A stretch of 64,000 nt of DNA, taken from positions 274,820-338,819 of the forward strand of contig JAJVIK010000004.1 in the NCBI GenBank assembly GCA_022072055.1, given 5' to 3'. Origin of the DNA: a bacterium. Its GTDB lineage: Bacteria; Hinthialibacterota; Hinthialibacteria; OLB16. Made by a program: the position numbers and the translations under genes. Numbering within the stretch: the stretch's first letter is position 1; every line of letters starts with the position of its first letter. Positions 1-64,000 of the stretch are shown here, one piece after another. The notes beneath the pieces are model-generated. The model had not been told where the DNA came from. It did no database searches and saw only the letters and a program-made list of their open reading frames with translations.

Positions 1-461
1 GCGTGCGGCGGCGGCTCCTCCAAGGTTTTGAGGAGCGCGTTGAACGCGTCCTTGGTGAGCTGGTGGGCCTCATCGATGATGTACACCTTGAAACGGCACA
101 TGGTGGGTGGGAAGCGGACATTCTCACGGAGATCGCGGGCCTCATCGATGCCCCGATTACTCGCGGCGTCGAGCTCGATCACATCCAGCGCGCGCCCTCC
201 GGTGATCGAACGACAGCTCTGACACTCGTTGCAGGGCTCGCCATCCGCGGGGCTTTCGCAGTTGATCGCCTTGGCGAGGATGCGCGCGGTGGAGGTCTTG
301 CCCACTCCGCGCGGACCGCTGAAGAGGTACGCGTTGGCGAGACGATCCCTGCGCACCGCGTTGCGGAGAGTGTGGGTGATGTGATCCTGTCCGGTCACTT
401 CCGCGAAGGTTTGCGGCCGAAACTTGAGCGCGCTGACAACGAAACGATTCTGATCGTTCAT
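1..461 (-). CDS. dnaX: DNA polymerase III gamma/tau subunit, N-terminal part (runs off the left edge)
   Basis: Clamp-loader ATPase of the replicative polymerase. The ATG at 461 opens an uninterrupted reading frame that leaves the window after 153 codons, so only the first AAA+ segment is present. Visible landmarks are the Walker A motif GPRGVGKTS (residues 49-57), the four zinc-binding cysteines of the DnaX finger (C68, C77, C80, C83), and the Walker B stretch YIIDEAHQ around residues 126-133. The LKTLEEPPPHA stretch follows near residue 143. All of these are in the standard DnaX order, so the call is firm despite truncation. The start is preceded by TAGGAT eight bases upstream, which can be read either as a weak Shine-Dalgarno (AGGA) or as a -10 box. 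The C-terminal tau region cannot be assessed. Confidence 0.97.
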   Translation of the reverse strand, partial: MNDQNRFVVSALKFRPQTFAEVTGQDHITHTLRNAVRRDRLANAYLFSGPRGVGKTSTARILAKAINCESPADGEPCNECQSCRSITGGRALDVIELDAASNRGIDEARDLRENVRFPPTMCRFKVYIIDEAHQLTKDAFNALLKTLEEPPPH

Positions 462-825
462 GGACTTCGATCCTACCGAAAGCCGGGCGCGAGGTGTAGG
501 GTTCGCGCCGCGCGTGCAAGGTCGCGCCGCCGGACGGATGTTGATCACGCTCATGCTTACGTGTTGACACGCCGATAATGAACCGCGACGATGGATGGCA
601 TGAAGAGATTCGGAACCGAGGTAAAAAAAAATGCGCGCGAAAATGTTTTCTTCCTTGACAACGCGCGATCAAGAATTTAACTTTACGTCGATGTCTCGGA
701 GGGGAACGAGACTGTGGACCTTGGAGGACCCGCTGATCGGAATGCCGATCGACCCAAGGGATCAACGGAGCCGGTGATGCAGTTGCCGTCCGTGACCACT
801 CATAAACGGGGGAGGTGAATGACCC
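462..825. other. Intergenic region between dnaX and the AAKK peptide gene
   Basis: 364 bases between divergent genes without a convincing coding frame. It has an A-rich stretch (about 622-645), then TTGACA at 655-660 with a TAACTT box 17 bases later. A GATCGG-aatg-CCGATC hairpin lies at 735-750, and a strong Shine-Dalgarno GGAGGTGA at 811-818. The part downstream of about 690 would be a roughly 135-base untranslated leader of the lysine-rich peptide gene. Confidence 0.6.
655..683 (+). promoter_or_regulatory. Putative sigma-70-type promoter of the AAKK peptide gene
   Basis: Perfect -35 hexamer TTGACA at 655-660, a 17-base spacer, and TAACTT (3/6 match to TATAAT) at 678-683, in a locally AT-rich patch. 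It points toward the lysine-rich gene, 140 bases upstream of its start. Confidence 0.45.
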
Positions 826-936
826 ATGGCCGCAGCGAAGAAGGCTGTAAAGAAGGCCGCCAAGAAAGCCGCCAAGAAGACGGCGAAGAAGGCCGCCAAG
901 AAGTCGGCGAAGAAAGCCGCCAAGAAGGGCAAGTAA
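826..936 (+). CDS. 36-residue Lys/Ala histone-H1-like peptide made of AAKK repeats
   Basis: ATG at 826 lies 7 bases after the near-perfect Shine-Dalgarno GGAGGTGA (811-818); TAA at 934-936. The peptide has 36 residues, of which 17 are Lys and 14 Ala, arranged as (A/T/S/V)AKK-type tetrads from residue 3 to 34 and closed by GK. There is no acidic or aromatic residue. This resembles the C-terminal tails of eukaryotic H1 and the bacterial H1-like proteins (HctB, BpH1, AlgP-type KAAK tails), but stands alone as a complete gene. A helix with KK pairs every fourth residue would be strongly DNA- or RNA-binding. Inferred role: nucleoid compaction or polyanion binding. The gene is monocistronic, with its own putative promoter upstream and a classic terminator 97 bases downstream. 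Other frames across it are repeat-driven artefacts. Confidence 0.8.
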   Translation: MAAAKKAVKKAAKKAAKKTAKKAAKKSAKKAAKKGK

Positions 937-1032
937 GCCCCTTCCCGACATTGACGCCTGCAATTCACGCGTACCGGCCCGTCGCTTTACGACGCGTCGA
1001 GTGACAGGCTCTACGAAAAGAAGTGTATACTG

Positions 1033-1063
1033 GCGCCCGGTTCCACCGGGCGCTTCTTTTTTT
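1033..1063 (+). terminator. Rho-independent terminator after the AAKK peptide gene
   Basis: Perfect 8-bp stem GCGCCCGG / CCGGGCGC (1033-1040 and 1046-1053) with a 5-base loop, followed by TTCTTTTTTT. It ends the plus-strand lysine-rich peptide transcript. The minus-strand restriction-modification gene ends at 1111, so the hairpin may also slow that transcript, though it has no matching T run on that strand. Confidence 0.9.
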
Positions 1064-1110
1064 ATATCCCCTTTTTTTCGGGATCGTGACGCGAGCTCGA
1101 GAACAGGGTT

Positions 1111-4100
1111 CTATTCGCCTCCGCCGGAGTCGAAGGTCGAAGACTTGACCGACACATAGTTCCGATCCAGCTCGTCTTGGAGCAGGAGGATACCGGCGAT
1201 GCGTCGAGCGATCCCGGTCAGCTCCTTGGCTTCCTCGGGCTTTAGCGCCCTCCCAAGCAAGTCTCGCTCCCGGTAGCTCAACCATTTCTTGAGGACTTGG
1301 TAACCGCCGATGTGAAACTCCCACACGGCCGCGGGGATGTTGCGCCAGTAAACGGAGTCATTGAGGTAAACATCGAGGGTCTCGGCCCCGAGTTGCCGGA
1401 TCGCGCGGCTTGCGGTCAGGTGGTTCAACTTGGCCTCGGCGTGCAGCGCTTCCCGCTCCTCGGGGATGTAAGCGCGCGCCACGGCGCGCCCCTTCCCCGG
1501 CATGGTGACCCCCGCCTTCCCGGCATGGCCCCACCCCACGGTGATCGCAAGCCCTTCGCCCCCCGTGTCGATGTGTCCTCCTCCCGCCTGGGTGACTGGA
1601 GCGACAGACCGGAAGAACGCACCCAGCTTCCCGGCGGTGATTCCGGGAACCTCTCGCTCCGTGTCGAGCAGAGTGGCGACCTGCTCCCCCAGCGCGGCTG
1701 AGGCCTCGAGCGCCTTGCGACTGTTCGGAAGCGGGATGCGCGGCCAGTCGCGGCGGAGACCATCGGCGTTTTCGGCGAGGTAAGCGGGGCTATAACCGAT
1801 GGCGAGCGCGTGCATCCAGATCAGCGAGGCTGTCTTGGGATCGGAGTCCGGGTCCCTGATCTTGAGTTTGGCGAGGTAAGCGCGCGCGGACGGGGAGAGG
1901 TTGGCGTGGGTCTCTCCATTTTCAAACAGTCCGTTCTCACGCTTTCCCCCACCGAATCCATTTGAAAGCAGAAAAGGGAAATGCCTTGCGTGACCGGAAA
2001 TGAAATCGTAGTCACACACCAGGCGAGAAACGTAGAAGGGGACGCCCTCTATTGCTCTATCCGCACTATCCCGGGTGATGAAGAAGCGGTTAGTCGATCT
2101 GCGATGGGCGAGTAACTCGGGGCTCGGCTCGCTGAACAGTGGGCGGATATTTGCCAAATAGGCCCATCTCACGTCAAAAACCTTAAAAGGGTAACGGACA
2201 ATTCGAGAAGGATCGAAGCTGTGTTCTTGAAGGAGCTTCTTTCGTGCCTCTGGCCCAATGATGCGATTCCCTGTCATCATGAGTGACGGGAAAATTGCAG
2301 CCACATCACTATCTGAAGTGCTCGGATTGAAATACTCGCGGAGCCTGTCCGCGAGTGCGCTCTGATCGATTGAGATAAGCGCGCCGGCCCTTCGCTCCAC
2401 TGGGCCGTTGTAATGGGAGAGCCCAATCTCCGAAATCTTCGCCCATCCAGTATACTGCGGCGATACATTCTCCGGGCGGAATGAAAACCGACTCTCTTTG
2501 TTTGGCTTCGATATTGCGTATCCCGCGTTGAACCTCTTCCGCGAAAGGCTTGCCAAGAGATCCGAGCGCTTGGTCACTCCCCAGAAATGCCGGAAATGGA
2601 CCTTCGGTCGCTTGTCGCGCGTCGGCTTGCGGGCCATCACGCAGACCGCGGTTCCGACACGAATCCCCTCGCGGTTGTGTTCGGTGGAAAAGACCGAGGG
2701 GTCCGGCAAACCTTCGGGCGTGAGCTTCCCGGTTTCCCGGCTGTCGCCGTTCATGCAGTCGAACCAGAGAGTGTCAAACTCGGAAAGGAAACGCTGGCGC
2801 ATGACCACAAAAGACGGATCGCCGAGGTAGGAGAAGTTGGATATGAAGGACACCACCCCCTTTCCGCTCATCTCCGCAATGCGACGCTCGGCCAGTCGGA
2901 AGAAGCGAACATAGAGATCGTCGAGGTTGAACTTCTTGATTCCCCAGCCCCCTTGGTCGGTGGGCTTGTTCAGGTTCACCTTGTAAGGCTCGACCAATCC
3001 TTGCTCCTCCTCGGGGCTGACCCCCGCGAAGGCGTTATAGGGCGGGTTTCCCAACACAACGAGAATCTTTGCCTTCTGTTTCACATGCGCCGCGGCGTCG
3101 CTTTCCTTCTCCAATTCGAGCCAGGGCGACACCACCCTTTGCTTGGGCTCCCTGGGTGGCTCCCAGCCGGTCAGCGCGTTGGTGAGGTAAACGCCAACCC
3201 GTTCCTCCCGCTCGTGCGAGAGCGGCGCCCCCACATTCTGAAGCATCAGGCCGAGCTGAAGGTGCGACACCACAAAGGGGGCCGGGAGGATCTCGAAGCC
3301 GAAAACACGGTCCATCGCCGCCTGCTTGAGATCGGAGGCGACAAGAGCGTCCCCCCCCTTTTCACGCAATGTGGTCGCGATCCGCTTGAGGGTTTCCACC
3401 AAGTAGGCGGCGGTGCCGCAACACGGATCCAGCACGATCACGTTCGGATCGGCGAGTCCATCGGGAAGGTCCAGCTCCTCTCGGAGGACGGTGTCCACCC
3501 GAGCCACCTGGTACTGGACAATCTCCGGGGGGGTGTACCAGACCCCCAGCTCCTTTCGGAGTTCGGGGTCATAGGCTTCAAGGAACGGCTCATAGAAATA
3601 CTGCACGGCGTACTCGTCTTGAAATCTCGCGAAAAACTCTTCTCGGTCCACCCGATTGAGGACGCTCGCGGCCCACTCGAGGACCTCCACCAGACCCAAG
3701 GGGCCGAGGCGGCTGGGCTTGGCCAGCTCCTCGTAAAGAGCGCGAATAAAGGGCACGTGCAGGGTCCAGGCGGCATTCCTCCAATCAAAGCGCTCGTTTC
3801 CCGCCTGCTTGCCCCGATGCCAGAGAACCCAGGCGGAAAACACTCCGTAGAAAATGGTCTGGACAAGCGTGGAGCGGAAAAAGTGCTCCCCTTTCTCGTC
3901 CACGAACCTCATCCCAAGCGCCTGTTCGAGGGCCAAGCGGACACTTTCCAGCGCGGGGAGGTCTTTCCCACGCTCCACTCGCGCGAGAGCATCACGGGCG
4001 TATGAGGCAAGGAACCACGCCAGATCTTTCGGGTTGACCAGGGGAGCGGCATGGAGGCAGGCGCGCTGGATGAACTCGATGAAGGGTCCGCCCACGTCGT

Positions 4101-4626
4101 TCGCGGTCGCGCGCGGGCGCGCCACAACCTGACTCCAGAATGCCTTTTCATCTTCCGCAAGCGAAAAGGCCTCCCGAGGAATCGGCTTTCCACCGGGACC
4201 CTGCTCCAGGATTTGGAATTCTCTCAGATTCGTGACGGTGACGATTCCATATCGCGCGAGGTATTCGCGGACCTGTTCGCTCCTGGCGATTGGATCGAGG
4301 CTTTCGGACGGAGGTTTGACTTCGATCACTCCACGGGATGGGACCTGACCTTCTTGAGGCCGCGCTTGATCGGATTTCTGAATCTGCTCCGCCGTGAAGA
4401 GCCCGCCATCGGGGAGTCCAGCCCCCTGGTTCCTGACATGGATGACGCAGGAGACCTTTGGTTTCAGGTTCGCGCCCGCGGAGCTGAACAGGTTCGAGAG
4501 CGCTGGATAATAAGAGGTTTCAGGGACTCCACCCCCGGTGGCGTGGATGGTTCCAAGGGCGGAAAGGTACTCTTCGGTCAGCGACCGTCCCCACTCAAAC
4601 CCCGTTTTCCCAGCGGCGGCACTCAT
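1111..4626 (-). CDS. Single-chain restriction-modification enzyme, type ISP/IIG-like (nuclease-methylase-specificity)
   Basis: An 1171-residue protein combining DNA cleavage and N6-adenine methylation. The N-terminal part has a PD-(D/E)XK-like arrangement: LPDGG (D73) and IEVKPP (E102, K104). A helical linker follows. The methylase core has YTPPEIVQ (near 365), the AdoMet-binding motif DPCCGTA (400-406) and the catalytic NPPY (527-530). The remaining 600 residues match the place of the target-recognition domain of LlaBIII-type ISP enzymes. The SF2 translocase of true type ISP enzymes is absent: no Walker A lies between nuclease and methylase. I chose the start at 4626 because the extra 49 residues possible from 4773 look non-native. 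No separate restriction or specificity gene adjoins it. Confidence 0.85.
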   Translation of the reverse strand: MSAAAGKTGFEWGRSLTEEYLSALGTIHATGGGVPETSYYPALSNLFSSAGANLKPKVSCVIHVRNQGAGLPDGGLFTAEQIQKSDQARPQEGQVPSRGVIEVKPPSESLDPIARSEQVREYLARYGIVTVTNLREFQILEQGPGGKPIPREAFSLAEDEKAFWSQVVARPRATANDVGGPFIEFIQRACLHAAPLVNPKDLAWFLASYARDALARVERGKDLPALESVRLALEQALGMRFVDEKGEHFFRSTLVQTIFYGVFSAWVLWHRGKQAGNERFDWRNAAWTLHVPFIRALYEELAKPSRLGPLGLVEVLEWAASVLNRVDREEFFARFQDEYAVQYFYEPFLEAYDPELRKELGVWYTPPEIVQYQVARVDTVLREELDLPDGLADPNVIVLDPCCGTAAYLVETLKRIATTLREKGGDALVASDLKQAAMDRVFGFEILPAPFVVSHLQLGLMLQNVGAPLSHEREERVGVYLTNALTGWEPPREPKQRVVSPWLELEKESDAAAHVKQKAKILVVLGNPPYNAFAGVSPEEEQGLVEPYKVNLNKPTDQGGWGIKKFNLDDLYVRFFRLAERRIAEMSGKGVVSFISNFSYLGDPSFVVMRQRFLSEFDTLWFDCMNGDSRETGKLTPEGLPDPSVFSTEHNREGIRVGTAVCVMARKPTRDKRPKVHFRHFWGVTKRSDLLASLSRKRFNAGYAISKPNKESRFSFRPENVSPQYTGWAKISEIGLSHYNGPVERRAGALISIDQSALADRLREYFNPSTSDSDVAAIFPSLMMTGNRIIGPEARKKLLQEHSFDPSRIVRYPFKVFDVRWAYLANIRPLFSEPSPELLAHRRSTNRFFITRDSADRAIEGVPFYVSRLVCDYDFISGHARHFPFLLSNGFGGGKRENGLFENGETHANLSPSARAYLAKLKIRDPDSDPKTASLIWMHALAIGYSPAYLAENADGLRRDWPRIPLPNSRKALEASAALGEQVATLLDTEREVPGITAGKLGAFFRSVAPVTQAGGGHIDTGGEGLAITVGWGHAGKAGVTMPGKGRAVARAYIPEEREALHAEAKLNHLTASRAIRQLGAETLDVYLNDSVYWRNIPAAVWEFHIGGYQVLKKWLSYRERDLLGRALKPEEAKELTGIARRIAGILLLQDELDRNYVSVKSSTFDSGGGE

Positions 4627-4910
4627 CCCCTCGCGCTTTCCCCCTCCAGGACTCGATTGTGCGGTTTCGGCGCGAAAGCGAAAAGGGGGGAACACGACTC
4701 CCTCCCGTGCATGGGCGAGGCTGAAGCCTCGACTCCGTGGCGAGGGGACCGCGGTGGAGATAATTCGACGCATGGTGGCTTAACCCTGCTCGCTCATGGG
4801 CCGAACCTCATCGCGGAGGTGCACTCCGCTTTTCGCCCCCCGCCCGCTCCCTCACGCTCGCGGCACGGTTGCCCCCAGGTTGGGATCGAGTCGCCATGCG
4901 CCAAGGTGGG

Positions 4911-4938
4911 ATTATTGAAATCAACTCAATTTCTTTAA
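4911..4938 (-). promoter_or_regulatory. Possible promoter of the R-M gene
   Basis: On the minus strand TTAAAG (4938-4933), a 16-base spacer and AATAAT (4916-4911, 5/6 match to the -10 consensus). It would give a leader of about 280 bases before the start at 4626, which is long, so the assignment is tentative. Confidence 0.3.
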
Positions 4939-4965
4939 GTTAAAGGTTTGGCCTTGATAAATCAC

Positions 4966-4993
4966 TTCAAATCGGGTATTCCTATACGATACT
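4966..4993 (+). promoter_or_regulatory. Possible promoter of the DUF1080-like lipoprotein gene
   Basis: TTCAAA at 4966-4971, a 16-base spacer and GATACT at 4988-4993, about 45 bases upstream of the ATG at 5039. TTGATA at 4954-4959 with TATTCC 17 bases later is an alternative. Weak matches only. Confidence 0.35.
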
Positions 4994-5038
4994 GGCTGAT
5001 GTCCGGGTCGGGGGAACCCGGGAAGAGGGGGGAGATTC

Positions 5039-5854
5039 ATGTCCAGACCGTTTCGCTTTCTTGCGACCACCGGCGCGCTGGTGTTGCTCGCCGGATGCTT
5101 CGCTCAACTCACTCCACAACTCCTGAGCACTCCATATCAGGAGCCGATCGAATCGGTCCGCGAGTTCACGGATGAGTTCAACAGCCCCTCGCAGCTGGGC
5201 ACGCGCTGGCAGCGGGTGGCCGGCTGGTGGCGAATCCACGAGGGCGAGCTCTTTCAGACCCTGCCGTGGAAGAGTTCCCTGCCGGGAGAGTTTCAGATCA
5301 TCTATGTGTACGGCCTCGCCTCGGGTCCCTACGAAGTCGAGACTCGCCTCAACCTGCTTCAAGAGGGAGACCAGTCCGCGGGGATCCTGCTTCGGTTCGA
5401 GGACCAGAACAACTTCTACTTGCTCCGGCTCCGGCACTATCCACGCTGGCAAGATTTCCTTGATCTCACCCAGTATGTGAGCGGGGTTCGGCGCGAGGAC
5501 CTGCGCCGGGTGAACCTTTCGTTGAAGCCGGGCGAGTGGTATACCCTGCGCGCCGAGGATCGAGGAAACGAGATTGTGGCCTTCCTGGACGGGAACGAGA
5601 TGTTCCGTTACCCCACGCCGGACCGCGCGGCGGGAACAGTCGGACTCGCGGTCAAGACCGGAAAGGCCGCTTTCGATCACTTCAGCGCCTCCTTGTACTC
5701 CGCGGGTGTTGATAACCTTCCGACCCCGCCCGAACCACCACGGTCCACTTCCGGTGATCCTTCCCCTCCACTGCGACCTTACAGCTCCCGCGCGGGAACC
5801 AACCTCATCGAGAACCCGCCCTCCAAGGACTTTCAGCCTCCCAAGGGAGATTGA
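5039..5854 (+). CDS. Lipoprotein with a LamG/DUF1080-like jelly-roll domain
   Basis: 271 residues. Residues 1-20 are a lipoprotein signal with lipobox LLAGC (C20 acylated). From about residue 43 the sequence FTDEFNSPSQLGTRWQ opens a concanavalin-like fold of the DUF1080 (3-keto-disaccharide hydrolase) / laminin-G type, with the usual pattern W..HEGEL, a central ..AGILLRFEDQNNFYLLR strand pair and AGTVGLAVKTGKAAFDHF near 213-230. The Pro-rich tail is probably disordered. Such domains bind or cleave glycans; no catalytic residue can be named here. The start is set by a strong purine-rich Shine-Dalgarno (GAGGGGGGAG). It is followed after 77 bases by obgE, which appears to have its own promoter. 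A second DUF1080-type domain occurs in the 14.8-16.6 kb gene. Confidence 0.75.
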   Translation: MSRPFRFLATTGALVLLAGCFAQLTPQLLSTPYQEPIESVREFTDEFNSPSQLGTRWQRVAGWWRIHEGELFQTLPWKSSLPGEFQIIYVYGLASGPYEVETRLNLLQEGDQSAGILLRFEDQNNFYLLRLRHYPRWQDFLDLTQYVSGVRREDLRRVNLSLKPGEWYTLRAEDRGNEIVAFLDGNEMFRYPTPDRAAGTVGLAVKTGKAAFDHFSASLYSAGVDNLPTPPEPPRSTSGDPSPPLRPYSSRAGTNLIENPPSKDFQPPKGD

Positions 5855-5895
5855 GCGGAACACGTTAGCGACTTTCCGTCCAGGGACGGCGGGGG

Positions 5896-5923
5896 TTGTC
5901 AGGGCCTGGGCAATCCCTATAGA
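5896..5923 (+). promoter_or_regulatory. Putative obgE promoter, possibly giving a leaderless mRNA
   Basis: TTGTCA (5896-5901), a 16-base spacer and TATAGA (5918-5923). The obgE ATG begins at 5932, eight bases after the -10 box, so the expected start of transcription falls at or next to the start codon. No Shine-Dalgarno is present (the bases before the ATG are pyrimidine-rich). Confidence 0.55.
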
Positions 5924-5931
5924 TACCCTCC

Positions 5932-7056
5932 ATGTTCATTGACCGGGTGAAGGTTCATGTCCGCGCCGGCAAGGGTGGCCGCGGTGCGGTCAGCTTTCGC
6001 CGTGAAAAGTATGTCCCGATGGGTGGCCCCGATGGCGGAGACGGCGGACGCGGCGGGGATGTGATCTTTCATGTCGATCCCGGCGAGACCACATTGATCA
6101 CGCTGCATGGTCGCCCTTGGTACGCCGCCAAGGATGGCGGCAATGGCTCCGGCGCCAACAAACGCGGTTCGGACGGAGCAAGCATCCGTTTGCCGGTTCC
6201 TCCCGGAACGGTGGTCCGGAATGCCGAGACCGGAGAGATTCTATGCGACCTGGTCGGGGATGAGCAGGAAGCGATTGTCGCCGCCGGCGGCAAGGGGGGT
6301 AAGGGGAACGCCGCGTTCGCAAGCTCCACTCACCAGACTCCGCAGCACGCCCAGCCCGGACAGCCTGGCGAGGAGTTTGATCTTCTGGTCGAGCTCAAGA
6401 TGGTCGCGGATGTGGCCCTGGTCGGATTCCCCAACGCCGGGAAATCCTCTTTGCTCAACGCGATCACGCGCGCGCGCTCACGGATTGGGGATTACCCCTT
6501 CACGACCCTCTATCCGGTATTGGGCAGCCTTCCGCTCCTGCCGGAAGAGAGCGCGGAGTTTCAGCGAATGGCCTGCGAAGGCGGCTCTCATTCGAAGGCT
6601 CCCCCACGCATCATCCTCGCGGACATTCCAGGAATCCTGGAGGGAGCTTACCAAGGAGTCGGGCTGGGACTGGAATTCCTGCGCCATATTGAAAGAACCC
6701 ATGCGCTCCTGTTTGTCCTGGATGTTTCGGTCGGACGAGAACGGGATCCGATGGAGGCCTATGGCGCTCTCCTCGAGGAGATCGGGAGCTACGCGCAACG
6801 TCTTCTCGAACTACCCCGATTGGTGGCGCTGAACAAGATCGATGAAGCGCTCATGGAGGAGGTCGAGACTCTAGCTGATCGTTTGACGAACCCTTGTGGT
6901 CCCGCCGGCGCCCTCCCCCCTGTGGCGGTGTTTCCAATTTCCGCCCTGCAAAAGCAAGGGCTGGAGCCACTCCGAGACGCGCTTGTGCACCTGATGCTCC
7001 GACTTCGCTCGCAGGCTGTTCAGGCCCCTCCCACGCAGTCGTCATTCCCGATTTGA
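5932..7056 (+). CDS. obgE: GTPase ObgE/CgtA
   Basis: Conserved ribosome-associated GTPase linking large-subunit assembly to stress and the cell cycle. 374 residues, usual size for a form without a long C-terminal OCT domain. The Gly-rich Obg fold occupies residues 1-158 (GGKGGRG-type loops, GGDGGRGGDV). The G domain follows: G1 GFPNAGKSS (165-173), switch II DIPGILEGA, G4 NKID. Residues 205-225 carry a small insertion (EESAEFQRMACEGGSH) between G2 and G3, less common in the family. The start is fixed by the highly conserved MFIDRVKVHVRAGKGG beginning. It lacks a Shine-Dalgarno and sits directly behind a -10 box. The kinase gene downstream begins 108 bases later with its own SD. Confidence 0.97.
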   Translation: MFIDRVKVHVRAGKGGRGAVSFRREKYVPMGGPDGGDGGRGGDVIFHVDPGETTLITLHGRPWYAAKDGGNGSGANKRGSDGASIRLPVPPGTVVRNAETGEILCDLVGDEQEAIVAAGGKGGKGNAAFASSTHQTPQHAQPGQPGEEFDLLVELKMVADVALVGFPNAGKSSLLNAITRARSRIGDYPFTTLYPVLGSLPLLPEESAEFQRMACEGGSHSKAPPRIILADIPGILEGAYQGVGLGLEFLRHIERTHALLFVLDVSVGRERDPMEAYGALLEEIGSYAQRLLELPRLVALNKIDEALMEEVETLADRLTNPCGPAGALPPVAVFPISALQKQGLEPLRDALVHLMLRLRSQAVQAPPTQSSFPI

Positions 7057-7164
7057 TCCTCTGGGAGTGGTGTATTTTCCCCCCTAATTTCCGTGCAGTC
7101 ACGGGATGGAATGGTCGATATTTCCCAGATCGAGTGGGAATATCTCGGAAGGAGATCGCGTTCC

Positions 7165-11658
<4,494 letters not shown>

Positions 11659-11665
11659 GCCGCTC

Positions 11666-12418
11666 TCAATCCCCCAGGGAGTTCAGGCTCCAGTCATAGT
11701 CCTGGTGCTCGACCGTTAGCTCCCGGATGTGGCCCTTGTCGCCGCCCTTGTGGTACCGGGCAATGAAGCCCAGCGCGCCTCCGCTCTCCTCGAAGTCCTC
11801 AGCGTACCACTGAAACAGCGCCGAGATCGAGGCGCGCCCCTTCTTGAAGTCCAGATGCGTCCGATGCGGATCGTTAACGAAAGCGGAGCAGACCGAGTCG
11901 AGTTGCGTATTCAGTCCATCCGCGGTGAACGCCGCGCGGTGGAGCGGGGGGCAGCCCTTCGAGGCGCAATTGAGCGCGAAATGGACGCGGGGATCCTTGA
12001 AGCGCTTGCGGATCACCTCGTGTTCGAGATGGTTCAGCGTGATCTTCCCCAGCGCGGTTTCATGGGTGAACTGCTCGAAAAAGGCGTTGTCCTTGAAGTC
12101 ATGCAGCACGCTCTTCACCGGCCAGTGGTCGAGCACCCCCTTGAGCACCAGCGCGTTGTAAAGGTTCAGGAAATAGGCGAGCTGGGCCCCCTTGGTGGGG
12201 AGGGTTTTCGGATGGATGCCTCGAAGTTCCGCAAGGTACTCCTCCAGCTCCCCATCAAGCTTCCGCAGGGTTGTGTAATCCACCCACCCCGTGTCCGCGT
12301 CCACCACCCTTGCGAGGATGGCGCTAAAATGGTCGTGGGGCGCCTCGCTCGCGCGTCCTTGCTGAATTGTGAAACAACTCAGCAATAACAACATCGCGCC
12401 CGTCAGGATTCTCTTCAT
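11666..12418 (-). CDS. Secreted DUF547 protein
   Basis: 250 residues with an N-terminal signal (KRILTGAMLLLLSCFTIQQGRA). The remainder matches DUF547: WVDYTTLRKLDGELEEYL, then AQLAYFLNLYNALVLKGVLDH, VHFALNCASKGCPPL and the C-terminal FQWYAEDF. DUF547 proteins have a papain-like permuted fold of unknown reaction; the conserved Cys in NCASKGCP and His residues are present. A strong SD (GGAGGAAA) fixes the start. The gene ends seven bases from the convergent kinase gene, with no terminator between them, and follows the flavoreductase-NapH gene on the same strand after 88 bases, so the two may be co-transcribed. Confidence 0.85.
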   Translation of the reverse strand: MKRILTGAMLLLLSCFTIQQGRASEAPHDHFSAILARVVDADTGWVDYTTLRKLDGELEEYLAELRGIHPKTLPTKGAQLAYFLNLYNALVLKGVLDHWPVKSVLHDFKDNAFFEQFTHETALGKITLNHLEHEVIRKRFKDPRVHFALNCASKGCPPLHRAAFTADGLNTQLDSVCSAFVNDPHRTHLDFKKGRASISALFQWYAEDFEESGGALGFIARYHKGGDKGHIRELTVEHQDYDWSLNSLGD

Positions 12419-12506
12419 GGTTTCCTCCGGGACAGCCTGTGATCGGACTGCCCTCCTCCTTCATTCAAGATGCCTATTGAGCCCCCCAAGGGGCTTGCCC
12501 ACGGCT

Positions 12507-14735
12507 TCAGGCTCCTTCTCTCATTTGCACCGGCGAGGCGGCCAGGCGATCCATCCGAATCACCCGCCCACTCCTGTCCGCTTGCCCGAACGAAAGGACC
12601 CCCGTGGGGCAGGAGTGCACGCACGCCGAGCAACGCACACACTCGGGGTCCTCCATCGGTCTGCCCTTGTTGGCGAAGTTCATCACATCGATTCCCTGGT
12701 GACAGACCGAGGTGCACACCCCACAGGAAATACATTTCTTTTTCTCGGAGAGAATCCGGAAGCGTGAGAAGCGGGCGTAGATGTGCATGAGGGCGGCAAG
12801 CGGGCAGAAGAAGCGGCACCACACTCGTCCCGAATACCAGAAGTACAGCCCAACCCCCAGAATCCCGGAAAGAAAGATATCCACGCCATACTTGTACACG
12901 GGGTCCTTCAGGGGATGGAAGACGCCATTCACGAATGGGAGCCCCAACCACCCGAGTATCCGGAGAAGCAGGAGAACCGTCGCGAACGCCAGGATCGCTT
13001 GCCCCGCCATGTTCAGCCGATTCCATCCCGGTCCGTGGGGCATCTTGGAGCGGTGCGAGTCGCCCAGGGTCTCGGCGAGCGCCCCGCAGGAGCAGATCCA
13101 CCCGCAATAAGCCCCCTTGCCGTAGAAATAGATCAGCGCGGGGATGAGAACAAAGGTCTGTCCGAAGGCCACAACGAGCCAGGCCCACAGCGGTTGGTCG
13201 GTGAACACATTGTAGATGAACAACGGCCACGCAAGAACAAAGCCCGCCGCGCGCCAATACTCGCGCCCGTGCGGGTCATAGTCCACCCTCGGGAAGAAGG
13301 CATCCTCGAACCAACCCGGCAGAAGCCCATTGTGGCCAAGCCACGGAAACACGATGGTGGGGAGGAGAAAGAGGGGAATGACCTGAATGGCAATCAGCGT
13401 CCAGGTCTGAACGGTGATGTAAGGGGTCTTCCTCCGGCGAATCCTCCGGATTCCAAATCCGGTGACCACGAGCGAGTAGGCGAGTCCGTAGTAGAAGGAT
13501 GGGGTGGTCATGGAGAGGGCGACTGTCCCGAAGAGGGACGAAGGGTTGAGCGCCTTGCCGGTTTCGATCAGGTTGTAGGGGAACCAGCCCTTGGACACGA
13601 AGAGGGCGGAGATCGGGTTGCCCCCAGATTTCCAAAGGTACAGGAACACGCACAACAGCAAGAAACCGCCCATCGCCAGTCGCTGTCGGGCGCCAAGTTC
13701 CCCCTGAATGGGGATGCCGCATCGGCGGAAGAAATCGAGCGGGGCCTCGCGCCCGATCATGACAAACACAACCTCATTGGAGAGAGTGAGGGTCTCCCCT
13801 CCCGCGACGGAAAGAAGGACCTCCTTCTCCCGGATCAACCGGACTTCGCTTCCGAGAAAAAGGCGGAGGCTTCCCTTCCCTTCCGGGTTTCCGGCGAGCG
13901 TTTCGAGCGCCGCGACGTTCTCGGGCTTCGGGCGCGTGAACTCGGCGCGGCGATGGCTGAGGCTCACCTCGGCCCCTGCTTCGGACAAGGCGATTGCGGT
14001 CTCGAGTGCGCTGTCACCACCCCCGACCACGAGAACTCGCTTCCCTTTGAAATCCTTGGGGTCGTGCAGACGGTTATAGACCTTGTCGAGATCCTCGCCG
14101 GGTACCCCGAGTTTCCTGTGGTTCCCGCTTCGCCCAATCGCCACGATCACCCGTCGGGCAAGAATCGGAGAGTCCCCCTCGCGCGAAACCGCGAGCAGAT
14201 CTCCTTTTCGAGCAATGCGCTCGGCTTGGCCGGCTCGCGGTCGAATCTCGAACGCGGCAATCTGATCCTCAATCTCGGTGATAAGGCCCTCTTTCACGGT
14301 CGCAGAAACCTGGAGGTCGCCCGCCGGCCGCATCTCCAAGGGATAGGTGTAGATCGGTTTGGCTTTCGGGAAATTGACCAGTGTCGAGAGAGGCTGGGCG
14401 GATTCCAGGAGGACAAATGACAGACCGCGCTTCTTGGCCTCAACCGCCGCGGCGAAACCGCTCACGCCCGCGCCCAGGATAGCGACATCCACCACTCCCT
14501 CTTCGGCCTCCCGTCGCTCGCGCGCGAGAGTCTTGTCGGAAGCGATCTCCCGGACCGCTTTCACCCCGGAATCGAGCGCGAACTTGAGAAGCGGGACTCC
14601 GGTCAGATCCCCGACCACATAGACCCCACGAAGGGGGGTGCGCCCACGCTCATCCGCAACGGGGAGCCTCTCGACTCCACCCGAGGGCCATTGGGTGTGG
14701 AGCCAGTTTGTGTAACGTCTCAATCGGTCAAGCAT
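12507..14735 (-). CDS. Circularly permuted FAD/NAD(P) reductase fused to a NapH/NosR-like membrane ferredoxin module
   Basis: 742 residues. Residues 1-65 contain GVYVVGDLTGVPLLKF, the FAD-closing motif normally found at the C-terminal end of thioredoxin-reductase-like enzymes. Then come the dinucleotide fold GAGVSG (88-93), the NAD(P) site GGGDSALE (238-245) and VFVMIGREAPLDF (323-335). The TrxR redox CxxC is absent. From about 355 there are several membrane spans, the NapH/CcoG-type CGWICSCG and CRFFCPLA motifs, and two 4Fe-4S clusters: CISCGVCTSVCH and CVRCSACVHSCP. Inferred role: NAD(P)H-dependent electron transfer through FAD and iron-sulfur centres to a membrane acceptor. The start at 14735 follows family-like sequence; 14783 is possible. 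No clear SD is seen. Confidence 0.85.
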   Translation of the reverse strand: MLDRLRRYTNWLHTQWPSGGVERLPVADERGRTPLRGVYVVGDLTGVPLLKFALDSGVKAVREIASDKTLARERREAEEGVVDVAILGAGVSGFAAAVEAKKRGLSFVLLESAQPLSTLVNFPKAKPIYTYPLEMRPAGDLQVSATVKEGLITEIEDQIAAFEIRPRAGQAERIARKGDLLAVSREGDSPILARRVIVAIGRSGNHRKLGVPGEDLDKVYNRLHDPKDFKGKRVLVVGGGDSALETAIALSEAGAEVSLSHRRAEFTRPKPENVAALETLAGNPEGKGSLRLFLGSEVRLIREKEVLLSVAGGETLTLSNEVVFVMIGREAPLDFFRRCGIPIQGELGARQRLAMGGFLLLCVFLYLWKSGGNPISALFVSKGWFPYNLIETGKALNPSSLFGTVALSMTTPSFYYGLAYSLVVTGFGIRRIRRRKTPYITVQTWTLIAIQVIPLFLLPTIVFPWLGHNGLLPGWFEDAFFPRVDYDPHGREYWRAAGFVLAWPLFIYNVFTDQPLWAWLVVAFGQTFVLIPALIYFYGKGAYCGWICSCGALAETLGDSHRSKMPHGPGWNRLNMAGQAILAFATVLLLLRILGWLGLPFVNGVFHPLKDPVYKYGVDIFLSGILGVGLYFWYSGRVWCRFFCPLAALMHIYARFSRFRILSEKKKCISCGVCTSVCHQGIDVMNFANKGRPMEDPECVRCSACVHSCPTGVLSFGQADRSGRVIRMDRLAASPVQMREGA

Positions 14736-14810
14736 GCTGGGAAGCGGGAGTGGACGGGCGGACACCCCTGGACTAACGCTCACAACGCCGAGAGGTCATA
14801 CGCCGCCTTG

Positions 14811-16628
14811 TCAGTCCAGCCTAACAAGTCGAAGGCTGCGAAATTCCAAGGTGGAACCGTGGTTCTGGAGACCGATGGTTCCTCGACGGGGGCGGTGGCG
14901 GAGCTGCTCATACGCATCGACATCCGCATCCGCGACCCCCTCGCCGTTGATCCGAACGCGGATGCGCGAGCCAAGACAGAGGATCTCCATCCGGTTCCAT
15001 TCCCCGGCGGGCCGGATCGCATCCTTCGCGGCGGGGACCACCGCGTAGATGGATCCCGCGTGCTGGTAGGGCTTGATGTCCTTGTACACCTCGGCCTTGT
15101 CATCCAGGACCTGAATCTCGAATGCGTGGAAGGTATCGAGCACGTTGTCGAAGTTGCGGATGAAGACCCCGCTGTTCCCGCCCACCGGCAAGCGGTACTC
15201 CAGGGACAGAAGGAAATCGCCATACCCGCTCTCCTTGAGACGGATCGAGCTCCCTTGCCCGGTGAAAGTCAGAATCCCCTCCTTGATGATCCACCCCGTG
15301 GGGTCGCCCCCGTGATCGGAGACCCACCCGCTCAGCCCGCTCTCGAGCAGATCGATCCCTTCCTCGGGAGAGGGGAGGATGTCGGCCTGGAACACCTGTC
15401 CGGACCGGATGGCGGCGGGAATCGAGTCCCCAATCCGGGTCACGCCATCCTCCCGGTGGAACTCGAAGCGCCCTTTGATTTCCCGGTCCGCCGGAACCTT
15501 GAGAATCTGACGGTCGGGTCCGAGCGCCCGATCCGGTTCATACCGGGTCCCATCCTCGGCCACGAACACCACCCGCTTCTGCAGCCAGCGCCCGAAGAGC
15601 CGGTTGCGGTCGAGCGAGGGGACCGCCCCCGCGCCATAGAGGAAGCCGAGCACCCGACTCCCGCGAAGCACCCATCCGACCGCCACCATGTGCTTGTCTT
15701 CCGCGCCCAAGTTCCCGGCGAGCTCTTGTTCGGGACTGAAGTGAAGTCCATCCGTTGAAAGCGAGTAGAAAAGCTGTGGACCATTGCCGTGCAGGGCCAT
15801 CAAGTACCAAGCCTCACCGCCCACCGCGACCTTTTTGACATCGTTGACAAAGTGCCGACTTTCAAGGGCGTGCCCCTCATATTGGAAGTGTTTAGGGTCT
15901 TTCGAGGAGGCGCGAAACACCTGGCCGCGGTCCTTGAAATTGCAGAAGTAGAGGCGATAGGAGTCCTCTTCCTTGAGCAACACATTCATCCCATTGATAT
16001 CCGCCGCCGCGAAGGGGGGGTATCCCTCGATGGAGATCAGGTCCGAGGTTTGAGCGGAATAGGGGGCGGGCGCTCCGTTCCAGGTCTTGCCATCCGGGCT
16101 GCTGAAATAGGCCGGCTTGTTGAGTCCCGCGCTGTCCGGGTATGCGGTGCACATCAGCTCATAACCCCCCGAAGCGCCAGGGATGGCTGAGACATTGCAG
16201 ACATGGATGAAGGGGCCATGATCGATGATCAGGTGTCGCTCGTCGAAATCGAGGAAGTTGCCGGTTTCCACCGAATAGATCCGGTCGTTCCCACTGGGAA
16301 CCCCATCCCATGCGCCGTAGAAAAGCCGCCAGCCGTATCGGGTCTCCACCGCCGAGGGGGCATAGATGTTCCGGAACACACCCGAATTCCTGGGGGCCAG
16401 GATCGGGGAGCGGGTGTCGGGGAGGAAATGCAGGCTCCCCTTTTCCCAGAGACTGGGGTCAAAGACCCCCGCCGCGAGGCCGTGAATCTCCACAGTTCCC
16501 ACTTCGGCCTGGCCTGGGATCGCCTGAATCCCAATCTCCGCCGAGGAAGCCATTTGGGCCCCTCCGAGCGCCAACGCAAGACCAACCACCCCCAACAAAC
16601 CGCGAGCGTTCACGACCATTCCCTCCAT
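14811..16628 (-). CDS. Secreted protein with a GH32/43-like propeller and a C-terminal DUF1080 domain
   Basis: 605 residues with a signal peptide (about residues 1-30, ending near MASSA). Residues 60-390 have the blade pattern of five-bladed glycosidase propellers (NIYAPSAVE-RYGWRLFYGAWDG, AYFSSPDGKTW, YRLYFCNFKD, ..YLMALHGNG). From about 430 comes a DUF1080 domain (LLESGLSGWVSDHGGDPTGWIIKEGILTF, YGDFLLSLEYRLPVGGNSGVFIR, GEWNRMEILCLGSRIRVRINGE, GTIGLQNHG). DUF1080 proteins include 3-keto-disaccharide hydrolases. The combination suggests extracellular or periplasmic glycan processing, but I cannot name the catalytic acids. It precedes the reductase gene by 75 bases and follows the glycosyltransferase gene by 23, so an operon is likely. 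Confidence 0.75.
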   Translation of the reverse strand: MEGMVVNARGLLGVVGLALALGGAQMASSAEIGIQAIPGQAEVGTVEIHGLAAGVFDPSLWEKGSLHFLPDTRSPILAPRNSGVFRNIYAPSAVETRYGWRLFYGAWDGVPSGNDRIYSVETGNFLDFDERHLIIDHGPFIHVCNVSAIPGASGGYELMCTAYPDSAGLNKPAYFSSPDGKTWNGAPAPYSAQTSDLISIEGYPPFAAADINGMNVLLKEEDSYRLYFCNFKDRGQVFRASSKDPKHFQYEGHALESRHFVNDVKKVAVGGEAWYLMALHGNGPQLFYSLSTDGLHFSPEQELAGNLGAEDKHMVAVGWVLRGSRVLGFLYGAGAVPSLDRNRLFGRWLQKRVVFVAEDGTRYEPDRALGPDRQILKVPADREIKGRFEFHREDGVTRIGDSIPAAIRSGQVFQADILPSPEEGIDLLESGLSGWVSDHGGDPTGWIIKEGILTFTGQGSSIRLKESGYGDFLLSLEYRLPVGGNSGVFIRNFDNVLDTFHAFEIQVLDDKAEVYKDIKPYQHAGSIYAVVPAAKDAIRPAGEWNRMEILCLGSRIRVRINGEGVADADVDAYEQLRHRPRRGTIGLQNHGSTLEFRSLRLVRLD

Positions 16629-16651
16629 GCCTCTCCGGCAATCCTATCTGA

Positions 16652-18907
16652 TCAGGACCCATCATCATCCTTCCGGAGGTTGGGCGGAGTCCAGCCCGAA
16701 TCCCCGATTTCCAGAACCCACAGGCTTCCCTCCAGCGAGCCGGGATATTCGTGGAGCTTGGACTCGGGATATTGAGCCTGAATCCGCTGAAGGATCGCCT
16801 CCCGGTGAGGATGGAATTCGTTCAGGGCGATCAGAGCGGGACGCTTGAGCGGCTCGGGCGCGCCGGTCTCGGGCGTGCTGCGAATGAACGTGAAGCGGTC
16901 CTTGAACCCGCTCATGTGCATCAGCGCGATGATCACCACCTCGTTGTGGCCCTCCGGGAGGAGATAGTAGACATGCGTGTCGGGAAGGCTCTCCTGGGCG
17001 AGAGCCAACACATACGAGCCGGATGCGGCGGTGGGCTGGCGGTAGAAAAGGACCTGATTCTGGCGCACGTTCAACCCCAACGCGGAGGCCACCAGGATCC
17101 CAGAAAAGCATACCGCCGGAAGGCTCCCCAATGTGGATTCCACGAGCAGGTGAAGCTTCTCCAACCCGACCGCGGCGGCGATCACCACGAAAGGAACCAG
17201 GATCAACATCCGGGTAATCAGCGGATACTCCCCCGCTGAAATCATGCCGACCACGCCAAGGGTGGCAAGATACGAGAGAAGGAAGGCGAGCCAACGCCGT
17301 TTCCAACCCCAGACGAACATGTACGCAAGCCCCAGGATGCCAAGCGCGCTGCTCACCCGATCCACAAGGCCGCCGCTCACATAGTGGCGCACGGAGGCCC
17401 GGCGGGCCTCATAGGATAGCGGGAGCAGCAGCGATTGGACTGTGTTCTCCTTGAGGCGACGGAAGGATTCGGGGCTGGTGTAGATGCCGAGCCGGCCCTC
17501 GACCGGTTTGGCCTCTCCCTTCCAGTTGGCGATGTGCTGGGCGAAGGCGGTCTGGTTGATCGCCAGCGACAGGAACGCGACGGGATTGCGAAAGATCGGC
17601 AGGGTGGTGACCACCAATCCGAGGGAGAAGGCAAGGGCAAGCCCCACACTCCGCATCGACTTTCGAGTGGGGACTCCGGAATAGTAAACCAGTGCGTGGA
17701 GGGCGACCGCCACAACCGCCACGCGCGCCGAGAAGAAGGTGTAAAACCCGATTCCCGCGACAATCCCGCACAGACAGAAGAGCATCAGGCTGCGCTCGAT
17801 CCTCGCCCACAGGAACAGCGCCAGGGAGGTCACCAACGGAAACATCACCTGATTATTGTTGTAGGGAATGTGCGCGAAGGAGACATTGTAGTGGGCGAAG
17901 GCCCACAGCAGCGCCGCCGCCACCGCCGCGCGAACCCCGACAAGCATTCGGGCGATGGCATAGATCGGCGCGATGCACAGGGCCGCGGAAAGGACCGAGG
18001 GGAGCCGCCAGTTGGTGGCGGTGAAACCGAAATAACGCATCAGCCAAGCCTGCGCGAGGGTTGAAAGCTCCGGATGAGTCCCATAGACCCCCTTTTCGGA
18101 GAAGATCGGGACACGGTCCGCCTTGGCCTGCACCTCGGAGTGGAAATAGAAAGCGTATTCATCCCCGATGATGCTGTAGCGCCAGTGGGTGAGGTCGTGC
18201 ATATAGTAGCCGATCGCCAAGAGGGTGAGCGCGAACACGAAGAGCCATTCCGAGGCGCGCCCTCGCAGCCTCGGCCAAGTGGCCAGGCGCAGGTCGGCGA
18301 ACAAACCGGCCATCAAGGCCGAGAGCATCGCCAGGATCCAGGCTGGTCCCGCGTAAGGGGAGTACATCGAGCCGGTCGTGTTCACAAACAACCACTTGAA
18401 CCAGCCTTCCTCCATGTTCCGAGGCCGTGTGGCGGTCGCCCCCAGCGCAAAGGCCAGGAACACCAGCGAGAGCGCGGCAAAGAACTGAACCTGCGACCAA
18501 GCCAGCCCCGCCGAGAGCAGCGGCGTGCGCGGCTCCTCCGGGGGTGTCGAGGCTTCACCCGCCTCGATCTTGTTCTCCAGAAGTCTCCAGCCGAGGGCGA
18601 GGGCCGGGATGACCGAAAGGAGCGCGCACAGGAGCGCCACCGAGGTCGGAAGCGCGGGAAGGCAGAAGGCGGGCAGGAATTCGAGAGTGGGCGCCCAATC
18701 CCCCAGTTTCTCTTTGAGGATTGGCAGGGCGCTCTCACGATAGGCCATGAGAGCCTGGGCGAACGCGGCAAGCAGCCCGGAAAGCGCCAGCAGGACCATC
18801 CGAGGGACGACTCTCCACCCAGACCCTTCGGGGCGACGGCGTGGGAGCGGGGGCGGGCTATCGGTGGTCTCGGTCTCGGACACGGTGGCGGGGGTCGGGG
18901 CGATCAA
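16652..18907 (-). CDS. Large polytopic GT39/ArnT-like glycosyltransferase
   Basis: 751 residues. A Pro-rich cytoplasmic start is followed by about a dozen hydrophobic spans. The first periplasmic loop has YSIIGDEYAFYFHSEVQA, which places the acidic DE pair where GT-C (PMT/ArnT) enzymes keep their catalytic acid, and later loops contain THPELSTLAQAWLMRYFGFTATNWRLPS, a typical GT39 signature. The C-terminal 170 residues are soluble and unassigned. GT39 members transfer sugars from polyprenyl-phosphate donors to lipid or protein. It starts nine bases after the preceding giant membrane gene on the same strand, so the two are translationally close and probably act on the same product. Confidence 0.8.
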   Translation of the reverse strand: MIAPTPATVSETETTDSPPPLPRRRPEGSGWRVVPRMVLLALSGLLAAFAQALMAYRESALPILKEKLGDWAPTLEFLPAFCLPALPTSVALLCALLSVIPALALGWRLLENKIEAGEASTPPEEPRTPLLSAGLAWSQVQFFAALSLVFLAFALGATATRPRNMEEGWFKWLFVNTTGSMYSPYAGPAWILAMLSALMAGLFADLRLATWPRLRGRASEWLFVFALTLLAIGYYMHDLTHWRYSIIGDEYAFYFHSEVQAKADRVPIFSEKGVYGTHPELSTLAQAWLMRYFGFTATNWRLPSVLSAALCIAPIYAIARMLVGVRAAVAAALLWAFAHYNVSFAHIPYNNNQVMFPLVTSLALFLWARIERSLMLFCLCGIVAGIGFYTFFSARVAVVAVALHALVYYSGVPTRKSMRSVGLALAFSLGLVVTTLPIFRNPVAFLSLAINQTAFAQHIANWKGEAKPVEGRLGIYTSPESFRRLKENTVQSLLLPLSYEARRASVRHYVSGGLVDRVSSALGILGLAYMFVWGWKRRWLAFLLSYLATLGVVGMISAGEYPLITRMLILVPFVVIAAAVGLEKLHLLVESTLGSLPAVCFSGILVASALGLNVRQNQVLFYRQPTAASGSYVLALAQESLPDTHVYYLLPEGHNEVVIIALMHMSGFKDRFTFIRSTPETGAPEPLKRPALIALNEFHPHREAILQRIQAQYPESKLHEYPGSLEGSLWVLEIGDSGWTPPNLRKDDDGS

Positions 18908-18916
18908 GGAAGCGCC

Positions 18917-21586
18917 TCAGATTCTGTTCGAGGATGGTCCGCGATTGTCCCTTGGCGCGGCTGGCGTGAACCAGTGGTATGGAGGAACCTCCATGAGTCC
19001 TGGACCGGCTGGAATCTCCAGGCTCATATAACCTCCCCCGAAACGTTCGATCTTCCCGACCTCAAGCACTTTTCCGTTGGCCATACGGTCGGTCAGCGCG
19101 AATCGGAAAATCCGCTCCGGCGAGTCCTCCCGGGAGGATGCCAGTTCCACGCCATCGAGTTTCACCCAGACAGGCCGGGGGTCTTGAATGATGAAATAGA
19201 ATTCATGGGTTCCCGAGGGGAGGTTCACCGTGGCGGTGTAACGAATCTCCTGCTCCACCGCTCGGCCCATTTCCGGGTCCTCGGAGGAGCCGCGAGTGAA
19301 GATCACGGGGCTGATGGACTGAAAGGTCTTCCCTTCCGGACCGGGAGCGCCGCCGCGGAGGCGCAGGGTCTTGAGCCAGCCGTGCATGGGGATCGAGTAC
19401 AGGTCCGCCGGACTGAGAGTAACCTCCTCGGTGGCGCCGTTCGTGGGCTTGTAGGCCAACCGGAGATAGAGCGGCATGGGGGTCCCGGGAACGAGCGGCG
19501 AAAGAGAGAGGGTGGTCAGACCGCGTAGGGCCTGGAAGGTTCCGGACTCCTCCGAAACCAAAGGCGCGGCGGGATTGTGGTAGGATATCACGCAGCCGGG
19601 GCAGTCCACCGATAACATCCCGGATTGCGGTAGCATCAGGGTCCCGGTGATCCGGCCCTGCTCTTCCCATTGACGCGCGACCTCCGCCAAGCCGAGTTTC
19701 TTGCCGCGAGTCCGATACCCCCACCCCGACAAGGTCCCGACCGGGTCCCGAACCTCCTCCCACTCCCACTTGGCGAAGACGCTCCGTGGGAGTCCGGCTA
19801 GCTCCTGGCAGTAGCTCTCGGCCTGGATCGACACCGGTCTTCTGGCCCAGTTGGCGGGGAGCCAGTCCCCGAAATTGAGGATCCGGACACGCTTGCCATC
19901 CAACAGGAAGCGGTCAGTCGAGCTTTCGTAGGGGATGATGCTCACATCGCAAGTGTCGACATCGCGGAGGAGGCGCCTGGCGCGCGCGTTCTCATCCCAA
20001 TCATGGCACATGATGGTTTTGGGGTCCCTCCACATGTCGAATTGGAAGAACTTCAAACAGGTGACCGCGGATAGAACCAAGAGCGCGAGGACCAGCCATC
20101 GTCGAAACTCCTTGAGCGCGCGCGGAGAAGAGAGGGATCCCGCCGGCCAGAGGTGGTAGAGCGCAATGGCAACCCAAACCGCGAGCGCCGGATGCGCCGG
20201 AAGCGCGCGATGGCCATTGGGCGCGCCATTCGCCACCAGCGAGCAGGCTGTTCCCAAGAGGAACAACCAGAGAGTGATCGGAAGCGCCGGGCTCTTCCAG
20301 GCCAGCGCGAGCAACCCGGTCCCCACCAGCAGCAGGCCGCCTAGAGGAAAGGGATGCACCGGAGAGCCGGGCACGGTCATGAACCGCGCCTCGTTCAGGG
20401 TCGGATCGAACCACATTCGAAAGTGGTCCATGGTCTTGCGCTTCCAGAGGCCCTCGATCCGTAGGACCTCCTGGTTTTCGAGCGTGTAGTGCGCGGGCAC
20501 CTGGCTCCAGGTCCAGCCGCGTTCCTTGTAGTAGGCTTGAAAGGGGAAAGCCGCGACAAAGGGGGCCGCCACCACGATCAGCGCCAAGAGTCGCAGCCAC
20601 CAGCCCCGCGCGAGGGTTTTCCAGTAGGGCAGAAGCAGAGCGGGCAGGGTGAGGGCATAACCCACGAGCACCCGCGCGGCATAGTAATCCCAGTGCGCCA
20701 CCCCGAGTCCGAGGCCGCCGAGGATCGGACCGGAGACCCCCTTGAGGATCAGGCAGCGAGTGATCCCATAGAGGAAAACCAGCTGAGGGAAGATCAGGCT
20801 GGTCCCCATCGGCACCCGGCTGTAGTACTGGAAGAAGGGGGACAGGACAAACACAATCCCCGCCATCCAGGCAAGGCCCCGTGGGGCGAAGAGAGAGATC
20901 CAGCGCACCAAGACAATCGGGCACAGCGCCGCCAGCGCCATCGGATAGACGCGCATCGCGAAGACTTGATCCTCCATCAGGATCAGGGAAAGCCCATAGA
21001 AAATGTCGGGGATCGCGGGAAGGCTGGAGGGGTTGGTGTAGAGCGGGTGGAGGTGCTGACGCCACATGTCCCGCCCGCTCATGGCGATGGTCCCCACATC
21101 CCCGTTCATCGCGATGGGAACCTTGTCCCATCTCCAGAGGGCCAGAAGGGCGGCCGCGACCGCCAAGGCCGCGAAGGCGACAAGCTCTCCATTCAGAACC
21201 TTCTCCGGGGGACGGAGGCTGAGGGTGCGCTTCCGGCTTTCCGGGAGGAAGACCACGCCGGCCACGAGCGCGGCGGGGATCAGCCAGCCATAACGGCGTT
21301 GCTCCAACAACCACGGAAAGGCCAAAACCAAAATCAGCAGCACAAGCGTGTAAGCAAGCGCAACCCAGGGTCGCTTGAGGGGTTCCGGGGAGGTCGCCTC
21401 CGGCTCCTCTCGGGGACCATCCGGCGCGGGGTCCGATTCCTTCCGGGGACCATCAAAGAGGATGAAGGCGGTGGAAAGCAAATAGAAAGCGGCCAGGAAC
21501 ACGGCCAGGGCGACCCGCACGATGTCGTTGCGCAGCCGCCAAGTCTGGTCGCTGAAGTCGAAAAACTGTTGGACCGCCTCAAGCAT
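18917..21586 (-). CDS. Giant polytopic GT-C-like membrane protein with large C-terminal soluble part
   Basis: 889 residues. The N-terminal 480 hold many transmembrane spans and the loop VPIAMNGDVGTIAMSGRD, with an acidic residue in the position of the GT-C catalytic site, then LHPLYTNPSSLPAIPDIFYGL, an ArnT-like loop. Residues 530-889 are soluble: a Trp/Glu-rich segment and a probable beta-sandwich carbohydrate-binding part (TATVNLPSGTHEFYFIIQDPRPVWVKLDGVEL). No closer family is recognised. It heads the minus-strand run that continues with the GT39-like gene nine bases downstream. Divergent from the SGNH hydrolase gene; the 113-base gap contains no clear promoter for either. Confidence 0.7.
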   Translation of the reverse strand: MLEAVQQFFDFSDQTWRLRNDIVRVALAVFLAAFYLLSTAFILFDGPRKESDPAPDGPREEPEATSPEPLKRPWVALAYTLVLLILVLAFPWLLEQRRYGWLIPAALVAGVVFLPESRKRTLSLRPPEKVLNGELVAFAALAVAAALLALWRWDKVPIAMNGDVGTIAMSGRDMWRQHLHPLYTNPSSLPAIPDIFYGLSLILMEDQVFAMRVYPMALAALCPIVLVRWISLFAPRGLAWMAGIVFVLSPFFQYYSRVPMGTSLIFPQLVFLYGITRCLILKGVSGPILGGLGLGVAHWDYYAARVLVGYALTLPALLLPYWKTLARGWWLRLLALIVVAAPFVAAFPFQAYYKERGWTWSQVPAHYTLENQEVLRIEGLWKRKTMDHFRMWFDPTLNEARFMTVPGSPVHPFPLGGLLLVGTGLLALAWKSPALPITLWLFLLGTACSLVANGAPNGHRALPAHPALAVWVAIALYHLWPAGSLSSPRALKEFRRWLVLALLVLSAVTCLKFFQFDMWRDPKTIMCHDWDENARARRLLRDVDTCDVSIIPYESSTDRFLLDGKRVRILNFGDWLPANWARRPVSIQAESYCQELAGLPRSVFAKWEWEEVRDPVGTLSGWGYRTRGKKLGLAEVARQWEEQGRITGTLMLPQSGMLSVDCPGCVISYHNPAAPLVSEESGTFQALRGLTTLSLSPLVPGTPMPLYLRLAYKPTNGATEEVTLSPADLYSIPMHGWLKTLRLRGGAPGPEGKTFQSISPVIFTRGSSEDPEMGRAVEQEIRYTATVNLPSGTHEFYFIIQDPRPVWVKLDGVELASSREDSPERIFRFALTDRMANGKVLEVGKIERFGGGYMSLEIPAGPGLMEVPPYHWFTPAAPRDNRGPSSNRI

Positions 21587-21699
21587 GGTTATCAGAGCGG
21601 CTCAAAGTAAGCGGGAGGGGCTGGAAAGTCCACCTGTTCGACCCGATTTCGATGGATAGCACAGGGTGGCGGAGACCGCGCCGGTGGTGCAACATCGGA

Positions 21700-22413
21700 A
21701 TGGCCATGAACTTCCGGGCGCTCATAGCAATGCTCGCCCTCGCGGTCGCCTTCGCCATCGCGTGGTCCTGGTTCGCGCCGGTTCGTCCCCCGGCTCCCGA
21801 CTTGGCGCGAACCGAGCCGCTCCGCGCCAGACTCGCCCGTGGCGAACGGATGACCTGGGTGGCCCTTGGGGATTCGATCACCGCCGGGGTGAACGCTCCC
21901 CGCTCGTGGGTGGCCCTATTCGAAGCCAAGATCCGGTCGGCATATCCCCAAGCTCTCCTGGAGCTGATCAACGCCGGGGTTCCGGGAGACACGGCGGCGG
22001 AGGGGCTGGCGCGGCTCGGACGCGATGTGCTGCCGCGAAAGCCCGCGGCGGTGTTCATCGAGTTCGGCTGGAATGATCTCAAGAACGGAGTCTCCGTCGA
22101 GAGCTTTGAGACAACGCTCCGCGAGATGGTTGCTCGACTACGTTCCCCCGATGGACCCATGGTGTTTCTCATGACCACCACCCAGGTGGATGTGCCCTTG
22201 GCCAACCGGAAGGTCCGCTCGCACAGCCGGGCAATCCGGCGCGTGGCTGAGGAGAATGACCTCGGACTGATCGACTTGCACCTTCACTTCCAAGCGGCGG
22301 TCGGTCAGGATGGGACCTCGCTCAAGGACCTCCTGTCGAGCGACCACATTCATCCCTCCGAAATGGGACAAACGCTGATCGCGGAGGCGGTGGCGAGGGA
22401 GTTTGGAATCTGA
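21700..22413 (+). CDS. Membrane-anchored SGNH/GDSL hydrolase
   Basis: 237 residues from the ATG at 21700. A single N-terminal hydrophobic segment (MNFRALIAMLALAVAFAIAW) acts as anchor or signal. The SGNH blocks are complete: block I GDSITAG (Ser 59), a Gly in INAGVPGDTA, block III GWNDL and block V DHIHP. Members are esterases or lipases acting on acyl, acetyl or phospholipid substrates; sugar deacetylation on envelope polymers would suit the neighbourhood but is inference. An in-frame ATG at 21652 is possible but adds 16 residues with no signal-like character and has no SD. Confidence 0.88.
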   Translation: MAMNFRALIAMLALAVAFAIAWSWFAPVRPPAPDLARTEPLRARLARGERMTWVALGDSITAGVNAPRSWVALFEAKIRSAYPQALLELINAGVPGDTAAEGLARLGRDVLPRKPAAVFIEFGWNDLKNGVSVESFETTLREMVARLRSPDGPMVFLMTTTQVDVPLANRKVRSHSRAIRRVAEENDLGLIDLHLHFQAAVGQDGTSLKDLLSSDHIHPSEMGQTLIAEAVAREFGI

Positions 22414-22430
22414 TCGAAAGGGTCGGCCTC

Positions 22431-23225
22431 TTACTCCGGCGCGGGAACCTCGGTGTCGTCGGGGATTTCATCCCGGCTGCCGCGCAGGTGAGCGCTTGTG
22501 TCCTCAGGCTCGGCGTTGGCGAGGATTTTGATTTCCACCCGGTCGTTGAAGGCTTGCCCGATTTTGGTCTTGTTGCTCACCCTGGGCTTCTGTGAGCCGA
22601 ATCCCGCGTAACTGAGCCGTTTGGCATCCACCTTGGGGTCTCGCTCCACCAGGAATCTGAGGATCGCCTCGGCCCGCGCGCCGGAGAGCTTCCAGAGGTC
22701 TTGGTACTCCCATTCCGCCTCGGGCGAGGCGTTGCTGGTGTGGCCCTCGATCCGAACATCGTTGTCATAGGAGTTCAGAATCTCGGCGGCGAGCGCAAGG
22801 GCCCGATACCCCTCCGGTTTGATGGTCGCCCCACCCGGCTCAAAGAACATTGGGGAGAGCGACACCAGGACAATGCCCTCCTTGGTGAGCTCGGCGGCCA
22901 GCACCCGGTCGAGACGTTCTTGAAGAATCCTGGCCTCGATCTTGGAACGCTGGTTCTCCTTCTCCTCCCCTTTCCCCTTGCGAACATGGGGAATTCCCGA
23001 GACGCGGAGGTTGGGGGTGGCCATGGTGACCGGCTCGGCGCTGGGGCGCATGTAACCGAAGGCTCCGCGCAGCGACACGATGGCGTCCTTGATCTTCTGC
23101 GATTCGAAATTGGCGAGCGCCACGAGCATGATGAAGAAGGTGAGCAGCAGGCTCATCATGTCCGAGAAGGTGATCAACCATTCCGGACAGGCCGGCGGGC
23201 ATTCGCATTTTGACTTCTTCGCCAT
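22431..23225 (-). CDS. motB: Flagellar stator protein MotB
   Basis: 264 residues. One N-terminal membrane span with the proton-path aspartate D22 in WLITFSDMMSLLLTFF, then a plug/linker and a C-terminal OmpA-like peptidoglycan-binding domain (PGGATIKPEGYRALALAAEIL, VRIEGHTSNASPE, LSYAGFGSQKP). A Cys-rich start (CECPPACPEW) is seen in many deeply branching MotB proteins. It couples ion flow through MotA to torque. It lies 12 bases after motA, as the last gene of lipoprotein-flbD-motA-motB. Confidence 0.95.
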   Translation of the reverse strand: MAKKSKCECPPACPEWLITFSDMMSLLLTFFIMLVALANFESQKIKDAIVSLRGAFGYMRPSAEPVTMATPNLRVSGIPHVRKGKGEEKENQRSKIEARILQERLDRVLAAELTKEGIVLVSLSPMFFEPGGATIKPEGYRALALAAEILNSYDNDVRIEGHTSNASPEAEWEYQDLWKLSGARAEAILRFLVERDPKVDAKRLSYAGFGSQKPRVSNKTKIGQAFNDRVEIKILANAEPEDTSAHLRGSRDEIPDDTEVPAPE

Positions 23226-23237
23226 CGAATTCCCGCC

Positions 23238-24005
23238 TTAGTCTTCCTTGCGGGGACGCATCGAGGGGGGCAGGAACGCCAGCAGGCGCTGCTCGACAAT
23301 CCGCGGATTATCGCCGGACTGGATCGCCATGATCCCCTCGATGATCACCTCGCGCGCGTGGATTTCAGCGGCGCTCCTCGCCGCCATTTTCTTGGCGAGC
23401 GGGACCGCGACGAGGTTGGCCACCAATGCGCCGTAGAGAGTGGTGAGAATGGCCACGGCCATTGCCGGTCCGATCGAGGAGGGATCGGAGAGATTCTGGA
23501 GCATCGCCACGAGACCGATCAGGGTCCCGATCATTCCCATCGCCGGGAACACTCCGGAAATATACTCCAGCACTGAGAGACCTTTCTTGTGGCGATCCTC
23601 CATGAAGGCGATTTCGGTTTGAAGTATCTCCTTGATCAGTTCGGGCTCGATCCCATCCACCGCCAGGCGAATCCCGGTCTTGAGGAAGTCATCCTCGATG
23701 TCGCCGACAGAGCGTTCCAGCGCCAAAATCCCCTCCCGTCGCGCCATCTCGGAGAGGCGGACCAACTGTTCGACAGATTTTAGGGGGGAATTGTCCTTGA
23801 ACCTCAGCGCCTTCGAGACCGCTCCCCCAATTCTCGACAGATCGGCAAATGGGAACGCGACCAACAGCATGCAAATGCCACCGCCAAAAACGATCAGGAC
23901 AGAGGGGTAGTCGACATATCCGAGGATGTTGCCGCCGAGCCAAATGGCCCACGCCATCAGGATCCAGGCCAGGACTTGCCCTATGACTGTACCGAGGTCC
24001 ATCAT
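23238..24005 (-). CDS. motA: Flagellar stator protein MotA
   Basis: 255 residues with four membrane spans, the MotA pattern PSVLIVFGGGICMLLVAFP near 40 and the proton-channel region SGVFPAMGMIGTLIGLVAML with conserved Pro. The large cytoplasmic loop holds the charged residues that contact FliG. ATG codons at 24005 and 24002 are both plausible after the AGGGGA ribosome site; upstream residues from 24044 overlap flbD and look unrelated. Forms the ion-conducting stator with MotB. Confidence 0.95.
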   Translation of the reverse strand: MMDLGTVIGQVLAWILMAWAIWLGGNILGYVDYPSVLIVFGGGICMLLVAFPFADLSRIGGAVSKALRFKDNSPLKSVEQLVRLSEMARREGILALERSVGDIEDDFLKTGIRLAVDGIEPELIKEILQTEIAFMEDRHKKGLSVLEYISGVFPAMGMIGTLIGLVAMLQNLSDPSSIGPAMAVAILTTLYGALVANLVAVPLAKKMAARSAAEIHAREVIIEGIMAIQSGDNPRIVEQRLLAFLPPSMRPRKED

Positions 24006-24019
24006 GGTTCCGAATTCCC

Positions 24020-24214
24020 CTAGTCGTTCGGCATCATGCGGCACAAACGCCGATATTCGATCACCCTGTCCATGACTTCCTCAAAGGTCTCCTTGACCAC
24101 AAATTTCTTCCCATCCATGAGCGTAATGATCGTGTCGGGAGCCTGATCGAGAGTCGCTATCATCTCGGCGTTGAGAACAAATGGAGTGCCGTTAAGACGC
24201 GTAACCCGGATCAT
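24020..24214 (-). CDS. flbD: Flagellar protein FlbD
   Basis: 64 residues, full length for the FlbD/SwrD family: [40 protein letters not shown]. SwrD-type proteins raise flagellar stator power or motor function. Its place 14 bases ahead of motA is the classical position for this family, and its stop-start spacing implies translational coupling. Confidence 0.93.
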   Translation of the reverse strand: [64 protein letters not shown]

Positions 24215-24237
24215 CCCACTGAGTTTTCGGCCTTTCC

Positions 24238-25131
24238 CTACTGTAAGTTAAGCCAATCCAGAACCATCGGCACGGTGAGGTCGGTCACCTTGAAGGTGGA
24301 GTCGAGCGCGGGAGGCTCCAGGGCGACTTGGAGACGGTCCCTTTGGGACTCCGCCCCGACCACCGGGTCGAAGGCGAAGTCGGCGGTTCGCTTCGATCCG
24401 GGGAAGGTCAGACTCCACTGGACGGCGGTGGTGGGGATTTCGGGCGTGGGAACGCTCCCCTTGACCTTAAAGGAGGGCACGGATCGAACCTTTCGCTCCA
24501 GATGGATGAGGTTCTTGAGGCGTTTCTTGGCGGTCAGCGCCGAAAAGGGGTGATTGGGATTGTCCGGATCGATGTCCATGTCCCACCGGAAGGTCCGCCC
24601 CGACTCGGTGAGTTCGGCCTTGGTTCCACCGCGAGAAGCGCTCGTCCGGTTCTGATCGGGGTTGGTCCAGACATTGGATAGGCCCAGAACAAGGCGAAGG
24701 CCATCGTAAAGGGCCACAATCCGCTCCGCCTCGGGGGCGTTGAAGATGGCCGGGCTGGCGCGGTAAGCGGTCTTGAGTTTGGGGAAGGCGACAATCACTT
24801 CCCTTTCAGGATGAAAGTAGGCCCACACGTTCCGCAGCGGTTCGCGCTTCTGCTGCTCGAACTTCAGCACGCCCGCGTCATTCATCAGGATTCCGCCTTG
24901 GGCGACTTGAATATTTGTCGTGTTGCCTGGTTCGTAGTTGGTGTAGAGGAGGGTGTAGTAGCCGATGTCCTTCCGTTGTTCGTCCGCGCTCAGACGGGAG
25001 AGGATGGCGCTCCCTCCCGCTCCGCTTGAGGCGGAGCCTCCCTCTTTCTTGAGGCTGGAGCACCCAAGCGCGAGGAGAACCGCCAAGAGGGCGGCAATCC
25101 CCAGGTGGAGGAGACGGGGAGAGCGAGGCAT
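24238..25131 (-). CDS. Lipoprotein of unknown function, first gene of the flbD-motA-motB unit
   Basis: 297 residues from the ATG at 25131, chosen because it begins a clean lipoprotein signal (PRSPRLLHLGIAALLAVLLALGC, acylated Cys). The mature part starts with a Ser/Gly linker and then a mostly beta-strand domain (YYTLLYTNYEPGNTTNIQVAQGGILMNDAGVLKF, ..ERIVALYDGLRLVLG). I do not recognise a family. It is 23 bases upstream of flbD on the same strand. An envelope partner of the flagellar motor is possible, but transcription from a shared promoter is the only evidence. ATG codons at 25191 and 25161 give longer, less natural starts. Confidence 0.7.
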   Translation of the reverse strand: MPRSPRLLHLGIAALLAVLLALGCSSLKKEGGSASSGAGGSAILSRLSADEQRKDIGYYTLLYTNYEPGNTTNIQVAQGGILMNDAGVLKFEQQKREPLRNVWAYFHPEREVIVAFPKLKTAYRASPAIFNAPEAERIVALYDGLRLVLGLSNVWTNPDQNRTSASRGGTKAELTESGRTFRWDMDIDPDNPNHPFSALTAKKRLKNLIHLERKVRSVPSFKVKGSVPTPEIPTTAVQWSLTFPGSKRTADFAFDPVVGAESQRDRLQVALEPPALDSTFKVTDLTVPMVLDWLNLQ

Positions 25132-25195
25132 GGGGAGGATTGCTCCTTCGAGTTGGGACATGGCGACGGAGCCAGTTCTTCCCGTCAACATGCCC

Positions 25196-25224
25196 TTGTT
25201 TGCCGGTTAGGCGACGGGTATGGT
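25196..25224 (+). promoter_or_regulatory. Putative folP promoter next to the start codon
   Basis: TTGTTT (25196-25201), a 17-base spacer and TATGGT (25219-25224), with the folP ATG at 25231. The spacing would place the transcription start at the ATG. GGTGG just before the ATG could serve as a weak ribosome site, so leaderless translation is not proven. Confidence 0.4.
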
Positions 25225-25230
25225 GGCACG

Positions 25231-26088
25231 ATGCCGCTCCGGGATGCAAGGAATGATCGGGTTTCCGGGCTTCTGAGTCTACTTCAGAGTCGGAACCTGG
25301 TGATGGGGGTGGTGAATGTCACTCCGGATTCGTTCAGCGATGGAGGGCTGTTCCTGGATCCGGAGCGCGCGGTGGAGCATGCGCTTGACTTGGTGGAGGA
25401 AGGCGCGGACCTGCTGGATATCGGCGGCGAATCGACCCGCCCCGGCGCGGCGCCGGTTGAGGCGGCGGAGCAGATACGGCGTGTCCGCCCGGTGATTGCC
25501 GGAATCCGCTCGCGATCCGATGTCCCCGTCTCGGTGGACACGACCCGGATCGAAGTGGCCCTGGCCGCGTTTGAGGCGGGCGCCGATCTCGTGAACGACA
25601 TCAGCGCGTTGCGGGACTCCCCGGAGATCGCTGAATGGGTCGCGGAGGAGCGCGGCGGCTTGGTGTTGATGCACATGCGGGGGACCCCACGGACGATGCA
25701 GGCCCTCACCGAATACCGGGACCTGATCGGGGAGTCGCGGGACTTCCTCGCCGAACGCGCGGAAATGGCCCGATCGAGGGGAATCGCCGACAATCGAATC
25801 TGGATCGATCCGGGGATCGGATTCGGAAAATCGGTGGAGGGAAACCTCGATATTCTGAGGCATCTCACGAAATACGACGCGCTGGGGCATCCGGTGGTGG
25901 TTGGGGTTTCACGCAAGTCGTTCCTGGGGAAAATCCTCGCTCGTGAAGTGGGGGAGAGGCTCCACGCCACTCTGGCGGCCACCGCCTGGATCGCATCCCA
26001 AGGCATTCATCGGATCCACCGGGTGCATGATGTGGGGCCGGTCCGAGACTGCCTTCGGACCCTGGAAGCCATCCGAGGAGGGCATTGA
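25231..26088 (+). CDS. folP: Dihydropteroate synthase
   Basis: 285 residues. Makes dihydropteroate from 7,8-dihydropterin pyrophosphate and p-aminobenzoate in folate synthesis. TIM-barrel landmarks are all present: MGVVNVTPDSFSDGG, GGESTRPGA, PVSVDT, DISALRD, GIADNRIWIDPGIGFGKS and VGVSRKSF. I start at 25231 because upstream codons in the same frame give an unrelated Arg/Gly-rich tail. TGA at 26086-26088 is one base from the cdaA ATG, so the genes are coupled. folP-cdaA-ybbR is a common order in bacteria. Confidence 0.97.
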   Translation: MPLRDARNDRVSGLLSLLQSRNLVMGVVNVTPDSFSDGGLFLDPERAVEHALDLVEEGADLLDIGGESTRPGAAPVEAAEQIRRVRPVIAGIRSRSDVPVSVDTTRIEVALAAFEAGADLVNDISALRDSPEIAEWVAEERGGLVLMHMRGTPRTMQALTEYRDLIGESRDFLAERAEMARSRGIADNRIWIDPGIGFGKSVEGNLDILRHLTKYDALGHPVVVGVSRKSFLGKILAREVGERLHATLAATAWIASQGIHRIHRVHDVGPVRDCLRTLEAIRGGH

Positions 26089-26089
26089 G

Positions 26090-26845
26090 ATGGATTCGTT
26101 CCTGACAGGCGCCAGGAACGGTTTGGACATCCTGGCCATCGCGGTCGCGGTGTACATGATTCTCCGCTTCCTCAAGGGAAGCCGCGCGATGAGCGTGCTG
26201 TATGGCCTGCTCACCCTGGGCGGCGTGTATGTCCTGGCTCGTACCTTGGGGTTCATGGCCTTCACCGAGCTGATCAACCGGCTGGCCGGGGTCGCGCTGA
26301 TTGTTGTGGTGATCGTGTTTCAGCCCGAGATACGACGGGGTCTGGCGCGCCTGGGCGTGCATCCGATCTTTCAGCGGGTCTTTCAGTCCGACAAGGACAT
26401 CATCCGGGAGATTGTCAAGGCGGCGAACCGCCTGGCCGCCAAGCGGAACGGGGCGTTGGTGGTTCTGACTCGCAGGAGCGGGCTCAAGGCGATCACCGAC
26501 TCGGGAACTCGACTCGATTCCGAGGTTTCGGCGGACCTGATCGAGTCGATCTTCAACCCCTACTCGCCGCTGCACGATGGAGCCATCATTATCACCAAGG
26601 AGCGGATTGTCGCGGCGGGGTGTCTGCTCCCGCTCACGGAGCGCGAGCAACCGAGAGAGCTGGGGACCCGTCACCGCGCCGCGGTCGGCATCACGGAGGA
26701 ATCGGACGCCGTGGTGGTGGTCGTGAGCGAGGAGCGTGGAAAGATTTCGCTGGCCCACAACGGGGAGCTGGCTCGCGACCTCAATCCGGACCAGCTGAAC
26801 CGTCAATTGGCGACCATGATGGCGGGATTGGGCGAGGAAGACTAG
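26090..26845 (+). CDS. cdaA: Diadenylate cyclase (c-di-AMP synthase)
   Basis: 251 residues. Three N-terminal membrane spans (to about 78) are followed by the DisA-N cyclase domain with both catalytic motifs: DGA (163-165, in PLHDGAIII) and RHR (194-196, in GTRHRAAVG). It condenses two ATP into cyclic di-AMP, a messenger for osmolyte transport and wall homeostasis. GAGGAGGG gives a good ribosome site. The YbbR-repeat gene four bases downstream encodes the usual partner CdaR. Confidence 0.97.
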   Translation: MDSFLTGARNGLDILAIAVAVYMILRFLKGSRAMSVLYGLLTLGGVYVLARTLGFMAFTELINRLAGVALIVVVIVFQPEIRRGLARLGVHPIFQRVFQSDKDIIREIVKAANRLAAKRNGALVVLTRRSGLKAITDSGTRLDSEVSADLIESIFNPYSPLHDGAIIITKERIVAAGCLLPLTEREQPRELGTRHRAAVGITEESDAVVVVVSEERGKISLAHNGELARDLNPDQLNRQLATMMAGLGEED

Positions 26846-26849
26846 GACC

Positions 26850-28010
26850 GTGCCATCGTTTCACAGAGTCTGGAGATCGCTCAAGCGCCTTGTCCGAGAG
26901 GACTGGGGCCTCATGCTCGTCGCGCTTCTGGTGGCCACCTTCTACTGGTGGGATGTGACCCGCCACCGCATGACCAGCCGTTATTTCTCGGACATCGAGG
27001 TCCGGTTCGTGAACCTCAAGCCGAGTCTTCGCGTGGTTTCAAAACACCCAAGGGTGAGCGTGACCGCCACCGGACCGAGCGTGCTGCAGGACCTTAAGGG
27101 GGGGGACTTCATCATGCGCGTGGACCTCGCTGACATCCAGGACGCCACCATGCACCAAGTTGTGCTCGATCCGGAGGGTTTTGTGCCCACCGTCATGGGC
27201 CTTTCGGCGGATGAAATCCGCGTCCGCCAGGAGGACATCTTCCCGAACAAGATTGAGGTGGAAACCGAGTGGAACGCGCGCGAGGCCAGATTGGTCCCGC
27301 GTTATCGAGGAACCCCCGCGCTCGGATACATCATTTCCGCGACCTGGGTGAACCCGGCCACGATCACGGTCGCCGGGAGCGACGCCGACCTGGCGAGGTA
27401 TCGCACGATCCGGAATCGGAACGAGCTGGTTATTGATGGCGAATCCGGGGTCATTGAGCAGGTGTGGACTGTGGACGATCTGGAGATGGGCAATCTGGAG
27501 GTGGTCGGGGACCCCAAGCCGAATGTCCGTTTCAAGGTGTACATCAACCCATTCTTCCAAAAGAAACTGGTGACCGGGGTCCCGATCCAGATCGTGGAGC
27601 CGTCCGTGGCGGCGCCCCAGGCCGGGATCGAGCACTCGGTGGACCCAACCAGCGTGGACCTCGTGCTGCAAGGGGCGCGGACCAAGGTGGAATCCATCAC
27701 GGCCAACTCTCTCACCCTGGAGCTGGACCCCTCTCAGTTTCCGCCCGGCGAGCAGGAGGTTCCGGTTTCTCGGCTCTCGCCGGTGAATCTGCCCGCGGGG
27801 GTTCAGATTCTCCAAGCCACGCCTCCCTCGGTCAAACTCTGGGTCGGTGGGCCGCATGAGCTCGGCACGGTGTTCCGGGACCTTTGGCGGGAGGTCCGCA
27901 GCTCCTATCTGTCGGGGAACCCACCCTCCAGCTCCACCGGAGCGATCCAGATTCTGGAAAATCTTCCCACCGCGATCCCGCTGTCAGCGACTCCGGAGAA
28001 CAAACCATGA
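26850..28010 (+). CDS. cdaR: YbbR-domain protein, CdaA regulator-like
   Basis: 386 residues starting at GTG 26850 (TAGGA-type ribosome site, four bases after cdaA). A single N-terminal anchor ([16 protein letters not shown]) is followed by YbbR repeats, each ending in a VT(A/V).GP or [14 protein letters not shown] strand, with about three or four repeats to the C terminus. CdaR modulates CdaA from the outer face of the membrane in Firmicutes; the same pairing is inferred here. Confidence 0.88.
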
Positions 28011-28732
28011 CCGAACTCGGCGTGAACATCGACCATGTGGCCACGCTCCGCCAGGCGCGGGGAACCGATTACCCGGATCCCGTGGAGGCGGCGCGCCTGG
28101 CCGAAATCGCCGGCGCGGCTGGAATCACGGTGCATCTACGCGAGGATCGCAGGCACATCCAGGATCGGGATGTGTATCGGCTCCGCGAGACAGTGACCAC
28201 CAAGCTCAACCTCGAGATGGCGGCGGTGGAGGAAATTCGGCGGATCGCGCTCGCGGTTCGCCCGGAGGAGGTCTGTCTGGTCCCGGAGCGCCGTCAAGAG
28301 CTCACTACCGAAGGGGGCCTGGATGTGACCTCGCATGAGGGTTTGCTCCAAGGTTTTGTGGGCGGGCTTCGGGACTCCGGAATCCATGTATCGCTGTTCA
28401 TCGATCCCGACCCCGCACAGATCGAGGCCGCCAAGCGAGTGGGGGCGGACCTCATCGAGCTTCACACTGGGAAGTACGCCGAACTCGAAGAGGACCCGGC
28501 GGAGGAGGAGCTCCGCCGGATCGAGCGGGGAACCCAGCTCGGCCTTGATTTGGGGTTGCATGTCAACGCGGGCCATGGCCTGCATCTGGGGAATGTCGCC
28601 CCGATTGCGCGCATCCCTGGCATGGGTGACCTGAACATCGGACACAGCATTGTCGCCCGCGCGGTGTTTGTGGGGTTCGAGGCGGCGGTTCGGGAGATGG
28701 TTCAGGCCATCCGCGCGGCCTCCAGATCCTGA
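28007..28732 (+). CDS. pdxJ: Pyridoxine 5'-phosphate synthase
   Basis: 241 residues. Final step of the DXP-dependent vitamin B6 route: joins 1-deoxyxylulose-5-phosphate and 3-amino-2-oxopropyl phosphate. Motifs: [64 protein letters not shown] and MGDLNIGHS. The start overlaps the previous stop as ATGA (28007-28010), which implies translational coupling to cdaR; a CGGAGAA ribosome site lies upstream. Confidence 0.97.
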
Positions 28733-28742
28733 TTGACATACA

Positions 28743-31706
28743 ATGACCCAGGTTGCGACAGATTCGCGCCGCCTGCTCGGAGAGCTCCTGCTTGCGGTGG
28801 GGCTTGTGTTCCTGGCGGTGGGACGAATTCAGTTCGAGGTCGCCGGCCTTGAACTGAAGGTGGGCGAGAATATCGAGAATCTCCTTCCGCTGTTGCTCCT
28901 AGGGGGCGTGCTTTGCCGGCCGTTTTCCGGACCCAGCCTCGGTCGCGCGCTCTCACCTTTTGCGGCTGGATTCCTGCTTCTCCTTTTCGGGACTCTGGTG
29001 GGCCTCTTCAGTCAGCTTTCTCCGGATGCGCTCCAAGACTTCCTTCGTCTGCTCGGACAGGCGCTCTGCGGCTTCCTGCTGGCGCGTTGGGTGGCCTCGT
29101 CCGGGGCGCTTGAGCGTTGGCCGGGAGTGTTGTGGATGGCGGGGCATGCGCTGCTGTTGTGGAGGACCCCATGGGGGGACCCCACCAATCCCAACCTGGA
29201 AGGCCCTTTTCCACATCGCAACTTTCAGAGCGCCTTCTTCCTGTTGGCGTTCCCGACCCTTGCTTTCATCGGACTGGGAGGCGGGACCCTCGGTCTTGCG
29301 CGCTTGATTCCGGCGGCGGCGCTGGTCGCCGCGGAGCTTCTCTTTGTGATTCGATTCCAAAGCCGCGCGGGATTGCTGGGGTGCTCGGTCTGCGCCGCAA
29401 TGCTGGCGTTCCTCCTATCCCGCCCGGAACGCTCGCGCCTTCGCCTGATCCTCCCGTTGCTCGCCGTGGCCGCGCTGGTGGCTGTCTTTGTGGTGGTCTT
29501 GGCCCCTCGTCTCGGGACTCTCGGACAGGAATTTGGAAACCCTTACGAACGCTCGCGCGTGGGAATCTGGACCGCCGCCGTGGATGGCTGGAGAAACCCC
29601 GCGAACTGGCTGAGGGGTATCGGCATGGGGGATGAGTTCGACCGAATCCTGGCGGACAGCCCCACGGGAAACCTGAACTACCACTACCGCCGCGCGCACT
29701 ACCCCCACTCTCTTTATCTTCAGTGGTTGTATTGGGGTGGGATTATGGCGCTTGTGGGTTGGTTCGCGGTTCTCGCCGGGGTCTGGAGATGCCGTGCGGC
29801 AAGACCCGACGACTGGCGGGTGATCTTGCCGGCATCCGCGTTGTTCGGTTACGCCGCGATGGAGGTTTTTGACGCCTCCATCCGCGACCCGCGAGTCTCC
29901 GCGCTCCTGTGGTTCGATATCGGGTTGCTGGCCTGTTGGGCCCACCAGCCGAGCCTGTCCGGTCAGGAATCTCGAGGCGAGGAATGGAACGGGGTGAAAC
30001 ATTCCTGGGCGCAGCTCCTTCCGCTCTATCTTCCGCTGGCATGGGTCCCGATGTTCACCTTTCGTGAAACACTCGGGGTTCTTGTCACAGCCCTCTTTGT
30101 CTGGACAGCCGGTTCTCCCTTCTTTCACGACTGGCTCCGCGCCGGAGAGGGCAACGCGAAACCTGGGGTTTGGCGGCGGATAGCCATCCAGTTGTGGTCA
30201 CTCCTGGCGGCGGCATTGCTGCTCCAGCTCTACCTCCCCGCTCTTCCCGAAAGCTGGCTAGCGCCGGGGCCCGCGCTTCTCATGGGCGGGTTGTGTCTCT
30301 TGTTGAGTTTCAGCCGACAAGGGGATGCGGCCTCCGGTGGAATGGGCGCGCCACTTCATCTGGGGTTAGGCTTTCCGCTTGCCCTTGGCGGTGGGCTGAT
30401 GCTTTGCCTTGATTTGTCTCCACTCGATCTTCCCGAAGCATTTCTGCCGAGTGAAGGCTTGGCGACTGCTTTGGGATTGTCTCTGGCCCTCTGGGGACTG
30501 TGGCGTTTCCTTGCGCTGCAGGTCGGGCGCGCCCCATTCGAATGGGGTCCGTTCGGTCCTGGGGTCTATGAAATACGCGCGCTTGTCGTGGCGGGATTGG
30601 TTGTCCTGAGCGTCCTTCTCAGGGCGATTGGGGTCGAGACTTCGCGGCAGGGCTTGCTCGCGCGCGAGGAGGGGGATGTCCGCTCTTGGGAGCTCCTGAT
30701 CCATCGGGCCAAAGCGCTTGATCTCCGCGGGCTGGAGAACCAAGTTCGGGGCTCCGCGCTCGCCTCCGCCGGGGTGCGAAGGGAGCCGGATCGATGGGTG
30801 AGCCTGGCGAAGGACAGCTCCGTGAGCCTGATCAACGAGGAGAACACCGCGCTGTTCGCCCGGTTCCTTGCGCGTGGGGGGAAAGCTCTGCCGGAGGACT
30901 ATCTCCAGGTGGAGCGCGATGAGGCGGTTGGACTCGCCCTCGACTGGAATTCGAAGCGCTTCCTGATGCTCACCGCCGGAGGGAGGCTGGTGATTCTCGA
31001 AAACGGAATTCGGGCGGCCCAGCTGGTGGCCGAGGCAAGCCCTTTCGCGCACTGCCGACTCGACCGGGAGGGGAATCTGTTTGCCCTGGAGGCCAGGGGC
31101 GCTCTCCACCTCTGGAACGATCACGGGACCCGCAAAGTCTGCCCCGGCGGGCCTGAACCGATTTTTCGGAGGCTGTCGGTGGATCCCGGATCGGGACAAC
31201 CTTGGGCCCTGGATCTCTACGGGAACCTGTACCACTCTCCATCGGAAAGGGGCTGGACACGAGATGAGCGCTTTGTTTCCGTCTCTCAATCAGGCGGAAC
31301 GGTGTACGACATCGCGCGCGACCTGGCGATCTCCGCGAGTGGGTCGGTGAGTCTGCTCGACTGTTACGGGAGAATCTGGTCGGCCTCGCTGGATTCCCCG
31401 GAGGTCAAGGGTCCCTTGGAGGCGACTCATTACTGGCCGAGGAAACCGGTCGGGCAGTCGCTTCAGGCCGATTCCACCGGATTCACGGTCGTGGACCGTT
31501 TTGGTGGGGTCTATCTCAGCCCCTGGCCCACCTCGCCCGCGGTTCTAGCGTTGCGCGGGAGCCACTTGTTCCCAAGGAGCCTGCCGCGACGCGACCCGGA
31601 TGTGGTGGATCATGTGTTTCTCTCGGATAAGCGTTGGATCTATCTCCTCACAAAGTCTGGAAGGATTCTGACCAACACCCGCTGGCATGGGGTGTGGGCG
31701 GAGTGA
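28743..31706 (+). CDS. O-antigen ligase/polymerase-like membrane protein fused to a C-terminal propeller-like domain
   Basis: 987 residues. The first 640 residues are membrane-embedded with the Wzy/WaaL pattern: a long periplasmic loop with TNPNLEGPFPHRNFQSAFF, a span with VIRFQSRAGLLG, and NYHYRRAHYPHSLYLQWLYWGG, where Arg and His residues serve in lipid-linked sugar transfer. From about residue 730 to the end the sequence has strand-turn repeats (LTAGGRLVILENG, NLFALEARGALHLW, ..PWALDLYGNLYHS, ..SLLDCYGRIWSAS, ..VVDRFGGVYLS, YLLTKSGRILTNT) that look like NHL or quinoprotein propeller blades. This architecture is unfamiliar to me. It starts 10 bases after pdxJ and is followed by a second ligase-like gene eight bases later. 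Confidence 0.72.
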   Translation: MTQVATDSRRLLGELLLAVGLVFLAVGRIQFEVAGLELKVGENIENLLPLLLLGGVLCRPFSGPSLGRALSPFAAGFLLLLFGTLVGLFSQLSPDALQDFLRLLGQALCGFLLARWVASSGALERWPGVLWMAGHALLLWRTPWGDPTNPNLEGPFPHRNFQSAFFLLAFPTLAFIGLGGGTLGLARLIPAAALVAAELLFVIRFQSRAGLLGCSVCAAMLAFLLSRPERSRLRLILPLLAVAALVAVFVVVLAPRLGTLGQEFGNPYERSRVGIWTAAVDGWRNPANWLRGIGMGDEFDRILADSPTGNLNYHYRRAHYPHSLYLQWLYWGGIMALVGWFAVLAGVWRCRAARPDDWRVILPASALFGYAAMEVFDASIRDPRVSALLWFDIGLLACWAHQPSLSGQESRGEEWNGVKHSWAQLLPLYLPLAWVPMFTFRETLGVLVTALFVWTAGSPFFHDWLRAGEGNAKPGVWRRIAIQLWSLLAAALLLQLYLPALPESWLAPGPALLMGGLCLLLSFSRQGDAASGGMGAPLHLGLGFPLALGGGLMLCLDLSPLDLPEAFLPSEGLATALGLSLALWGLWRFLALQVGRAPFEWGPFGPGVYEIRALVVAGLVVLSVLLRAIGVETSRQGLLAREEGDVRSWELLIHRAKALDLRGLENQVRGSALASAGVRREPDRWVSLAKDSSVSLINEENTALFARFLARGGKALPEDYLQVERDEAVGLALDWNSKRFLMLTAGGRLVILENGIRAAQLVAEASPFAHCRLDREGNLFALEARGALHLWNDHGTRKVCPGGPEPIFRRLSVDPGSGQPWALDLYGNLYHSPSERGWTRDERFVSVSQSGGTVYDIARDLAISASGSVSLLDCYGRIWSASLDSPEVKGPLEATHYWPRKPVGQSLQADSTGFTVVDRFGGVYLSPWPTSPAVLALRGSHLFPRSLPRRDPDVVDHVFLSDKRWIYLLTKSGRILTNTRWHGVWAE

Positions 31707-31714
31707 GGGCGCGG

Positions 31715-33955
31715 ATGAGGATCCTGGACCGGGCGATCCTGTTCCTGTTGATGGTGGGCTGGGTGGCCGTGGGGCTGGTGGTGGACCCTTATTGCGCGGT
31801 CCCCTTCCGGGATGAGAAGCATTCCATCTTCCTGGTGGTCTCGGGGCTGCTTGGGGTGACCGCCGCCCTCGCGCTGTTCACCAGGGGCGTATCGAGGAAG
31901 CTCCTGAGAACCATCTGGTCGCTCGTTCCACTAGGAGGGCTGTTCATCTGGAGAACCCTGGAAAGCCTGCGGGATCCCGGGGCGCTTGGAGCCATCGAGC
32001 CGGGGCTTCCCGCCAGGACCGACTATCTTCTGCGGATTGTGGCGCCGCTCATCGGCGGGATGTCGGCATGGATCGCGAGCTCGGAGCTCACACTCACCGG
32101 GCGACGAGTTCGAGCGCTGGGAGCGGTGATCCTGGGCCTTGTCTCCGTGGAGGTGGTCGGAGCGTTGTGTGAGGTTGCGGGGTCCTTTTTGGGCCATGAT
32201 TGGCAACCTTTCTTTTTCGGAGCAACCTTGTCCGAGGCGCGGGGGGGTCTCAAGGCCGCGCTTTTTGGGAGCATCGGCAACCCCAATTTCCTGGCCTCCT
32301 ATCTCGCTCTGCTTATCTTGCCGGTTCTGGCTCTTGGATGGTCCCAGCAGGGGCGAATCGGTGTCCGCGCGCTCAGCGTTGCCGCGGCGATCCTTTCAAT
32401 CGCCTTGGTGGTGATGTCCCGCTCCAAGGGGGCGCTGCTGGCCCTTGCGGGGGCCAGCCTCCTCACCTTGCTGATCGGCCGCGGGAGGGCCGGTCGCCGC
32501 GAGCCTGGCCCAAGGCCCCCTGTCAGCCGGTGGTTGGTTGCGGGGGGGTTGTTGATCGTGGTGGTGGCTGTCTCCGCGGGTGTCAGCTCCGTTTCCTCCG
32601 GTTCGCACCGGGAGAGCTACATCGAAAGTTGGGGAAAGTCCTTGCGTCTACGGGGGGAAAGCGCCTCGCAGCGAGTGCTCTTGGCCTATGTCGGGTCGCG
32701 GATGTGGGAGGAGACTCGTTGGGCGGGAGTCGGACCGGGGGAGTTCCGTCTCCGGTTCCTCCCGGAGGTTGCGGAGGCGCTCTCCGAGGAGGGCGAGGCG
32801 CTGAGCGCGCGGGTGGCCAAACTCAAGTCTCTGCGCCCGGTCCATGTCCACAACGACTACTTGGAACTCCTGATTGAATGGGGTCTGCTCGGGTATGCCT
32901 CGGGGGTGGGGTTCCTTGCGCTCGCCTTCGCGAGCGCGCTCCGCGCGCTGGGTAAGTCCTCGGGGGAGGCCCACCGATTTCGGTTGGGTCTGCTCGGGGC
33001 CGCCCTGGCGGCGGCGCTCTATGCGCTGCTCGAATTTCCAGTCCACCTTCCCACGCATCTCATCTTGGCGGCGTCGTTCCTCGGCCTGGCGTGCGCGCGC
33101 GGGGAGGAGTCCGAGGCTGCCGAGGGGCGCTCGGCGCGTACGCTTGGAGCGGTTGTGGGAGCGGTGGTTCTGGTTTTGGGGACTTGTCTTGTTTGGCACG
33201 GAGTCCAGGTTTACCGGGCCTCTCGAATGGCTTGGAGCGCGGGGGAGCTCGCGACGGGTGGCGGAGCCGAACGAAACCGCGCTGTGAGCCTCATGAAACG
33301 CGCTGTCCTGGCCGACCCCGGGAATGCGGACCTGGGGCTGTTGCTCGCGCAGTTTCAGTGGAAGCTGGAGGGGCTTCCCGCCTCCGCGCGGGGAACATTG
33401 CGCCGAACCGCTCGGATTTCGGATGACCCCAATACGGCCTTGGTGGAAACCGAGATACTGGTTGCCGAGGGCAAATTCACTGAGGCCGTCGGGGCGCTCG
33501 CTCCGCTCCTCGAAGTGGGGCCTTTCCTTCCGGGCGTGGGGTATCTGGAAGGGAGGATTCTGGAGGCGCGAGGCGAGACCGAGAAAGCCGCCGAGGCCTA
33601 CCGTCGCGACGAGGCCGCCATCGGGAACCGTCCCGAGGTCCGTCACTTGGACCAACCCCTCCTCCATCTCCGTTACGCCGGTGTGCTCGAGACCTTAAAC
33701 CAACCCCGCGAGGCGCTGGAGCAATACCGCAAGCACCTCAAGGCTCTCGGTGACCGGGGAAGCAACATCCCCGTCGCTCACCTCCGGATGGGGCGCATCT
33801 ATCGCGACCAACTCCAGGATTATGTGGCGGCTGAGGACGCTTTCAGAGAGGCCCTTTCGGCGGCTGAGCGCGGCGGCTCGGCGGGGGAGGTCGAAAACGC
33901 ACGCCGGGAGCTGGCCGAAACCCGGAAGCGCAAGCTAGAGGCCACGCCCCGATAG
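31715..33955 (+). CDS. O-antigen ligase/polymerase-like membrane protein with C-terminal TPR repeats
   Basis: 746 residues from the ATG at 31715; GTG at 31703 is an alternative that overlaps the previous stop. Ten to twelve membrane spans carry the Wzy signature: GSIGNPNFLASYLALLIL, RSKGALLALAG, and PVHVHNDYLELLIEWGLLGY with the paired His of the large periplasmic loop. From about residue 525 a soluble TPR region follows (LLLAQFQWKLEGLPA, EAVGALAPLLEVGP, YRKHLKALGDRG, AEDAFREALSAAE). Wzy-TPR fusions join or glycosylate surface polymers or pilins. Pairs with the upstream propeller fusion; substrate unknown. Confidence 0.85.
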   Translation: MRILDRAILFLLMVGWVAVGLVVDPYCAVPFRDEKHSIFLVVSGLLGVTAALALFTRGVSRKLLRTIWSLVPLGGLFIWRTLESLRDPGALGAIEPGLPARTDYLLRIVAPLIGGMSAWIASSELTLTGRRVRALGAVILGLVSVEVVGALCEVAGSFLGHDWQPFFFGATLSEARGGLKAALFGSIGNPNFLASYLALLILPVLALGWSQQGRIGVRALSVAAAILSIALVVMSRSKGALLALAGASLLTLLIGRGRAGRREPGPRPPVSRWLVAGGLLIVVVAVSAGVSSVSSGSHRESYIESWGKSLRLRGESASQRVLLAYVGSRMWEETRWAGVGPGEFRLRFLPEVAEALSEEGEALSARVAKLKSLRPVHVHNDYLELLIEWGLLGYASGVGFLALAFASALRALGKSSGEAHRFRLGLLGAALAAALYALLEFPVHLPTHLILAASFLGLACARGEESEAAEGRSARTLGAVVGAVVLVLGTCLVWHGVQVYRASRMAWSAGELATGGGAERNRAVSLMKRAVLADPGNADLGLLLAQFQWKLEGLPASARGTLRRTARISDDPNTALVETEILVAEGKFTEAVGALAPLLEVGPFLPGVGYLEGRILEARGETEKAAEAYRRDEAAIGNRPEVRHLDQPLLHLRYAGVLETLNQPREALEQYRKHLKALGDRGSNIPVAHLRMGRIYRDQLQDYVAAEDAFREALSAAERGGSAGEVENARRELAETRKRKLEATPR

Positions 33956-33985
33956 GTCCTCTCCACTGCATGCCGGATTTGCCCG

Positions 33986-33994
33986 TGGTATGCT
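33986..33994 (+). promoter_or_regulatory. Extended -10 box of murA
   Basis: TGG followed by TATGCT (33989-33994), a match to an extended -10 (TGn TATAAT). The murA ATG is at 34004, so transcription would start within about three bases of the start codon. No Shine-Dalgarno is visible in the pyrimidine-rich bases before the ATG. Confidence 0.45.
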
Positions 33995-34003
33995 CCCTTC
34001 ACC

Positions 34004-35284
34004 ATGGATTCCATACAGGTTGAAAAAAGCCCCCCCCTACATGGGGAAGTTCAGATCAGCGGATCCAAGAACGCGGCGTTGCCGATCATGGCCGCCGCGC
34101 TCCTCTGCGATGAGCCGGTGGTTCTCGGGAATGTGCCGGACCTGGCCGACATTCACGGCATGGAGCGACTCCTCTGCAGCATGGGCGGGGTCACGCACTA
34201 CGATTCCGCCGCCAAGCGGCTCTCGATCGACCCCAGCCGCGTGCGCTGGATCGAGGCGCCCTACGACCTGGTGCGGAAGATGCGCGCTTCGTTCTTTGTG
34301 TTGGGTCCGTTGGTCGGCAGACACCGTCACGCGCGGGTTTCGATGCCCGGCGGGTGCGCGATCGGCGCGCGCCCGGTGAACATCCATCTCAAGGCGCTGG
34401 AGAGCCTGGGGGTCCGGATCGAGGTCGAGCATGGGTATGTGGTGGCGGATGGAAGCAAGCTCCGCGGGGGACCGGTCAATCTCGATTTCCCAAGCGTGGG
34501 GGCCACCGAGAACGCCCTCTGCGCGGCGGTTCTCGCGCCGGGGGAGACCGTTATCGAAAACGCCGCGCGCGAGCCGGAGGTGACCGATCTCGCCGATTTC
34601 CTGGTGGCCGGGGGAGGGAAGATTGAGGGACAGGGAACCTCAACCATCCATGTCCAGGGGGTGGACCGGCTCTCGGTGAAGAGTTACCCGATCATCCCGG
34701 ATCGCATCGAGGCGGGGACTTATCTCGCGGCGGCGGCGCTCGCGGGGGGCGAGGTTCGCGTGCGCGGGTGCCGTCAGAAGGATTTGACCGCGTTTCTCGC
34801 GGATCTACGCCAGACCGGCACGGAGCTGGAGGTGGAAAGCCAGGGATCGCTTGATGACATTGTGGTCCGCCGGAGCGGGCCGATCCAACCGATCTCAGAG
34901 GTGGTCACACTGCCCTTCCCCGGATTTCCAACCGACCTGCAGGCCCAGATGATGGCCGTCTTGTGTCTCGCGGAGGGGGCGAGCATTGTCCGGGAGACCA
35001 TTTTCGAGAACCGCTTCATGCACGTGAGCGAGCTCAATCGCATGGGCGCGGACATCACCATCAACGGCAACACCGCGATTGTGCGAGGGGTCAAGACCCT
35101 TTCCGGGTCTCCGGTGATGGCCTCCGACCTGCGCGCCTCGGCGGCGTTGGTGATCGCGGGGTTGGTGGCGCGTGGGACCACGGACATCCTGCGGGTCTAT
35201 CACCTGGACCGCGGATACGAGCACATCGAAACCAAGCTCGCCGGATTGGGCGCGAAGGTGAAGCGGGTCCGAACGGGCGCGTGA
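34004..35284 (+). CDS. murA: UDP-N-acetylglucosamine 1-carboxyvinyltransferase
   Basis: 426 residues, normal length. Commits UDP-GlcNAc to peptidoglycan by transferring enolpyruvate from PEP. Conserved SGSKNAALP (K22, N23), the catalytic Cys118 in PGGCAIGARP (the fosfomycin target; the resistant Asp version is not present), GATENALCAAVLA-like loop, IPDRIEAGTYL and FPTDLQAQMMA. It follows the Wzy-TPR gene by 48 bases and has its own -10 box beside the start. The 138 bases after the stop contain an AGCTCGAGCT palindrome but no typical terminator. Confidence 0.97.
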   Translation: MDSIQVEKSPPLHGEVQISGSKNAALPIMAAALLCDEPVVLGNVPDLADIHGMERLLCSMGGVTHYDSAAKRLSIDPSRVRWIEAPYDLVRKMRASFFVLGPLVGRHRHARVSMPGGCAIGARPVNIHLKALESLGVRIEVEHGYVVADGSKLRGGPVNLDFPSVGATENALCAAVLAPGETVIENAAREPEVTDLADFLVAGGGKIEGQGTSTIHVQGVDRLSVKSYPIIPDRIEAGTYLAAAALAGGEVRVRGCRQKDLTAFLADLRQTGTELEVESQGSLDDIVVRRSGPIQPISEVVTLPFPGFPTDLQAQMMAVLCLAEGASIVRETIFENRFMHVSELNRMGADITINGNTAIVRGVKTLSGSPVMASDLRASAALVIAGLVARGTTDILRVYHLDRGYEHIETKLAGLGAKVKRVRTGA

Positions 35285-35422
35285 AAGCTCGAGCTCCTCA
35301 TTGACTGGAAATCAACGGGATCCCTGATCCAGGATTTCATTGTAAGCACGGAAGGAGCATTTCTTGAATTGCGGTGATCGGCACTCAATCCGGATGTGTT
35401 GTCGAAGAGACCCACCCCTGGT

Positions 35423-36415
35423 TCAGAGATTCACCATCTCCCCCGTGACCACCGATCGGTCCACCGCCTGAGTGAGCGCCAGGGTCTTGAGCGAGTCCGT
35501 GTAGTCCGAGCGCGCGAGCGCGCGGTCTCCGGTCCGGACAAGTTCGATGAAAGCCTCCATCTCGGGATAGTGCAACTGGGACTCCTGCGCGAAGACTGCC
35601 TTCTTCCCATCGATCTGCCCCTCGGCGCGGTTTTCGCTCAGGTGAAGGGTTAGGTCGAAGTTGTCCCCGAACAGGGTCATCTCAATCTCCCAACGTGGGA
35701 ACGCCCAGGTGTGCAGGTGGCTCGCGACAACCCCGGTTTCGAGCTCCAACTGAATGGCGACTGTTTCCTCGGTGTTGATCCCAGGCCCCTTCGGACACAT
35801 GAGATTGTTCCCGAAGGCCGAGATCCGTCGGGCCTCAGCGCCCGTGGCATGCCGGATCAAGTCGAGGATGTGCAACGCCTGGTCCCCGATCAGCCCTCCG
35901 GAGAGCGACTTGTCGTAGTAAATCGGCGAACAGCGCTCGCGCGCCTCGGGAAACATCATGTCCGCGAAGTAATGACTCCGGATGCCGTACACCTGACGCC
36001 CCGCGATGGCCTCCAGAGCCGGGCGCACAAACTCGGCCCAACGGAAAACAAAACCCACCATGTGGGGGTGATCCGATTCCGCGAGGAGCGCGCGGATCTC
36101 CTCCCCTTCCTCGAGAGTCACCGAGGGCGGCTTTTCCACAAACACCGGAATCCGCTTGTCCACACAGGCCCGGATCGGCTCCAATCGCACCTTGGGCGGG
36201 GTGCAGAGTAGCACCCCCTGGAGGTCCTCTTTCTCCAGCATCTCGTGGAAATCCGCATACCCGCGCCCACCGAAGGCTTCTATTCGGTTGGAGAGCACAC
36301 GCTCGGAGAGATCGCACAGCGCCGCAATCTCCACCCCTTCCATCTGTCTCAGATTCTCCAAGTGAACCCCGGAGATTCCACCCACCCCGATGACACCGAT
36401 GCGAACAAGAGACAT
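35423..36415 (-). CDS. Gfo/Idh/MocA family oxidoreductase
   Basis: 330 residues. Rossmann fold at the start (IGVIGVGGISGVHLENL), acidic D36-type ribose contact region (ALCDLSE), VFVEKPPSVTLEEGEE with the conserved EKP lysine, and GGLIGDQALHILDLIRH, which carries the GG..D..H catalytic arrangement. NAD(P)-dependent sugar or sugar-acid oxidation or reduction is expected; the substrate is not readable. ATG 36415 is preferred (CGGAG eight bases upstream) over the adjacent TTG. Confidence 0.9.
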   Translation of the reverse strand: MSLVRIGVIGVGGISGVHLENLRQMEGVEIAALCDLSERVLSNRIEAFGGRGYADFHEMLEKEDLQGVLLCTPPKVRLEPIRACVDKRIPVFVEKPPSVTLEEGEEIRALLAESDHPHMVGFVFRWAEFVRPALEAIAGRQVYGIRSHYFADMMFPEARERCSPIYYDKSLSGGLIGDQALHILDLIRHATGAEARRISAFGNNLMCPKGPGINTEETVAIQLELETGVVASHLHTWAFPRWEIEMTLFGDNFDLTLHLSENRAEGQIDGKKAVFAQESQLHYPEMEAFIELVRTGDRALARSDYTDSLKTLALTQAVDRSVVTGEMVNL

Positions 36416-36502
36416 CAAAATCGCTCCGAATTTGTGAAATTAGAGGCAAACTCTATCATGTTTGCCTGGGTGTCTCACCCCTCAAGGGTCCCGCTTCGCC
36501 CT

Positions 36503-36530
36503 TTGAACTCCGGGGGGCCTCTCCTATAGT
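36503..36530 (+). promoter_or_regulatory. Promoter of the FG-GAP protein gene
   Basis: TTGAAC (36503-36508), a 16-base spacer and TATAGT (36525-36530, 5/6). It gives a leader of about 86 GC-rich bases before the ATG at 36623. Confidence 0.55.
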
Positions 36531-36622
36531 CTCGGCCCGGATAGCCGCGCCGTGGGGTGGGGCTGCGGGTCGGGTGAGATGACTTGATAGGCGGCGCCCG
36601 GCGGGGGGAGAGGGGAAAAACC

Positions 36623-37837
36623 ATGAGCAAATTCACCGGGCAAGGTTCGCGCCCGAATTCAATTCTCTTTTGGGTCCTGTTACTGGTCGCACCCGGGCGC
36701 TCCTTGGCCGGAGAGAGTGATCTCGTTCACTTCACCTTGGCGGACATGGATGGGGATCGCGACCGGGATGTGGTCGTGGCGCGCGACGGCACCATCTCGG
36801 TCCTCCTCAACTCCGGGAACGCCAGCCTGATGGCCACTGCTCCGATCTCGGCCACCCAAGTGTCCCGCGTGGCCGCGGGAGACATCAACGGGGATGGCCT
36901 CCCGGATGTGGCCTCGCTGCAACAGAATCTGGGGACACTCGTGGTCCACCTAAACAGCGGGAATGGTCAGATTGCCTCGGGAACATCTTTCGTCGTGGGT
37001 GGAGACCCATCTGCGATCGCGCTGATCGACCTGGACCGAGATCGCGACCTGGATATCGCCGTGACGCGGCGCGCGGCAGGTGATGTGTTCTTGTGGTTCA
37101 ACGACGGAACAAGTCTGTTTCCCCTTTCCGCCACGGTGACCGTGGGGGCCACTCCACACCTGCTCCTTCCGAGTGATATCGACCGGGACGGATTCCCGGA
37201 CCTGGTCGTGTTCCATGACACGCAACCGCCCCGGTTGCACATCTTGAGGAACCTCGGAAATCGGAATTTCGAGGGGCGGCCGCCGATGGACCTCGGCTTC
37301 ACCCCAAGCGGGGGAGCTGCGGCGGACCTCACTGGAGATCGACTGCCGGACTTGGCGCTCGCGGATTTCACCTCGGACTCGCTTCAGATTCTGAGGAACG
37401 AAGGGGAGTTCCATTTCGTGGCGGGGGATGTCATTCAAGCCGGTTCCGGGCCAACCTCCATCGCCGCGCGGGATATCGACTCGGACGGGGACTCCGACCT
37501 TGCCATCGCGAATGCTCCCGAAGTGACTGGGGCAACGCGCGGAGTGCTTCTGCTCTTCAATAACGGGGATGGGACCAGTTTCTTCAGCAATCTGGTGCTG
37601 ACACCCGATAACTCCGTTCCGCTTCAGGTGGAAATTGCGGACATGAATGGGAACTGCCGTCCCGACATCGTGGTGGCCCTGGAACGTGTCGAGCCGATAA
37701 GGATTGTGCTGAACGAGATCGATCCCCCTCCGCTCTTGCCGCATGGGCTTTCGGAACTACTGATGGACCGTCTCGACCAGGAGATCGAAGCCCTCGATTT
37801 ATTCTGCGGCGCTCGTCGGTGGTACAGGCAACCCTAA
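36623..37837 (+). CDS. Secreted FG-GAP/VCBS repeat protein (Ca-binding propeller)
   Basis: 404 residues with a signal peptide (LFWVLLLVAPGRSLAG, cleavage near residue 30). Seven Asp-rich blades follow with the D-D-GD-PD pattern: DMDGDRDRDVVV, DINGDGLPDVAS, DLDRDRDLDIAV, DIDRDGFPDLVV, DLTGDRLPDLAL, DIDSDGDSDLAI and DMNGNCRPDIVV. These loops bind calcium and form an integrin-like beta-propeller used for surface adhesion or as a scaffold. The start at 36623 is chosen by the GGGGAGAGGGGAAAA ribosome site. The end shares four bases with the convergent DUF4434 gene. Confidence 0.88.
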   Translation: MSKFTGQGSRPNSILFWVLLLVAPGRSLAGESDLVHFTLADMDGDRDRDVVVARDGTISVLLNSGNASLMATAPISATQVSRVAAGDINGDGLPDVASLQQNLGTLVVHLNSGNGQIASGTSFVVGGDPSAIALIDLDRDRDLDIAVTRRAAGDVFLWFNDGTSLFPLSATVTVGATPHLLLPSDIDRDGFPDLVVFHDTQPPRLHILRNLGNRNFEGRPPMDLGFTPSGGAAADLTGDRLPDLALADFTSDSLQILRNEGEFHFVAGDVIQAGSGPTSIAARDIDSDGDSDLAIANAPEVTGATRGVLLLFNNGDGTSFFSNLVLTPDNSVPLQVEIADMNGNCRPDIVVALERVEPIRIVLNEIDPPPLLPHGLSELLMDRLDQEIEALDLFCGARRWYRQP

Positions 37838-38871
37838 CGGGGCGAGATTCGATAGGCTTCGTAATACTCCTTGGCCGCTCCTGCGAGGGAAGGTCTCCAG
37901 AACTCGGTATAACCCCAGGTGACCAAGGCTTCGGCGTATTCGGCGGCGATCTCGATCTTGTGCTTCAGCTTCTCCAGGGGAACTCGCCGCCAGTGGCTTC
38001 CCTGGCCGCCAAGGTCCACTTCGGCGCGAATCTCCTTATAGGCTTCGACACTCGCCACATCCAGCTCGGCGGACTCCACATTTCCCCAGAAGGCGGCTCC
38101 GGCCCGGTTGCAGGCTTCTCGCCCGGCCTCGAGGAACGGTCGCCGCTCCTCAAGGGAGTAACAGGCCAGATGCTCGCCGCTGTCCTGAAGCACCAGGATG
38201 TCGATCTCGGTTCTTTTCAGTGTCTCCGCCCAGAACCGAGTGAATTCCTCGGGGGCAATCCACTCGAAGCCGAGCACCCCCTTCCTGTCCAAAAGAAAGA
38301 AGGGGGAAAGCATGACCGGCTTTCCGGGAGATTCCTTGGCGCACCGTTTGCGAATTCCAGCCAAGAGCGACTGGTACTCCTTGGCGTACTCGCCGGTCGC
38401 GTGGTGGGTTTCGTATCCGATATACCAGCCCCAGAACGAGGGATACCCGGCGTACTTTTCGAGAACCTCTGGAATGAGCTCTTCGTTTTCCTGGGCTTCC
38501 TTGCGCCAATCCACATCCTTCCACCAGCTCGAGGAGGTGTGGGTTTCCAGGACCACGCGCATGCCAAGCCGCTCGGCCTCCTTGAAGAGGATCGGGTACG
38601 GGTCCGCGCACTGCTTTTCGTGGACCGCGCGCAGGACATGGGTGGTGGAACAGAGCCACAGGAGATCGAAGCCGATTTCTTTTTGCGCGGCGATCTCTGT
38701 CTTCCAGAAGGCCTCGTCCGCTTTGCTTACATCCGAATACAGCCACCAGAGCGCGCCTCGGATTCGTTTGTCAGGGACCGGTTGTGTGGGCCCCATGCTT
38801 GCGGCAGCCGGCACGGCCAGGGATGCCGCGCCCCCGAGGCAAAAGGCCCTTCGACTCAACCCCTGGCGCAT
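37834..38871 (-). CDS. DUF4434-family protein with a Tat signal
   Basis: 345 residues. The N terminus SRRAFCLGGAASL is a twin-arginine export signal. The rest resembles the DUF4434 TIM-barrel family, related to glycoside hydrolases: GFDLLWLCSTTHVLRAVHE, GMRVVLETHTSSSWW, YPSFWGWYIGYETHH, LQDSGEHLACYSLEERRPFLEAGREACNRAGAAFWGNVESAE. Glutamates in YIGYETHH and NVESAE are candidate catalytic residues by analogy with barrel glycosidases. It follows tsaC by nine bases. Its TAG stop overlaps the TAA of the convergent FG-GAP gene. Confidence 0.8.
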   Translation of the reverse strand: MRQGLSRRAFCLGGAASLAVPAAASMGPTQPVPDKRIRGALWWLYSDVSKADEAFWKTEIAAQKEIGFDLLWLCSTTHVLRAVHEKQCADPYPILFKEAERLGMRVVLETHTSSSWWKDVDWRKEAQENEELIPEVLEKYAGYPSFWGWYIGYETHHATGEYAKEYQSLLAGIRKRCAKESPGKPVMLSPFFLLDRKGVLGFEWIAPEEFTRFWAETLKRTEIDILVLQDSGEHLACYSLEERRPFLEAGREACNRAGAAFWGNVESAELDVASVEAYKEIRAEVDLGGQGSHWRRVPLEKLKHKIEIAAEYAEALVTWGYTEFWRPSLAGAAKEYYEAYRISPR

Positions 38872-38880
38872 GATGTCTTT

Positions 38881-39582
38881 CTAAAAATCGATGGCTCCCT
38901 GGCGTAAGACGACCGGCTCCTTGCCGGTCAAGTCCACCACGGTGCTCGGGATCGGTTCGTCGTTGGGGATAGTTTCCCGCCAGGCCCAGTCCACGCGCGA
39001 ACGAATGGCTTGCGGAACCATCTCCAGCGAAAGCGCCTCCATCCTCCCGGATTCGTTGGCGGAGGTGGCTGCAATCGGGGACTGTAGATGCTCAATCACA
39101 TAGCGGAGCTGCGGGTGATTCGGCATGCGCAGGGCCAGGGTGCCGTTCCTCTGGCAGTGATACGATAGCGAGATCGCCTCCCGTGAGGCCGGAACCACAA
39201 CGGTCAGTGCTCCGGGCCAGAGCGCTTCCAGACGTTTCCGGTGGGAGGCCCTGATCTTACCGGCCAAGCGTCGAAAGCTGTCCCAGCCGCCGATCAGGAG
39301 CGGTAAGGTTTTGTCAATCGGACGGTTCTTCATGCGGTAAATGACCAGAGTGCTCGCTGAGGAGGTGGCCACACACCCGAGGCCATAAACCGTGTCGGTC
39401 GGGAACAATCCCACCTTCCCGAGCCGCAGGAGTTCGACGACTTCCTGGAGCTCGGTCGGGCTGAGCGGGGAGTTATAGGTGTTTTTCAAGGCCCGCCTCC
39501 ACGAAGAGTTGGGAGAGATTAGTTCCCCCGCCGTGCTTAGGGAAGGAATAGCCCGGAACAGTTGGGCTTGAGGCCTGTCCAT
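38881..39582 (-). CDS. tsaC: L-threonylcarbamoyladenylate synthase (Sua5/YrdC-like)
   Basis: 233 residues from the ATG at 39582, which has the ribosome site GGGGAGGT. Makes threonylcarbamoyl-AMP for the t6A modification of ANN-decoding tRNAs. Family motifs: GKVGLFPTDTVYGLGC, KNRPIDKTLPLLIG, LWPGALTVVVPAS, TLALRMPNHPQLR and SPIAATSANESGR. The upstream in-frame extension toward 39672 is Arg/Cys-rich and unlikely to be translated. Divergent from the radical SAM gene with a 92-base gap. Confidence 0.93.
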   Translation of the reverse strand: MDRPQAQLFRAIPSLSTAGELISPNSSWRRALKNTYNSPLSPTELQEVVELLRLGKVGLFPTDTVYGLGCVATSSASTLVIYRMKNRPIDKTLPLLIGGWDSFRRLAGKIRASHRKRLEALWPGALTVVVPASREAISLSYHCQRNGTLALRMPNHPQLRYVIEHLQSPIAATSANESGRMEALSLEMVPQAIRSRVDWAWRETIPNDEPIPSTVVDLTGKEPVVLRQGAIDF

Positions 39583-39674
39583 CCTACCTCCCCAACAGCA
39601 TGATTTGTGGGTAAACTGAAGCCTTAGAGGGGCGCGGTGAAGGCCGCGCGCCTTAAGGAATCGAGGTTTCAAGG

Positions 39675-42395
39675 GTGAAGAGCCATCTTTTTCTGAATTC
39701 CATCGTTCGGCCCGCGCGGTATGTGGCCGGAGAATACAACCTGAAGCCCCTCAAGGGCGCCGCCCAAGTCAAATGGTGTTTTGCGTTCCCCGATGTGTAT
39801 GAGGTCGGGATGTCCTTCACGGGGATGAACCTCTTGTATGGCCTCCTGAACGGCGCGGAGGAGAGTTCTTGCGAGCGGGTCTTCGCGCCCTGGGTGGACG
39901 CGGAACGAAGGCTTACGGAGCTGGGCCTGCCGCTCTCCAGCCTGGAAACCGGAACCCCGCTCGGGGAGTTTGACATTCTCGGCTTTTCCCTTCAGCACGA
40001 GATGAATTACACGAATATCCTCACCATGCTGAGCAGCGCCGGGATTCCACTTCTCCAAGCGGAGCGCGACCACCATCACCCGCTGATCATCGGGGGCGGA
40101 GCCTGCGCGTATAACCCGGAACCCGTGGCGGACTTCTTCGATGCCTTTGTGATTGGGGATGGCGAGGAGGTGGTCTTGGAGATCAACCGGCTGCTCGCGG
40201 AGATGCCGGTGAAGTCGGCCCCGCGCGACCAACTGCTGCGCGCGTTGGCCGGAATACCCGGGGTCTATGTCCCCTCGCTCTACACAGTCTCCTATCACTC
40301 GGACGGGACCGTGGCGGGGTTCGCCAAGGCCTATCCGGAGCTCCCGCTCCCGGTCGAGGCGCGTAAGGTGAAACTCAGCGGAGCCTACTTCAACTCCACG
40401 CCGATGGTGGCCTCGACCGAGACGGTTCACGCCCGCGCGGCGATCGAGGTTCTGCGCGGCTGCACGCGCGGCTGCCGGTTTTGCCAGGCGGGCTACCTCA
40501 CCCGTCCCGTGCGCGAGAGACCCAGCGAGGAGATCATCCGCCTTGCGCGTGAGATGATGCGGAACACCGGGCTGGATGACCTCTCGCTCCTCTCCCTTTC
40601 CACCGCGGATCACAAGAATTTGCCCGGGATCATCGATGGGCTGATGGAGGGTTGGGACCGTTCGCTCAAGATCTCGCTCCCTTCTCTCCGGATCGATGGG
40701 TTCGACTTGCGGGTCGCCACACGGCTGGCGGAGCTCCATCAGACGGGATTTACGTTCGCTCCGGAGGCGGGCACGCGCCGTCTGCGGAAGGTGATCAGCA
40801 AGGACCTGGGCGAGCGGGAGATTTTCGCCACCCTTGAGGGGGTGTTTCAGCGCGGCTGGCAGACCATCAAGCTGTATTTCCAGATGGGGCTTCCCACTGA
40901 GACATACGATGACCTGGATGGGCTGGCGGATTTGGTGCGACGGGTCCGCGACCTTCTGGTCCGAAAGGTCCCCAAGCGACCGAAGCTCAATGTCTCGGTC
41001 AACCCGCATGTTCCCAAGCCGTTCACCCCGTTTCAGTGGTTCGGACAGGATGACCTCCCGAGCTTCCAGGAAAAGATCCGTTATCTCAAACGCATTCTTC
41101 CGCGCGGGCCGGTGAACTTCAGTTACCATGACCCGCGCCTCTCGGTTCTCGAGGGAATCATGGCCCGCGGGGACCGTCGCGTGGGAAGGGCGATCCTGCG
41201 GGCCTGGGAGCTGGGGTGCCGTTTTGATGATTGGCGGGAGACCTTCCACTTCGACAGCTGGATGCGCGCCTTCGAGGAAACCGGGGTCGAGGTTGCCTTC
41301 TACAACCAGCGGGAACGAGGCAAGGATGAAGTGTTCCCCTGGGAGCTTGTGTCCTGTGGGGTCGAGCGGAGCTATTTCCGGCTCGAATGGACAAGGGCCA
41401 TGAAAGAGAAGGCCACTTACGATTGCCGGGACCGCCGCGGCTGTACGCTCTGTGGCGTCTGCACGGAGACCTATCGGCATGATCTCTACCCAGCCGAGAC
41501 CTTGGAGGGAGGGCCTTCGCTTGTGGATCTGGCGTCGCTGCTCTCAAGCGGGAAGGAGCGGGACAAGTCGGAAGCTCCACATTTGGAGGAGGAGCCGGGC
41601 CTATGCGCCCTCATCTCCTCGGAGCTCGAACTGGAGCGGAGCGAGGCGCCCTCTCAAGATGTCGCCTTAAGGACGCTGCGTCTCCGTTTCTCGAAGACCG
41701 GCCCCGCGCGTTGGCTCTCGCAGCTCGATCTTCAGCGTGTCCTAGTCCAGACCTTCCGCCGCGCGGAGCTGCCGCTGGCGACCTCCACCGGGTTCAATCC
41801 CAGGGCGCAGCTCTCCTTCGCGATGGCCTTGCCGGTCGGGACAGAAGCCTATTCGGAATGGGTGGATGTGGATGTCCGCGCGGAAGGCTTGGTGGACAGC
41901 TTGAGTGTCGGGGACCTGTTGGCTCGTCTATCCGGTGTCAGCGCCCCCGGCATCACTTTTCAGGAAGCAGAATGGATTCCAGCGGGCTCCCCTTCGCTGG
42001 CGCACTCCGCCCGTCGCCTCGAGGGGGAGGTCCGCTGGATCCCTGAAACGCCCACCCCTGAGCAGGTCTATGAGGTCCTACGGGAGGGCATCGCGCGATA
42101 CGAGAAGACCGGCTCGCTTCTCGCGCATCGCGCGGCCCGCGAGGGAAAACCGGCCAGGACCGTGGAGCTCGCGCCATTCATCGAATCCCTCGAATTGGAA
42201 CTGGAGGAGGGGTTGCCCGTGCTCCGGGCGACTCTAAGCGTGGAGGGGGGTCGAACAGTCCGTCCGGATGAGGTGGCGCTGGCCCTGGCGGGGTCGGAAC
42301 CGCTCGAACCGGTGTATCTGGATGTCCGCCGGGTCGCCTTGATCCTGGAAAGCAACCTTCACGCGCTGCCGGCAGTGGGCGGGAACCGGCGCTAA
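39675..42395 (+). CDS. Radical SAM protein (TIGR03960-like) fused to DUF2344
   Basis: 906 residues beginning at GTG 39675. Residues 30-200 resemble the B12-binding-like N-terminal domain of this family (FAFPDVYEVGMSFTGMNLLY, SLQHEMNYTNIL). Radical SAM cluster cysteines are C263, C267, C270 in RGCTRGCRFCQAG; FTFAPEAGTRRLRKVISKD is the conserved substrate-side stretch. From about 685 comes DUF2344 (LRLRFSKTGPARWLSQLDLQRVL, GFNPRAQLSFAMALPVGTE). In many bacteria the two are one gene or adjacent, often near rne/rng or Obg; the reaction is unknown, with roles in RNA modification suspected. Confidence 0.92.
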   Translation: MKSHLFLNSIVRPARYVAGEYNLKPLKGAAQVKWCFAFPDVYEVGMSFTGMNLLYGLLNGAEESSCERVFAPWVDAERRLTELGLPLSSLETGTPLGEFDILGFSLQHEMNYTNILTMLSSAGIPLLQAERDHHHPLIIGGGACAYNPEPVADFFDAFVIGDGEEVVLEINRLLAEMPVKSAPRDQLLRALAGIPGVYVPSLYTVSYHSDGTVAGFAKAYPELPLPVEARKVKLSGAYFNSTPMVASTETVHARAAIEVLRGCTRGCRFCQAGYLTRPVRERPSEEIIRLAREMMRNTGLDDLSLLSLSTADHKNLPGIIDGLMEGWDRSLKISLPSLRIDGFDLRVATRLAELHQTGFTFAPEAGTRRLRKVISKDLGEREIFATLEGVFQRGWQTIKLYFQMGLPTETYDDLDGLADLVRRVRDLLVRKVPKRPKLNVSVNPHVPKPFTPFQWFGQDDLPSFQEKIRYLKRILPRGPVNFSYHDPRLSVLEGIMARGDRRVGRAILRAWELGCRFDDWRETFHFDSWMRAFEETGVEVAFYNQRERGKDEVFPWELVSCGVERSYFRLEWTRAMKEKATYDCRDRRGCTLCGVCTETYRHDLYPAETLEGGPSLVDLASLLSSGKERDKSEAPHLEEEPGLCALISSELELERSEAPSQDVALRTLRLRFSKTGPARWLSQLDLQRVLVQTFRRAELPLATSTGFNPRAQLSFAMALPVGTEAYSEWVDVDVRAEGLVDSLSVGDLLARLSGVSAPGITFQEAEWIPAGSPSLAHSARRLEGEVRWIPETPTPEQVYEVLREGIARYEKTGSLLAHRAAREGKPARTVELAPFIESLELELEEGLPVLRATLSVEGGRTVRPDEVALALAGSEPLEPVYLDVRRVALILESNLHALPAVGGNRR

Positions 42396-42439
42396 CCGGC
42401 TCCCGCTCGGACCATCAAGCGGTCTCTCTCAGTCTTTGA

Positions 42440-45400
42440 TTACTTCATTCCCTTCAGAAGGTCGATCAGGTCGTTCGATTCGATATTTCCATTCCCATCC
42501 AGGTCGGCGGGGTTCCCCTGGTTGTTCCGCTGGTACTCCTTGGAGAACCCAAACAGGTCGAGCCCGTTGACCGCGTTATCCGTGTTGATATCGGAAGCGG
42601 CCCAAGTCTTCATCTCAAGCGCGAGGCTCCGGCCCCCCGCCGCGAGCTGGATCGAGCCGCCTCCCGAAGCGACGTCCAGAATCACCGCGCTTCCGGAGTC
42701 CTTGACCTCGGCGCGCAGGCGACGTGGGAGGTCGCCGATCGGCTCCACGGTGAGGACAGCCTCCCCGGCGCTGGTCGAAAGGACCGTGAGCGGGATGCGA
42801 ACCCCCGCGCGCACATCCGAGGGTGAGCACATGTCACGCAACAGGATGCCTGTCGCGCCCCACCCGGCGCGATTGACATAGAAGTCAAATTCGAGGTCGC
42901 TCGGGCGCGCCCAGGGTGGGAAGATCGACTCGACATCGGCTCCATCCAACCCGGCGCTCGCGCCCGGATAGGCCCCCACCACCAGGGTCCGGACCTCGCC
43001 CTCGGCGGAGGTCAGGGTCAGGCGATAGCCCCAACCCTCTGGATCCACCTTGTCCGGAATCTCCTGGAGGTCTTGGGGGACCTCATCGGCGGCCTCTTTG
43101 TCCCCGCTCTTGTTGGTGAAATCGAAGATCTGCGGCCAAGGCGTGCTGTCGTTGACCAGGGGCGGACGGTTAAACACAAAGCGGGTGTCGCGCGAGGCCG
43201 CCAGGCCATATTGCACGAAGCACCCCTCCGTCGGGCGAAGGGTTCCATTCCAGGGACTGAACAAGACCGGAATCTCCGGGTCGCCCTGAATCTCCAGGAA
43301 CTGCTCACCCACCCAGCGGTTGAATCGGCGCACCGATCGAACCACATCCGGAACCGGAATCGCGGTCAACGAAGAGGTCGGCAGTCCCGTTCCCGGATCC
43401 TCGACCGCCTGTTCATAGACCCGGATCGAGAAGGCGTAGGGGTTTCCGATCTGGATCGCGGTCGGGAACGTGAGCGGGGTGTTCAGCGGACGCGACTGGT
43501 CATAGGACCCCTCCCAAACCGTTCCGAGGGAAGGAAACGCCACTCGCGGGTAGTTCGCAGCGGGCTGGTTTGGTGCGTGGTTCAGGAAATAACCATCGAG
43601 GGTAATGTCCCCCGGAATGCGACGCACCATCGAAAACGCTTCTCCCGGGTTGATGATGGTGGTCGGCTCAAGCAGCGGGTTGGGGGGATTGTATCGGGCG
43701 AAAGACACGTTCTGGGTCCGCGCCGGATCCCAACGCACGGCGTGGAACGGCGTGGTGCTGACATTGATCAGACCGAAATCATCCTCCAGTTGGTTCCGCA
43801 AGGTGGAGCCGAATAGGGTCGGGTTGAAGGGACGATCCAATCCAACCACCGGGAACGAAAACATCTGCCAGTGGCTTGGCGCGCAGTCGCCGCAGAAGTG
43901 CGGGAACCCGCGCCGCAGAAGGTCATCATCCCGATAGGGGCTGACTGTCACCTGGAGCCCCGCGTTCAGCGGGTTGGTGCATTCGCCGCGCACCCGAATG
44001 GTCGTGGGGCCGTGCAGCAAAGTCGGGAGAGGCGGGTTGGTCCCATTGATCGGAGTCCCAAATGAGGTGTTCACCGGGATCTGAACTTGCACGGTGACAA
44101 ACTGTGTCTGGCCCGGTGTCAGCTCAAATTCGGCGGGCAGGATTGCAATGTTTTCGTGACCGATGGTCGGGGTTGAGCCATCCGCCGGAAGGAGGATGTT
44201 CTGAAGCGCCAGGTGGATCGGGCCGCTTTGGACAAAGCCATCCACCTCGGCGACCACAAAGCTCCCCAGGAGATGGGGTTGGACTCCATTCCCCGCTCCG
44301 ACCTCGCCCGCGAGATCGAGGTTCAGGTCTTGGAGCGCCAACCGCGGCCAGCGCACGAAGGTGGAGACCACATCCGAAAGGTCGCCATCCACGGTGGACG
44401 CGCGGATGCGGACCTCGGTGTTGTTGACCGGGAGTCGAGCGCCATCCGGCGCGCCGAGATGCAGCACCCACGAATCAAAGCCCTCGCGAATGGTGGCGAC
44501 TTGGTCCACCGGCGCGAAAGCTCCGCCGTTGATACTGAATTCCACCACGTTGATCGGGTCGGCGGGACAGGATTGGACAAAGCCCTGGATCTGCACATCC
44601 GGATCGGTGATGCAGACTTCCAGCGGGCTGGGGGCCTCCAGAGTCACCATCGGCTGGACGCTCAACACCTCGATTTCGACAAAGCGGATCTCGGAGATGT
44701 CGCCATCCACGGTGACCGCGCGAACCTCAATCCGGTTCCGACCGTTCGTGGCGGGGAAGATGAAGGGGAGGTTCCCCCCCGCGCCGGGAGGACCGAGGTT
44801 GATGACATAGTTGGTGAAGGCCTCGCGCGGAGTGGCCAGTGACACCCCCGCGGTGAGGAACGGTCCGGCCGGGTTGGCGGTCACATTGCGGAATTCCACC
44901 CGCTCAATCGGGTCGGCGTCGCAAGTGGCCGCGAAGCCGTGCAATTCGACATCCTCCACGTCATCACAGACAGTGACCACGGCCTCGGATTCGATGGTGA
45001 CATTCGGACTGACGCTCAGAACCTCGACGACCACGCTGACCACGGCGGAAACCGCGCCGCTCGCGGTGATGGCTCGGACTGAAATGGTGCGGTTGCCCGA
45101 AGCGGGCAGGTTCGCTCCCCCGGGCGCGCCAAGGTGGACCACGTAATTGACAAAGCTCACGCTCGAGGTGGCGATGTTCACCCCGGCCGTGGTGAACCCG
45201 GACCCCGTGTTCACCTCCACCCGGTTGATCGGATCATCGTCGCAGGAGGCGGCGAAGCCGTGGAGCTCCACATCCTCCACGTCATCACAGACTGTCACCT
45301 GGGAAGGCGATTCGATGGTCACCATGGGGGTGACCTCGATGACCCGGATCTCCTTCTGCCGGACATCGGTCACCTCGTCGCCGGCCGTGATCGCGCGGAC

Positions 45401-48118
45401 CTCGATCACGTTGGAATTATTGGGCAGACGAGCGCCGCCGGGAGCCTCCAGGTCGATGGTGTAATGGACCAAGACTCCCGAATCCGGCGCGGTCGCCACT
45501 CCGGTGTTGGTAAAGACCGCGAAGGGGCTGCCCACCGGCGCGTTGACCAAGCGCCACTCCACCCCCACGATCGGGTCATCCTCGCAGGAGCCGGCGAAGC
45601 CTTCGATTGCGACCGCCGCGGCGTCATCGCACACGGTCACAATGTCGGGACCGCTGATGGTGATCCCGGTCTCGCAGGGGAGAGTCACCAACCAGGCCCC
45701 GCGTCCCATCGTGCCGACCGCGAGCACATCATCGACGGGATCATATTGCAGGTCATAGGCCAGCGTGTTCGGCAGATTGGTCCCGATCTCGTTCCAGGTT
45801 CCCAGGTCATTGGTTCGTGTCCGGAAGACCCCGATGTCGGTTCCGACAACGACCACATCAAACCCCGCGCGCGGGACATACTCCAGCGAGCGCAGCACGC
45901 CGACTCCGGTCAGATTGCCGGTGATATCTTGCCATGTCGCACCCGCGTCCGGAGTGAAATACACCTGATCGGCATCGATGACATAGGCTTCCATCCAGTC
46001 TTCCGGGTTGACCACGATGTCCAGGACATTGGAGCCGCCAGGGAAAGGCGCCGCGGTGGGGCCGACTGGGCCGCCTTGCACGGTGCGGACAATCACCTGC
46101 TGGAGGGAGCCGACATAGAACACGCCCGGATTGTCGACCCCATTGCGCCGGCCGCCGTAAACGACAGCGTTTTCAACGGCGTTGGCGTTGGGCAACAGGT
46201 TTGGCCCCAATCCCGGTCCGACCTCGAAAAGGTTGTTGCCCTGATCAAAAGACTCATAGATGGAGTTGTCGGCGATAATCAGAAGGCGAGTGGGGATGAA
46301 GCGGTTGAGCTCCACCGGGGTGAGGAAACGCGCGACCAGGGCCGCGCCGGTGGCGGAGACGGTCAGACCAGCAACTGTTCGTCCGCCGAGGGGCGCGTTG
46401 TTGTTATCGAAAGCCTGATAGCCGAAGCCCCCTAGGCTCTGGCTGCTCCAATAGCGGATCGAGCCGTTGGGAACGGTGAGCGTGTCAATCTTCACATCGC
46501 CGCCATCGGCCACGCGAACCGCGGTCCAGCTCGGGTTGCCTGGGGAATCTTGGAGACCTGTGCCGTTGTCCTGGTGCCCGGTCAGGAGCACATCGGCGAT
46601 GGTGTCGTAGGCGATGTCGTGAACCTCGGTCACGCGCAGGTCCCCCACGATGGAGAACCAGTCGCCGGTGTTGTTCTGGGGGTTGGTGCGCCGGAAAACG
46701 CCGCCGTCATCGCCCTCGATGATGTTCCCGTTGGCGTCGAAGGCCATTTCGCGCGAGTCGGCGTGCGGCGAGCTGCTGTTGGCTGTTCCGCCGCCCGCCG
46801 CGCCGAGGGCGTTGGAATGGGTCAAGTGCGCCCACTGGGTCCCCGCGGCCGCGGCGGCGTTGCCCCGAAACAGGCGCCCAGAGAAGTCCGTCGCGCCGAT
46901 CGAATTCGGCCAGGTGGTGGGGGACATCCCCTCGTTGGCGTGCGGCTGACGGTCGCCGCCGACATACACGATGTTGGGGTTATTCGGGTCGGCGACAATC
47001 GAAAAGTGAATCCCGCCCTGCCCGCCGGGTTTCTCGCGCGGCTGGAGACCGATGGCGCCGGTGTTCTCGTTGGTCACGACTTGGTCCATCTGGTTCCAAT
47101 TCCCGCCGCCATTCGGAGAGTTGAAGAACCCCGCCAAGCGTCCGTTATTGATGATCCCCACGAACACGTTGTTGCTGTTGCCGACCGCGATCTCGATGTT
47201 GTTTGTGTTGGCGTCGCTGATCAGTCCATTCATCGCGGGGCTGCTGACACGATTCCAGGTCTGCCCGAAGTTGGTGGACTGGTAGATTCCATTCTGGGCT
47301 CCGGCTTGCGAAATGCCGGTGTAAGCGGTCATTCCGTTGACAGGGTCCACGAAGAGGTCGAAGGCGCGACCGGCCAGGGGTAGATTGCTGCCCGCCATCC
47401 CCGAGATTCGGGTGAACATCTGGCCGCCATCGATGCTTCTGTAGATCCCGGTGTTATTGGTATTGGAGTTGTTCACCGAAACCAGGATGGTGTTTCCTCG
47501 CGCGGCGACTCCCGAGATGTTCAGGCCCGCAAGACCGCCGTCGAGCACGGTCCAGTTGGCGCCGCCATCGGTGGTCCGAATAACCCCGATGCGCGCCCCT
47601 CCGGTTCCGAGATAGGCGCTGGTGCGGCCCGTTCCGCCGATGAGGGTGTTGAAAGTGGCGTCCGTTGTGTCAAATTCCAGCGCCGACATGGACAGCGTGG
47701 GGAGCTGGTCGGTGAGCGGAACCCAATTGGGGCTGGCCGCGGTGGCGTTGTCGGAGCGCCACACGCCACCATTGGCCGCCGCGATGTAAAGGATGTTGGC
47801 GTTGGTGGGATGGGGACGGACCACATGGACCGCGCCGCAGACCGCGTTGTTGGGCGGGCAGTTTTCAGTCTGGCCGTTCTTGAGCGGGCCAGGCCCCTGG
47901 GAGATGGCGCCCTGGTTGACCCCCTTCTCGGACCAGAGCGCGCCCCCCACGGGCGGAGGAATCGGCCCACCAAACCCGGGAGCATCGGGCTGGGCCTCGA
48001 GCCACGCCGGGTCATCGTCCGGCGGCATGACCTCCTGGGCCTCGAGCCTTGCAGCGCTCACGACCAGCGTGAGCATGGCGCTGAGACAAATCACCAACCT
48101 GCCTTGAAAAAGCAACAT
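42440..48118 (-). CDS. Giant secreted BNR/sialidase-like repeat protein with Cys-paired repeats and dockerin-like C terminus
   Basis: 1892 residues. Signal peptide about 1-27 (ends RLEAQ). Residues 95-810 carry BNR/VPS10-like blades with Asp-box-type turns (IRTTDGGANWT, IYQSTNFGQTWNR, YFTPDAGATWQ, IYRSIDGGQMFT), the form of two propellers seen in sialidase and xyloglucanase folds. Residues 815-1255 are four tandem repeats with paired Cys (C830/C845, C944/C959, C1051/C1066, C1169/C1184). Then a beta-rich region, and residues 1838-1892 form a dockerin-like EF-hand pair (DINTDNAVNGLDLFGF and DLDGNGNIESNDLIDL). No cohesin is present in the window. GGAGGAG ribosome site upstream. Role inferred: a secreted or surface-bound carbohydrate or adhesion protein. 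Confidence 0.85.
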   Translation of the reverse strand: MLLFQGRLVICLSAMLTLVVSAARLEAQEVMPPDDDPAWLEAQPDAPGFGGPIPPPVGGALWSEKGVNQGAISQGPGPLKNGQTENCPPNNAVCGAVHVVRPHPTNANILYIAAANGGVWRSDNATAASPNWVPLTDQLPTLSMSALEFDTTDATFNTLIGGTGRTSAYLGTGGARIGVIRTTDGGANWTVLDGGLAGLNISGVAARGNTILVSVNNSNTNNTGIYRSIDGGQMFTRISGMAGSNLPLAGRAFDLFVDPVNGMTAYTGISQAGAQNGIYQSTNFGQTWNRVSSPAMNGLISDANTNNIEIAVGNSNNVFVGIINNGRLAGFFNSPNGGGNWNQMDQVVTNENTGAIGLQPREKPGGQGGIHFSIVADPNNPNIVYVGGDRQPHANEGMSPTTWPNSIGATDFSGRLFRGNAAAAAGTQWAHLTHSNALGAAGGGTANSSSPHADSREMAFDANGNIIEGDDGGVFRRTNPQNNTGDWFSIVGDLRVTEVHDIAYDTIADVLLTGHQDNGTGLQDSPGNPSWTAVRVADGGDVKIDTLTVPNGSIRYWSSQSLGGFGYQAFDNNNAPLGGRTVAGLTVSATGAALVARFLTPVELNRFIPTRLLIIADNSIYESFDQGNNLFEVGPGLGPNLLPNANAVENAVVYGGRRNGVDNPGVFYVGSLQQVIVRTVQGGPVGPTAAPFPGGSNVLDIVVNPEDWMEAYVIDADQVYFTPDAGATWQDITGNLTGVGVLRSLEYVPRAGFDVVVVGTDIGVFRTRTNDLGTWNEIGTNLPNTLAYDLQYDPVDDVLAVGTMGRGAWLVTLPCETGITISGPDIVTVCDDAAAVAIEGFAGSCEDDPIVGVEWRLVNAPVGSPFAVFTNTGVATAPDSGVLVHYTIDLEAPGGARLPNNSNVIEVRAITAGDEVTDVRQKEIRVIEVTPMVTIESPSQVTVCDDVEDVELHGFAASCDDDPINRVEVNTGSGFTTAGVNIATSSVSFVNYVVHLGAPGGANLPASGNRTISVRAITASGAVSAVVSVVVEVLSVSPNVTIESEAVVTVCDDVEDVELHGFAATCDADPIERVEFRNVTANPAGPFLTAGVSLATPREAFTNYVINLGPPGAGGNLPFIFPATNGRNRIEVRAVTVDGDISEIRFVEIEVLSVQPMVTLEAPSPLEVCITDPDVQIQGFVQSCPADPINVVEFSINGGAFAPVDQVATIREGFDSWVLHLGAPDGARLPVNNTEVRIRASTVDGDLSDVVSTFVRWPRLALQDLNLDLAGEVGAGNGVQPHLLGSFVVAEVDGFVQSGPIHLALQNILLPADGSTPTIGHENIAILPAEFELTPGQTQFVTVQVQIPVNTSFGTPINGTNPPLPTLLHGPTTIRVRGECTNPLNAGLQVTVSPYRDDDLLRRGFPHFCGDCAPSHWQMFSFPVVGLDRPFNPTLFGSTLRNQLEDDFGLINVSTTPFHAVRWDPARTQNVSFARYNPPNPLLEPTTIINPGEAFSMVRRIPGDITLDGYFLNHAPNQPAANYPRVAFPSLGTVWEGSYDQSRPLNTPLTFPTAIQIGNPYAFSIRVYEQAVEDPGTGLPTSSLTAIPVPDVVRSVRRFNRWVGEQFLEIQGDPEIPVLFSPWNGTLRPTEGCFVQYGLAASRDTRFVFNRPPLVNDSTPWPQIFDFTNKSGDKEAADEVPQDLQEIPDKVDPEGWGYRLTLTSAEGEVRTLVVGAYPGASAGLDGADVESIFPPWARPSDLEFDFYVNRAGWGATGILLRDMCSPSDVRAGVRIPLTVLSTSAGEAVLTVEPIGDLPRRLRAEVKDSGSAVILDVASGGGSIQLAAGGRSLALEMKTWAASDINTDNAVNGLDLFGFSKEYQRNNQGNPADLDGNGNIESNDLIDLLKGMK
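44354..45676 (-). repeat. Four tandem Cys-paired repeat modules inside the giant secreted protein
   Basis: Units at residues 815-928, 929-1036, 1037-1156 and 1157-1255, each 100-120 residues: I-SP--VTVCDDVEDVELHGFA-SCDDDPI-RVE ... GAPGGANLP ... EVRAITA-G-VS-V. The second and third units share VTVCDDVEDVELHGFAA exactly. Each holds two Cys 15 residues apart, probably an internal disulfide. Confidence 0.85.
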
Positions 48119-48182
48119 GACACCCTCTCTCCTCCTCTTGCGATCAACCGCGCAAACGCCCGTGACAAACCCGATTCAAGTC

Positions 48183-49928
48183 TCAGTACTCAAGTCTCAC
48201 GAAACCGCCCACCCCATGATCCTTGTAATCTCCGGACCCATCATTGGAGTCGTTGGCCTCAAACTGATAGAAAGTCCCGATCGTGTAGCTCCCGAACTGG
48301 CGGTCGAATCCGAGCCGGGCGATATAGGTGAGATCATCCCGCGTGTCTTCGTCGTACCCGGGAGTGAGCAATCCATCCGGGCCGGAGATCGGCGGCAGAA
48401 CCAGCGTGTTCAGGGTGTCCGCCTTGCGCGCCCTCCAGGTGCGCCAGGCGACATCCCCCACAAGACTCAAATTCGCCTCGCACCAACGCCCGTGAAAGAG
48501 GGTGTGGTTGGCGACCAGGCGCAGACCGTGCTCGTAGAAATCGTAGAAATCTCCATTCGAGGCGTTGTTGCGAAAACGGTAAGACATGCCCATCGCAGTT
48601 TCCGGACAGATCACCCAGGTGTAACCCAGCGAAGTTTCAAAGAGGTCATCCTGACGGTCGCCGTAGATCTCCTTGGTGCATCCGGCGCTGTCGCAGCCGA
48701 AGATGGAGCCGTACTCATCCAGCGCGGGACGGTCATACTGTCGGCGGAGATAGGCCACGCGCAAGCGGGTCTCGAGCGACTCGCTGAAGCGGCGACGCCA
48801 AGTGCCATCCACGCCGAACCCGACATGGTCGGCGTAGCGCTCGATGTCCGACTTGGGCGCGACACCCCCCTGGGCCGGGGGAAGGTCGCCCCCGCCGGGC
48901 GCGGGAGGCGGACCGAGGGTCTTGTCGGGGAGGCCATCCTTGGACACATTGCGGTAGAACAGCGGAGTGCTGAGCGAAAGGGTGTCCTTGTCGGAAAGGA
49001 AGAAGTCGAGTCCCGGAGTCACCCAAAACTCGGTGTAATCCTGGGCCAGGTATTCCGCTTCATCCTGGCGGAGCTGGTCGTGGAAGATGATTCCCCCGCG
49101 CCACCACAGGTCGATCAGCTCGCCCGATTCGCCCCGTGTGTTGAACTCGAGCGAGTGTCGCCAGCGGTTCTCCCCGGTTTCGCTATCGAAGAAATCCAAC
49201 GCCCCGACATACTCGAAATACGTGTTCTGGGCGAGGCGCGGATTGAGATCGAGGCGCAGCCCCACCGCGGCTTGATAGATGAAATCGTCGATCTCGGTGT
49301 CGGTGTCGGCGTGACGGACCAGATCGAAATCGACCTCCTCATCGGTGAGGTGGACATTGCTGTGATAGGTTCCGCCGAACTGGACAAATCCGCTCGGGAT
49401 CACCGCGGGCCCGGGATCGACCGGCGGCTCCATGCTGGCTCCGATGTAGGGACCATCCGAGGGAGGCTCGGCCATCGCGACCTGATCCGGCGCATCCAGT
49501 TCCGAAAGCAGCTTCGGTTCCGATCCAACACCTTCGGGTGAAACCTCCACGACGGCCACATCCGCGCCGGGGGTTCCGATTGCCCCGGTCGTGGGGTTTC
49601 CGGGCCCCCCGACCGAGGCCAATTTCCAACCCTCATCGGCCATGCTTGTGGAGGGTTTGGCCAACACCCAGTTTCTTCCGGACCCGGCATGCTCAACAAC
49701 GGAGAACGTGGCGAAATGGTGAACGGAGAGCTCGGGGGTCCCGACTCCAATCTGATCGGCGATCTTCCGGACCGCCTCAATCACCGGGAGTCCGGTGGGG
49801 GGCATGGGACTTTCTTGCGACCCACTTGCGGCCCACGGTAGAAGAACCAGCGCAAGCGCGACCAACCCGTGGAGTCTCCAACAGGCGCCGGGGACAGACC
49901 TCCCCGAACAGGAAGACGCTTTCTTCAT
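48183..49928 (-). CDS. Outer-membrane beta-barrel protein
   Basis: 581 residues. Signal-like N terminus (LVALALVLLPWAASGSQ), a Pro/Gly-rich 120-residue spacer, then alternating amphipathic strands from about residue 175 (GFVQFGGTYHSNVHL, ..VGLRLDLNPRLAQNTYFEYVGAL, LGYTWVICPETAMGMSYRFRNN, IARLGFDRQFGSYTIGTFYQFEAND) to a C-terminal VGGFVRLEY. The terminal aromatic residue is the outer-membrane assembly signal. Two Cys-containing loops (IFGCDSAGCTK) are unusual. ATG 49928 is chosen over GTG 49937. It lies immediately upstream of the dockerin-like giant (65-base gap) and may bind or export it, but that is inference. Confidence 0.8.
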   Translation of the reverse strand: MKKASSCSGRSVPGACWRLHGLVALALVLLPWAASGSQESPMPPTGLPVIEAVRKIADQIGVGTPELSVHHFATFSVVEHAGSGRNWVLAKPSTSMADEGWKLASVGGPGNPTTGAIGTPGADVAVVEVSPEGVGSEPKLLSELDAPDQVAMAEPPSDGPYIGASMEPPVDPGPAVIPSGFVQFGGTYHSNVHLTDEEVDFDLVRHADTDTEIDDFIYQAAVGLRLDLNPRLAQNTYFEYVGALDFFDSETGENRWRHSLEFNTRGESGELIDLWWRGGIIFHDQLRQDEAEYLAQDYTEFWVTPGLDFFLSDKDTLSLSTPLFYRNVSKDGLPDKTLGPPPAPGGGDLPPAQGGVAPKSDIERYADHVGFGVDGTWRRRFSESLETRLRVAYLRRQYDRPALDEYGSIFGCDSAGCTKEIYGDRQDDLFETSLGYTWVICPETAMGMSYRFRNNASNGDFYDFYEHGLRLVANHTLFHGRWCEANLSLVGDVAWRTWRARKADTLNTLVLPPISGPDGLLTPGYDEDTRDDLTYIARLGFDRQFGSYTIGTFYQFEANDSNDGSGDYKDHGVGGFVRLEY

Positions 49929-50009
49929 AACACCCACCCTTTTCTCTGCTCAAGTTAAAAACAGCCAAAAACAACCAACGAATCGCTTGGGCAAGAACCA
50001 GAAAGCCAA

Positions 50010-50408
50010 TCAGGGACCGGGAGGGGGTCCAGGAACGCCAAACCGCTCCGTGCGACTCCCATCCGCGTGCTCCGGATTGTCCGCTTCACGGATGGTGTCG
50101 CGGAAATCGGAATACAGGAGATAATCCACCTTGCGCAGGGAGCGCTCGACCTCGGGTTGGGTGCAGGCGAGCCGTTCCCCCCACTTGGTGGGGGCATAGT
50201 GTGCTGCGCCTCGCGGCCCGATGGTCTCCATTTCGTTCTTGCGGACCGGGTTGGTCTTGAACCAATGGAACGCCGAGCGGGTCTTGGACCAGCAGTTGCT
50301 CCAGAAGGATGGGGCCCGTTCCGGGCCAAAGGGTTGGGCGGAGGCGAGCTCTCCACCCACCAGAACAGCCACCAGGATGGCCGCCCCGATTGTATAGTGG
50401 CGCATCAT
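50010..50408 (-). CDS. Small secreted protein of unknown function
   Basis: 132 residues. Signal peptide (HYTIGAAILVAVLVGGELASA), then a basic, Trp- and Tyr-rich mature part (PSFWSNCWSKTRSAFHWF, GERLACTQPEVERSLRKVDYLLYSDFRDTIREAD) ending in a Gly/Pro tail. No family recognised. ATG ATG at 50408-50403 follows GGAGGAAA. A five-base hairpin (CCTCT/AGAGG, 50421-50434) overlaps the start of that ribosome site. It heads the cluster with the barrel and the giant repeat protein. Confidence 0.65.
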   Translation of the reverse strand: MMRHYTIGAAILVAVLVGGELASAQPFGPERAPSFWSNCWSKTRSAFHWFKTNPVRKNEMETIGPRGAAHYAPTKWGERLACTQPEVERSLRKVDYLLYSDFRDTIREADNPEHADGSRTERFGVPGPPPGP

Positions 50409-50571
50409 GAACCGTTTCCTCCTCTGCAAAGAGGCAATATCAAATCAGACAGACTTATGGGGAGTTCAAGGAATTACGTTCACTTCTCGGCTCCCCCTCC
50501 CCGGGTACAGGCCGACAAACCAAGCAGGAACACCACGGCAAGAGACTTCAAGACACGGCCGAGTTGGCTAG

Positions 50572-50600
50572 AGAGTATCTTCCAGGCTTCCCTAAGTCAA
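50572..50600 (-). promoter_or_regulatory. Putative promoter of the small secreted/barrel/giant cluster
   Basis: On the minus strand TTGACT (50600-50595), a 17-base spacer and TACTCT (50577-50572). Gives a leader of about 155 bases before ATG 50408. Confidence 0.45.
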
Positions 50601-50773
50601 GTTTTTTTGTGAGGTTGAGTGAGTTTTTCACAGGCTCGGAGCGCAGTGTCAGGCCATTCGGTCATTCCCCATGATGCGGGCGGGGCAAGTCACCGCCCTT
50701 GACCACCCGAACAAGCAAGGAAAAAAGATCAGGACCTTTACACCCATCCCAGCGCGTGTTAAATAAGGGCAAA

Positions 50774-50795
50774 GAATCGGTGATCCAACCGATTC
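50774..50795. promoter_or_regulatory. Perfect 8-bp inverted repeat
   Basis: GAATCGGT-gatcca-ACCGATTC. Palindromic with a six-base centre; either an operator-like site or a short RNA hairpin. It lies 64 bases upstream of the small membrane gene. Confidence 0.55.
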
Positions 50796-50799
50796 CGGT

Positions 50800-50833
50800 G
50801 GGGGCGGTTCCGTGTGTTTTTATTGTCGCCCCC
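50800..50833. promoter_or_regulatory. GC-rich hairpin GGGGGCG / CGCCCCC with a 20-base loop
   Basis: Seven perfect pairs (50800-50806 with 50827-50833) with a T-rich loop, immediately before the small membrane gene (ATG 50859). Not followed by a T run, so not a typical terminator; a leader structure is more likely. Confidence 0.45.
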
Positions 50834-50858
50834 GTGAACGGAGATTGGCTGTTTTCGC

Positions 50859-51161
50859 ATGGCTAAGGGAAAAGGAAAACCCGTTCCGAAGATGGTTGAG
50901 CCAGTCCGCCCCGTGGAAGCCGAGCGGCTCCCGGAAGCGGATCCGGAACGGTTTTCAGCACTGGAGTATCTCGTCGTGAATGCGGTTTTCTGGCTGTTTT
51001 GCTTGGTCAACCTGTGGGTTGTCCAGTGGTTTATGGGAGAGTCGACCGGCCTCTTCTTCTTTTTCGGAATCATGGCTGTCGGTTTTTCAGCCGCCTGTTT
51101 GCTCTCGTATCTGCACGACCGCTTTTATGAGGATGATTTGCCCGAGTCGGAGTCTCCCTGA
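50859..51161 (+). CDS. Small two-span membrane protein, unknown function
   Basis: 100 residues. A basic/acidic Pro-rich cytoplasmic start (MAKGKGKPVPKMVEPV) is followed by two adjoining membrane spans (VVNAVFWLFCLVNLWVVQWFM and TGLFFFFGIMAVGFSAACLL) and an acidic tail. I do not recognise a family. No good Shine-Dalgarno is at normal distance (GGAG lies 15 bases away), and two hairpins precede it. Codon content and hydrophobic organisation support a real gene. Confidence 0.7.
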   Translation: MAKGKGKPVPKMVEPVRPVEAERLPEADPERFSALEYLVVNAVFWLFCLVNLWVVQWFMGESTGLFFFFGIMAVGFSAACLLSYLHDRFYEDDLPESESP

Positions 51162-51261
51162 TTCCGCTCGCGCGATAGCTCCGCCCAGATTCCCTCCTTC
51201 CTCCTAGCCTTCCGCGAGAATGGCTGTCGCCGGTATTGCTTGAATACTGGGCGGATGAGCC

Positions 51262-52842
51262 ATGAAGATTGTCAGCGGCCGAGTGATGGCCGAGATCGAC
51301 CGAACGGCGATCGAGGAGCGTGGAATCCCCTCACTTGCCCTCATGGAACGGGCGGGGTGGAGTGTGGCCCGCGAATTCCACCGCTTGTGCCGAAACCCGT
51401 CCACGCCGGTAGTGATTCTCTGCGGTCGGGGGAATAACGGCGGCGATGGTTGGGTGGCCGCCCGACATCTCCAAGGGTGGGGTTATCGCCCCAGGGTCAT
51501 TGTGACCCATCCTCCCGAATCGCTCTCCCCGGACAGTCGCGCGAACTGGGAACGGTATCGCGGGACCCCGTTTGCGTGCTGGGAGGTTTGGGAAGGAGCT
51601 TCCTCCAAGGGGGCCAAGTGGTTCTCCGACAGCCCGGTGGTGATCGATTCCCTCCTCGGAACGGGCGCCACCGGAGCGCCGAAGGAGCCTTATTCGGAGC
51701 TGATTCGGTTCTCGGAGGAGCGCGCCAAATGGACCCTGGGGGTCGATATCCCCAGCGGGGTGGAGGCGGACACGGGAGATTCCCCTGGGGAGTCTGTGAC
51801 CTGCCGATCCACGGTCACCTTCGGGCTGCCCAAGAAAGGCCATTTCCTTGGGGCTGGGTTGGACCGGACCGGGGCGCTCGCGGTGGCGGACATCGGCTTT
51901 CCCAAGGACCTTCTTCAGAACGCGGAGTCCGAGGCGGAGCTGATCGCCCCCGCATGGGCCGCAAAAACTCTGCCGCGATATCCCAGATCCACTCACAAAG
52001 GCGTTCGAGGGAAGACCCTGATCCTGGCCGGTTCGCCCGGACTCCTCGGCGCGGCCATCCTGGCCGCGCGGGCTTGTCTCGCCGCCGGTTCGGGATTGGT
52101 GACCCTGGGAATTCCGGCCTCGCTCAATGCGCCGGTCAAGGCCGCCGTGCCGGAAGCCATGACCCTGCCGCTTCCTGAAACTTCGGACGGCTCGATCGCG
52201 AGGGCGGCTCTCGCGCGGATATTGGAACACTCTTCGGGCGCGGATGCGGTGGCCATCGGACCGGGTCTCGGAAGCCATCCGGAAACCCAAGAAGTGGTGG
52301 TCGAATGCCTCGCCAAATGCGACAGGCCGATGGCGCTGGACGCGGACGGCCTGAACGCGCTGGCGGCCCGCGGCGCTCAGGCGGTGCTCCGAGAACGCCG
52401 CGGCCCAACTGTTCTCACCCCTCATCCGGGCGAGATGGGACGCCTGCTGAACGGCCTGTCCCCCTCCGCCGTGGAGGCGGATCGATGGGGAATCGCCCGC
52501 CGCGCTTCGGAGGATTGGAGGGCCACTGTCCTCCTCAAGGGGGCTGCGACGGTGATCGCCACGCCGGGTGAAACGCTCGCGGTCAATCGCTCCGGCCATC
52601 CCGCAATGGCCCAAGGGGGAATGGGGGATGCGCTTACCGGGATGTTGGCGGCGCTCTTGGGACAAGGAGTGTCCGCTCACAAGGCGGCCTTGCTCGCGGC
52701 TTTTCTGCACGGGCGGGCGGGCGAGCGCGCGGTCGCCTCGGAGAGTCCGCTCGCGGTGACCGCGGGGAGCCTGATCGAACACCTCGGACCCGCGGTCCGG
52801 GACCTTCTCGAATCACACTCCAGCCGCGAGGGGAGCGGCTGA
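51262..52842 (+). CDS. nnr: Bifunctional NAD(P)HX epimerase/dehydratase
   Basis: 526 residues. Repairs hydrated NADH/NADPH. The N-terminal YjeF_N epimerase (1-215) has IDRTAIEERGIPSLALMERAG, GRGNNGGDGWVAARHL and VVIDSLLGTGATG. The C-terminal ADP/ATP-dependent dehydratase (about 230-515) has KTLILAGSPGLLGAAILAARACLAAGSGLVT, AIGPGLG, LDADGLNAL, LTPHPGEMGRLL, VLLKGA and GMGDALTGMLAALLGQG. Complete fusion of normal size. Its CDS ends 40 bases ahead of rny. Confidence 0.97.
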   Translation: MKIVSGRVMAEIDRTAIEERGIPSLALMERAGWSVAREFHRLCRNPSTPVVILCGRGNNGGDGWVAARHLQGWGYRPRVIVTHPPESLSPDSRANWERYRGTPFACWEVWEGASSKGAKWFSDSPVVIDSLLGTGATGAPKEPYSELIRFSEERAKWTLGVDIPSGVEADTGDSPGESVTCRSTVTFGLPKKGHFLGAGLDRTGALAVADIGFPKDLLQNAESEAELIAPAWAAKTLPRYPRSTHKGVRGKTLILAGSPGLLGAAILAARACLAAGSGLVTLGIPASLNAPVKAAVPEAMTLPLPETSDGSIARAALARILEHSSGADAVAIGPGLGSHPETQEVVVECLAKCDRPMALDADGLNALAARGAQAVLRERRGPTVLTPHPGEMGRLLNGLSPSAVEADRWGIARRASEDWRATVLLKGAATVIATPGETLAVNRSGHPAMAQGGMGDALTGMLAALLGQGVSAHKAALLAAFLHGRAGERAVASESPLAVTAGSLIEHLGPAVRDLLESHSSREGSG

Positions 52843-52882
52843 TGTTCACTCCATCTTTGAAATAGAAAGGAAATCGAAACGA

Positions 52883-54445
52883 ATGGAACCACTCATTTCA
52901 ATCTTGATCGGCGCGATCGGCCTGCTGCTCGGCGGCGGAGTCGGGTATTTCCTGCGCGTGAAGATTTTCGAGCGCGACATCGAAAGCGCGCACCGTCAGG
53001 CGCAGCGGATCATCGCCGAGGCGCAGAAAGAGGCGCAAACGCGCCGTCGCGAGGCGGTCATGGAGGCGCGCGAGGAGCTCAGCGAGGAGCGCCGAGCCTT
53101 CGAGCGCGAGGCCAAGGACACCCGCCAGGAGCTGATTCAGCTCGAAAAGCAGCTCGCCAACCGCGAGGACCTGCTCGACAAGCGCGCGCAGAGCTTTGAT
53201 GAAAAAGAACGCGACCTCGAAAAGAAGTCCCGCCAGCTCGATTCCAGGCTCCGCTCGGTGGAGGAGTCGGAGCAGGACCTCAAGGCCACGCTGGAGAAGC
53301 AGCGCCAGATTCTCGAAAACATCGCGGGAATCACCGAGATTCAGGCGCGCCAACTGCTGCTTGACAACCTGGACCAGGAGATGCAGCGCGAGCAGGCGCT
53401 GGTGATCGCCAAGTACACCGAGGAGACCAAGGAGATCGCCAAGCGCAAGGCGCGCGAAATCCTGGTCGGGGTGATGCAACGGATCGCCTCCGAGGAGGTT
53501 CAGGAGAACACGGTGAGCACGGTCCCGCTGCCGAGCGACGACCTCAAGGGGCGGATCATCGGGCGCGAGGGGCGGAACATTCGCGCCTTCGAGTCCACCA
53601 CCGGGATCAATCTGATCATCGACGACACCCCCGAGGCGGTGGTGCTCTCCGGCTTTGACCCGATCCGTCGCGAGGCCGCGCGGATCACCCTGGAGCGCCT
53701 GGTCGTGGATGGGCGCATCCATCCGGGACGCATCGAGGAAATTCACCACAAGGTCCTCAAGGAGATGGACGAGACCATCAAGGAGGCGGGCGAGACGGCG
53801 GCGCTGGACGCGAGAGTGCCGAACCTGGCCCCCGATCTGATCCGGCTCCTCGGACGTCTCAAGTACCGCACTTCCTACGGCCAGAATGTGCTGGCGCACT
53901 CGGTCGAGGTGGCGCATGTGTGCGCGATGCTGGCCGAGGAGGTCGGCGCGGATTCCACGATCTCCCGCCGCGCCGGGTTGCTCCACGACATCGGGAAATC
54001 CATCGACTGGGAGACGGAAGGCTCGCATGTGACCATCGGGGTCCAGCAGCTCCGCCGCTGCAAGGAGCGCGAGGATGTGATCCACGCGGTCGAGGCGCAC
54101 CACAACGATGTGGAGGCCAAATCCATCGAGGCGGTCCTGGTGCAGATCGGGGACGCCATCTCGGCCTCGCGTCCGGGCGCGCGCCGCGAGACCCTGGAGA
54201 CTTACATCAAGCGCCTTGAGCAATTGGAGGCCATCGCCAACTCCTTCAAGGGGGTGGAGAAGACCTTCGCGATCTCCGCAGGGCGGGAGGTCCGCATCGT
54301 GGTCGAGCCGAACCAGATTGACGACGTGGGCGCGGCCAAACTCGCCCGCGATGTCAGCAAGCGGATCGAGGAGGAGCTCCAGTATCCCGGACAGATCAAG
54401 GTGACTGTCCTGCGCGAAACGCGCGCCACGGAATACGCCCGATGA
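52883..54445 (+). CDS. rny: Ribonuclease Y
   Basis: 520 residues, family-typical length. Membrane-anchored endoribonuclease of mRNA decay. One N-terminal span (LISILIGAIGLLLGGGVGYFL), a long coiled coil (about 25-210, Arg/Glu/Gln-rich), a KH domain (KGRIIGREGRNIRAFE from about 222) and the HD domain (HSVEVAHVCAMLAEEVG, RAGLLHDIGKSID, catalytic HD near 368) ending TVLRETRATEYAR. The start has AAAGGAAA upstream. Followed after nine bases by a GT87-like gene. Confidence 0.97.
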   Translation: MEPLISILIGAIGLLLGGGVGYFLRVKIFERDIESAHRQAQRIIAEAQKEAQTRRREAVMEAREELSEERRAFEREAKDTRQELIQLEKQLANREDLLDKRAQSFDEKERDLEKKSRQLDSRLRSVEESEQDLKATLEKQRQILENIAGITEIQARQLLLDNLDQEMQREQALVIAKYTEETKEIAKRKAREILVGVMQRIASEEVQENTVSTVPLPSDDLKGRIIGREGRNIRAFESTTGINLIIDDTPEAVVLSGFDPIRREAARITLERLVVDGRIHPGRIEEIHHKVLKEMDETIKEAGETAALDARVPNLAPDLIRLLGRLKYRTSYGQNVLAHSVEVAHVCAMLAEEVGADSTISRRAGLLHDIGKSIDWETEGSHVTIGVQQLRRCKEREDVIHAVEAHHNDVEAKSIEAVLVQIGDAISASRPGARRETLETYIKRLEQLEAIANSFKGVEKTFAISAGREVRIVVEPNQIDDVGAAKLARDVSKRIEEELQYPGQIKVTVLRETRATEYAR

Positions 54446-54454
54446 GCTGAAACG

Positions 54455-55684
54455 GTGAACGACCACGCGCGGCGCATCGCCTTCTTCCTGGTCGGAATGT
54501 CGATGGCGCTGTGCCTGTACTCACGGTTCGCGGATTCGCAGTGGGACTTGTCGGCGTATCTGCGCGCGGCGGACAAGGTTCGGCGTGGGCTGATCCCGTA
54601 CACGTTTCAGGATGAGGGCGCGCCGATCCATGTCACCAACCTTACGGTGTATGTGTATCCGCCGCTCTTCGCGCGGATCCTCGCGCCGTTCACCCTTCTT
54701 CCGGACGGGGTGATCCGTTTCGGCTGGATGCTCATTCAGGCGGTGGCTTTCGAGTCGCTGTACTGGATCGGCTTGCGGCTCTTCGGAAGAAGCTTCACGC
54801 CCGCTTCCTGGATCGGTTTCCATCTGCTGGGACTCCGGTACGACGGGGTGATGACCGATTTCCGCGCCGGGAACACCGCGCTGATGGAGGCCGCGATCCT
54901 CACCGCCTGGGCCCAAACCCGACTTGCGCGACCCTACCTCGGCGGGGGGATGCTCGGCTGTCTCACCGCGGTCAAACCCTTCACGGTCTTCGCGCTCGTG
55001 TGGGACATCATCGCCCGGCGCTGGAAGCCGCTGGGCGCGGCCATGGCCGCGAGCGCCCTGCTCTATCTGGGGATGGTCCTAGACTGGAGCAATTTCATTC
55101 AGTACCGGATCTTCCTCAAGTCCCCCACCTTCCAGAGAATCATGGAGGAGCACACGGTCGGGATTTACAACAGCGCCACGGTCTCGGTGGCCTTCCGGTT
55201 GTTTACCGATCAGACCCTCTTCAAGCCGATCCTGGTGTATCCCCCGCTGGCTTACGCCATGACCTTCGGGATCCCGGTGGCGGCATGGTTCGCAGTTTTC
55301 GCGCTCTGGCGGCGGGCCAAGGAGGCGGGGCTTTCGGAGGCGGATCAGAACCGGTTGGGGTTTCTGACCCTCTTGCCCACGGTGCTGCTCACCATCCCGC
55401 GCGTGGCCGATTACACCTTGGTCTGGCTGCTGGTCCCGCTCTTCTTCGGGGCATGGTGGTGTTGGGAGCAAGGCCGGCGCTGGGCGCTCGCGCTCTTCCT
55501 GCTCGCCGCGATCATCGGAAACATTTCGATCAAACCCAGCGATCTGGAGGAGATGACCTATCCCTTCCACCTGCTGCACCACCGTTACCTCTCGCTGGTG
55601 TTGTTCTGGTGGGCGGGCTGGGCGCTCGCGCGCGCGGCCTCAGGACGGAGGGCAGAGCTCGCTGTACAGGGCCACATACCGTGA
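54455..55684 (+). CDS. GT87-like polyprenyl-phosphate mannosyltransferase (DUF2029)
   Basis: 409 residues starting at GTG 54455. About ten membrane spans with the DUF2029 pattern: SQWDLSAYLRAADKVRRGLIPY near the start (catalytic Asp loop), NLTVYVYPPLFARILAPFTLLP, GNTALMEAAIL, ALVWDIIARRWKPL. GT87 enzymes transfer mannose from polyprenyl-P. Its last 45 bases overlap the convergent GT4 gene, so the two transcripts are antisense to each other at the ends. Confidence 0.83.
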   Translation: MNDHARRIAFFLVGMSMALCLYSRFADSQWDLSAYLRAADKVRRGLIPYTFQDEGAPIHVTNLTVYVYPPLFARILAPFTLLPDGVIRFGWMLIQAVAFESLYWIGLRLFGRSFTPASWIGFHLLGLRYDGVMTDFRAGNTALMEAAILTAWAQTRLARPYLGGGMLGCLTAVKPFTVFALVWDIIARRWKPLGAAMAASALLYLGMVLDWSNFIQYRIFLKSPTFQRIMEEHTVGIYNSATVSVAFRLFTDQTLFKPILVYPPLAYAMTFGIPVAAWFAVFALWRRAKEAGLSEADQNRLGFLTLLPTVLLTIPRVADYTLVWLLVPLFFGAWWCWEQGRRWALALFLLAAIIGNISIKPSDLEEMTYPFHLLHHRYLSLVLFWWAGWALARAASGRRAELAVQGHIP

Positions 55685-56770
55685 AACCATCTCGCGCGCG
55701 GTGAACTTGGCGCGCGCCCGGGCCTGCGCCTCGGTCGCGCACCGGAGGGCATCCTGGGTGTAGGTGAGCACGGTCCAAAGCGCCTTGGCGATGCTGTTGA
55801 CCTCCGTCGGATCGAAGGTCCAGCCGGTTTCCCCATGTTCGACCAGTTCGGGGATCCCCCCTACGTTACTCGCCACTACCGGGATGCCCAGCGCCTGGGC
55901 CTCAAGGACGGCGTTGGGAAACCCTTCCGAAAGCGAGGGGAGCGCCAGCGCATCGCACTCGGCGAGAAATTCAAGACGGTCCTTGCGCTTTCCGAGAAAC
56001 ACCGAGGTCGCCACCAGCCCGACCCGATCCGAGTGGGCCCGGGCCTCCTCGAGCAGGGGACCCTCGCCGATCAGGAACAGGCGGAAATCGATTCCCTGAA
56101 GGAGCACCTTCTTGGCGGCATCCAAGAGACGCAGGTGGTTCTTGACCGGGGAGAAGTTGGCGATACAGACCAGGGCTTTTTCCTCGGGGCGGAGCTGGAA
56201 GGGGCGCAGGAACACCCGCTCACGGTCGCTTTCCTGGACCAGCGGGCGGCTTGGAATCCATTCCTCGGGGAACCCGTTGTGAATCACGCGGGTCTTTTCG
56301 GGCGGGAGCCCCTCGCGCGCGCAGGCGTCCTGGCGGACCGCCTCCGAATTGCAGACCACCAGGTCGGTTTTGCGGTTGGCGATACGCTGGACCCGGAGGT
56401 GACGCTTTTGCATCCAGTCCGGAATCTCGCGGCGGCTGGTGAACACGGCGCGGACCCCGGCGGAGCGCGCTCCCCGAACCGCGCTGAGGTCCATCCCGAA
56501 CTGGAAGCTGTGCAGGATGTCGATCTTCCAGTCCCGGCAGAACCACTTGACCTGGCGGCAAGCCTGAAAAGAGACGGGGCGGTCGAGGTTCAGGCACTCA
56601 ATCGGGATTCCCAGGCCGCGCAATTCCGCCGCAAGCTCCCCCTCGCGCCGGGTGCAAAGGATGTGCGGGCGGAACTCGCTCTGGAGCAACCGCTTCGCCA
56701 GCAGCGCGAGCTGCATCTCGGTCCCCCCCACGTCAAGCGTGGGGATCATGAAGAGGACATTGCGCGGCAT
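55640..56770 (-). CDS. Glycosyltransferase family 4
   Basis: 376 residues. GT-B fold: PTLDVGGTEMQLALLAKRL, a middle IHNGFPEEWIPS linker, then FSPVKNHLRLLDAAKKVLLQG, LIGEGPLLEEARAHS and the donor-binding PSLSEGFPNAVLEAQALGIPVVASNVGGIPELVEHGETGW (the E-x7-E pattern). Cytoplasmic sugar transfer onto a lipid or polysaccharide. Start ATG at 56770. It shares its last 45 bases with the convergent GT87-like gene and follows the pseudopilin gene by 12 bases. Confidence 0.92.
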   Translation of the reverse strand: MPRNVLFMIPTLDVGGTEMQLALLAKRLLQSEFRPHILCTRREGELAAELRGLGIPIECLNLDRPVSFQACRQVKWFCRDWKIDILHSFQFGMDLSAVRGARSAGVRAVFTSRREIPDWMQKRHLRVQRIANRKTDLVVCNSEAVRQDACAREGLPPEKTRVIHNGFPEEWIPSRPLVQESDRERVFLRPFQLRPEEKALVCIANFSPVKNHLRLLDAAKKVLLQGIDFRLFLIGEGPLLEEARAHSDRVGLVATSVFLGKRKDRLEFLAECDALALPSLSEGFPNAVLEAQALGIPVVASNVGGIPELVEHGETGWTFDPTEVNSIAKALWTVLTYTQDALRCATEAQARARAKFTAREMVSRYVALYSELCPPS

Positions 56771-56782
56771 CCGAAAAGGATA

Positions 56783-57361
56783 TCATCCATCCCAGAAGTA
56801 GCGATACTTGTCCTGGGGAATCTGCCCCGGACCGACACGCTCGATATTCCCACGACTCCGTGTGCCATTCGTTGGGCTATAGCGTGGATATTTGAATATC
56901 GTGTGCGCTCCAATGTTGTCAAACCATCCCTGGTCCGGCCCCAGCCCTGTCATCACCCAGCGAATGCCGATCCGTTTCATGTCCGGATGATCATCAAAAG
57001 TCGGGGGACCGTGATAGATGTAGAATCGCTTGATGGGTGGACCATATTCAGAGAGCACCGTGGGGTAACCCACATCCGCGGAGTTGATTGGGCCAAAGGG
57101 ATCTTCAGGCAGGACCGTGATGTACTTGATGGGAGTGGTCAGACGCCGGATCTGCCAATTCCCAATGTACTTCCGCCAGTCGATAAAATAGGCTTCCAAG
57201 GCCTCCTGCATCGCCTTCATGTCCCCCTCGGTCTTCGTGACCTTCGCGCGGGCTTGGGCATCCAGGAAATTCGGCAGGGCAATCGCGATCAGAATCAGGA
57301 TGATGGCAATGACAATCAGCAGCTCGATCAGGGTAAAACCGCTTCGGTGATTCGTTTTCAC
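56783..57361 (-). CDS. Type II secretion/type IV pilus-like pseudopilin (GspG-like)
   Basis: 192 residues from GTG 57361 with ribosome site AAGGAGGAAATG. The prepilin signal is short and basic, with cleavage before F9 in SGFTLIELLIVIAIILILIAIALPNFLDAQARAK; E13 becomes the conserved Glu5 of mature pilin. The C-terminal domain is larger than in GspG (FIYHGPPTFDD, IGIRWVMTGLGPDQG, NGTRSRGNIE), a form frequent in uncultured phyla. Processed by a prepilin peptidase. A PilT-like gene is at the right edge; core assembly genes are elsewhere. Confidence 0.9.
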   Translation of the reverse strand: MKTNHRSGFTLIELLIVIAIILILIAIALPNFLDAQARAKVTKTEGDMKAMQEALEAYFIDWRKYIGNWQIRRLTTPIKYITVLPEDPFGPINSADVGYPTVLSEYGPPIKRFYIYHGPPTFDDHPDMKRIGIRWVMTGLGPDQGWFDNIGAHTIFKYPRYSPTNGTRSRGNIERVGPGQIPQDKYRYFWDG

Positions 57362-57396
57362 ATCATTTCCTCCTTTCGACTTCGTTGAAATAGGCT

Positions 57397-58740
57397 CTAC
57401 TTTTCAAGCATCGGGCCGCTCCAAGCGGCCACCATTCGGCGCTTCTTCTCCAGTTGGAAGTATTCGCGCTGGTTCTCGCGCATCCAGGCCTCGGCCACGC
57501 GGATGGCCTCGGACTCGGAGAGGGCCCGATCGCGGACCTCTTCGGCGAGCGTGCGCGCGAGCCAGGTTCGAGCTTGGATCGAGTAGGCGTAGGCGCTGGT
57601 CGGTTTGCCGGTGTCGCCCCCGAAGCCCAACACCTGATTGAGCGGGGCCGCCCGCAACGCGCGGCGCAGGAAATCCTTGGTGCTGTATGGGTCGATCGAC
57701 CACGCCCAGCACAGATCTACCACCGTGTTGTGGAAGTGCTTGATGATCGCCACCAGCTCCTCTTGGTACGGGTAGGCAATGTGCATCAGCACAAAGCGGG
57801 CCTTCGGATACTTGATCAACAGCGTGCACAGGTTCCCGGCGGGAATGCGCTCGGTGCGCATGTGCTGGTTGCCGACGTAATACCCGGTGTGGAGCTTGAA
57901 CGGGAGCTCATGGCGGATGGAGTGCTCCACTCCCTTCGCCCAGCAGTAGTCCCCGAGGCACAGACGGTCCTCCTCGGCAAGCTCGGTGTCCGGGTGGCTG
58001 AGGAGCTTGTTCAGCGCGATGGCGGCATCCGCGCGCTCGCGCTCGCGCCAGAGGAGGGTTCGGTTGTAGGCGTGCTGGCTCTTGACCGCGATGGCGCAGG
58101 GGGCGTATTTCTCGAAGAGTTTTTCCATCGCCTCATCGAGGTCCTCAAGGTCCTTTACCTCGATCCCGGTTTCCTTGTGAATCTCCTCGACCGGGATCTC
58201 CCCGTTGCAGAAATTCCGCCAGGAAAGGTCATAGAAGAAGAAGTCCTTGCCGGAGGGGTCCGGAAGCGCGGCCCACACGAAGTCATCGGTCTGGACATGT
58301 TCCAGTCCGGCCACATCCCGCAAGAGCCGGAGACGCTCGCCCGGTTGCTTGAGTCCCTCCAGAATCGGCTGCGCCTCCGCGAGAGCGGCGGCGGTGAGCT
58401 CCTCGATGCCATAGACATGCCGCACGCAGAGGTAAACTGTCTCCGCATAGCCGGTGTATCGGGAGCGCTCCAGCGCGGGGAGCACCCCCGCGAGGCGACC
58501 CGCAATGTCCGGGTCCTTGGAGTCCAGCGCGCGCTCAACAGCTTTCTGGGAGGCTCCTGCGGTGAGGAGGTCGGCGGGGACATAGTTGTTCAGCAGATCG
58601 GAAAGGACATCCGCCTTCTCTTCGATCCAGGCGTTTTCATATTGCAGGTGCTCATGGGTGTCGCACAGGGGGGTCTTAAAGACCGCCCGCTCCAGGTCCG
58701 TGGCGAAGGACCTTTCCAACCTCTCCACCCGTCGCGTCAT
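57397..58740 (-). CDS. Amidohydrolase-superfamily protein (uronate-isomerase-like)
   Basis: 447 residues starting at ATG 58740, whose ATGA overlaps the recO stop. It opens with the metal-binding HxH in LCDTHEHLQYENAW (residues near 27-29). Later strands have KLHTGYYVGNQHM (His near 280), VLMHIAYPYQEELVAI and LGFGGDTGKPTSAYAYSIQARTWLAR (Asp of the last barrel strand). These follow the metal ligand order of amidohydrolases, including uronate isomerase-type enzymes that act on sugar acids; the substrate is not readable. It is translationally coupled to recO and lies 35 bases before the pseudopilin gene. Confidence 0.8.
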   Translation of the reverse strand: MTRRVERLERSFATDLERAVFKTPLCDTHEHLQYENAWIEEKADVLSDLLNNYVPADLLTAGASQKAVERALDSKDPDIAGRLAGVLPALERSRYTGYAETVYLCVRHVYGIEELTAAALAEAQPILEGLKQPGERLRLLRDVAGLEHVQTDDFVWAALPDPSGKDFFFYDLSWRNFCNGEIPVEEIHKETGIEVKDLEDLDEAMEKLFEKYAPCAIAVKSQHAYNRTLLWRERERADAAIALNKLLSHPDTELAEEDRLCLGDYCWAKGVEHSIRHELPFKLHTGYYVGNQHMRTERIPAGNLCTLLIKYPKARFVLMHIAYPYQEELVAIIKHFHNTVVDLCWAWSIDPYSTKDFLRRALRAAPLNQVLGFGGDTGKPTSAYAYSIQARTWLARTLAEEVRDRALSESEAIRVAEAWMRENQREYFQLEKKRRMVAAWSGPMLEK

Positions 58741-59546
58741 GCCTCGGCGCCCTTTCCCTCCACGGTTTCCCGCCAGAAATCGAGACTTTTCAGGCGAGTC
58801 TCCAAGTGAATCTCGATACAGGCGGCGAAAAGTTCCACCAGGAGCCTGCCCGTTTTCACGGGCAAGGGAGTTTCCTCCAAGCGTTCGAAGACCGCAAGCC
58901 GAAATTTCTTGAGGGTGTCCAGCGTCTCCCGTGTGATGGGAAAGGCGCGCCGACCCTCCGCGACCTCGATCCCCGGAGAATTCCCCTGGCCCGAGGGCAG
59001 GATGCCGCCGGCCCTGATGTCGAAGAGCCAAGGGGAACCCGCCGGAAGCGGGCCGCCGTCCACGGCCCGGTCGAGACGAGGCCCGTGTCCGGATCGCTCC
59101 AGGTATTTGGCAAGGAACGCGATCAACAAGGCGCGCGGAGGCGCGCCCGCCTCCAGGCAGTCCAGCGACTTCTCAAACATCCGATAGAGATACGGCTCGG
59201 GGTGCTGAATCTCGGTGGTCTTGAGGATCAGTTCGGCCTCGACCGAGGCGGCGGCCCAAGCGGCGAGCGGCTCGCCTTTCCCCAGGTTGGGACGAAGCGC
59301 GCGGACCTCGCGCTCGCGCAGGTCGAAGAGATCGCGCCTCGCGCCGGTTTTCGAGAGCAGCAGATCGAAGGTGGAGAAGCTCGGGAGCGAGGGGACCAAG
59401 CCCCCCGAACGCTTGGAACCCGCCCGAACGGCGGCTCGAACCTGCCCCTCCTCCTCGGTGAAAAAGGCGACCACCCGCGCGCTTCCTCGGGCCCGATAGG
59501 AGGCGATGGGAATGCCGGTGAGGCGTTTGAACGAGGGGCCGGACAT
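58737..59546 (-). CDS. recO: DNA repair protein RecO
   Basis: 269 residues from ATG 59546 (MSGPSFKRLTGIPIASYRARGSARVVAFFTEEEGQ). It has the OB fold at the N terminus, where RecO binds single-stranded DNA, and the all-alpha core. RecO with RecR and RecF loads RecA at gaps. Only two Cys are present and none form the CxxC zinc pair, so the zinc finger seen in many RecO proteins is missing. It lies downstream of clpX, separated by two REP-like hairpins, and overlaps the next start by four bases. Confidence 0.85.
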   Translation of the reverse strand: MSGPSFKRLTGIPIASYRARGSARVVAFFTEEEGQVRAAVRAGSKRSGGLVPSLPSFSTFDLLLSKTGARRDLFDLREREVRALRPNLGKGEPLAAWAAASVEAELILKTTEIQHPEPYLYRMFEKSLDCLEAGAPPRALLIAFLAKYLERSGHGPRLDRAVDGGPLPAGSPWLFDIRAGGILPSGQGNSPGIEVAEGRRAFPITRETLDTLKKFRLAVFERLEETPLPVKTGRLLVELFAACIEIHLETRLKSLDFWRETVEGKGAEA

Positions 59547-59585
59547 CAGATTCCCACGGGAGTTGCAGCCGCCGGGCATCCCCCT

Positions 59586-59671
59586 CTCGATCCCCCCGCT
59601 TGCGGGGGGACAGTATACGGATTGGCCGCGACGGCGGGTTGTGTGGCTCGATCCCCCGCTTGCGGGGGGAT
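59586..59671. repeat. Two REP-like GC hairpins
   Basis: Two near-identical copies of CTCGAT followed by a hairpin: C6GC-TT-GCG6 at 59592-59609 and a C5GC-TT-GCG6 version at 59653-59669, 61 bases apart, in the same orientation. Each forms a near-perfect stem with a 2-base or slightly larger loop. No T run follows, so they look like REP/BIME-type intergenic palindromes rather than terminators. Confidence 0.75.
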
Positions 59672-59682
59672 GACGGGTTCCG

Positions 59683-60972
59683 TTAGGAGGCGGCTTCCTT
59701 CTCGTGCAGGATCGGGCCGCCATCCAGGACCATCCAGGGGTCCTGGTGGTTGCGGATCACCTCCTCGGTGATCACCAGCTCCTTGATCCCATCCTTGGAG
59801 GGGAGCTCGAACATGATGTCGAGCATCACGCGCTCCAGGATCGCCTTCAGTCCGCGCGCCCCGGTCTTGTGTTTGAGGGCCAACTGGGCGATCTCCAGGA
59901 GGGCTCCCTGGGTGAACTGAAGGTTGGTTCCCTCCATCTCGAAAATCTTCTGGTATTGCTTGGAGAGGCAGTTCTTCGGCTCGGTGAGGATCCGCAGCAG
60001 CGCGGTGAGGTCGAGCGGATCGAGCGCCGCAGTCACGGTGAAGCGACCCACGAACTCCGGAATCATGCCGAACTTGATGAGATCCTCCGGCTCGCATTTC
60101 CGCAGGATTTCGGTTTCTTGAACCTCAGTCCCGCGTCCCTCGGTCGCCCCGAATCCGATCACGTGCTTGCCGATCCGCCGCGAAATAATGTCGGCGAGCC
60201 CCACGAAGGCCCCGCCCGCGATGAACAGGATGTTGGTGGTGTCCACCTGGATGAACTCCTGGTGGGGGTGTTTGCGCCCGCCCTGCGGCGGGACCGAGCA
60301 CTGGGTTCCCTCGACTATCTTGAGAAGCGCCTGCTGGACCCCTTCCCCCGAGACATCGCGGGTGATCGAGACATTCTGGGTGGTGCGCGCGATCTTGTCG
60401 ATTTCGTCGATGTAGATGATCCCCTTCTGGGTCCGCTCCACATCGTAATTGGTCACCTGAAGCAGGCGCAGGATGATGTTCTCCACATCCTCGCCGACAT
60501 ATCCCGCCTCGGTGAGGGTGGTGGCGTCCACGATCGTGAAGGGGACATCCAGAATCCGCGCGAGAGTCTGCGCGACCAGGGTCTTGCCGGAGCCGGTGGG
60601 GCCGATCAGGAGGATGTTGCTCTTCTGGAGTTCCAGATCATCCGACTTGCATTCGTTGTAGTGCAGTCGCTTGTAGTGGTTGTGGACCGCGACCGAGACC
60701 ACCTTCTTGGTGTGATCCTGCCCGACCACGTAATCATCGAGAGACTTCGAGATTTCCTTCGGCTTGGGGATGCCCTTCACATCGGTTTGGCGGACCTCGT
60801 GGAGGACCTCATTGCACAGGGCGACGCATTCGTTGCAGATATAGACCGGCTGGGAGGTTCCCTTTTGGGGAGGTCCGGCGATGAGCTTCTTGACCTCCTC
60901 CTGGCTCTTCCCACAGAAGGAGCAGTAGAGCAGCCTGCCGCGTCCCGTGTAATCGAACATCGAACCCGCCAT
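59683..60972 (-). CDS. clpX: ATP-dependent Clp protease, ATP-binding subunit ClpX
   Basis: 429 residues. Zinc-binding domain with C17, C20, C46, C49; AAA+ domain with Walker A GPTGSGKT (124-131), Walker [10 protein letters not shown], the sensor and GAFVGL pore loop, and the ClpP-docking I/L-G-F-type segment ([11 protein letters not shown]). Unfolds tagged proteins and passes them to ClpP, encoded 15 bases upstream on the same strand. Ribosome site AAGGAG. Confidence 0.98.
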
Positions 60973-60987
60973 CAGAAAGACGCTCCT

Positions 60988-61593
60988 TTAGGACTTCGCC
61001 GCTCCATTATCATCCCCACTTCGGTAGATGGAGTCAATGACACCGTACTCCAGGGCCTCCTCCGCCGCCATGTAGTAATCCCGCTCGGTGTCCGCGGCGA
61101 TTCGCTCGACAGTCTGGCCGGTGTGTTTGGCGAGGATTTCATTGAGGCGCTCGCGGAGACGGAGGATCTCGCGGGCGCGGATTTCGATGTCGGTGGCCTG
61201 CCCCTGGGCGCCTCCCATCGGCTGGTGGATCATGATCCGAGAGTTCGGGAGGGCGAAGCGCTTACCCCGTGAACCCGCGGCTAGGAGAATCGCGGCCATG
61301 CTGGCGGCCATGCCGAGGCAGGTGGTCACAATCGGCGGTTTGATGTACTGCATGGTGTCGTAGATCGCCAACCCCGCCATGATCGACCCCCCCGGCGAGT
61401 TGATATAGAGCTGGATGTCCTTGTCCGGGTCCTCCGCCTGGAGAAACAGGAGCTGGGCGATGATCAGATTGGCCAGGTAGTCGTCAATCGGCTCCCCCAG
61501 GAAGATAATGCGGTCCTTGAGGAGGCGGGAGTAGATGTCGTACCCGCGCTCCCCCCGGTTGGTCTGCTCGACCACCATTGGAATCAAAGGCAT
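60988..61593 (-). CDS. clpP: ATP-dependent Clp protease, proteolytic subunit ClpP
   Basis: 201 residues. Serine protease with the canonical triad S98 (GMAASMAA), H123 (IMIHQPMGG) and D172, at the standard positions. Forms the tetradecameric chamber used by ClpX. ATG 61593 overlaps the trigger-factor TGA by one base (TGATG), so translation is coupled; the TTG codon just upstream is not used. Confidence 0.98.
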
Positions 61594-62966
61594 CAATCTT
61601 TCTCCTCGTTGGCGTCGGAGGAGGACTCCTTCGCCCCATCATCGGCTTCCGCGCCGGAACCCTTCACGAACTCGTTGTTCTCCACAAGAAACCGCGAGAC
61701 CTTGGACATGAGGAAACTCTCCTTATAGAGGTTTTCCAGCCCCTTGCGTTCGGCATCGGCGAGGAACTTGTCGATGTCCTTTTCTCCCTGCGAGCGGGCG
61801 ATACGAGCCATGGAGTCGATGTATTCATCGTCGCTCAGGGAGAGCCCCTCCAATTCGGCGATCTTCGCGAAGACCAGCGTGCGCTTGGCGTCTTGCTCGG
61901 CCTCGTACATGGTCTCAAGTTCACGCCGGCGCTTCTCCTGGGTGGGCAACGAGGCCTCGGATTCCCCGGATTCGCGGGCCTCGATCTCTCGGGAGTATTT
62001 CAGCCGCAGGTAGTGGGTCTGAACCAGGGCGGCCGGCACGGTCACCTCGGTCTTCGAGAGCAGATGCCCCTCCACCAAGCGGCGTTTGGCCCCGGCCAAA
62101 ACCGCGGAGCGCTGGTACTCGAGCTGGTTTCGCGTGAAGGCCCGGTATTGGTCGAGAGTTTCATACCCCAGGTCTTTCGCGAACTCGTCATCCAGGTTGG
62201 GCAGCACGCGGTCATTGATCTGCTGGATCCGGCCGGTGACATGCAGCGTGTTGGTCTCCCCCTCCTCAAACAGGGGATGGTCCGAGGGAAGGTCATAGTC
62301 GAATTCGAACTGCTCGCCCTTGACCCTCCCCAAAAGCCCCTTGTCAAAGACTTCCAGACGTTCCCCGCCGCACAGGTCCCCGACCATCAGGCGTTGGTGG
62401 GTGAGCGCCTCGATTTCCTTATCACCGCGCGTGGTCTTGACCTCGATCAGGAGGAAATCCCCCTCCCGGGTGGGGCGGTCATCGACCGCGACATAGTAGG
62501 CCTCCTCCTCCTGGGCGCGCCTGAGCGAGGCCTCGATGTCCTCCTCGGTGAACTCCAGGGGCGGCAGGTTGAACTTCTGGTCCTTGTATGGGGGGACTTC
62601 AAAGGGAGGGACGACATCCAGGCTCACGTTCACCTCGACCGCGTTCTCAGTGACCTGATCGACCTTGGCCTCGATTTCGGATTCGTCGAGATCCGGCCGA
62701 CCGATAATGTGAAGGTCCCGCTCCTTGGCGACGTCCTTCACCGCCTTCCCGACCGCATCCGCGAACGCCTCGCGTCGAATGGTCTTGTCGAAGCGAAGTT
62801 CCAGGAGCTTGCGCGGGACCTTTCCCTTGCGAAAACCGGGCAAGGCGGCTTCCTTGCCCAGCTCCTCGTAGGCTTCCTCCCGCTCCGATTCAAGATCCCC
62901 CGGTTCGATCTGAAGCGTCATCTTGCGCTTTGTCGGGGCGACTTCCTCGATGTTCAAGACCTTCAT
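61593..62966 (-). CDS. tig: Trigger factor
   Basis: 457 residues. Ribosome-associated chaperone and peptidyl-prolyl isomerase. The ribosome-binding signature is GFRKGK (44-49). The FKBP-like part lies around 160-250 ([37 protein letters not shown]), followed by the helical C-terminal arms and an acidic Ser/Asp tail. ATG 62966 has the ribosome site GGAGGAGAT; the extension to 63011 is not translated in my view. First gene of tig-clpP-clpX-recO-amidohydrolase-pilin. Confidence 0.97.
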
Positions 62967-63101
62967 GAATCTCCTCCAATCACGATGATTCCGCACCCCC
63001 CTGGGAGACAATCCGTCAGGCGGACTCTAGGTTGTTGGGAGGCCCCTCGGAAGTGAACCAAGAGGGGCCAAAGCACGGGCAACCGCTCAAGGCGTGGGGA
63101 T

Positions 63102-63129
63102 AGTATACAGAATCCGGGCGTGTTTGAAG
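63102..63129 (-). promoter_or_regulatory. Putative promoter of the tig operon
   Basis: On the minus strand the -10 box TATACT (63107-63102, 5/6 to consensus) is preceded after 15-16 bases by TTCAAA/CTTCAA. Gives a leader of about 130 bases before tig. Confidence 0.5.
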
Positions 63130-63212
63130 ATTGCCGCCGCGCGCGGCCCCCAGACCCCATGTCCGTCCTCCCTTTGCTCGACCAAACCGGTGAAATCGGG
63201 TAGGTTCACCTC

Positions 63213-63767
63213 ATGCTTGAAAAAGCGCTTCCCGAGGGAGGGCATGAGCTGATCGACCGCGAGGCGCTCCTTGCGCGGATCGCCGCCTTGGCCCTCGAAA
63301 TCGATCAAGCCTACCAAGGGACGGACTTCGTGGTGGTTGGAGTCCTCAAGGGGGCGCACCACTTCCTGTCTGATCTCCTGCTTCGGATGACTTTGGACCC
63401 TCGGGTTGAATTTGTCCGAGTGGCGACCTATGGAGACGGCACGGATCCCACCGCGGCGACGGAAGTAACCGAGGTGGGTGAGTTGGACTTGGGCGGGAGG
63501 GATGTGCTTGTGATCGAGGACATCCTCGACCGCGGCGGCACGGCCAAGGCGCTGACGCGGGCGCTCGCGAACCATTCGCCGAAGAGCCTCCGGTGGGCGT
63601 TTCTTCTGGTCAAGGAAGGGGCCATCGTTCGTTCCGGACTCACCCCTGATTTCGTGGGTTTCACCATCCCGGATGAGTGGGTGGTGGGGTATGGTCTCGA
63701 TATCGGGGAGCGGTTCCGAAACTTGGAGGGAATCTACACGGTGGCTCGCGAGGACCGCGAAGTCTGA
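63213..63767 (+). CDS. hpt: Hypoxanthine phosphoribosyltransferase-like enzyme
   Basis: 184 residues. Purine salvage from hypoxanthine or guanine plus PRPP. PRPP-binding loop is VLVIEDILDRGGTAKAL; substrate loop near FVVVGVLKGAHHFLSDL; C-terminal FTIPDEWVVGYGLDIGERFRNL. The DRGG in place of the common DTGxT is a moderate variation. TAGGTT lies six bases before the ATG at 63213 (a -10-like box), with no good Shine-Dalgarno. Convergent with the pilT-like gene after 16 bases. Confidence 0.93.
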   Translation: MLEKALPEGGHELIDREALLARIAALALEIDQAYQGTDFVVVGVLKGAHHFLSDLLLRMTLDPRVEFVRVATYGDGTDPTAATEVTEVGELDLGGRDVLVIEDILDRGGTAKALTRALANHSPKSLRWAFLLVKEGAIVRSGLTPDFVGFTIPDEWVVGYGLDIGERFRNLEGIYTVAREDREV

Positions 63768-63783
63768 CCCTGGCGCCGCGAGG

Positions 63784-64000
63784 TCACTCTTCCACCACCG
63801 GTTGTCCGCCGGGACGTTTGATCAGCTGCGGCATGTTGGCTTTGGCGATGGCATCCTCCACGGTGATCTGCTTGGCGGCGATCAGGCGGTTGAGGTGCTC
63901 CTCGAGGAGCGCCATCCCGAACTTCGCGCCGGTTTGCATCGCGGTCAGCATCTGGGGGGTTTTCCCCTCCCGGATCATCGCGCGAACCGCATCAATCGCG
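63784..64000 (-). CDS. Twitching-motility ATPase (PilT-like), C-terminal end
   Basis: The last 72 codons of a gene entering from the right edge (no start visible). AIDAVRAMIREGKTPQML then AMQTGAKFGMALLEEHLNRLIAAKQITVEDAIAKA is the C-terminal pattern of PilT/PilU secretion ATPases, which power pilus retraction. The Walker and His/Asp boxes lie outside the window, so PilT versus PilU or a fused form cannot be told. Confidence 0.82.
   Translation of the reverse strand, partial: AIDAVRAMIREGKTPQMLTAMQTGAKFGMALLEEHLNRLIAAKQITVEDAIAKANMPQLIKRPGGQPVVEE

Follow-up and report, generated by a model that had tools for sequence, protein, structure and literature searches.

The gene at positions 12507-14735 (minus strand) of the window, the 64,000-nucleotide stretch of bacterial DNA analysed here, encodes a complete protein of 742 amino acids. 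It joins a circularly permuted NAD(P)H flavoreductase, similar to YpdA and thioredoxin reductase (TrxR), to a NapH-like membrane domain and two 4Fe-4S motifs. Sequence profiles give good support for the permutation. With moderate confidence we read the protein as an NADPH-driven, single-chain, membrane-bound electron donor that often serves organoarsenical or glycolipid synthesis. The anatomy is confirmed; the function is narrowed, not proven.

Architecture of the fusion protein

A sequence-only reading of the window had given the coordinates of the gene correctly. The open reading frame reaches back to a GTG at 14783; the start was set at the ATG at 14735 because homologues begin at a methionine aligned with it, and residue numbers count from there. 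A single full-length copy is found in the genome. Read from the N-terminus, the protein consists of the FAD cap, the FAD/NAD(P) core, six predicted membrane helices accompanied by cysteine motifs of the NapH kind, and lastly the two 4Fe-4S motifs. Pfam matches the protein with Pyr_redox_3 (E 7.2e-28), Pyr_redox_2, Fer4_5, Fer4_10 and dicluster ferredoxin models. AlphaFold2, run with a 54-row alignment, gives a confident model (pLDDT 91.6, pTM 0.86).

The FAD cap precedes the core

Canonical TrxR and YpdA proteins end in a C-terminal strand-helix cap that carries the FAD-binding GD motif. In the fusion protein the corresponding segment, the strand GVYVVGDLTG and a helix (residues 21-66, 14538-14675, minus strand), stands ahead of the core, and its Gly42-Asp43 (14607-14612) precedes the FAD dinucleotide motif GAGVSG (residues 88-93, 14457-14474), as the sequence-only reading had noticed. 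The glycine is conserved in 54 of 54 rows and the aspartate in 53. An additional helix with a conserved WLHTxWP (residues 1-20, 14676-14735), specific to the family, lies outside the cap. The FAD Rossmann and NAD(P) core (residues 78-345, 13701-14504) is co-linear with canonical columns 2-254, and contains the NAD(P) motif GGGDSA (residues 238-243, 14007-14024) followed by an SxRxxxFxRPK stretch.

To compare the profiles, 54 family rows were aligned with 26 canonical proteins. Residues 22-66 align with the canonical C-terminal cap (hhalign, P 6.8e-9, query residues 1-77, columns 257-304 of 319), while residues 78-345 match columns 2-254. Returning the cap to its place after the core gives a single alignment over columns 2-304 and a score of 404. 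The native order scores 355 and the core by itself 354; 20 column-shuffled controls range over 353.7-357.9. The first 65 residues, searched as a profile of 51 rows, match 55 PDB chains at E<=1, individually weakly (best E 0.0041). By name, 54 of the 55 are flavoproteins of the disulfide-reductase type, matched C-terminal to their NAD domain. The first residues could have belonged to another fold, and on this comparison they match the TrxR/YpdA cap instead.

The same order is found throughout the family. The cap precedes the core in 73 of 76 members, is undetected in three and follows the core in none, and no second cap is seen downstream of the core. In the canonical order of the superfamily the FAD cap comes after the NAD domain, and the fusion family departs from it. 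Matches to the YpdA/Bdr model TIGR04018 in 61 genomes agree with this: the nine above the cut-off do not end until profile positions 312-315 of 316. The match of the window protein (112.6 bits, cut-off 339.9) covers positions 1-264, and with two ferredoxin-type relatives the end points range over 262-267.

Sequential structure aligners left the cap unplaced, which would fit an N-terminal segment that is a remnant of some other domain, with an incomplete flavin site and a protein inactive as a reductase. We regard this as very improbable, given the conservation of the cap and its profile match, a pLDDT of 78-96 per block across the stretch, and the failure to detect another cap downstream. The VIA-align ranges for YpdA extend to model residue ~673; this is read as the aligner picking up a few ferredoxin residues, since a sequential method cannot place the moved cap.

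Long N-terminal extensions in four homologues (L012, L014, L025, L034) were read as overrun of the open frame in GC-rich DNA, because conserved homology starts only at the WLHTxWP helix.

The reductase core resembles YpdA

The best solved fold match to the model is YpdA (Foldseek E 6e-18; structural alignment Z 23.9, rmsd 3.3, 264 residues aligned), and the bacillithiol disulfide reductases YpdA/Bdr (7a76, 7a7b) are the best match to the FAD and NAD(P) core in both sequence and fold. The two-dinucleotide-binding core of thioredoxin reductases and of TrxR-type ferredoxin-NADP reductases is present according to both Pfam and PDB matches. The redox CxxC of the TrxR NADPH domain, reported missing in the sequence-only reading, is indeed absent from the window protein; a CxxC occurs in just two of the 54 cores, those of L047 and of the L029 paralogue. 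Ferredoxin-NADP reductases of the TrxR type also lack it. The fusion differs from these reductases in its permuted order and in its electron acceptor, presumably its own ferredoxin domain. Four residues after the NAD(P) motif (S260, R262, R268, K270) are near-invariant in the 54 rows, and we take them to favour NADPH.

In YpdA the catalytic Cys14 sits in GGGPCG (PMC6591457). The same position in the fusion family, within the GAGVSG motif, holds Ser in 44 and Ala in 10 of the 54 rows, and never Cys. The fusion thus differs from YpdA/Bdr in its N-terminal cap, the lack of Cys14 and the added membrane iron-sulfur domain.

The membrane and iron-sulfur part

The membrane part (residues 349-629, 12849-13691, minus strand) has six long helices in the model (349-370, 412-434, 438-468, 517-538, 576-596 and 600-629) and a re-entrant stretch (about 474-510). 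It carries the motif CGWICSC (Cys 544, 548, 550; 13086-13106), and is followed by CRFFCP (Cys 640, 644; 12801-12818) and the two ferredoxin motifs (Cys 668/671/674/678 and 699/702/705/709; 12609-12734). All 54 rows have the full set of 13 cysteines. The positive charges of the loops favour an N-in/C-in topology for the six helices, and therefore the reductase, the cysteine motifs and the ferredoxin would all face the cytoplasm; in the model the predicted cofactor sites are likewise all on the cytoplasmic side.

Modelled alone, the membrane part obtains a pLDDT of 88.1 and has no significant match among solved structures: Foldseek gives none at E<=0.001, and the best Z in structural alignment is 5.8. 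A PDB sequence search with it matched 21 chains, all aligning in the ferredoxin region only. Against the NapH model (TIGR02163) it scores 70.1 bits over residues 529-716, the cut-off being 213.

The likeness to NapH/MauN, NosR and RdhC/PceC lies in a membrane module with paired cysteine motifs, and the two C-terminal 4Fe-4S motifs (Fer4_10) are common to the fusion, NapH and NosR. NapH and NosR carry two CX3CP motifs (PMC5928378); the fusion has one (640-645), its first membrane motif being CX3CSC, and it has extra helices ahead of the NapH-like four. No FMN-binding domain, a feature of NosR and RdhC, is found among the best 25 of 30 Pfam families. Compared with NapH and NosR, the cytoplasmic flavin reductase takes the place of a quinol-only input or of an FMN domain outside the membrane. 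The sequence-only reading had called this part NapH/NosR-type. The NapH likeness is borne out by the profiles and the confident model, and the NosR label holds for the paired motifs and the two 4Fe-4S motifs, but not for the FMN domain, unseen in those Pfam families, or for the predicted cytoplasmic position of the cofactors.

A transmembrane haem route was considered and rejected, as the membrane helices of the 54 rows contain no conserved His pair.

Genes beside the fusion

Directly downstream of the fusion, 88 bases away on the same strand, lies a DUF547 gene (11666-12418, 250 aa), which the sequence-only reading had suggested as a partner. It is a recurrent one. Among 72 scanned adjacent proteins, the window's own included by choice, DUF547 occurs seven times; no adjacent co-directional family except GT2 is as common, and DUF547 is found both before and after the fusion. 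In the available flanks of 80 loci we find DUF547 in ten, TIGR04283 or a membrane glycosyltransferase in nine, GT2 in seven, the arsenosugar radical-SAM gene ArsS in five and ArsM in four. One of the ArsS matches (L006, 8.6e-10) is weak, and the gene may encode a different radical-SAM protein. Cluster genes are present in just 17-18 of the 80 flanks (17 without L006), while none of 48 other loci has any, although these amount to 174 kb against about 613 kb outside the fusion genes. Other neighbours, such as UxuA, DUF3179 and YceI, are lineage-specific.

One cluster (L154) consists of TetR, DUF547, ArsS, ArsM, the fusion, a nucleoside phosphorylase and TIGR04282; similar clusters are found at L155, L160, L163, L166, L068 and L077, and in Methylomonas LW13. 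On a Pseudoalteromonas plasmid the fusion lies among glycosyltransferases and a TIGR04282 gene (below the model cut-off), with no ArsS in the stretch read. Of these genes DUF547 alone adjoins the fusion in the window, and ArsM/ArsS adjacency is a feature of other genomes.

Most of the 80 loci show no shared operon, which would be expected if the protein were a general inner-membrane NADPH:quinone oxidoreductase and its linkage to ArsS and DUF547 a habit of certain lineages rather than its function. This is the main rival, because quinol handling and modular use have been proposed for the membrane modules of NapH (PMC5928378, PMC8238504), and we give it a minor but real chance. Against it, two phyla repeat the co-occurrence of the fusion with ArsS and DUF547, and the fusion is physically clustered with ArsS, ArsM or glycosyltransferases at loci of Verrucomicrobiota, Planctomycetota, Acidobacteria and Gammaproteobacteria.

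The N-terminus of the window DUF547 protein resembles, by eye, a signal peptide. A protein that looks exported is a misfit with a purely cytoplasmic route. The recurrent adjacency would suit a transmembrane donor that passes electrons outward to DUF547 as a periplasmic partner; transfer across the membrane is proposed for some NapH-like systems (PMC8238504). We hold this to be unlikely, since the searches made found no redox domain in DUF547, the predicted clusters are on the cytoplasmic side, and neither the haem His pair nor, in the Pfam families considered above, the FMN domain is seen.

Homologues of a PNP_UDP_1 nucleoside phosphorylase occur in two of the ArsS/ArsM clusters (L154 10778-11611, L068 2327-2947), and are candidates for the removal of adenine from the ArsS product. 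One cluster (L157, genome G251) has the order ArsM-TIGR04282-ArsS-DUF547 without the fusion; DUF547 is therefore linked to ArsS independently.

Co-occurrence with ArsS and DUF547

ArsM and ArsS are frequent companions of the fusion family in the genome, and sometimes in the operon. We compared gene presence in two sets of genomes, each labelled with the phylum of its centre locus, by Fisher tests that treat the genomes as unrelated and ignore kinship. Among 294 Planctomycetota genomes the fusion is present in 34, ArsS in 88 and both in 24, i.e. ArsS is found in 24/34 genomes with the fusion against 64/260 without it (p 2e-7; 5e-7 without the centre). Among 194 Verrucomicrobiota genomes (fusion in seven, ArsS in 14, DUF547 in 25) ArsS is found in 6/7 fusion genomes against 8/187 others (p 3e-7; 3.5e-6 without the chosen centre), and DUF547 in 7/7 against 18/187 (p 3e-7; 2.0e-6 without it).

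Ten of the 34 Planctomycetota fusion genomes have no ArsS. Of the 88 genomes with ArsS, 64 have no fusion, and the ArsS pathway can therefore do without it. In nine of the 34, no more than about 5 kb separates ArsS from the fusion gene. Four of these (G388, G428, G547, G569) have an identical spacing of 4.9 kb and may be close relatives, and in G388 and G569 other genes intervene. In the window's own family two genomes (G000, G002) have both genes and one (G001) has neither. In the genome of the window ArsS is on a different contig (C25) from the fusion, and adjoins a permease of the ArsP_1 family that NCBIfam names a Cu/Zn efflux transporter.

Proposed function

We infer the following route for the favoured membrane-bound donor. 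In this permuted YpdA/TrxR-type reductase, with its cap at the front, the NAD(P) half would connect directly to the first membrane helix. NADPH, taken here in preference to NADH, would give electrons to FAD, and FAD would pass them to two 4Fe-4S clusters of the C-terminal ferredoxin; from there they would reach the cysteine site on the cytoplasmic face of the membrane. A single-chain path of this kind from NAD(P)H to the membrane had been put forward from the sequence, and the profiles and the confident model support it. In many lineages the fusion and DUF547 may supply the reductive step of an ArsM/ArsS/glycosyltransferase pathway for organoarsenicals or glycolipids; the final acceptor most likely belongs to that pathway, which may use a membrane or lipid substrate or a quinone. 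The suggestion of an alternative to Rnf/Nqr found no support: the recurrent neighbours are ArsS, ArsM, DUF547 and glycosyltransferases, no link to respiration was seen, and neither the Pfam/NCBIfam matches listed nor the neighbour genes include an Rnf/Nqr subunit homologue or context.

According to PMC8552651, SsArsS with SsArsM catalyses the initial arsenosugar steps, for which its passages on these enzymes name ArsM and ArsS alone and leave the fusion protein unmentioned; the substrates and products of ArsM are trivalent there, and pentavalent forms arise through oxidation. A radical-SAM enzyme is described in PMC12159101 as adenosylating arsenic. Two roles would agree with this: the reductase could bring arsenic back to the trivalent state, or it could feed the radical-SAM cluster.

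The link with ArsS, ArsM, nucleoside phosphorylase and glycosyltransferases makes these genes candidates for those later steps in the making of arsenosugars and arsenolipids that are still unsolved. The natural circular permutation in the TrxR-type fold would in itself be a clean example of rewiring that lets a flavoprotein plug directly into the membrane.

The family and a second permuted architecture

A scan of genome contigs identified 126 relatives, and 80 of these, with 50-64% identity, were retained. Going by the titles of their records, they occur in Planctomycetota, Verrucomicrobiota, Acidobacteriota, Gemmatimonadota, Latescibacterota, Eisenbacteria, KSB1, Methylomonas and others. The family is widespread in bacteria yet unnamed: two plasmid records with matches annotate the protein as 'NAD(P)-binding domain-containing protein', and no description of it was recognised in the literature searched, with subscription papers mostly outside that search. 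The present results would give a name to this family of many phyla.

A second permuted architecture (L085, L086, L136, L140, L145-L147, L150) also has the cap before the core. It shares 34-35% identity with the fusion over cap and core (L085, L086), and differs in having an N-terminal membrane helix and no NapH-like part; in L085 and L086 a dicluster ferredoxin follows the helix. A tree built from 49 cores neither rejects (p-AU 0.418) nor demonstrates that the permuted proteins share one origin. We can imagine, as a speculative extension, that the disulfide-reductase flavoprotein fold was permuted once, in ancient times, and so founded a clade of membrane donors, and that the fusion branch is the missing NADPH-driven arsenosugar/arsenolipid reductase, which would either hold methylarsenic in the trivalent state for ArsM/ArsS or supply electrons to the radical-SAM enzyme.

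On an Emticicia plasmid (L150, 5644-11854) the reductase of the second architecture adjoins ccsA and is followed by cytochromes with 23 and 40 CxxCH motifs. One Planctomycetota contig (L029) carries two permuted fusion genes close together (1006-3369 and 4065-6473), and the divergent copy has 33% identity to the window protein.

Other genes of the window

Directly upstream of the fusion, 14811-16628 (minus strand) encodes a 605-residue protein with a C-terminal 3-keto-disaccharide hydrolase domain. It is preceded by two large membrane proteins on the same strand, one (16652-18907) with a match to PMT_2, a mannosyltransferase of the dolichyl-phosphate-mannose type, and the other (18917-21586) with no Pfam match; these two echo the membrane glycosyltransferases beside the fusion elsewhere. 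On the other side, 7093-11658 (plus strand) encodes a hybrid histidine kinase of 1521 residues with MASE1 and multiple PAS domains, several of the PAS units being near-repeats. The 1220-residue product of 1111-4773 (minus strand) matches the Type ISP C-terminal specificity domain and an N6 methylase, and is likely a single-chain restriction-modification enzyme.

Follow-up and report, generated by a model that had tools for sequence, protein, structure and literature searches.

The 64,000-nucleotide stretch of DNA analysed here (the window) carries three consecutive open reading frames on its minus strand, encoding a small protein, an outer-membrane β-barrel (P0002) and a giant protein (Table 1). 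Giant and barrel genes are separated by 64 bases, and barrel and small-protein genes by 81 bases, or 72 if translation begins at the GTG. The codon log-likelihoods of the three frames were 0.21, 0.21 and 0.17 per codon, compared to approximately -0.5 to 0 for the five other frames. Their GC3 was 0.75-0.79, and the codon usage of all three is that of the neighbouring genes and the host, unlike that of their other frames. The three same-strand frames that the earlier note had picked out are therefore real genes. Each of the products has an apparent signal peptide by inspection, so that all three look exported, as had been proposed. None of the three proteins matched a phage family.

The genes are flanked on both sides by plus-strand genes, a radical SAM gene and a gene for a 100-aa protein, which makes the trio a plausible operon of its own. 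Collectively, these results suggest a compact set of three exported proteins that are probably co-transcribed. The earlier note had also described one good promoter upstream, and this was not borne out. No sigma-70-like site reached the scan threshold upstream of the trio, and the best promoter-like sites in the 450-base upstream gap agreed at 8 of 12 bases (e.g. TTGACT-17-TACTCT at 50600), a score matched by 449 of 500 shuffles and so at chance level. Further out, the minus strand encodes a DUF4434 protein (E 5e-30) with an apparent twin-arginine-like N-terminus (SRRAF). The 100-aa product looks like a membrane protein and matches no Pfam family; its gene is present in 12 of the 14 class genomes, and in both family members it is followed by the same YjeF-type gene.

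Table 1. Coordinates of the three genes, their neighbours and the related barrel loci.
Feature	Location	Strand	Details
Small exported protein	50010..50408	-	132 aa; AGGAGG ribosome-binding site directly 5' of ATG
Outer-membrane β-barrel (P0002)	48183..49928	-	581 aa from ATG; end 49937 if GTG start
Giant secreted protein	42440..48118	-	1892 aa
Propeller domain of giant	45614..47941	-	residues 60-835; VPS10/sortilin-like
Dockerin-like C-terminal segment of giant	42455..42595	-	residues 1842-1888
Radical SAM gene	39675..42395	+	
Gene for 100-aa protein	50859..51161	+	
DUF4434 protein	37834..38871	-	
Cyclase operon, own genome	L028:4929-10606, contig C5		barrel, cyclase, FG-GAP secreted protein
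Cyclase operon, OLB16 (G001)	L027, L030		barrel, cyclase, FG-GAP secreted protein
Cyclase operon, JABTUV01 (G005)	L026, L029		barrel, cyclase, FG-GAP secreted protein
Cyclase operon, G004	L066		FecR protein, then barrel and cyclase
Cyclase operon, G002	L068		barrel and cyclase seen before contig end

Domain make-up of the three products

The apparent signal peptide of the small protein ends ...ASA/QP, leaving a mature part of 108 aa. The description of this protein as Trp-rich and basic holds only mildly, as the mature part has 4 Trp in 108 residues and 16 K+R against 14 D+E, with a pI of 8.7. That it belongs to no known family stood: no match was found in Pfam/NCBIfam or in the phage family searches. 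A search of 386 genomes for orthologues returned its own locus alone, with none in the 13 class relatives. Seven further matches in these genomes (E 0.001-0.01) were taken as chance; five of the seven had an internal stop codon.

The giant protein consists of a signal peptide, a propeller (residues ~60-815), four Ig-like repeats (~815-1245), a β-rich region without a family match and a dockerin-like C-terminus. The propeller region searched alone (residues 60-835) passed the Sortilin-Vps10 cut-off of 33 with 35.3 bits, while the whole protein scored 30.4 bits, below the cut-off. The propeller also matched the F510_1955 family glycosylhydrolase at 1.5e-13, below the family cut-off. Predicted from its single sequence, its fold had a mean pLDDT of 33 and was unusable. 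The four repeats are diverged, each ~100-115 residues long, with Cys pairs 15 residues apart (830/845, 944/959, 1051/1066 and 1169/1184). The earlier label of giant repeat protein is thus right as to the presence of repeats, but the protein is a multidomain propeller protein and not tandem-repeat throughout. No TPS or autotransporter domain was found in the giant, its N-terminal part matching Sortilin-Vps10, and at the sequence level neither the last 648 residues of the giant nor the small protein showed a TbpBBD-type cargo domain. The C-terminus resembles Dockerin_1 without reaching its cut-off (E 0.0018-0.0055, 17.3-18.9 bits against 22.9). Dockerin-like segments occur in all 14 class genomes, at 33 places in the own genome and at 3-51 in the others, and those at two loci (L019 and L032) are 40% identical to the giant's. 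Several very large open reading frames in the own genome carry such segments; one segment (G000:C6:215096-215227) lies inside an open frame of 5570 residues.

The AlphaFold model of P0002 was built from three sequences, so that both the number of strands and the order of the fold matches are approximate; it is a monomeric barrel of ~16 strands with a mean pLDDT of 53.5, mostly 60-85 in the barrel part. The barrel domain spans residues ~176-580 and is preceded by a poorly ordered N-terminal stretch. This stretch (~40-175) is the long periplasmic spacer of the earlier note: the stretch does exist, although the model has no confidence there, and neither a POTRA nor a TPR match was found in it. 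The top Foldseek matches of the model were OmpG, AlgE, CymA, OprD-type channels and PgaA. No Omp85/FhaC match was obtained in Pfam/NCBIfam or among the fold matches listed, in agreement with the earlier statement that the barrel is not of this type. At the sequence level, P0002 fell short of every curated cut-off, with EpsL at E 6e-4 (18.9 bits against 275), TIGR03016 at E 5e-4 (19.3 against 90.85) and SlipAM, a weak match, at E 0.02 (14.9 against 22). P0004, a relative of P0002, scored 22.8 bits for SlipAM, just above the same cut-off, and matched TIGR03016 at E 1.3e-18, below its cut-off. TIGR03016 and EpsL are families of PEP-CTERM-associated outer-membrane proteins. Sequence searches of solved structures with barrel, giant and propeller gave nothing significant, the plasmid collection searched held no relative of the barrel, and PF00593 detected no TonB-dependent receptor barrel in the own genome. 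With moderate confidence, P0002 is predicted to be an outer-membrane barrel closest to porins and polysaccharide exporters and not to Omp85/FhaC.

Absence of the trio from class relatives

The locus was compared with 13 other genomes of the class, of which two, one being OLB16, belong to the family of the own genome (family, three genomes including the own; genus, one). The own genome is a relative of Candidatus Hinthialibacteria OLB16 and appears to fall within Candidatus Hinthialibacterota or close beside it. Conservation of the trio as a block, proposed earlier as a check, was not seen: none of the 13 relatives, the two family members among them, has the trio, which was found in one genome only. 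Rare adjacency of the three genes in relatives, which the earlier note had set against its own reading, is what the comparison returned, with three family genomes compared. The giant has no orthologue in the class; similarity at the level of the propeller was seen in distant genomes and dockerin-like segments within the class.

In OLB16, the orthologue of the radical SAM gene is followed by a convergent giant gene, and the orthologue of the 100-aa gene is the first on another contig. The presence of the trio in the OLB16 slot was ruled out, as BLAST found the giant there, a HYDIN-type protein, to be unrelated to that of the window. The OLB16 giant (L058:3416-10333, contig C102) has HYDIN/Cep192-type Ig repeats and exceeds 2300 residues, its frame being truncated where the contig stops. 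Different genes flank the radical SAM gene of G002. On the two cases seen, the slot may attract giant surface genes or the resemblance may be coincidence.

Barrel paralogues beside CHASE2 cyclases

Five other copies of the barrel were found in the 14 class genomes, one of them in the own genome, and all five lie in a different operon. This operon has the layout (FecR protein)-barrel-CHASE2 adenylate/guanylate cyclase-(FG-GAP propeller protein) and occurs in 5 of the 14 genomes (Table 1). A secreted FG-GAP propeller-type protein is encoded downstream in three of the five loci, while the remaining two are truncated by the end of their contigs. Comparison by hhalign of a profile of the cyclase-operon barrels with P0002 gave a probability of 99.7 (E 1.4e-26) over 354 columns, covering residues 180-584, that is, to the last residue. 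The identity of P0002 to these barrels is 21-26%. The family's cyclase-operon barrels group together in the tree with 100/100 support and to the exclusion of P0002, which sits on a long branch; this indicates that P0002 is an old paralogue and not an orthologue. The tree gives no firm order of branching between P0002 and the barrels of G004 and G005. A tblastn search of the window with the cyclase found no CHASE2 cyclase relative, so that no cyclase is adjacent to P0002. Neither the small protein nor the giant was found beside any of the five other barrels. Going by sequence, P0002 is an old copy of the cyclase-operon barrel that has diverged fast, here without a cyclase and upstream of a propeller giant.

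It is plausible that the FecR-barrel-CHASE2 cyclase-FG-GAP operon is an outer-membrane-to-cyclase sensing system. A profile comparison of these barrels with the alphaproteobacterial TPR barrels found beside CHASE2 cyclases was not significant (probability 6.7). On the Paracoccus plasmid pAMI5 (L073:2014-7659) and the Shinella plasmid p1 (L076:1114-7284), genes for a TPR-barrel protein, a FecR protein and a CHASE2 cyclase stand in series. The TPR-barrel protein of pAMI5 has a weak SlipAM match, and the FecR protein of these loci has a weak C-terminal match of TbpB_B_D/FHBP type. These gene rows may connect type XI secretion with signalling by cyclases; the T11SS papers searched make no mention of FecR, CHASE2 or cyclase.

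Interpretation and comparison with known systems

Tentatively, at a probability of about 0.4, we read the trio as a lineage-specific cell-envelope operon in which the barrel would be a channel or receptor beside the secreted propeller protein and not its exporter. The relatives of the barrel are partnered with a CHASE2 cyclase, which favours a channel or receptor role for P0002 over export of the giant. Sec would export all three proteins, and the barrel would insert in the outer membrane. The giant would leave the cell by a general route, for which type II secretion would fit, and would act on a surface or an extracellular polymer, by binding or processing it. The barrel might then sense or import a ligand released by this action, with the small protein as a periplasmic accessory. 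Secretin domains are present at four places in the own genome, although these secretins could serve pili rather than type II secretion. A bolder and unlikely version is that the regular partner of the barrel family is a secreted β-propeller that docks on the barrel with an outside ligand, and that the cyclase reads this state in most loci; the trio would then be an offshoot that retained the barrel and the propeller, lost the cyclase and gained a new small periplasmic partner.

A more ordinary account, somewhat unlikely in our judgement, is that the barrel is a porin-like substrate channel and the giant one of many large dockerin-tailed secreted proteins, the genes sharing a transcript or merely DNA without forming a joint machine. 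Porins and diffusion channels are the top fold matches of the barrel, dockerin-like segments are widespread in the class and here lie partly in frames of thousands of residues, OLB16 carries an unrelated giant in the slot next to its radical SAM gene, and the promoter is not above chance. Such an account sits less well with the compact one-strand island, its short gaps and opposite-strand flanks, and with the secreted propeller protein that also follows a barrel paralogue in three other loci.

Judged unlikely is the alternative that the barrel is an exopolysaccharide secretin of the EpsL/PgaA/AlgE kind and the giant a matrix protein binding the exported polymer. The EpsL and TIGR03016 profiles give weak matches to P0002, the latter a stronger one to P0004, and AlgE and PgaA, which are of the same fold class, are among its top fold matches. 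However, all matches of P0002 are far under the curated cut-offs, that of EpsL covers only ~110 residues, and no polysaccharide synthase was seen among the adjacent genes scanned.

It appears quite unlikely that the barrel serves to carry either the giant or the small protein through the outer membrane. Gene order and proximity suit such a role, and as in type XI (Slam) secretion the barrel adjoins a secreted protein. SlipAM matches are sub-threshold in P0002 and just above cut-off in its relative P0004. In contrast to SlipAM/DUF560 systems (PMC8406197, PMC12282271), the trio has neither a TPR domain nor a TbpBBD-type cargo domain, and the ~16 strands predicted for P0002 exceed the 14 of T11SS barrels (PMC8406197). 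Two-partner secretion (FhaC/FhaB) likewise places a barrel gene next to that of a giant exported protein, but here no Omp85 barrel, POTRA or TPS domain was found and the giant is a VPS10-like propeller protein. Moreover, the trio is not conserved, and the conserved partner of the barrel family is a cyclase. The dedicated export pair put forward earlier is therefore disfavoured. The trio is so far restricted to this lineage and built on a paralogue of a known barrel type. The data do not support it as an undescribed export system. If the pairing of barrel and propeller is functional, it would show how an uncultured phylum redeploys cyclase-associated barrels alongside new secreted proteins. Otherwise, a supposed export system is removed, and the FecR-barrel-CHASE2 cyclase-propeller operon of the same genome remains a conserved, testable signalling candidate.

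Sensing by the CHASE2 cyclases CyaK, CyaD1 and CyaD2 of Sinorhizobium meliloti depends on an outer-membrane barrel, NsrA (PMC7529298, PMC13001267). A barrel serving CHASE2 cyclases resembles the layout of the paralogous operon and offers a model for its working. The trio differs in having no cyclase, and the likeness of the paralogous operon is one of plan. The cyclase-operon barrels of Hinthialibacteria differ from P0002 in their surroundings, as P0002 has no adjacent FecR protein or cyclase, and has the small protein upstream and the VPS10-like giant downstream. They are nevertheless homologous to P0002 over the barrel, share with it the same N-S-D...Y motif near the C-terminus and, like it, stand in loci that encode secreted proteins, there after the cyclase.
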